Source: Campylobacteraceae bacterium
GTDB taxonomy: Bacteria > Campylobacterota > Campylobacteria > Campylobacterales > Sulfurovaceae
Reading direction: 5' to 3'
NCBI GenBank assembly: GCA_027083895.1
Contig: JALWMN010000122.1
Span: 1 to 15,352, forward strand
DNA: 15,352 bases
Shown here: in pieces, positions 1 through 15,352 of the stretch
Numbering within the stretch: position 1 is the stretch's first letter
Layout of the letters: every line of letters begins with the position of its first letter
Translations under genes and position numbers: made by a program
Notes under the pieces: model-generated
Told to the model about the DNA's origin: nothing
Databases searched by the model: none
The model's input: only the letters and a program-made list of their open reading frames with translations

Positions 1-44
1 TGCTGATGGAAGTTGCGGCTGTTCTCACTAAAAACTCTATATAA
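1..44 (+). other. 3' tail of an upstream gene, frame uncertain
   Basis: Two plus-strand frames enter from the left and stop before the palindrome at 59-84. Frame 2 ends at 31 and would give a C-terminus ADGSCGCSH, a cysteine-rich tail of the kind seen in metal- or cluster-binding proteins. Frame 3 ends at 44 and would end EVAAVLTKNSI. Too little is present to choose between them or to name the gene. That a plus-strand gene ends here is inferred from the terminator-like palindrome that follows. Confidence 0.3.
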
Positions 45-58
45 TAGTAGTTTTTTAG

Positions 59-99
59 TAAGCTACTCTTTAAAGAGTAGCTTAAATTTACTCTTTTTT
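59..99 (+). terminator. Perfect 26-nt palindrome with later T-run
   Basis: Positions 59-84 are a perfect 26-nt palindrome (each half 13 bases, left half starting TAAGCTACTC). A T-run follows at 94-99. The T-run lies about nine bases after the stem rather than directly against it, so this is a plausible but not ideal intrinsic terminator for the gene entering from the left. The stretch from about 100 to 260 is AT-rich and holds no gene I can support. Confidence 0.55.
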
Positions 100-260
100 A
101 TAAAACTGATTAATTACAAGTCTACCTCAATTTTTTCATTTAGATGAATAACCTATAAAAGATTATTTTGTTTAACCCAAATTTTAAACCACAATAACGA
201 ATTTTGATTATGTATCAATATAAGAGTTTATGATATTCAGTTAGTTTTATATTTTTTGTA

Positions 261-266
261 TATAAT
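261..266 (+). promoter_or_regulatory. Candidate -10 box for the RlpA-like gene
   Basis: A perfect TATAAT lies at 261-266, about 30 bases before the coding start. It implies transcription from about 273 and a leader of roughly 20 bases. No TTGACA-like -35 element is seen at the usual distance, which is common for sigma-70 promoters in Campylobacterota. Confidence 0.45.
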
Positions 267-294
267 TTGACAAAAAATATAAGGAAAAATGGGA

Positions 295-756
295 ATGTTT
301 TTACATAGAAACTATACACTATTTACACTAGTAGGGCTACTTTTCTCAGGGTGTTCATTTGTAACAAAACCAAAACCAAATTTAAGTTATACTATGCGAC
401 CATATGAGAAAAAAGGAGTAGTTTATAAACCAATAAAGGTAGAGAAAAATAGAGAGATGGTTGGTTTGGCAAGTTGGTATGGAAGAGATTTTCATGGTTT
501 AAAAACAAGTAGTGGAGAGCGATATAATATGTATGCTTATACAGTTGCTCATAAAACATGGCCTATGGGAACGATAGTAAAAATAGAGAATTTAAAAAAT
601 CATAAAACCGCTATCGCAAGAGTTAATGATAGAGGCCCTTTTGTGAAGGGAAGAATAGTTGACTGCTCCTATGCCGTTGCTTGTAAAATTGGATTAGATA
701 GGGATGGGGTAGCTCCAGTAAAATTGACTGTCCTTAAGCCAGGAAGTAGCAGCTAA
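295..756 (+). CDS. rlpA: RlpA-like septal ring lipoprotein (double-psi beta-barrel)
   Basis: Outer-membrane-type lipoprotein of about 153 aa: a short hydrophobic signal ends in the lipobox LFSGC with Cys20 as lipid anchor, followed by a low-complexity linker and an RlpA double-psi beta-barrel domain (about residues 55-150). Visible motifs are SWYG (60-63), TSSGE, and VNDRGPF (110-116), whose Asp112 matches the catalytic acid of RlpA lytic transglycosylases that cut glycan strands lacking stem peptides. It has no C-terminal SPOR domain, unlike the longer E. coli protein, so septal targeting must differ or be absent. An in-frame ATG exists at 289, but the AAGGA at 281-285 is only three bases from it and nine from the ATG at 295, so I prefer 295. 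It appears monocistronic. The family call is firm; the in vivo activity is inferred. Confidence 0.88.
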   Translation: MFLHRNYTLFTLVGLLFSGCSFVTKPKPNLSYTMRPYEKKGVVYKPIKVEKNREMVGLASWYGRDFHGLKTSSGERYNMYAYTVAHKTWPMGTIVKIENLKNHKTAIARVNDRGPFVKGRIVDCSYAVACKIGLDRDGVAPVKLTVLKPGSSS

Positions 757-762
757 TGTAGT

Positions 763-805
763 TTTATTCCGATAGAGAATTTATTTCTCTATTGGAATAA
801 ATTTT
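763..805. terminator. Hairpin between converging rlpA and the Cys4 gene
   Basis: Positions 763-779 pair with 785-801 in a 17-bp stem with a single G-T mismatch, around a five-base loop. On the plus strand a TTTT tail (802-805) follows, so it should terminate rlpA. The converging minus-strand gene has its stop codon (781-783) in the loop and its last codons in the stem, so its 3' end is part of the same structure. On the minus strand no T-run follows. Confidence 0.7.
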
Positions 806-942
806 CCGCATCCTTTCTCTTCGTTACCTCCAAAACTTTTAACCTCTCTTGCTGTGCCATTTTTGTAGATCATTTGTCTTTTGCACTCATTTTTTTTGAT
901 GCACTTTTCATTTTTGCATCCTACATCTTCTGGAACTGCCAT
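781..942 (-). CDS. Small four-cysteine protein, function unknown
   Basis: 53-aa soluble protein starting MAVPEDVGCK. A much longer reading frame extends upstream, but its first 61 codons give a hydrophobic leader without a ribosome binding site. The internal ATG at 942 has AGGAG (complement of 948-952) five bases upstream, which decides the start. Cysteines lie at 9, 14, 20 and 45 (CX4CX5C, then a distant C in EKGCGKF); with many Lys and Glu this suggests a small zinc or iron-sulfur binding knuckle, but no named family is recognised with certainty. It converges on rlpA and shares its 3' hairpin. The strong RBS and the conserved-looking ending (FGG...KGCGKFIP) argue that it is real; function unknown. 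Confidence 0.7.
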   Translation of the reverse strand: MAVPEDVGCKNEKCIKKNECKRQMIYKNGTAREVKSFGGNEEKGCGKFIPIEK

Positions 943-1109
943 AAAAACTCCTACTAAATAATTTATGTAATAGTAGCATAAAAATGAGATTATCATAAGA
1001 GTGCATAGCAAATTTGCATTTTTTATTGTGAGTAAATATGTAAGAAAGGTAGCAATTTTTAAGGTGAGATTTGAGTGATAGATGATTGTAAAAATAAACC
1101 CAAATTTTG

Positions 1110-1187
1110 CATTAGAGATTAACAACCTATAGGAGATATTTAGCTATGGGCATTTACAAAAATCTATCAATTAACCTTCAGGTTAAC
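1110..1187 (+). repeat. Dispersed repeat, copy A
   Basis: About 78 bases that recur in reverse orientation at 11302-11380. The blocks are: CATTAGAGATTAACAAC (1110-1126, identical in both), a variable 11-base spacer (1127-1137), a 27-base block identical in both (1138-1164, beginning ATTTAGCTATGGGC), one mismatch, ATCAATTAACCT (1166-1177, identical), and a closing palindromic segment TTAACCTTCAGGTTAA (1171-1186). Outside the spacer only about four positions differ. Such identity cannot be chance even at this AT content. The nature of the element (regulatory RNA, miniature repeat, protein-binding site) is unknown. Confidence 0.8.
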
Positions 1188-1209
1188 CTCAAAATTTTTG
1201 CAACTCCCT

Positions 1210-1235
1210 AAAACAAAGCATTTGCCAAATCTTTG
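1210..1235 (-). terminator. Candidate terminator of the tatB-SUI1 operon
   Basis: On the minus strand, CAAAG, ATTT, loop GGC, AAAT, one bulged G and CTTTG (1235 down to 1214) form a nine-base-pair hairpin with one bulge, followed directly by TTTT (1213-1210). It lies about 50 bases past the stop of the SUI1 gene, where the seven-gene operon should end. Confidence 0.5.
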
Positions 1236-1283
1236 CTAATTCTAATACAAAATTTTGGTGTAAAATCTGTTGGTTTTATACTC

Positions 1284-1613
1284 CTATTTTTTAAATCGAA
1301 AGCCTCTATTCTCTAATAGTTCTTTGGCTTTGGTGGCTACTTCGCCTTGGAGTTCTAGGGTGTTCTCTTTTATTGTGCCACCGCTGCCTAGGCGGCTTTT
1401 TAACTCCTTGAGGAGTTTTTTAAATTCATTTGGCTCTAGGTAGAATGGCTTTATTACAGTAACTACTTTGCCTCGGCGTTTCTCTTTGGCAATGTAGAGT
1501 TGGTGTTTGGCTGGCTCTTTTGTCTCTTGTTTGGTATTTTTAGATTTAGCTTTATTATCACTACTCCAGCCATCTTCAAATTTGGCTCCCATCTCAAATA
1601 GATTTTTTTTCAC
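1284..1613 (-). CDS. SUI1/YciH-family translation initiation factor homologue
   Basis: 109-aa protein with a charged, low-complexity N-terminus (1-38) and a SUI1 (eIF1-like) domain from about residue 40 to the end. Recognisable features are RRGKVVTVI (46-54), KSRLGSGGT (72-80) and the LELQG strand (86-90), all in the usual order. Bacterial SUI1 proteins such as YciH are thought to influence start-codon selection on the 30S subunit; their role is not essential and poorly defined. The start is a GTG at 1613: GAGGAG lies five bases upstream, overlapping the end of yaaA, whose stop is two bases before this GTG. The alternative Met8 has no better signal. It is the last gene of the tatB operon. Confidence 0.87.
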   Translation of the reverse strand: MKKNLFEMGAKFEDGWSSDNKAKSKNTKQETKEPAKHQLYIAKEKRRGKVVTVIKPFYLEPNEFKKLLKELKSRLGSGGTIKENTLELQGEVATKAKELLENRGFRFKK

Positions 1614-1615
1614 CG

Positions 1616-2356
1616 CTACTCCTCGATTTTGTAGATGATCTCTTGTTTCTTTTTACTCTCTTGAATTTCAACTAACTCAAGCCCTTTAATTGGCATTGCT
1701 ATAAAATCGCTCATATTTTCTATTTGGTTTTGTGCTATGTGTTTAAGCACAATTCCACGGTAGGCTTTTGCCCAGTGGCTTACTACTTTGCCTTTTTTTA
1801 GAAACTTTAGCGTTGTATATTTTTTCTTTGGTTTGTAGAATTTATCGTAAAAGCTAGCTCTAATATCGAGTATATCTTCGGACTCTAAATAACTATCGAG
1901 TGGATCTTGAAGTATAGATCTATAGATATTTTGAGGATTGAGCTCTCCTACATCTTCGCCCTGTTTGAGGCGGTAGAGTGGTATTTGATCATCTGCTTTA
2001 ATTGCTCCAAAGAGGTTAGAGAAGAGGATTACATTACTATCTATATACTCTTGTGCTTTTTTATCTAAACTTTCATATTGTAGATGATCAAAGGCTACGC
2101 CGGTATAGCGAAGTATTGCTTTAAGAGTAGGGCTTTTAGAGATATCTTTTGCATACTTCAAAATATCTCCCTCTTTTTTCAGCCCAAACATTTTGCTTAG
2201 CTGCTCCATATTACCACTTGTTACTACTCTATTGTAGGCTCTAAAGAGCTCTTCTCTAGCTGGAGTAAGATTTTGGCTAAGAAAGAGCGACTCTAGTTTA
2301 AAACTTCCCGCTCCACCCTCTTGTTTTGTTTCGCTAGGTGCGAGGAGAATTTTCAT
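1616..2356 (-). CDS. yaaA: Peroxide stress protein YaaA (DUF328)
   Basis: 246-aa cytosolic protein of the YaaA/UPF0246 family, close to the usual length of about 250. The N-terminus MKILLAPSETK corresponds to the family's opening strand, and further matches are LKAILRYTGVAFDHL (near 78-92), LFSNLFGAIKADDQIPLYRLKQG (mid-protein) and the basic segment SHWAKAYRGIVLKHI near the C-terminus. E. coli YaaA lowers intracellular free iron during hydrogen peroxide stress and binds DNA; the same role here is inferred from homology. Its ATG overlaps the stop of the upstream lipoprotein gene as ATGA, and a GGGGAG ribosome site lies just before it, so the two are translationally coupled. Confidence 0.88.
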   Translation of the reverse strand: MKILLAPSETKQEGGAGSFKLESLFLSQNLTPAREELFRAYNRVVTSGNMEQLSKMFGLKKEGDILKYAKDISKSPTLKAILRYTGVAFDHLQYESLDKKAQEYIDSNVILFSNLFGAIKADDQIPLYRLKQGEDVGELNPQNIYRSILQDPLDSYLESEDILDIRASFYDKFYKPKKKYTTLKFLKKGKVVSHWAKAYRGIVLKHIAQNQIENMSDFIAMPIKGLELVEIQESKKKQEIIYKIEE

Positions 2357-3201
2357 AGACTCCCCTTAACGGTTGCTTGATCACCAAAGAGTGCACGGTT
2401 GAGATCTAGCATTGAATAGGCTTCGGCTGCACTCTCAAATGGTCCAACTTTGAGCTCAATGCTATTGCTCTTTTGATCAATCTTGGTTGGATAGCCACTT
2501 AGTTGCAATCTTGTTATGAGATCAGTAGGGATTGAGTGAAAGTTTCCAAGGGAGATGTAGTACTCGTTGCTATTTTGAATTTGTTCTCTTTGAGGCATAC
2601 TATTATATTGCTTGCCAATTTTTAGGGTGTTATTTTGCATCTGGGCATATGCAATAGCAGTATCTTCTTGTGGAGCTAGTGATTTCTTTTGTGCATTTTC
2701 ATTACCCTTAAAGTTGTAGTAGCGTCGAGCACCAATATAGTGGGAGCTATAATATTTGCTATTTAAAGAGCTTATAATAACCCTTTTTTTAGCACTACTA
2801 GCGTGTTCAAATTTACCATCTCCTAAGTAGATACCTACATGTGAAGCAAAATTTGGTCTCCCTCTTTTTGTTGCAAAAAAGACTAAATCCCCTTTTTGAA
2901 GATCGCTTTTAGCAACAGGAGTTCCTGAATGGAATTGCTCATTAGCAGTTCTTGGAATCTCTATACCCATTGAGCCAAAGTTATAGTATGTTAAACCTGA
3001 ACAGTCAAAGCCTTTGTAGGCTCGCTCCTCTGCCCATATATAGGGTTTTCCTAATGCTCTGTTATTGAGTTTTGAGAGTGCCTTAAGTGATGGTTTATAA
3101 CGTACCTTTGGCTTATGGATAGTGTAGTCATATTTCGAAGTGGTACAGCCACTTAAAAGAAGGAAGAGTAATGTTGCAATACTAATCTTTAAGTATCTCA
3201 T
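2353..3201 (-). CDS. NlpC/P60 peptidoglycan endopeptidase lipoprotein with SPOR domain
   Basis: 282-aa lipoprotein. The signal peptide ends in LLSGC (Cys19 lipidated). The NlpC/P60 domain (about 42-162) shows the catalytic triad: Cys67 in FDCSG, His121 in ASHVGIYLG and His133 in FEHAS. This fold cleaves peptide stems of murein, usually between D-Glu and meso-DAP. After a linker rich in Gln and Asn, residues about 212-282 look like a SPOR domain (YYISLGNF, LSGYPTKI, IELKVGPFESAAEAYSML), which binds denuded septal glycan. That places the enzyme at division sites by inference. The start overlaps the preceding small membrane-protein gene by 20 bases, with AGAGGA three bases upstream. The family call is firm; the SPOR call rests on pattern alone. 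Confidence 0.9.
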   Translation of the reverse strand: MRYLKISIATLLFLLLSGCTTSKYDYTIHKPKVRYKPSLKALSKLNNRALGKPYIWAEERAYKGFDCSGLTYYNFGSMGIEIPRTANEQFHSGTPVAKSDLQKGDLVFFATKRGRPNFASHVGIYLGDGKFEHASSAKKRVIISSLNSKYYSSHYIGARRYYNFKGNENAQKKSLAPQEDTAIAYAQMQNNTLKIGKQYNSMPQREQIQNSNEYYISLGNFHSIPTDLITRLQLSGYPTKIDQKSNSIELKVGPFESAAEAYSMLDLNRALFGDQATVKGSL

Positions 3202-3370
3202 TCATCCTCTTTGTATCTTCGTTTTCGTTTGGATCTTTGTATGGTTTTTTCATCTCATAGACTATTGTTGCAATGAGTGCGATTGCAATAATTGCAATTG
3301 CTATATGGAGGGTATAGTTATCGGGTCGCAAAAGCAACTCTTTGACACCTAAATGCTCACTTACTGCCAT
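3182..3370 (-). CDS. Small single-pass membrane protein, function unknown
   Basis: 62-aa protein starting MAVSEHLGVK, with one strongly hydrophobic helix (about 21-39, rich in Ile and Ala) and a charged C-terminal tail full of Lys, Asp, Glu and Asn. A longer frame begins at 3406 inside queA, but the ATG at 3370 has AAAGGAG five bases upstream and lies 10 bases past the queA stop, so it is preferred. The gene ends 20 bases inside the NlpC/P60 lipoprotein gene, so translation of the two is probably coupled. The positive-inside rule would place the tail (MKKPYK) in the cytoplasm. I do not recognise the family; operon position suggests an envelope role, but that is inference. Confidence 0.7.
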   Translation of the reverse strand: MAVSEHLGVKELLLRPDNYTLHIAIAIIAIALIATIVYEMKKPYKDPNENEDTKRMNEILKD

Positions 3371-3380
3371 CCATGCTCCT

Positions 3381-4409
3381 TTAAAGTATGAGCATCGCAT
3401 CTCCATAGCTATAGAAGCGGTACCCCTTTTTTATTGCTTCATTATACAACGTTAAAGTTTTATCTCTCCCTAAAAAAGCACTTACAAGCATAATTAATGT
3501 ACTTTTTGGAAGATGAAAATTGGTAAGAAGGTAGTTTACTCGAAGTGGCTTATTGTAAGGGTGCAAGAAGAGATCGCACTCCCCACTTGGCTCTTTAGTT
3601 CTTACGTAGTGTTCAATTGTTCTTGTTACAGTTGTACCAATAGCTAAGATCTTTTGGTTGCTATCTATAATCTTTTGTGCATCTTTTGGGATATTGTAGT
3701 ACTCTGAGTGCATAGGGTGTTTGGTAATCTCCTCTACCTCAACAGGTTTAAAGGTGCCAGCTCCTACATGGAGCGTAAGTGTATAGGTAGGAAATTGAGA
3801 CTGTAACTTTGCTAGAAGCTCTGGCGTAAAGTGTAGCGATGCAGTTGGAGCTGCAACAGAGCCACTCTTTTTAGCAAAGAGGGTTTGGTAGTTTTTTGCA
3901 TCCTCTTTTGTATCTTCTCGATTCATATAGGGCGGCAAGGGAATATGGCCAATCTCCTCTAAAGTAGTGATAAGCTCTTTGAAATTGAGCTGCTTTCCAT
4001 TCTGAAAAAACTCTACAATACGACTCCCATCACTTTTTAGCTCGACTACTTTTGCCTCTAAGTTTTGCTGAAACTGCAAAAGAGTACCAATCTTTACTCG
4101 CCCCTTTATTAAAACAACAAATCTATTATCTTGTAGTGGTTTAATAACAAGAAGTTCTACTTTGCCACCACTTAGTTTTTGACCAAAAAGGCGTGCTTTA
4201 ATGACTCGTGTATCATTAAGAAAAATTGTACTACTTTTAGGAATAAACTCTAAAAGCTCTCGAAATACTGTATGGGTAATAGTATCATCTGCTCTATTGT
4301 AAACAAGGAGCCTTGCACTATCTGCAGGAGTGACTGGAGTTGTTGCTATAAGCTCTTTTGGGAGCTTATAGTCGTAAGCATCAGTTTGGAGATCTTTATC
4401 TATCATCAT
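3381..4409 (-). CDS. queA: tRNA preQ1(34) S-adenosylmethionine ribosyltransferase-isomerase
   Basis: 342-aa enzyme that transfers and isomerises the ribosyl group of S-adenosylmethionine onto preQ1 at tRNA wobble position 34, giving epoxyqueuosine. Family motifs are present in order: AYDYKLPKELIATTP near the N-terminus, LNDTRVIKARL, VAAPTASLHFT, LHVGAGTFKPV, TNFHLPKSTLIMLVSAF and YRFYSYGDAMLI at the end. The reading frame stays open to an ATG at 4472, but the extra 21 residues (KKKRRALKRKK...) are only the other-frame shadow of the acidic TatC tail and are not part of QueA. The tandem ATG at 4409/4406 gives the normal family length. It overlaps the tatC stop by 14 bases and has no clear Shine-Dalgarno, so translation is probably coupled to tatC. 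Confidence 0.94.
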   Translation of the reverse strand: MMIDKDLQTDAYDYKLPKELIATTPVTPADSARLLVYNRADDTITHTVFRELLEFIPKSSTIFLNDTRVIKARLFGQKLSGGKVELLVIKPLQDNRFVVLIKGRVKIGTLLQFQQNLEAKVVELKSDGSRIVEFFQNGKQLNFKELITTLEEIGHIPLPPYMNREDTKEDAKNYQTLFAKKSGSVAAPTASLHFTPELLAKLQSQFPTYTLTLHVGAGTFKPVEVEEITKHPMHSEYYNIPKDAQKIIDSNQKILAIGTTVTRTIEHYVRTKEPSGECDLFLHPYNKPLRVNYLLTNFHLPKSTLIMLVSAFLGRDKTLTLYNEAIKKGYRFYSYGDAMLIL

Positions 4410-5439
4410 TGTTAAGTAACTTCTGTTCTTCTTTCTTTTGAGTGCTCTCCTCTTCTTCTTCGTCATCCTCATCTTTGTATGGGTTAATCACTTTTGCCAC
4501 TAAAATAGAGACTCCATAGAGGAGAATAAGTGGTGCTGCCATGAGCAGTTGTGTAATGACATCTGGTGGTGTAAGGAGAGCTGCAATTATAAAGATAGCA
4601 ACAATTGCATATTTAAAGAAGTCTAAAAGACTCTTTTCGGTTATTAATTTGATAGATGCTAGGAAGTAGACAACCATAGGGAGTTCAAATGCTAAGCCAA
4701 AACCAAAGAGAATCTTTGCAAAGAAGCCAATATAATCTTCGATATTAATAAGTGGAGTATAAAGAAAGGCACCAAAGGTAATTAAGAACTGGAAACCAAA
4801 TGGAGTAACGATATAGTATGCAAAGAGTACACCAACCGCAAACATTACTGTTACCCCTATTAGGAATGGAAGAGCCATCTTCTTTTCGTTCTCGTAAAGG
4901 CCTGGGGCAATAAAGAGCCACATCTGCCAAAGAATGATAGGGAGTGCCAAAAAGATTGCAGAATAGAGTGAAACTTTAAGAGCAACCATAAAGACCCCAC
5001 CAATTTGGTTAGTTGTTACACTCCCCCATAGGACATTTCCACCCGCACTATTTTTGAGCTGTTGGGACCTCTTTGCATTGAGTGCAAGATCACTTATAGC
5101 ACTCGCTAAGAGTCTCTCATTCTGTGTAGAGCTATTACTCTCTAGAACTTTTTGGGCACTCTGCAGTGCTCTCTCAAAAAGAGGAGTGCTTCTATTTGTA
5201 TCTGACTGTAGAGTAACATTAAACTCTTCACCCTCATTTGCCACGCTCCACTTCCCCTCTTTGCTCTTTTGAACCTTTTTATTTACCTGGTGCAAAGCAC
5301 TCTCTAGTGGTGCAGTTACCCAATCAAGAATTGGTTTATAGAAGATAAAAGAGAGAACAAAGGCTACAATTAATGCCATAATAGAGATAAAGATTCTCAT
5401 TCGAAGCTCAGCTAAGTGCGGTTTAATATCTTCTAGCAT
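4396..5439 (-). CDS. tatC: Twin-arginine translocase subunit TatC, enlarged periplasmic loop
   Basis: 347-aa inner-membrane receptor for twin-arginine signal peptides. Conserved parts are HLAELRMRI at the N-terminus, LYENEKK (Glu185, equivalent to E. coli Glu103), FELP (Glu252, equivalent to Glu170) and LLTPPDVITQ before the last helices. Six hydrophobic helices can be traced, the first at about 17-36 and the second at about 149-170. Odd points: the loop between helices 1 and 2 is about 110 residues against roughly 35 in E. coli, filled with polar helical sequence (about 48-135); and the C-terminus is a very acidic tail (DEDDEEEEES). The start overlaps the tatB stop as TAATG, with AAGGA six bases upstream. 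TatB is encoded directly upstream; tatA is not in the window. Confidence 0.95.
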   Translation of the reverse strand: MLEDIKPHLAELRMRIFISIMALIVAFVLSFIFYKPILDWVTAPLESALHQVNKKVQKSKEGKWSVANEGEEFNVTLQSDTNRSTPLFERALQSAQKVLESNSSTQNERLLASAISDLALNAKRSQQLKNSAGGNVLWGSVTTNQIGGVFMVALKVSLYSAIFLALPIILWQMWLFIAPGLYENEKKMALPFLIGVTVMFAVGVLFAYYIVTPFGFQFLITFGAFLYTPLINIEDYIGFFAKILFGFGLAFELPMVVYFLASIKLITEKSLLDFFKYAIVAIFIIAALLTPPDVITQLLMAAPLILLYGVSILVAKVINPYKDEDDEEEEESTQKKEEQKLLNNDDR

Positions 5440-5921
5440 TAGCTATCCTTAGGTTTTAAGTGTTTAAAGTTACTCTTTGTTTGAGTGCTGCTTGCAAGAC
5501 TCTTCTTGTGCTCTTCTTCTTTTTTTGGGATTGTTACCTTTTGGGTGCTAGATTCAAGCTCTTCAAATTCACTCTCAGCTTTATCAAAAAGCTCATCTAG
5601 TGATGTATCGTCAGCCATATCGAGGTTTACAAGAGTAGCTTCATTTTTAATCTCATTGAGCTCCTTATTGGCGATATTTTTAAAAGAGGCAAGCTGCTTC
5701 TTACTATCTTCGATCTGTTTTTTATATTGGAGAGCCTCTTCTCGTAAGTCATCTATTCGTAACTCATTTTCGATAGTACTCTTTGTATCATCAAACATCC
5801 GTTTGGCTTTCCCTAATGTTCTTGCAATTGTTTTCATCGTCTCAGGGAGTTTATCTGGTCCAATAAAAAGGAGTGCAACGATTGCAATTAATAAAATCTC
5901 AGTAAATCCTAGACCAAACAT
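5439..5921 (-). CDS. tatB: Sec-independent translocase protein TatB
   Basis: 160-aa protein with a single N-terminal transmembrane helix (about 5-21), the hinge GPDKLPE, and a long amphipathic and then coiled-coil-like charged region (about 25-90), ending in an unstructured Ser/Lys-rich tail. Glu8 in MFGLGFTE marks it as TatB rather than TatA, which normally has Gln there. It forms the substrate receptor complex with TatC, encoded immediately downstream with a one-base overlap. The ATG at 5921 has GAGGAAG about six bases upstream. It is the first gene of the seven-gene minus-strand operon; a TACAAT box on the minus strand at 5954-5949 could be its -10 element. Length fits the family (about 140-175 aa). 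Confidence 0.93.
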   Translation of the reverse strand: MFGLGFTEILLIAIVALLFIGPDKLPETMKTIARTLGKAKRMFDDTKSTIENELRIDDLREEALQYKKQIEDSKKQLASFKNIANKELNEIKNEATLVNLDMADDTSLDELFDKAESEFEELESSTQKVTIPKKEEEHKKSLASSTQTKSNFKHLKPKDS

Positions 5922-5948
5922 AAGAGGCTTCCTCGTAATTTTTTAATA

Positions 5949-5954
5949 ATTGTA
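5949..5954 (-). promoter_or_regulatory. Candidate -10 box of the tatB operon
   Basis: Minus-strand TACAAT about 28 bases upstream of the tatB start, within the 101-base gap behind hemW. No good -35 is visible. hemW is on the same strand directly upstream with no convincing terminator between, so read-through from hemW is also possible. Confidence 0.3.
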
Positions 5955-6022
5955 TCGAAGTTTCTATTAGAGGTGCCATAATGGAGGCATAAAGCGAAAA
6001 GCTAAGAGCAACAAGCAGGGAA

Positions 6023-7081
6023 TTAATATCCCATTATAAAAAGGGCAAGGGCGTCGCTTAAGAAAAACTCTTGATTGTAGTAGCGGTTATTTATAAGTTT
6101 TAGCTTCTTCTCTTTGCAGAGTAGATCGGCTCGCTCTTGCATCGCTTTTGGGAGGATGCTCTTGTTTATCCCAACGATACTGCGAAGTCCAAGAAAGATC
6201 TTTTCAGTTAAGATCTCCTCTTGACTTAATTGCTCTCTGCGTTGGTAGGTGGGGTTTTGAATGTAGTGCTCTAAATTGCTGTGGGGATAGTAGCGGCTTT
6301 TATTTATAAATCCTACTGCTCCAGCACCAATACCTAGATACTCTTTATATTGCCAATAACCTAGGTTATGGCGGCTTTTTATCTTACCATAGTTAGAGAC
6401 TTCATACTGCTCAAAGCCACTACTTACTATAAAATCTCTTAAGAAGTAGCCAAGCTCTTCTCTATTTTGCTTAACACTTGGCTCTTTGTAAAATTGTGTA
6501 GCCTTTTCGATTGTAAGTTCGTAGCAAGAGAGGTGATTGATTGGTAGAGCAAAGGCTTGCTCTAAATCTTTTTGTAAAGACTCTTTGGTATCGCCTTCAA
6601 GGTCGTAAATTATATCGAGTGAGAGGTTAGTATATCCAATTTTTGCAGCAGACTCTATAGCTTTAATTGCCTCATTAGCACTATGGGCACGGTTGAGTCT
6701 TTTTAACTTTTTGTTATTGAAACTCTGTACCCCAAAACTTATGCGGTTTACCCCAAGAGCATAGAGACTACTAAGCCACTCTTTGCTTGCTGAGTTTGGG
6801 TTTGCTTCGCTTGTTATCTCTGCATTTTTGGCTAAATAGGGGGAGAGTGTTTCAAAAATTGGGACAAAAAGATGAGGTGCGACAACAGATGGTGTGCCTC
6901 CACCTATAAAGAGTGTTTCAATTGCTCCATATTTGATGTGATTTTTTTCAATCTCATTAAGCAAGTTTTTATGGAGCGAAATCATATATGCTTCGATTCT
7001 ATCGTGCATATTTATATATGAGTTAAAGCTGCAGTAGTGACATTTAGAGTCGCAAAATGGAATATGTATATAACAGAGCAT
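6023..7081 (-). CDS. hemW: HemW-type radical SAM haem chaperone (HemN-like)
   Basis: 352-aa radical SAM protein. The cluster motif CX3CX2C is at Cys10, Cys14 and Cys17 (FCDSKCHYCSF), followed by GGGTPS (60-65, SAM-binding glycine motif), ISFGVQSF (114-121) and HNLGYW (238-243), the HNxxYW signature typical of HemW rather than true HemN. HemW-type proteins bind haem and are thought to deliver it to respiratory enzymes; many are misannotated as oxygen-independent coproporphyrinogen III oxidases. The length is somewhat short for the family but the C-terminal domain (ILTEKIFLGLRSIVGI) is present. The start is fixed by the nearby cysteine motif; no strong Shine-Dalgarno is seen. It diverges from rppH and lies upstream of tatB on the same strand. 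Confidence 0.92.
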   Translation of the reverse strand: MLCYIHIPFCDSKCHYCSFNSYINMHDRIEAYMISLHKNLLNEIEKNHIKYGAIETLFIGGGTPSVVAPHLFVPIFETLSPYLAKNAEITSEANPNSASKEWLSSLYALGVNRISFGVQSFNNKKLKRLNRAHSANEAIKAIESAAKIGYTNLSLDIIYDLEGDTKESLQKDLEQAFALPINHLSCYELTIEKATQFYKEPSVKQNREELGYFLRDFIVSSGFEQYEVSNYGKIKSRHNLGYWQYKEYLGIGAGAVGFINKSRYYPHSNLEHYIQNPTYQRREQLSQEEILTEKIFLGLRSIVGINKSILPKAMQERADLLCKEKKLKLINNRYYNQEFFLSDALALFIMGY

Positions 7082-7148
7082 TTTGTAATCTACTTATAAT
7101 TGGATTTAGGATAAAATTTTATCCAACTTACAGTTAAAGAGGGCAGAG
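7082..7148. promoter_or_regulatory. Divergent hemW-rppH control region with 16-bp palindrome
   Basis: This 67-base region carries promoters for both directions. At its centre 7109-7124 reads GGATAAAATTTTATCC, a perfect palindrome. A TATAAT at 7095-7100 could be the -10 for rppH; the palindrome itself contains TAAAAT on both strands and could overlap -10 elements in both directions. A symmetric site midway between divergent starts suggests a dimeric regulator, but no regulator is assigned. Confidence 0.45.
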
Positions 7149-7622
7149 ATGAAAAAGAAGAGTGAATATCGCCCCAATGTTGCTGCTGTAATACTATCTC
7201 ATAAACATCCGCAAGAGACGATGTTCTTTTTAGGAAAACGTAAAGGGATTCGCCGTGCATGGCAATTTCCGCAAGGTGGCATTAATGAAGATGAGACCCC
7301 TAAGCAGGCTCTCTTGCGTGAGTTAAAAGAGGAGATTGGTACTGATCAAGTTGAGATCATAGCAGAGTTTCCTGAGTGGATTAGTTATGATTTTCCAAGC
7401 AGTGAATGGGAGAAAAAGTATCCCTATAAGGGGCAGAATCAGAAATATTTTTTAGTAAGATTAAAAGAGGATGCGGTGATAAATCTCGAACTCGATGAGA
7501 CACCTGAGTTTGAAGATTATATCTTTGTAGATGAACAAGAGCTCTTTAAAAAGGCACTCTATATGAAACGGAAAGCCTATAGAAGAGTGATCAATTTTTT
7601 TAAGAAGGAAGGGTATATCTAA
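7149..7622 (+). CDS. rppH: RNA pyrophosphohydrolase (Nudix)
   Basis: 157-aa Nudix hydrolase of the RppH/NudH type. The Nudix box GX5EX7REUXEEXGU spans residues 43-65, with Gly43, Glu49, Arg57, Glu58, Glu61, Glu62 and Gly64 all present. The preceding WQFPQGG (38-44) and the aromatic-rich WISYDFP segment are typical of RppH, which removes pyrophosphate from triphosphorylated mRNA 5' ends and so triggers decay; related enzymes also cleave dinucleoside polyphosphates. An AAGAGG lies six bases before the ATG. It opens the plus-strand operon; lysC starts on the base after its stop, the same pairing found in Helicobacter pylori, where the homologue was called an invasion-associated protein. Confidence 0.93.
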   Translation: MKKKSEYRPNVAAVILSHKHPQETMFFLGKRKGIRRAWQFPQGGINEDETPKQALLRELKEEIGTDQVEIIAEFPEWISYDFPSSEWEKKYPYKGQNQKYFLVRLKEDAVINLELDETPEFEDYIFVDEQELFKKALYMKRKAYRRVINFFKKEGYI

Positions 7623-8834
7623 GTGTTAGTTGTACAAAAGTATGGGGGTACCAGCGTAGGTAACTTAGAAAGAATAGAGAATGTTGCAAAGCGGGTAGCA
7701 AAAGCAAGAGAAGAGGGGAAAGATTTAGTAATTGTTGTCTCTGCAATGAGTGGTGAGACCAATAAGCTCATTGAGTATGCACACCACTTTTCGAAAAATC
7801 CAAGTAAGCGAGAGATGGATATGCTCTTAAGTTCAGGAGAGCGAGTAACAGCAGCTCTTTTGGCAATTGCATTAAATGAGATGGGGCATAAAACCATTGC
7901 ACTTACAGGACGTCAAGCAGGTATAAAAACAGATAATACTCATACCTATGCACGCATTGAGTCTATTGATACGACTCGCCTCGAAGAGGAGATAAGTAAA
8001 GGGAATATCGTTATTGTTGCAGGATTTCAGGGTATTAATGAAGATGGAGAGGTTACAACACTTGGACGAGGTGGAAGTGACCTAAGTGCTGTTGCATTAG
8101 CTGGAGCACTGAAGGCTGATGCGTGTGAGATCTATAGCGATGTAGATGGTGTCTATACAACTGATCCTCGCATTGAGCCAAAGGCGAAGAAGCTAGATTA
8201 TATCTCTTATGATGAGATGCTAGAACTTGCTAGCCTTGGAGCTAAAGTACTCCAGAATCGATCGGTTGAGTTAGCAAAAAAGATGGGTGTAAAGATTGTT
8301 GCAAAGAGTAGCTTTAGCGATGGAGAGGGAACAGTCATATCAGATAAAGAGGGAGAGAGTATGGAAGAGGTTTTAGTAAGCGGTGTTGCATTGGATAAAA
8401 ATCAAGCAAGAGTCTCTTTGCGAGGAGTTACAGATAGACCTGGCATTGCAGCAGAGATCTTTAGCAATCTAGCAAAAGAGAATATTGTTGTAGATATGAT
8501 TATACAAAATGCAAGCACAGAGGATGGAAAAACAAATTTAGGCTTCACAGTACCGCAAAATCAGCTCGAAGATGCAAAACGAGTTATGGAGAGCTTCGAT
8601 CACGATTTAGCAGGTGCAGATTATGATGAAAATGTTGCAAAAGTCTCAATTGTTGGTGTAGGTATGAAGAGTCATAGTGGTGTTGCAGCAGCTGCATTTA
8701 GTGCTTTGGCAAAAAATGGTATTAATATTGAGATGATCTCTACAAGTGAAATTAAAGTCTCAATGATCATTGATGAGAAGTTCTCGGAGTTAGCAGTTCG
8801 AGTCCTTCACGAAGAGTTTGGGCTAGATAAGTAA
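7623..8834 (+). CDS. lysC: Aspartate kinase
   Basis: 403-aa monofunctional aspartokinase that phosphorylates L-aspartate as the first step to lysine (and diaminopimelate), threonine and methionine. The kinase domain (1-240) has KYGGTSV (6-12), the SSGERVTAALLA region (70-81), TTLGRGGSDLSAVALA (145-160) and the SDVDGVYTTDPR segment (172-183). Two ACT domains follow (about 263-330 and 338-400), with QNAS (295-298) and ISTSEIKVS (372-380), the usual allosteric site for lysine and threonine, so feedback inhibition is expected. It starts with GTG on the base after the rppH stop; AAGGAAGGG nine bases upstream serves as ribosome site. The stop overlaps the hobA start as TAATG. Confidence 0.96.
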   Translation: MLVVQKYGGTSVGNLERIENVAKRVAKAREEGKDLVIVVSAMSGETNKLIEYAHHFSKNPSKREMDMLLSSGERVTAALLAIALNEMGHKTIALTGRQAGIKTDNTHTYARIESIDTTRLEEEISKGNIVIVAGFQGINEDGEVTTLGRGGSDLSAVALAGALKADACEIYSDVDGVYTTDPRIEPKAKKLDYISYDEMLELASLGAKVLQNRSVELAKKMGVKIVAKSSFSDGEGTVISDKEGESMEEVLVSGVALDKNQARVSLRGVTDRPGIAAEIFSNLAKENIVVDMIIQNASTEDGKTNLGFTVPQNQLEDAKRVMESFDHDLAGADYDENVAKVSIVGVGMKSHSGVAAAAFSALAKNGINIEMISTSEIKVSMIIDEKFSELAVRVLHEEFGLDK

Positions 8835-9373
8835 TGGATTTTAGTGAATGGACGCTAGAGACAATACGGGAGTTTGACTCGTCATATAGTTGGCTTGAGG
8901 AGGTTCGCTTTAATTGGGTACCTCAGGCAATGCATGCAATCTCACGTATATTAGAGGGAGCAACACTTATTGTTGTAACCGATAGTGAATTTAGCTGGTA
9001 TGGAGACTATATTGTAAACCATATCAATCGTGTTGATGGCGATCGACCCTTTATTCCTGTCTATAAACTCTGTTCACTCTTTCCACAAGTGAAGTTTCTA
9101 AATAACTCTACAGAGTTTGATATGCTCTTTGATATGCTTGATATCTCCTTTCCAAATGGGTATATTTTTTGGTATATAGGAAGTGGTGATCATAATCAGT
9201 ATGAGTATATTGAGCAGGATAAGCAGAGTATGATTTGGCGACTCAATAAAGAGATAGAGGGGTTCTTTAGTCTTAATCGTAAAGATCCTAAAATCGATAT
9301 TAAGCTTATTCAGTCGTTTGAGCTTTTTAATAAAGCAATAAGTGCAGGTCTCTTTGGAGAGGTGGATCTCTAA
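8834..9373 (+). CDS. hobA: DnaA-binding replication initiation protein HobA
   Basis: 179-aa protein matching the HobA family of Campylobacterota in length (about 180) and in context between lysC and holB. In H. pylori HobA is an essential tetramer with a SIS-like fold that binds DnaA domain I and promotes assembly on oriC, a functional counterpart of E. coli DiaA despite low sequence similarity. Here the N-terminal segment (WTLETIREF...SWLEEVRFNWVP, 6-30) and the aromatic-rich central part (FWYIGSGDHNQYEY) fit that family. No catalytic motif is present. The ATG overlaps the lysC stop, so the two are coupled. The call rests on length, gene order and recalled sequence features; I consider it strong. 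Confidence 0.9.
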   Translation: MDFSEWTLETIREFDSSYSWLEEVRFNWVPQAMHAISRILEGATLIVVTDSEFSWYGDYIVNHINRVDGDRPFIPVYKLCSLFPQVKFLNNSTEFDMLFDMLDISFPNGYIFWYIGSGDHNQYEYIEQDKQSMIWRLNKEIEGFFSLNRKDPKIDIKLIQSFELFNKAISAGLFGEVDL

Positions 9374-9389
9374 ATATTTAAAAGGTTGA

Positions 9390-10049
9390 GTGTTGGAACT
9401 CCTATTGCAGTCTCAAATTATCATTACAGATGATTTTCATGGTACAATTGAGAAACTTCAATCACTTGCACCAAAAGAGGCTAGCTTTGAACTCTTTATA
9501 AGAGAGGATGAAAACTTTTTAGTAAGCGATGCAAATGAAGTTATAGCGAAAGCCTACTTAGCTTCGCAAGAGAAGGTCTACCTCTGTTTAGCTAGTAATA
9601 CTTTCTCAGAAGTAGTGCAAAATAGGCTTTTAAAGATTATAGAAGAGCCACCAAAGAATAAAGAGTTTATACTTTTAACACCCAATAAGGCCGCTTTGCT
9701 TCCTACAATTCGATCACGGATGATTGTTACCAATTTGCATCAAAAGCAAGAGGATATAGAGATCAATTTAGATTTAGAAAATCTTAATCTAGAGAGCCTC
9801 TATAACTTTATTCAAGAGTATAAAAATCTTAAGCAGCAAGAGGCATTAGGGGTAGTAGAGTCAATTATGAAAAGAGCAATGCTATCAGATAGCTTCCATT
9901 TAGATGAAGATACTCTTACACTCTTTAGCAAAGCAAGAGAGGCTTTGCATTTAAGATCACCTGTTGATTTTGTATTGACAACACTACTTCTAAAACTCTT
10001 AGCAAAAAAGAGAAAGAAGGTACAAGATGCGACTCTACCAAATAGATAA
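9390..10049 (+). CDS. holB: DNA polymerase III delta' subunit-like protein, short form
   Basis: 219-aa clamp-loader subunit homologue. It keeps the AAA+ segment NRLLKIIEEPP (78-88), FILLTP sensor-like strand (93-98) and LPTIRSRM (104-111), which matches the SRC region of delta'. It has no Walker A P-loop, and the zinc module and part of the C-terminal collar found in the 334-aa E. coli protein are missing. Delta' does not itself hydrolyse ATP, so loss of the P-loop is compatible with function, and the H. pylori protein at this locus is similarly short. It starts with GTG at 9390; AAAGG lies a few bases upstream. The last 23 bases overlap folP in another frame. Confidence 0.85.
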   Translation: MLELLLQSQIIITDDFHGTIEKLQSLAPKEASFELFIREDENFLVSDANEVIAKAYLASQEKVYLCLASNTFSEVVQNRLLKIIEEPPKNKEFILLTPNKAALLPTIRSRMIVTNLHQKQEDIEINLDLENLNLESLYNFIQEYKNLKQQEALGVVESIMKRAMLSDSFHLDEDTLTLFSKAREALHLRSPVDFVLTTLLLKLLAKKRKKVQDATLPNR

Positions 10050-11163
10050 ACCGCGTGACATAAGTAGCTACCTCAAAGCCTTAGGTGTAGAAGGTGGTGG
10101 CATTAAGATTATGGCAAAAAAGGCAGAGTTGCTCTTTATAGAGATTAAAGAGCTCAAAACCCCAGCAGTAAATATTCTTAAACAAGATGCTCTCAGTGTA
10201 GGTGCAGAGTTGGCAGTACCAGGTGGAGTAATTTTATGCGAAAAACCATACTATGACTGCTTGCTTATAGGTACAAAACGCCAATTAGAGAGATTAGCAA
10301 GAAAAGAGCTCGCCCAGCCATTTGGCTTAAAAAAGTTGGCAATTGAGTTAAAGGCTCTGCTTTACCCAAAAAAGTTTGATCTAAAGATAATGGGAGTTAT
10401 TAACGCTAATAGCGATAGCTTCTATAGCGGTAGCCGCTTTATGGGTGATGAGGCTCTTAAGCAGATAGAACAAATGATAAGCGATGGTGCGGCAATTATA
10501 GATATTGGTGGTGTATCAAGCCGCCCTGGTTCAAAAGCTGTAAGTGCTAGCGAAGAGCTTGAAAGAGTAAAAGATATTCTCGATACCGTGAAAGTAAAAA
10601 AACTCTATGAAAAGGCAGTATTTAGTATCGACTCTTACGCACCAGAGGTTGTAGAGTATGCCTTAAATTGTGGCTTTAAAATTATTAACGATATTACCGG
10701 TGCAAGAGATGAAAAGCTTATAAAATTAGCTGTGAAATATGGAGTGAAGCTATGTATAATGCATATGCAAGGCACTCCCGAAACCATGCAAAAGAGCCCA
10801 CACTATGAGTGTGTAGTAAGCGAAGTAGATGCATTTTTTGCAAAGCAGATAGAAAAATGTGAAGAGCTAGGTTTAAGTAGAGAAGATATTATTTTAGATG
10901 TCGGTATAGGCTTTGGGAAAACCCTAGAGCATAACTTAAAGCTCCTAAAAGCTCACCAACACTTTACCCACTTTGGCTGCGAACTTTTAATTGGAGCAAG
11001 CCGAAAATCGATGATAGATATGATTACGCCAACCCCTATCCAAGATCGCCTACCAGGAACTCTCATAATACACACTAAAGCTGTAGAGAGAGGGGCAAGT
11101 ATTGTTAGATGCCACGATGTTAAAGAGCATATCCAAGCCTTTAAGGTGTGGGAGAGGTTGTGA
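10027..11163 (+). CDS. folP: Dihydropteroate synthase with N-terminal extension
   Basis: 378-aa enzyme joining p-aminobenzoate to dihydropterin pyrophosphate in folate synthesis, the target of sulfonamides. The TIM-barrel domain begins near residue 118: MGVINANSDSF (122-132) replaces the more usual MGILNVTPDSF, then DIGGVSSRPGS (pterin and sulfonamide loop), INDITGA, CIMHMQGTPETMQ, DVGIGFGKT and IGASRKSMI. The first 115 residues are an extension absent from most bacterial DHPS but usual in Campylobacterota, where total length is about 380; its role is not known to me. The ATG lies 23 bases inside holB with GAAGG six bases upstream. It is the last gene of the operon. No clear intrinsic terminator follows. 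Confidence 0.94.
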   Translation: MRLYQIDKPRDISSYLKALGVEGGGIKIMAKKAELLFIEIKELKTPAVNILKQDALSVGAELAVPGGVILCEKPYYDCLLIGTKRQLERLARKELAQPFGLKKLAIELKALLYPKKFDLKIMGVINANSDSFYSGSRFMGDEALKQIEQMISDGAAIIDIGGVSSRPGSKAVSASEELERVKDILDTVKVKKLYEKAVFSIDSYAPEVVEYALNCGFKIINDITGARDEKLIKLAVKYGVKLCIMHMQGTPETMQKSPHYECVVSEVDAFFAKQIEKCEELGLSREDIILDVGIGFGKTLEHNLKLLKAHQHFTHFGCELLIGASRKSMIDMITPTPIQDRLPGTLIIHTKAVERGASIVRCHDVKEHIQAFKVWERL

Positions 11164-11301
11164 TTTTGCTCATTTGCGTCATTTTTTTATAGAGCTATAT
11201 ATATTGCTTGCAAAATTATCAAGAATGTATTAAACTTAGAAATTTGTAAATTTTTAGCTTTTTAATAGTTTTACATCTGTTGCTACTGCTTAAGTTAATC
11301 G

Positions 11302-11380
11302 TTTAACCCATAGGTTAATTGATCGATTTTTGTAAATGCCCATAGCTAAATGATTTGCGAAAAGTTGTTAATCTCTAATG
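11302..11380 (-). repeat. Dispersed repeat, copy B (inverted relative to copy A)
   Basis: Read on the minus strand from 11380 down, this repeats copy A: CATTAGAGATTAACAAC (11380-11364), a 12-base spacer unlike that of copy A (11363-11352), the 27-base block identical to 1138-1164 (11351-11325), one mismatch, ATCAATTAACCT, and the palindromic close TTAACCTATGGGTTAA (11318-11303). The closing stem survives although its centre differs from copy A, which hints at a structure rather than a primary sequence constraint there. It lies just past folP, and copy A just past the SUI1 gene, so the pair brackets the conserved core-gene block. Confidence 0.8.
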
Positions 11381-11478
11381 TAAATTTTGTGTTTAATAGC
11401 TTCATAGTAATGTATTCGTTAATTTAGATAACTCTTTTGTAACTTATACTTTTTTATTTGAGGTTATAAATTCATTTA

Positions 11479-11544
11479 TCCTAATCTAATATAAATAAAA
11501 ATATATCCATTTTATGGTATTATAATAATAATTTTAGATTAGGA
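11479..11544 (+). promoter_or_regulatory. 11-bp inverted repeat covering the nuclease ribosome site
   Basis: TCCTAATCTAA (11479-11489) is the exact reverse complement of TTAGATTAGGA (11534-11544). The second arm contains the AGGA that serves as Shine-Dalgarno for the ATG at 11552. A TATAAT lies between the arms (11521-11526). Transcription from that box would exclude the first arm; transcription from further upstream would give an RNA in which the ribosome site can pair away. Alternatively the arms are two half-sites of a DNA operator flanking the promoter. Confidence 0.5.
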
Positions 11545-11551
11545 ATTGCTT

Positions 11552-12298
11552 ATGAGTATTATAAGAGTAAAGCTAATGGGTCTTTTTTTTATAGTAACTT
11601 TTTTGGCTGCTTGCCAAAATGTAGAGAGAGATACTTCTATTATAGATCATAAGGTTGAACAGGATATAGATATCAATAAAACAGAATCAAAAAAAACTAT
11701 TGAAGAGAGATTTTTAAATCGAGATAGTTGCGATCAAATTATAGATAAGGTCTACTTTAAGATTTGTTATGACTATAGTTTAAAATCTGCAAAAAGTGTA
11801 ATATATAAATTAGAGGGAGATTTGGTAGATGAATTGAATATAAAGGAGCGACCAAGATTTTATGCTGAACCACTTATAGATGAACCTTATAGGGTCTATA
11901 GTTATGACTATAGTAATTCTGGTTATGATAGGGGCCATTTAGCTCCAGATGCAGCATTTGATTGGAGTCAAGAGAGTTTAGAGGCGACATATTCATTAGC
12001 CAATATTGTTCCTCAAGATAAGAATGTAAATCAGCATCAATGGGTTAAAGTTGAAGAACATGCAAGAAAAGAGGCAAAGCTTTTAGATGAGATTAATGTT
12101 TTAAATATTGTTATATTCTCTAAAGATTCGAAGCGAATTGGTAAAGATAAGATTGCAGTAGCAAAAGGGTTCTATAAAGTACTTTATAATAGTAAGAAAA
12201 ATTATAAAGAGTGTTTCTATTATGAAAATAATGCTACTTTAAATGATAATAGCCTCTATGGAAATAGGGTCGATTGTAAAGAGGCATTGGATATATAA
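11552..12298 (+). CDS. DNA/RNA non-specific endonuclease lipoprotein (NUC1 family)
   Basis: 248-aa secreted nuclease. The signal sequence ends in FLAAC, with Cys21 the likely lipidated residue, so the enzyme should be membrane-anchored outside the cytoplasm. The catalytic motif DRGH is at 126-129 (His129 general base) and the metal-ligand segment NIVPQDKNVNQHQW follows, with Asn160 placed 31 residues after the histidine, as for His89 and Asn119 of Serratia nuclease. Cysteines near the C-terminus could form disulfides. I chose the ATG at 11552, which has AGGA seven bases upstream; a TTG at 11546 is in frame but sits two bases after that AGGA. The gene stands alone beside the conserved block. 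Related C. jejuni nucleases of this family reduce natural transformation; whether this one does is unknown. Confidence 0.88.
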   Translation: MSIIRVKLMGLFFIVTFLAACQNVERDTSIIDHKVEQDIDINKTESKKTIEERFLNRDSCDQIIDKVYFKICYDYSLKSAKSVIYKLEGDLVDELNIKERPRFYAEPLIDEPYRVYSYDYSNSGYDRGHLAPDAAFDWSQESLEATYSLANIVPQDKNVNQHQWVKVEEHARKEAKLLDEINVLNIVIFSKDSKRIGKDKIAVAKGFYKVLYNSKKNYKECFYYENNATLNDNSLYGNRVDCKEALDI

Positions 12299-12438
12299 GG
12301 TATATCAAATTGAAAAAAAAGTAAAAAAGAATATATTATAAAATCTTATAAAAAGAGTAATTAGATTTTATCTCCATTCTAAGCCTATTCTCTTGAAAAT
12401 CTTCGCAAACTCCCTCTATATGGCACTTTGAAAGAAAT

Positions 12439-12460
12439 ATGACAATTTGTCATTTTTTTT
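12439..12460 (+). promoter_or_regulatory. Palindrome ATGACAATTTGTCAT with T-run
   Basis: A 15-base palindrome (7+1+7) at 12439-12453 followed by a T-run to 12460, about 40 bases before the start of the 675-aa lipoprotein gene. It could be an operator for that gene, or with its T-run a short terminator for the nuclease transcript, though it lies 140 bases past that gene. TACACT at 12463-12468 is a possible -10. Confidence 0.35.
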
Positions 12461-12494
12461 GATACACTAAGAAAAAATAAAAAAAGGATAAACC

Positions 12495-14522
12495 ATGTTC
12501 CATTTTAGAGTTTTGAGATTTAAGGCATTTCAAAGTGTTTTATCACTTTTTGTTATGCTCTTTATACTTGTGAATTTAAGTGGCTGTGCAGATGCTGGAA
12601 AAGATCAAAGTGTAACTGCAGGCGAAAAAGTTGTTTTGGATGGTTCTGCTTCAACGCCAAGAGAGGGGTGGAAAATTATTAAATATAGATGGAAACAGTT
12701 AAAAGGGAAACATGTAAAATTAGAAAATAAAAAGAGTGCAAAAGCTACCTTTATAGCTCCTAAAGTAAAGAGAAAAAGAAGATTGGTTTTTCAGCTAACA
12801 ACTACGGAAGTTTCACCATCTGGTTATAAATTGAAGTCTAGAGACAAAGTAAAAGTTTATGTTTTTCCAAAAGAGGATAGAGATGAGAACCCTCCTGTAA
12901 TTACATTAAATGGGGAAAATCCATATATTTTAGAGGCTGGAGAGGATTTTATTGATCCAGGAGCAAAAGCAGTTGATGATCATGATGGTACGCTTAATGT
13001 AACGGTTAGTGGCGAGGTTGATAATAGAAGTGTTGGAGAGTATAAGTTGGTTTATACTGCTAAAGATAAGAGTGGCAATGAGGCAAATGCAACACGAGTT
13101 GTTAGGGTAGTGGATACAACACCGCCGACAATAAAATTAAAGGGTAAAAAGTTACTTGTTATTGAGCGAGATTCTAACTTTAGCGATCCAGGTGTTGCAT
13201 TAAGCGATAATGCCAAAGGAGAGATTAAATTAGAGCGTGAAGGAGAGGTTGATACACAATATTTAGGAGAGCGATTGATATTTTATAAAGCTATTGATGC
13301 AAATGGGAATGAAGCAAGGAATTATAGAGTTGTTAGGGTAATTGATAGTAGTGAAAAGATGAAAGAGAGAGTTGAATGGTTTTTGAATCAGCATGAAGAT
13401 ATGAAAAAGGGATATTTTATTGGTAAATTTGGTGTGCGAAATAATCCTACGGGATGGGATCATGGAAGATATTTGCGTGCGTATATCGATATGTATGAGG
13501 CATCAGGTGATGTGAGAATCTTACGAAAACTCAATGAGTTACTCAAAATTGTTGCAGATGGTAATGATAAGATTACGGGATTGAAGGATGATAGAACCAA
13601 TAGTGTTTTGCCAGGTTGGGGGCATGGATGGGAGTATGATAAGTTTGGTCCAGATGAAAATGCCAGATATTCTGAGATGCTAACAAATGCACTTTATGCC
13701 TATTCGTTTGCTGCATTTGCAAGAATTGTAAAAGAGGATCCTTCGCTTCAAAAAGAGTTTGGCGATGATGCTAATAGATATTTTCAAGTAGTTCAAGAGA
13801 TCTATGAAGCCCATAAACCATTTGTAACTGATAGTGATTCGCCTTATGAGGATGGAAGCAAGGGGGTCTATTTTGAGTATCCTCAAAACTATTATGAAGA
13901 TGGAGAGGATTACTCTCATGTAGAAGCTCCAATAAATTTAACAACAATTATTGCAGAGCCGCTTATAGAGATGTATATAGCAAGCTTTGCTGATGGAAAG
14001 CCAAATAATAAATATAAAGAGATTGTTACCAAGGTTGGGAACTATATTTGGGATAATATGACTTTGCATGAAGATGAGAGGGGTAATTATGTAGTATGGC
14101 TCTATTGGCCTGCTGATATCGATGGCAAGCCCCATATGGAAGATGTAACCCATGGTATTAAAATTGCACAATTTGCAGCATCACTCTATAATGCCAATAT
14201 TCAAAAGAAATGGGATAAAACAAAACTTCACTATATCGCTAATAGTTTCCTTTTAAAAGCTAATTTGGGTGATGGTAAGTTTGCAAACTATATTGATGGC
14301 ACTGGTGGAATTTTTAATGATGAAAAGGCTGATCCTAAAAAACGCTCTTATGCTGCAGATTTATATGAGTGGGTTATTTTACAATCTTACTCATATAATG
14401 ATTCTTTGCAAACCACAATAGCAGATGTTTTAAAAGATGCGATGGAAAAAGAGGGGGATGATTTATATTATAACTTTGCACTCTTTACAACATTTACACG
14501 CTTTGCAACTGATCAATTTTAG
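12495..14522 (+). CDS. Multidomain surface lipoprotein: PKD-like, two DUF5011-like Ig domains, helical toroid-like domain
   Basis: 675-aa lipoprotein with signal ending LSGC (Cys31). Residues 34-123 resemble a PKD/REJ-type domain (AGKDQSVTAGEKVVLDGSAS, YRWKQL, ATFIAPKV). Two DUF5011-like Ig repeats follow at about 133-207 and 210-284, each with PP(V/T)I, an FxDPG turn, the LGE/VGEY...Y.A.D..GNEA pattern and a closing VVRV(V/I)D. The remaining 390 residues are mainly helical, with motifs DHGRYLRAYIDMYEASGD (322-339), WGHGWEY (375-381), DYSHVEAPIN (472-481) and HMEDVTHG (547-554). The repeated helical hairpins and aromatic/acidic/His clusters suggest an alpha/alpha-toroid of the six-hairpin glycosidase or polysaccharide lyase kind, but I cannot name a family. 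AAGGA is six bases before the ATG. Likely acts on the cell surface, perhaps on a polysaccharide (inference). Confidence 0.85.
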   Translation: MFHFRVLRFKAFQSVLSLFVMLFILVNLSGCADAGKDQSVTAGEKVVLDGSASTPREGWKIIKYRWKQLKGKHVKLENKKSAKATFIAPKVKRKRRLVFQLTTTEVSPSGYKLKSRDKVKVYVFPKEDRDENPPVITLNGENPYILEAGEDFIDPGAKAVDDHDGTLNVTVSGEVDNRSVGEYKLVYTAKDKSGNEANATRVVRVVDTTPPTIKLKGKKLLVIERDSNFSDPGVALSDNAKGEIKLEREGEVDTQYLGERLIFYKAIDANGNEARNYRVVRVIDSSEKMKERVEWFLNQHEDMKKGYFIGKFGVRNNPTGWDHGRYLRAYIDMYEASGDVRILRKLNELLKIVADGNDKITGLKDDRTNSVLPGWGHGWEYDKFGPDENARYSEMLTNALYAYSFAAFARIVKEDPSLQKEFGDDANRYFQVVQEIYEAHKPFVTDSDSPYEDGSKGVYFEYPQNYYEDGEDYSHVEAPINLTTIIAEPLIEMYIASFADGKPNNKYKEIVTKVGNYIWDNMTLHEDERGNYVVWLYWPADIDGKPHMEDVTHGIKIAQFAASLYNANIQKKWDKTKLHYIANSFLLKANLGDGKFANYIDGTGGIFNDEKADPKKRSYAADLYEWVILQSYSYNDSLQTTIADVLKDAMEKEGDDLYYNFALFTTFTRFATDQF

Positions 14523-14868
14523 TTGTAACACTATTTTTAGGTTTATAGAAAGGAGGATTATCCTCCTTATAGAGTTTTGACTTGTAAATAATATATATGT
14601 CTAGTTGATGGGTAGAAAAAGTTTTGAAAATGAGAGATCTCCTCTTTAACATTCAATTTATAAAGAAGCATACATTATTGATTTATCACAAAATAGAAAA
14701 TATTGGTTCACTTTTTTAGAAATTAAATTTTTCATTATAGCAATTTATAGAGAGTATTACTTCAATTGAGATAGAGAAACTTATGTTAACTTTGTGTTCC
14801 AAAACTTTTCTTTCTTAGAAAAATAGGATTTTAACAAACTATTAAGTTAGAGTTTGTAATAATCAAGA
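14523..14868. other. 346-base gap before the sanA-like gene
   Basis: After the hairpin at 14550-14568 this gap is AT-rich and without a supported gene. ACAAACT (14834-14840) and AGTTTGT (14851-14857) form a 7-bp inverted repeat directly upstream of the sanA-like start. A 29-codon frame from 14630 has no ribosome site and is not called. Confidence 0.5.
14550..14568 (+). terminator. Hairpin after the 675-aa lipoprotein gene
   Basis: AAGGAGGA (14550-14557) and TCCTCCTT (14561-14568) form a perfect 8-bp GC-containing stem around TTA, 28 bases after the stop. The following sequence has only a short TTTT a few bases on, so termination efficiency is uncertain. The stem arms also equal a full Shine-Dalgarno and its anti-SD complement. 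Confidence 0.6.
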
Positions 14869-15352
14869 ATGGTAAAAATTTTTGTAAAATATCTATTTTT
14901 TCTAAGCATAATAGTTATTATTGGAATTGTTGCTATAGATCTTTATATAAGTAGTAGTGCAAAAGAGCAGATCTACAGTTCTGTAAAAAAAGTGCCACAT
15001 AGAGATGTTGGGCTCTTGCTTGGCACGGCAAAGTATGTGCGAAGAGGGAAGATTAACTACTTCTATAAGTATCGAATAGATGCTGCTGTTAAGCTCTTTA
15101 AGAGTGGTAAGGTAGATGCAATTTTAGTCTCTGGGGATAATGCGACTCCATATTACAATGAACCAGTTAGAATGCGGAGAGATTTAATAAAGCGAGGTGT
15201 TCCAAAGAGTAAAATCTACTTAGATTTTGCAGGCTTTCGTACGCTTGATTCTGTCGTAAGGGCTAAAAATATATTTGGCTTAAAAAAATATACTATAATA
15301 TCGCAAAGGTTTCACCTTGAGCGAGCACTCTTTTTAGCTCGTGCAAGTGGAT
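14869..15352 (+). CDS. sanA: SanA-like DUF218 envelope protein, truncated by window end
   Basis: The frame opened by the ATG at 14869 continues for 161 codons to the window edge. The product begins with one hydrophobic helix (about 6-25) and then shows the DUF218/SanA signature: PHRDVGLLLGTAKY, INYFYKYRIDAAVKLF, LVSGDNATPYYNEPVRMRRDLI, LDFAGFRTLDSVVRAK and IISQRFHLERALFLAR, all closely following E. coli SanA (vancomycin high-temperature exclusion protein). SanA is an inner-membrane protein with a periplasmic domain that supports envelope barrier function by an undefined mechanism. The C-terminal part, normally about 50-80 more residues, lies outside the window. The Shine-Dalgarno (AAGA) is weak. 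Confidence 0.88.
   Translation, partial: MVKIFVKYLFFLSIIVIIGIVAIDLYISSSAKEQIYSSVKKVPHRDVGLLLGTAKYVRRGKINYFYKYRIDAAVKLFKSGKVDAILVSGDNATPYYNEPVRMRRDLIKRGVPKSKIYLDFAGFRTLDSVVRAKNIFGLKKYTIISQRFHLERALFLARASG

Follow-up and report, generated by a model that had tools for sequence, protein, structure and literature searches.

A multi-copy miniature transposable element of uncultured Campylobacterota, most likely of the IS1380 type

The closely similar inverted repeats in a 15,352-bp stretch of a Campylobacteraceae genome (contig JALWMN010000122.1; the whole stretch is called the window below) very probably represent a MITE that is mobilised in trans by an IS1380-family transposase. This mode of mobilisation is preferred because matching or closely similar ends bound IS1380 transposase genes elsewhere. 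In our reading, the window feature is a MITE family that is new, ordinary in kind and most likely of the IS1380 type, and it has an offshoot resembling Rickettsia palindromic elements (RPE).

Extent and anatomy of the window copies

A first-pass annotation of the window described an inverted pair of intergenic repeats of about 78 bp, one at 1110-1187 (copy A) and one on the minus strand at 11380-11302 (copy B). The 17-base CATTAGAGATTAACAAC, 27-base ATTTAGCTATGGGCATTTACAAAAATC and 12-base ATCAATTAACCT blocks on which that description relied were each found in both copies, and the sequence agreed with a spacer of 11 bases in one copy and 12 in the other. The closing stem TTAACC..GGTTAA likewise retained its pairing while its centre differed between the copies. 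A BLAST search of the assembly with copy A matched copy B at E = 1.7e-24, which is beyond chance. The repeat is therefore real, but 1110-1187 is only the best-shared part of a larger element. Similarity among the aligned copies of this genome continued far past 1187, and the right end was the reverse complement of the left. Both copies lie just past operon ends, as described, with copy A 25 bp from the SUI1 stop codon and copy B 143 bp past folP. The features are as follows.

1094-1098, no strand: the five bases to the left of copy A, ATAAA (sequence; row L031 of the flank table)
1099-1258, plus strand: copy A, full-length miniature transposable element of 160 bp in family-consensus orientation (own-copy and consensus alignments, terminal-repeat pair)
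1099-1117, plus strand: left terminal inverted repeat of copy A, CCCAAATTTTGCATTAGAG (pattern match, 0 mismatches)
1171-1186, plus strand: apical hairpin TTAACC-TTCA-GGTTAA at the element centre, the closing stem mentioned above (sequence; helix 4 of the consensus hairpin)
1240-1258, minus strand: right terminal inverted repeat of copy A (pattern match, 1 mismatch)
1284-1613, minus strand: SUI1-domain gene, neighbour of copy A (Pfam PF01253, 50.9 bits)
10027-11163, plus strand: folP-type gene for a pterin-binding enzyme, next to copy B (Pfam PF00809, 250 bits)
11302-11306, no strand: first target-site duplication TTTAA at copy B (single TTTAA at the empty site of G009)
11307-11391, minus strand: copy B, a left half-element of 85 bp that stops at the apical hairpin, GGG/TTAAA in element orientation (alignment; absent from the orthologous site of G009)
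11392-11396, no strand: second target-site duplication TTTAA at copy B (single TTTAA at the empty site of G009)

The right flank of copy A (1259-1263, TGTAA) is identical to the left flank ATAAA at two of five positions, and the duplication is no longer exact. Copy B aligned well to the consensus only as far as the central hairpin, and its right half is missing. Among 17 loci inspected for half-elements, two (L291, with TTTAA on both sides, and L296, with CTAAA and TTAAA) resembled copy B in stopping at the apical hairpin by a duplication-like 5-mer. A cryptic internal transposon end would explain half-elements of this kind, and so would the deletion, at short direct repeats, of one arm of the hairpin.

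Elsewhere in the window, positions 155-186 (direct repeat D2) hold a lone GTTTAACCCAAATTTT that is like the left end of the element, and no partner was seen. The listed queA and tatC ORFs overlap by 77 bases at 4396-4472; the Pfam match of queA begins at residue 31, so its true start may lie further in.

Copy number and distribution

We searched the assembly of this organism (G000; 1,235,893 bp, 247 contigs, 72% complete) by BLAST with copy A and obtained 43 matches at 37 places, of which six matches were second hits to palindromic copies already counted and five places were fragments of 25-47 bases. The element is thus genome-wide, as had been supposed. The window pair is two among many copies, one of which is half an element. 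The end motif ACCMAAAWTTTGYATTAGAG, allowing two mismatches, matched 60 times in this genome, versus 0 for a reversed-pattern control. Terminal repeats were present in the aligned copies (30 loci with flanks and 29 distinct copies, L020 and L022 being one and the same); the right end was missing in two of the 30 loci (L005, L018) and lay off the contig edge in L023. Full-length copies were mostly 160-189 bp. A miniature palindromic repeat, one of the options raised by the first-pass annotation, describes these copies well: they are short and numerous, carry terminal inverted repeats and form one long imperfect hairpin.

Matches were found in 17 of 60 genomes searched: the genus had them in 10 of its 12 genomes, the rest of the family in 4 of 25 and the rest of the order in 3 of 23; those in G004, G046 and G054 were just 22-29 bases long. 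A copy with 86% identity in G041, which belongs to another family, suggests transfer between families. No match to the element was found in phages or plasmids, the latter giving just short partial matches at E values up to 10, and viral contigs held no exact match to the 19-mer GCATTAGAGATTAACAACC. One viral contig carried a single end motif with no partner (L258). Two larger members of 487 and 556 bp with nested repeats were seen in G008 (L112 and L113, on contigs C236 and C192), and the nested repeats include an inverted repeat around GTCATTCTGAGCGTAGCGAAGAATCT. At the other extreme, L058, L124, L125 and L126 are very short members of 48-60 bp that consist of hardly more than the two ends.

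Target-site duplication and an empty site

Target-site duplication was assessed in 93 distinct elements of 140-205 bp having at most two mismatches at both ends, sister subfamilies included. The five bases before CC were compared with the five after GG, and the right flanks were permuted 500 times as a control. An exact 5-bp duplication was present in 49 of the 93 elements and absent from the other 44, compared to a permuted mean of 15.1 and a maximum of 24. The window subfamily showed exact duplications in 16 of 33 elements (permuted mean 5.8, maximum 13). For duplication lengths from 1 to 10 other than 5, none exceeded the permuted maximum. The target site was AT-rich and TTNAA-like.

The closest relative, G009, has DNA identities of 86.0% and 88.4% across two long aligned stretches. 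At the site of copy B, it contains one TTTAA, whereas the window contains TTTAA, 85 bp and TTTAA; this is the one clean empty site that we show. Another copy of this genome (L002) is also absent from G009, with a clean right junction and a diverged left side, and at a third (L017) G009 matched at the right flank only. G009 also has copy A, diverged and with extra bases inserted; copy A is therefore an older insertion, common to the window and G009. Copy B is the younger half-element.

Hairpin conservation and genomic location

Of the 68 window-type elements, 39 share one length, 162 bp, and these were aligned without gaps over 172 columns; the remaining 29 were excluded. Covariation was scored on a hairpin of 61 pairs, itself folded from the consensus of these 39 sequences. 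In this alignment, 90.6% of the cells could pair, 26 of the 61 pairs had changed on both sides, and there were 97 doubly changed cells. The corresponding values were 15.8 pairs and 26.8 cells for shuffled controls, which ignore relatedness, and 17-26 cells for slid partners, which are disadvantaged because the structure was folded from the same consensus; for these reasons the strength of the covariation is less certain than the numbers imply. The covariation score was 0.156 versus 0.077, and a measure of further pair types was weakly above the shuffles (reached by 7 of 500). Template switching from arm to arm within the palindrome could be the source of part of the signal. Within the window subfamily (31 copies), 159 changes were one-sided and 29 two-sided, and 23 of the latter still paired; 15.3 two-sided changes would be expected under independence.

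The element forms one long imperfect hairpin, and these patterns indicate that paired changes preserved it as the subfamilies diverged. We read them as single copies that drift and a palindrome that is retained in the lineage that keeps moving. Since individual copies mostly bear uncompensated changes, we infer that the hairpin matters for the mobility or survival of the active lineage, not for a job at each locus.

The location of the 29 full-length copies in this genome was determined with a simple longest-ORF rule in place of a gene caller. Sixteen copies lay between convergent, eight between tandem and two between divergent ORFs, two were at contig edges, and one overlapped an ORF of at least 90 aa. 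Convergent gaps made up 9,229 of the 17,760 intergenic bp in the same loci, counting the gaps that bear elements; any location bias is slight because this is about half of the intergenic bases.

The hairpin raises the alternative of a structured or cis-acting RNA, such as a small RNA or an mRNA-stabilising or terminator-like hairpin, kept for a local function. The long covarying hairpin is what such an RNA would display, two-sided changes exceed independence in the 31-copy subfamily (29 versus 15.3, although shared ancestry may explain the excess), and 16 of the 26 full-length copies with both neighbours known sit between convergent genes. However, one-sided changes were far commoner than two-sided ones (159 versus 29), and with convergent gaps as frequent as they are in these loci, the convergent location is hardly distinctive. 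Furthermore, Rfam gave 0 matches at the gathering score in the window, and no terminator-like site was called inside 1099-1258 in a scan of 750-1700. The ends, the 5-bp duplications and the empty site are hallmarks of a transposon, and the small RNA family suggested by the first-pass annotation is not supported. We consider an RNA kept for local function improbable; a co-opted role of single copies is possible.

Transposase that moves the element

In the mechanism that we favour, an IS1380-family transposase supplied in trans would recognise the element ends, whose core is AACCCAAAWTTTGCATTAG. It would insert the element at an AT-rich, TTNAA-like 5-bp site and duplicate that site. Insertion sequences of the IS1380 family in ISfinder have duplications of 4-5 bp and CC ends, and a transposase gene in the same genome is not strictly required for MITEs.

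We scanned GTDB contigs for the 19-mer AACCCAAAWTTTGCATTAG and obtained at least 117 stretches, which among the matches listed were mostly Campylobacterota MAGs, the rest being MAGs with other labels. An exact end with an inverted end (at most three mismatches) 40-600 bp away was found in 80 of the 117 listed matches and was lacking in 37. Outside Campylobacterota, the listed matches with such short end pairs came from MAGs labelled Elusimicrobia, Omnitrophota, Spartobacteria and one Actinomycetota; single end matches in distant taxa may be due to chance.

An autonomous partner was sought among end pairs up to 4 kb apart in L141-L258 (the 117 listed genome stretches and one viral). An uncultured Bacteroidetes stretch (L217), one of those lacking an end pair at short range, contained a 1,400-bp element with window-type ends, TTTAA on both sides and a 445-aa ORF. 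This ORF (P0001) scored 205.7 bits with the NCBIfam model transpos_IS1380 (NF033539; cut-off 180), which identifies it by a curated model, and 133 bits with Pfam DDE_Tnp_1_4. Of six long end pairs that were read, L217 alone enclosed a transposase, and L236, L255, L252, L238 and L146 enclosed other genes; L177 and L251, which also had long pairs, were left out of the reading.

Relatives of the L217 protein were present in 7 of 398 genomes of the order at E <= 1e-10, and none was found in viral contigs. In G109 (L266), the two ends, with 1 and 2 mismatches, enclose an interrupted IS1380 gene, and in G032, from the window's own family, an IS1380 fragment adjoins one left end with 3 mismatches (L263). 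The plasmid pACIB of Aliarcobacter cibarius, also a member of Campylobacterota, carries an annotated IS1380 family transposase between CCCGCATTATGCAATAG and CCCAGATTATGCAATAG, with ATAAT on both sides (L289). Related proteins occur at seven places on this plasmid, and the ends were examined for one copy. They differ at one base from the ends of a MITE subfamily of the genus relatives (CCCGGATTATGCAATAG in L104) and at about four positions from those of the window subfamily. The three IS1380 elements with ends of this kind (L217, L266 and L289) are all in other taxa; that in L266 is interrupted, and the ends of L289 are those of the related MITE subfamily.

The end motif at up to four mismatches was absent from the IS1380 relatives L264, L268, L269, L270, L272 and L273. 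A right end with 5 mismatches was visible by eye in L264, and L259-L262 gave end matches only with 5 or 6 mismatches; L265 and L274-L277 were left out of this check. Within the genus, searches with PF13612, PF01609 and PF13701 yielded no element with both ends, and the IS1380 transposase model PF13701 had no match in this genome (72% complete) or the other 11 genus genomes. We infer both that an IS1380 transposase was the mover here and that it is no longer present in the lineage.

The absence of an IS1380 transposase from the genus genomes is also what would be expected if a different family (IS982, IS5/IS1031 or another of the IS4 clan) had moved the MITE and the ends resembled those of IS1380 by chance. 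Genes matching PF13612 and PF01609 are indeed present in 3 and 6 of the 12 genus genomes, respectively. However, none of the 10 PF13612 or PF01609 loci (L131-L140) had the end pair, and L133, L134 and L135 showed just single end matches with 3-4 mismatches. Such ends are borne, by contrast, by the three IS1380 elements named above, two of which have an exact 5-bp duplication (TTTAA in L217, ATAAT in L289). We therefore rate mobilisation by another family a little lower still than the RNA alternative. That the pACIB ends belong to a related subfamily and that the two-sided changes exceed independence slightly lowers the weight of a MITE of the IS1380 type and slightly raises that of an RNA.

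The two window copies are mutually inverted, and the first-pass annotation considered that they might be bipartite protein-binding sites, or might recombine and so invert the 10-kb segment between them; both have a negligible chance of being correct, since the apparently free spacer is the diverging part of a hairpin arm, copy B is missing from G009, many further copies occur in both orientations, and the order and orientation of the marker genes were constant in all five testable genus relatives (G009, G003, G005, G002 and G011, with yaaA and folP on one contig; the other six had no testable contig).

Coding capacity and frame-neutral sister elements

A coding reading of the window element, in which an N-P-K-F-A-L-E frame runs through diverged relatives, was also considered. 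It was rejected because differences were evenly spread over the codon positions (257, 244 and 269 in 28 pairs of eight open elements, with no bias) and because the own subfamily has stops. In the end-defined frame, 131 of 136 strand readings of the window family contained a stop. Twelve of its 68 elements were of frame-neutral length and none of these was open, so the in-frame character of RPE was not found in the window family.

We collected 122 elements across the loci among the matches listed, of which 54 share the ends and not the interior; these 54 sister elements are not independent, many coming from the same MAGs and subfamilies. An element was called frame-neutral if its length plus the 5 bp of the duplication was divisible by 3, which was the case for 25 of the 54 listed. 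Among these 25, the end-defined frame was open on one or both strands in 21 and on both in 13, and 8 lay inside long open frames (50 or more codons preceding the element and 20 or more following it). The other 29 listed sister elements included 11 that were open and 2 within long open frames. The frame-neutral length together with the open frame, often on both strands, would therefore permit insertion in genes without destruction of the frame.

In G004, a sister element lies within an ORF matched by the nicotinate nucleotide adenylyltransferase model TIGR00482 (119.9 bits versus 112.45). The element adds 56 aa in frame to this nadD-type ORF (L056, 1859-2599), at residues 143-198. The insert was absent in the orthologs of 9 of 10 relatives (184-217 aa), which matched up to residues 142-146 and resumed from 195-208; for the 268-aa frame of G002, the first piece of the match alone was listed. 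In the window's own genome, just the element part of the ORF matched. DNA alignment with G008, G005 and G003 likewise showed no insert, and G008 has an uninterrupted GAGTTAAATTT. The flanks of the insert in G004 are CTAAA on the left and TTAAA on the right, identical at four of five positions. Sister elements were also in frame in DUF4153 (L129, 160-1299), abhydrolase-like (L211, 6190-7134) and patatin-like (L142, 1446-3482) ORFs. Codon-position differences among 12 sister elements were 193, 189 and 231 (37 pairs with at most 60 differences), which does not clearly point to selection acting on the inserted peptide.

The same end motif bounds elements of 157 or 160 bp at nine loci in MAGs labelled Elusimicrobia (L186, L191, L197, L206, L219, L227, L228, L229 and L247); in every one of these elements, the end-defined frame is open on one strand or both. 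A broader reading, to which we give somewhat less than even weight, is that one end motif unites an IS1380-mobilised palindromic superfamily in Campylobacterota and in MAGs labelled otherwise (Elusimicrobia, Omnitrophota and a small number of others). Some of this superfamily would be frame-neutral, landing in genes and adding about 53-56 residues, and the window family would be an intergenic, stop-bearing branch, with the hairpin kept by selection in the active lineage. If the hairpin is selected in this way, the folded DNA itself would matter for transposition or host escape.

Comparison with known elements and significance

IS1380 insertion sequences share the terminal motif of the window element (L217) or have a closely similar one (pACIB, WP_024774781.1), together with an AT-rich 5-bp duplication. 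Unlike the window element, which has no gene, they encode a transposase of 429-445 aa and have a length of about 1.4-1.5 kb. The bacterial MITEs Nezha, NEMIS/CREE, RUP and MITEPye1 are, in the passages available from the papers that name them (PMC3733652, PMC4133298, PMC11578231), like the window family in being short, multi-copy and mostly intergenic, with terminal repeats, target duplication and a hairpin. By these descriptions, ends aside, MITEPye1 is set apart by its tie to IS1182 in place of IS1380. The eukaryotic piggyBac, for which the available part of one paper takes IS1380 as the outgroup, resembles the window element by description alone in its TTAA-like target and CCC-type ends and differs in its 4-bp duplication (PMC10813416). 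Some of the sister elements are palindromic, about 155-165 bp long, open in one frame and in frame in genes, and in this they are like RPE as described in the available passages of a review (PMC10969869). The sisters differ from them in having IS1380-type ends and 5-bp duplications, and the window family in being intergenic and stop-bearing. In the portions of the open-licence PMC literature that were accessible, we found no link of a MITE to IS1380 and no description of the window family.

The analysis names a genome-wide repeat of uncultured Campylobacterota and links it to one particular transposase family, so that its mobility can be tested. Covariation between subfamilies, set against uncompensated change in single copies, provides a usable case for asking whether selection on MITE hairpins serves transposition rather than host regulation. 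The mode of spread of RPE is poorly understood. Part of the wider set of elements sharing these ends behaves like them and has a plausible transposase, and the frame-neutral sisters may offer a transposase-linked parallel to RPE.
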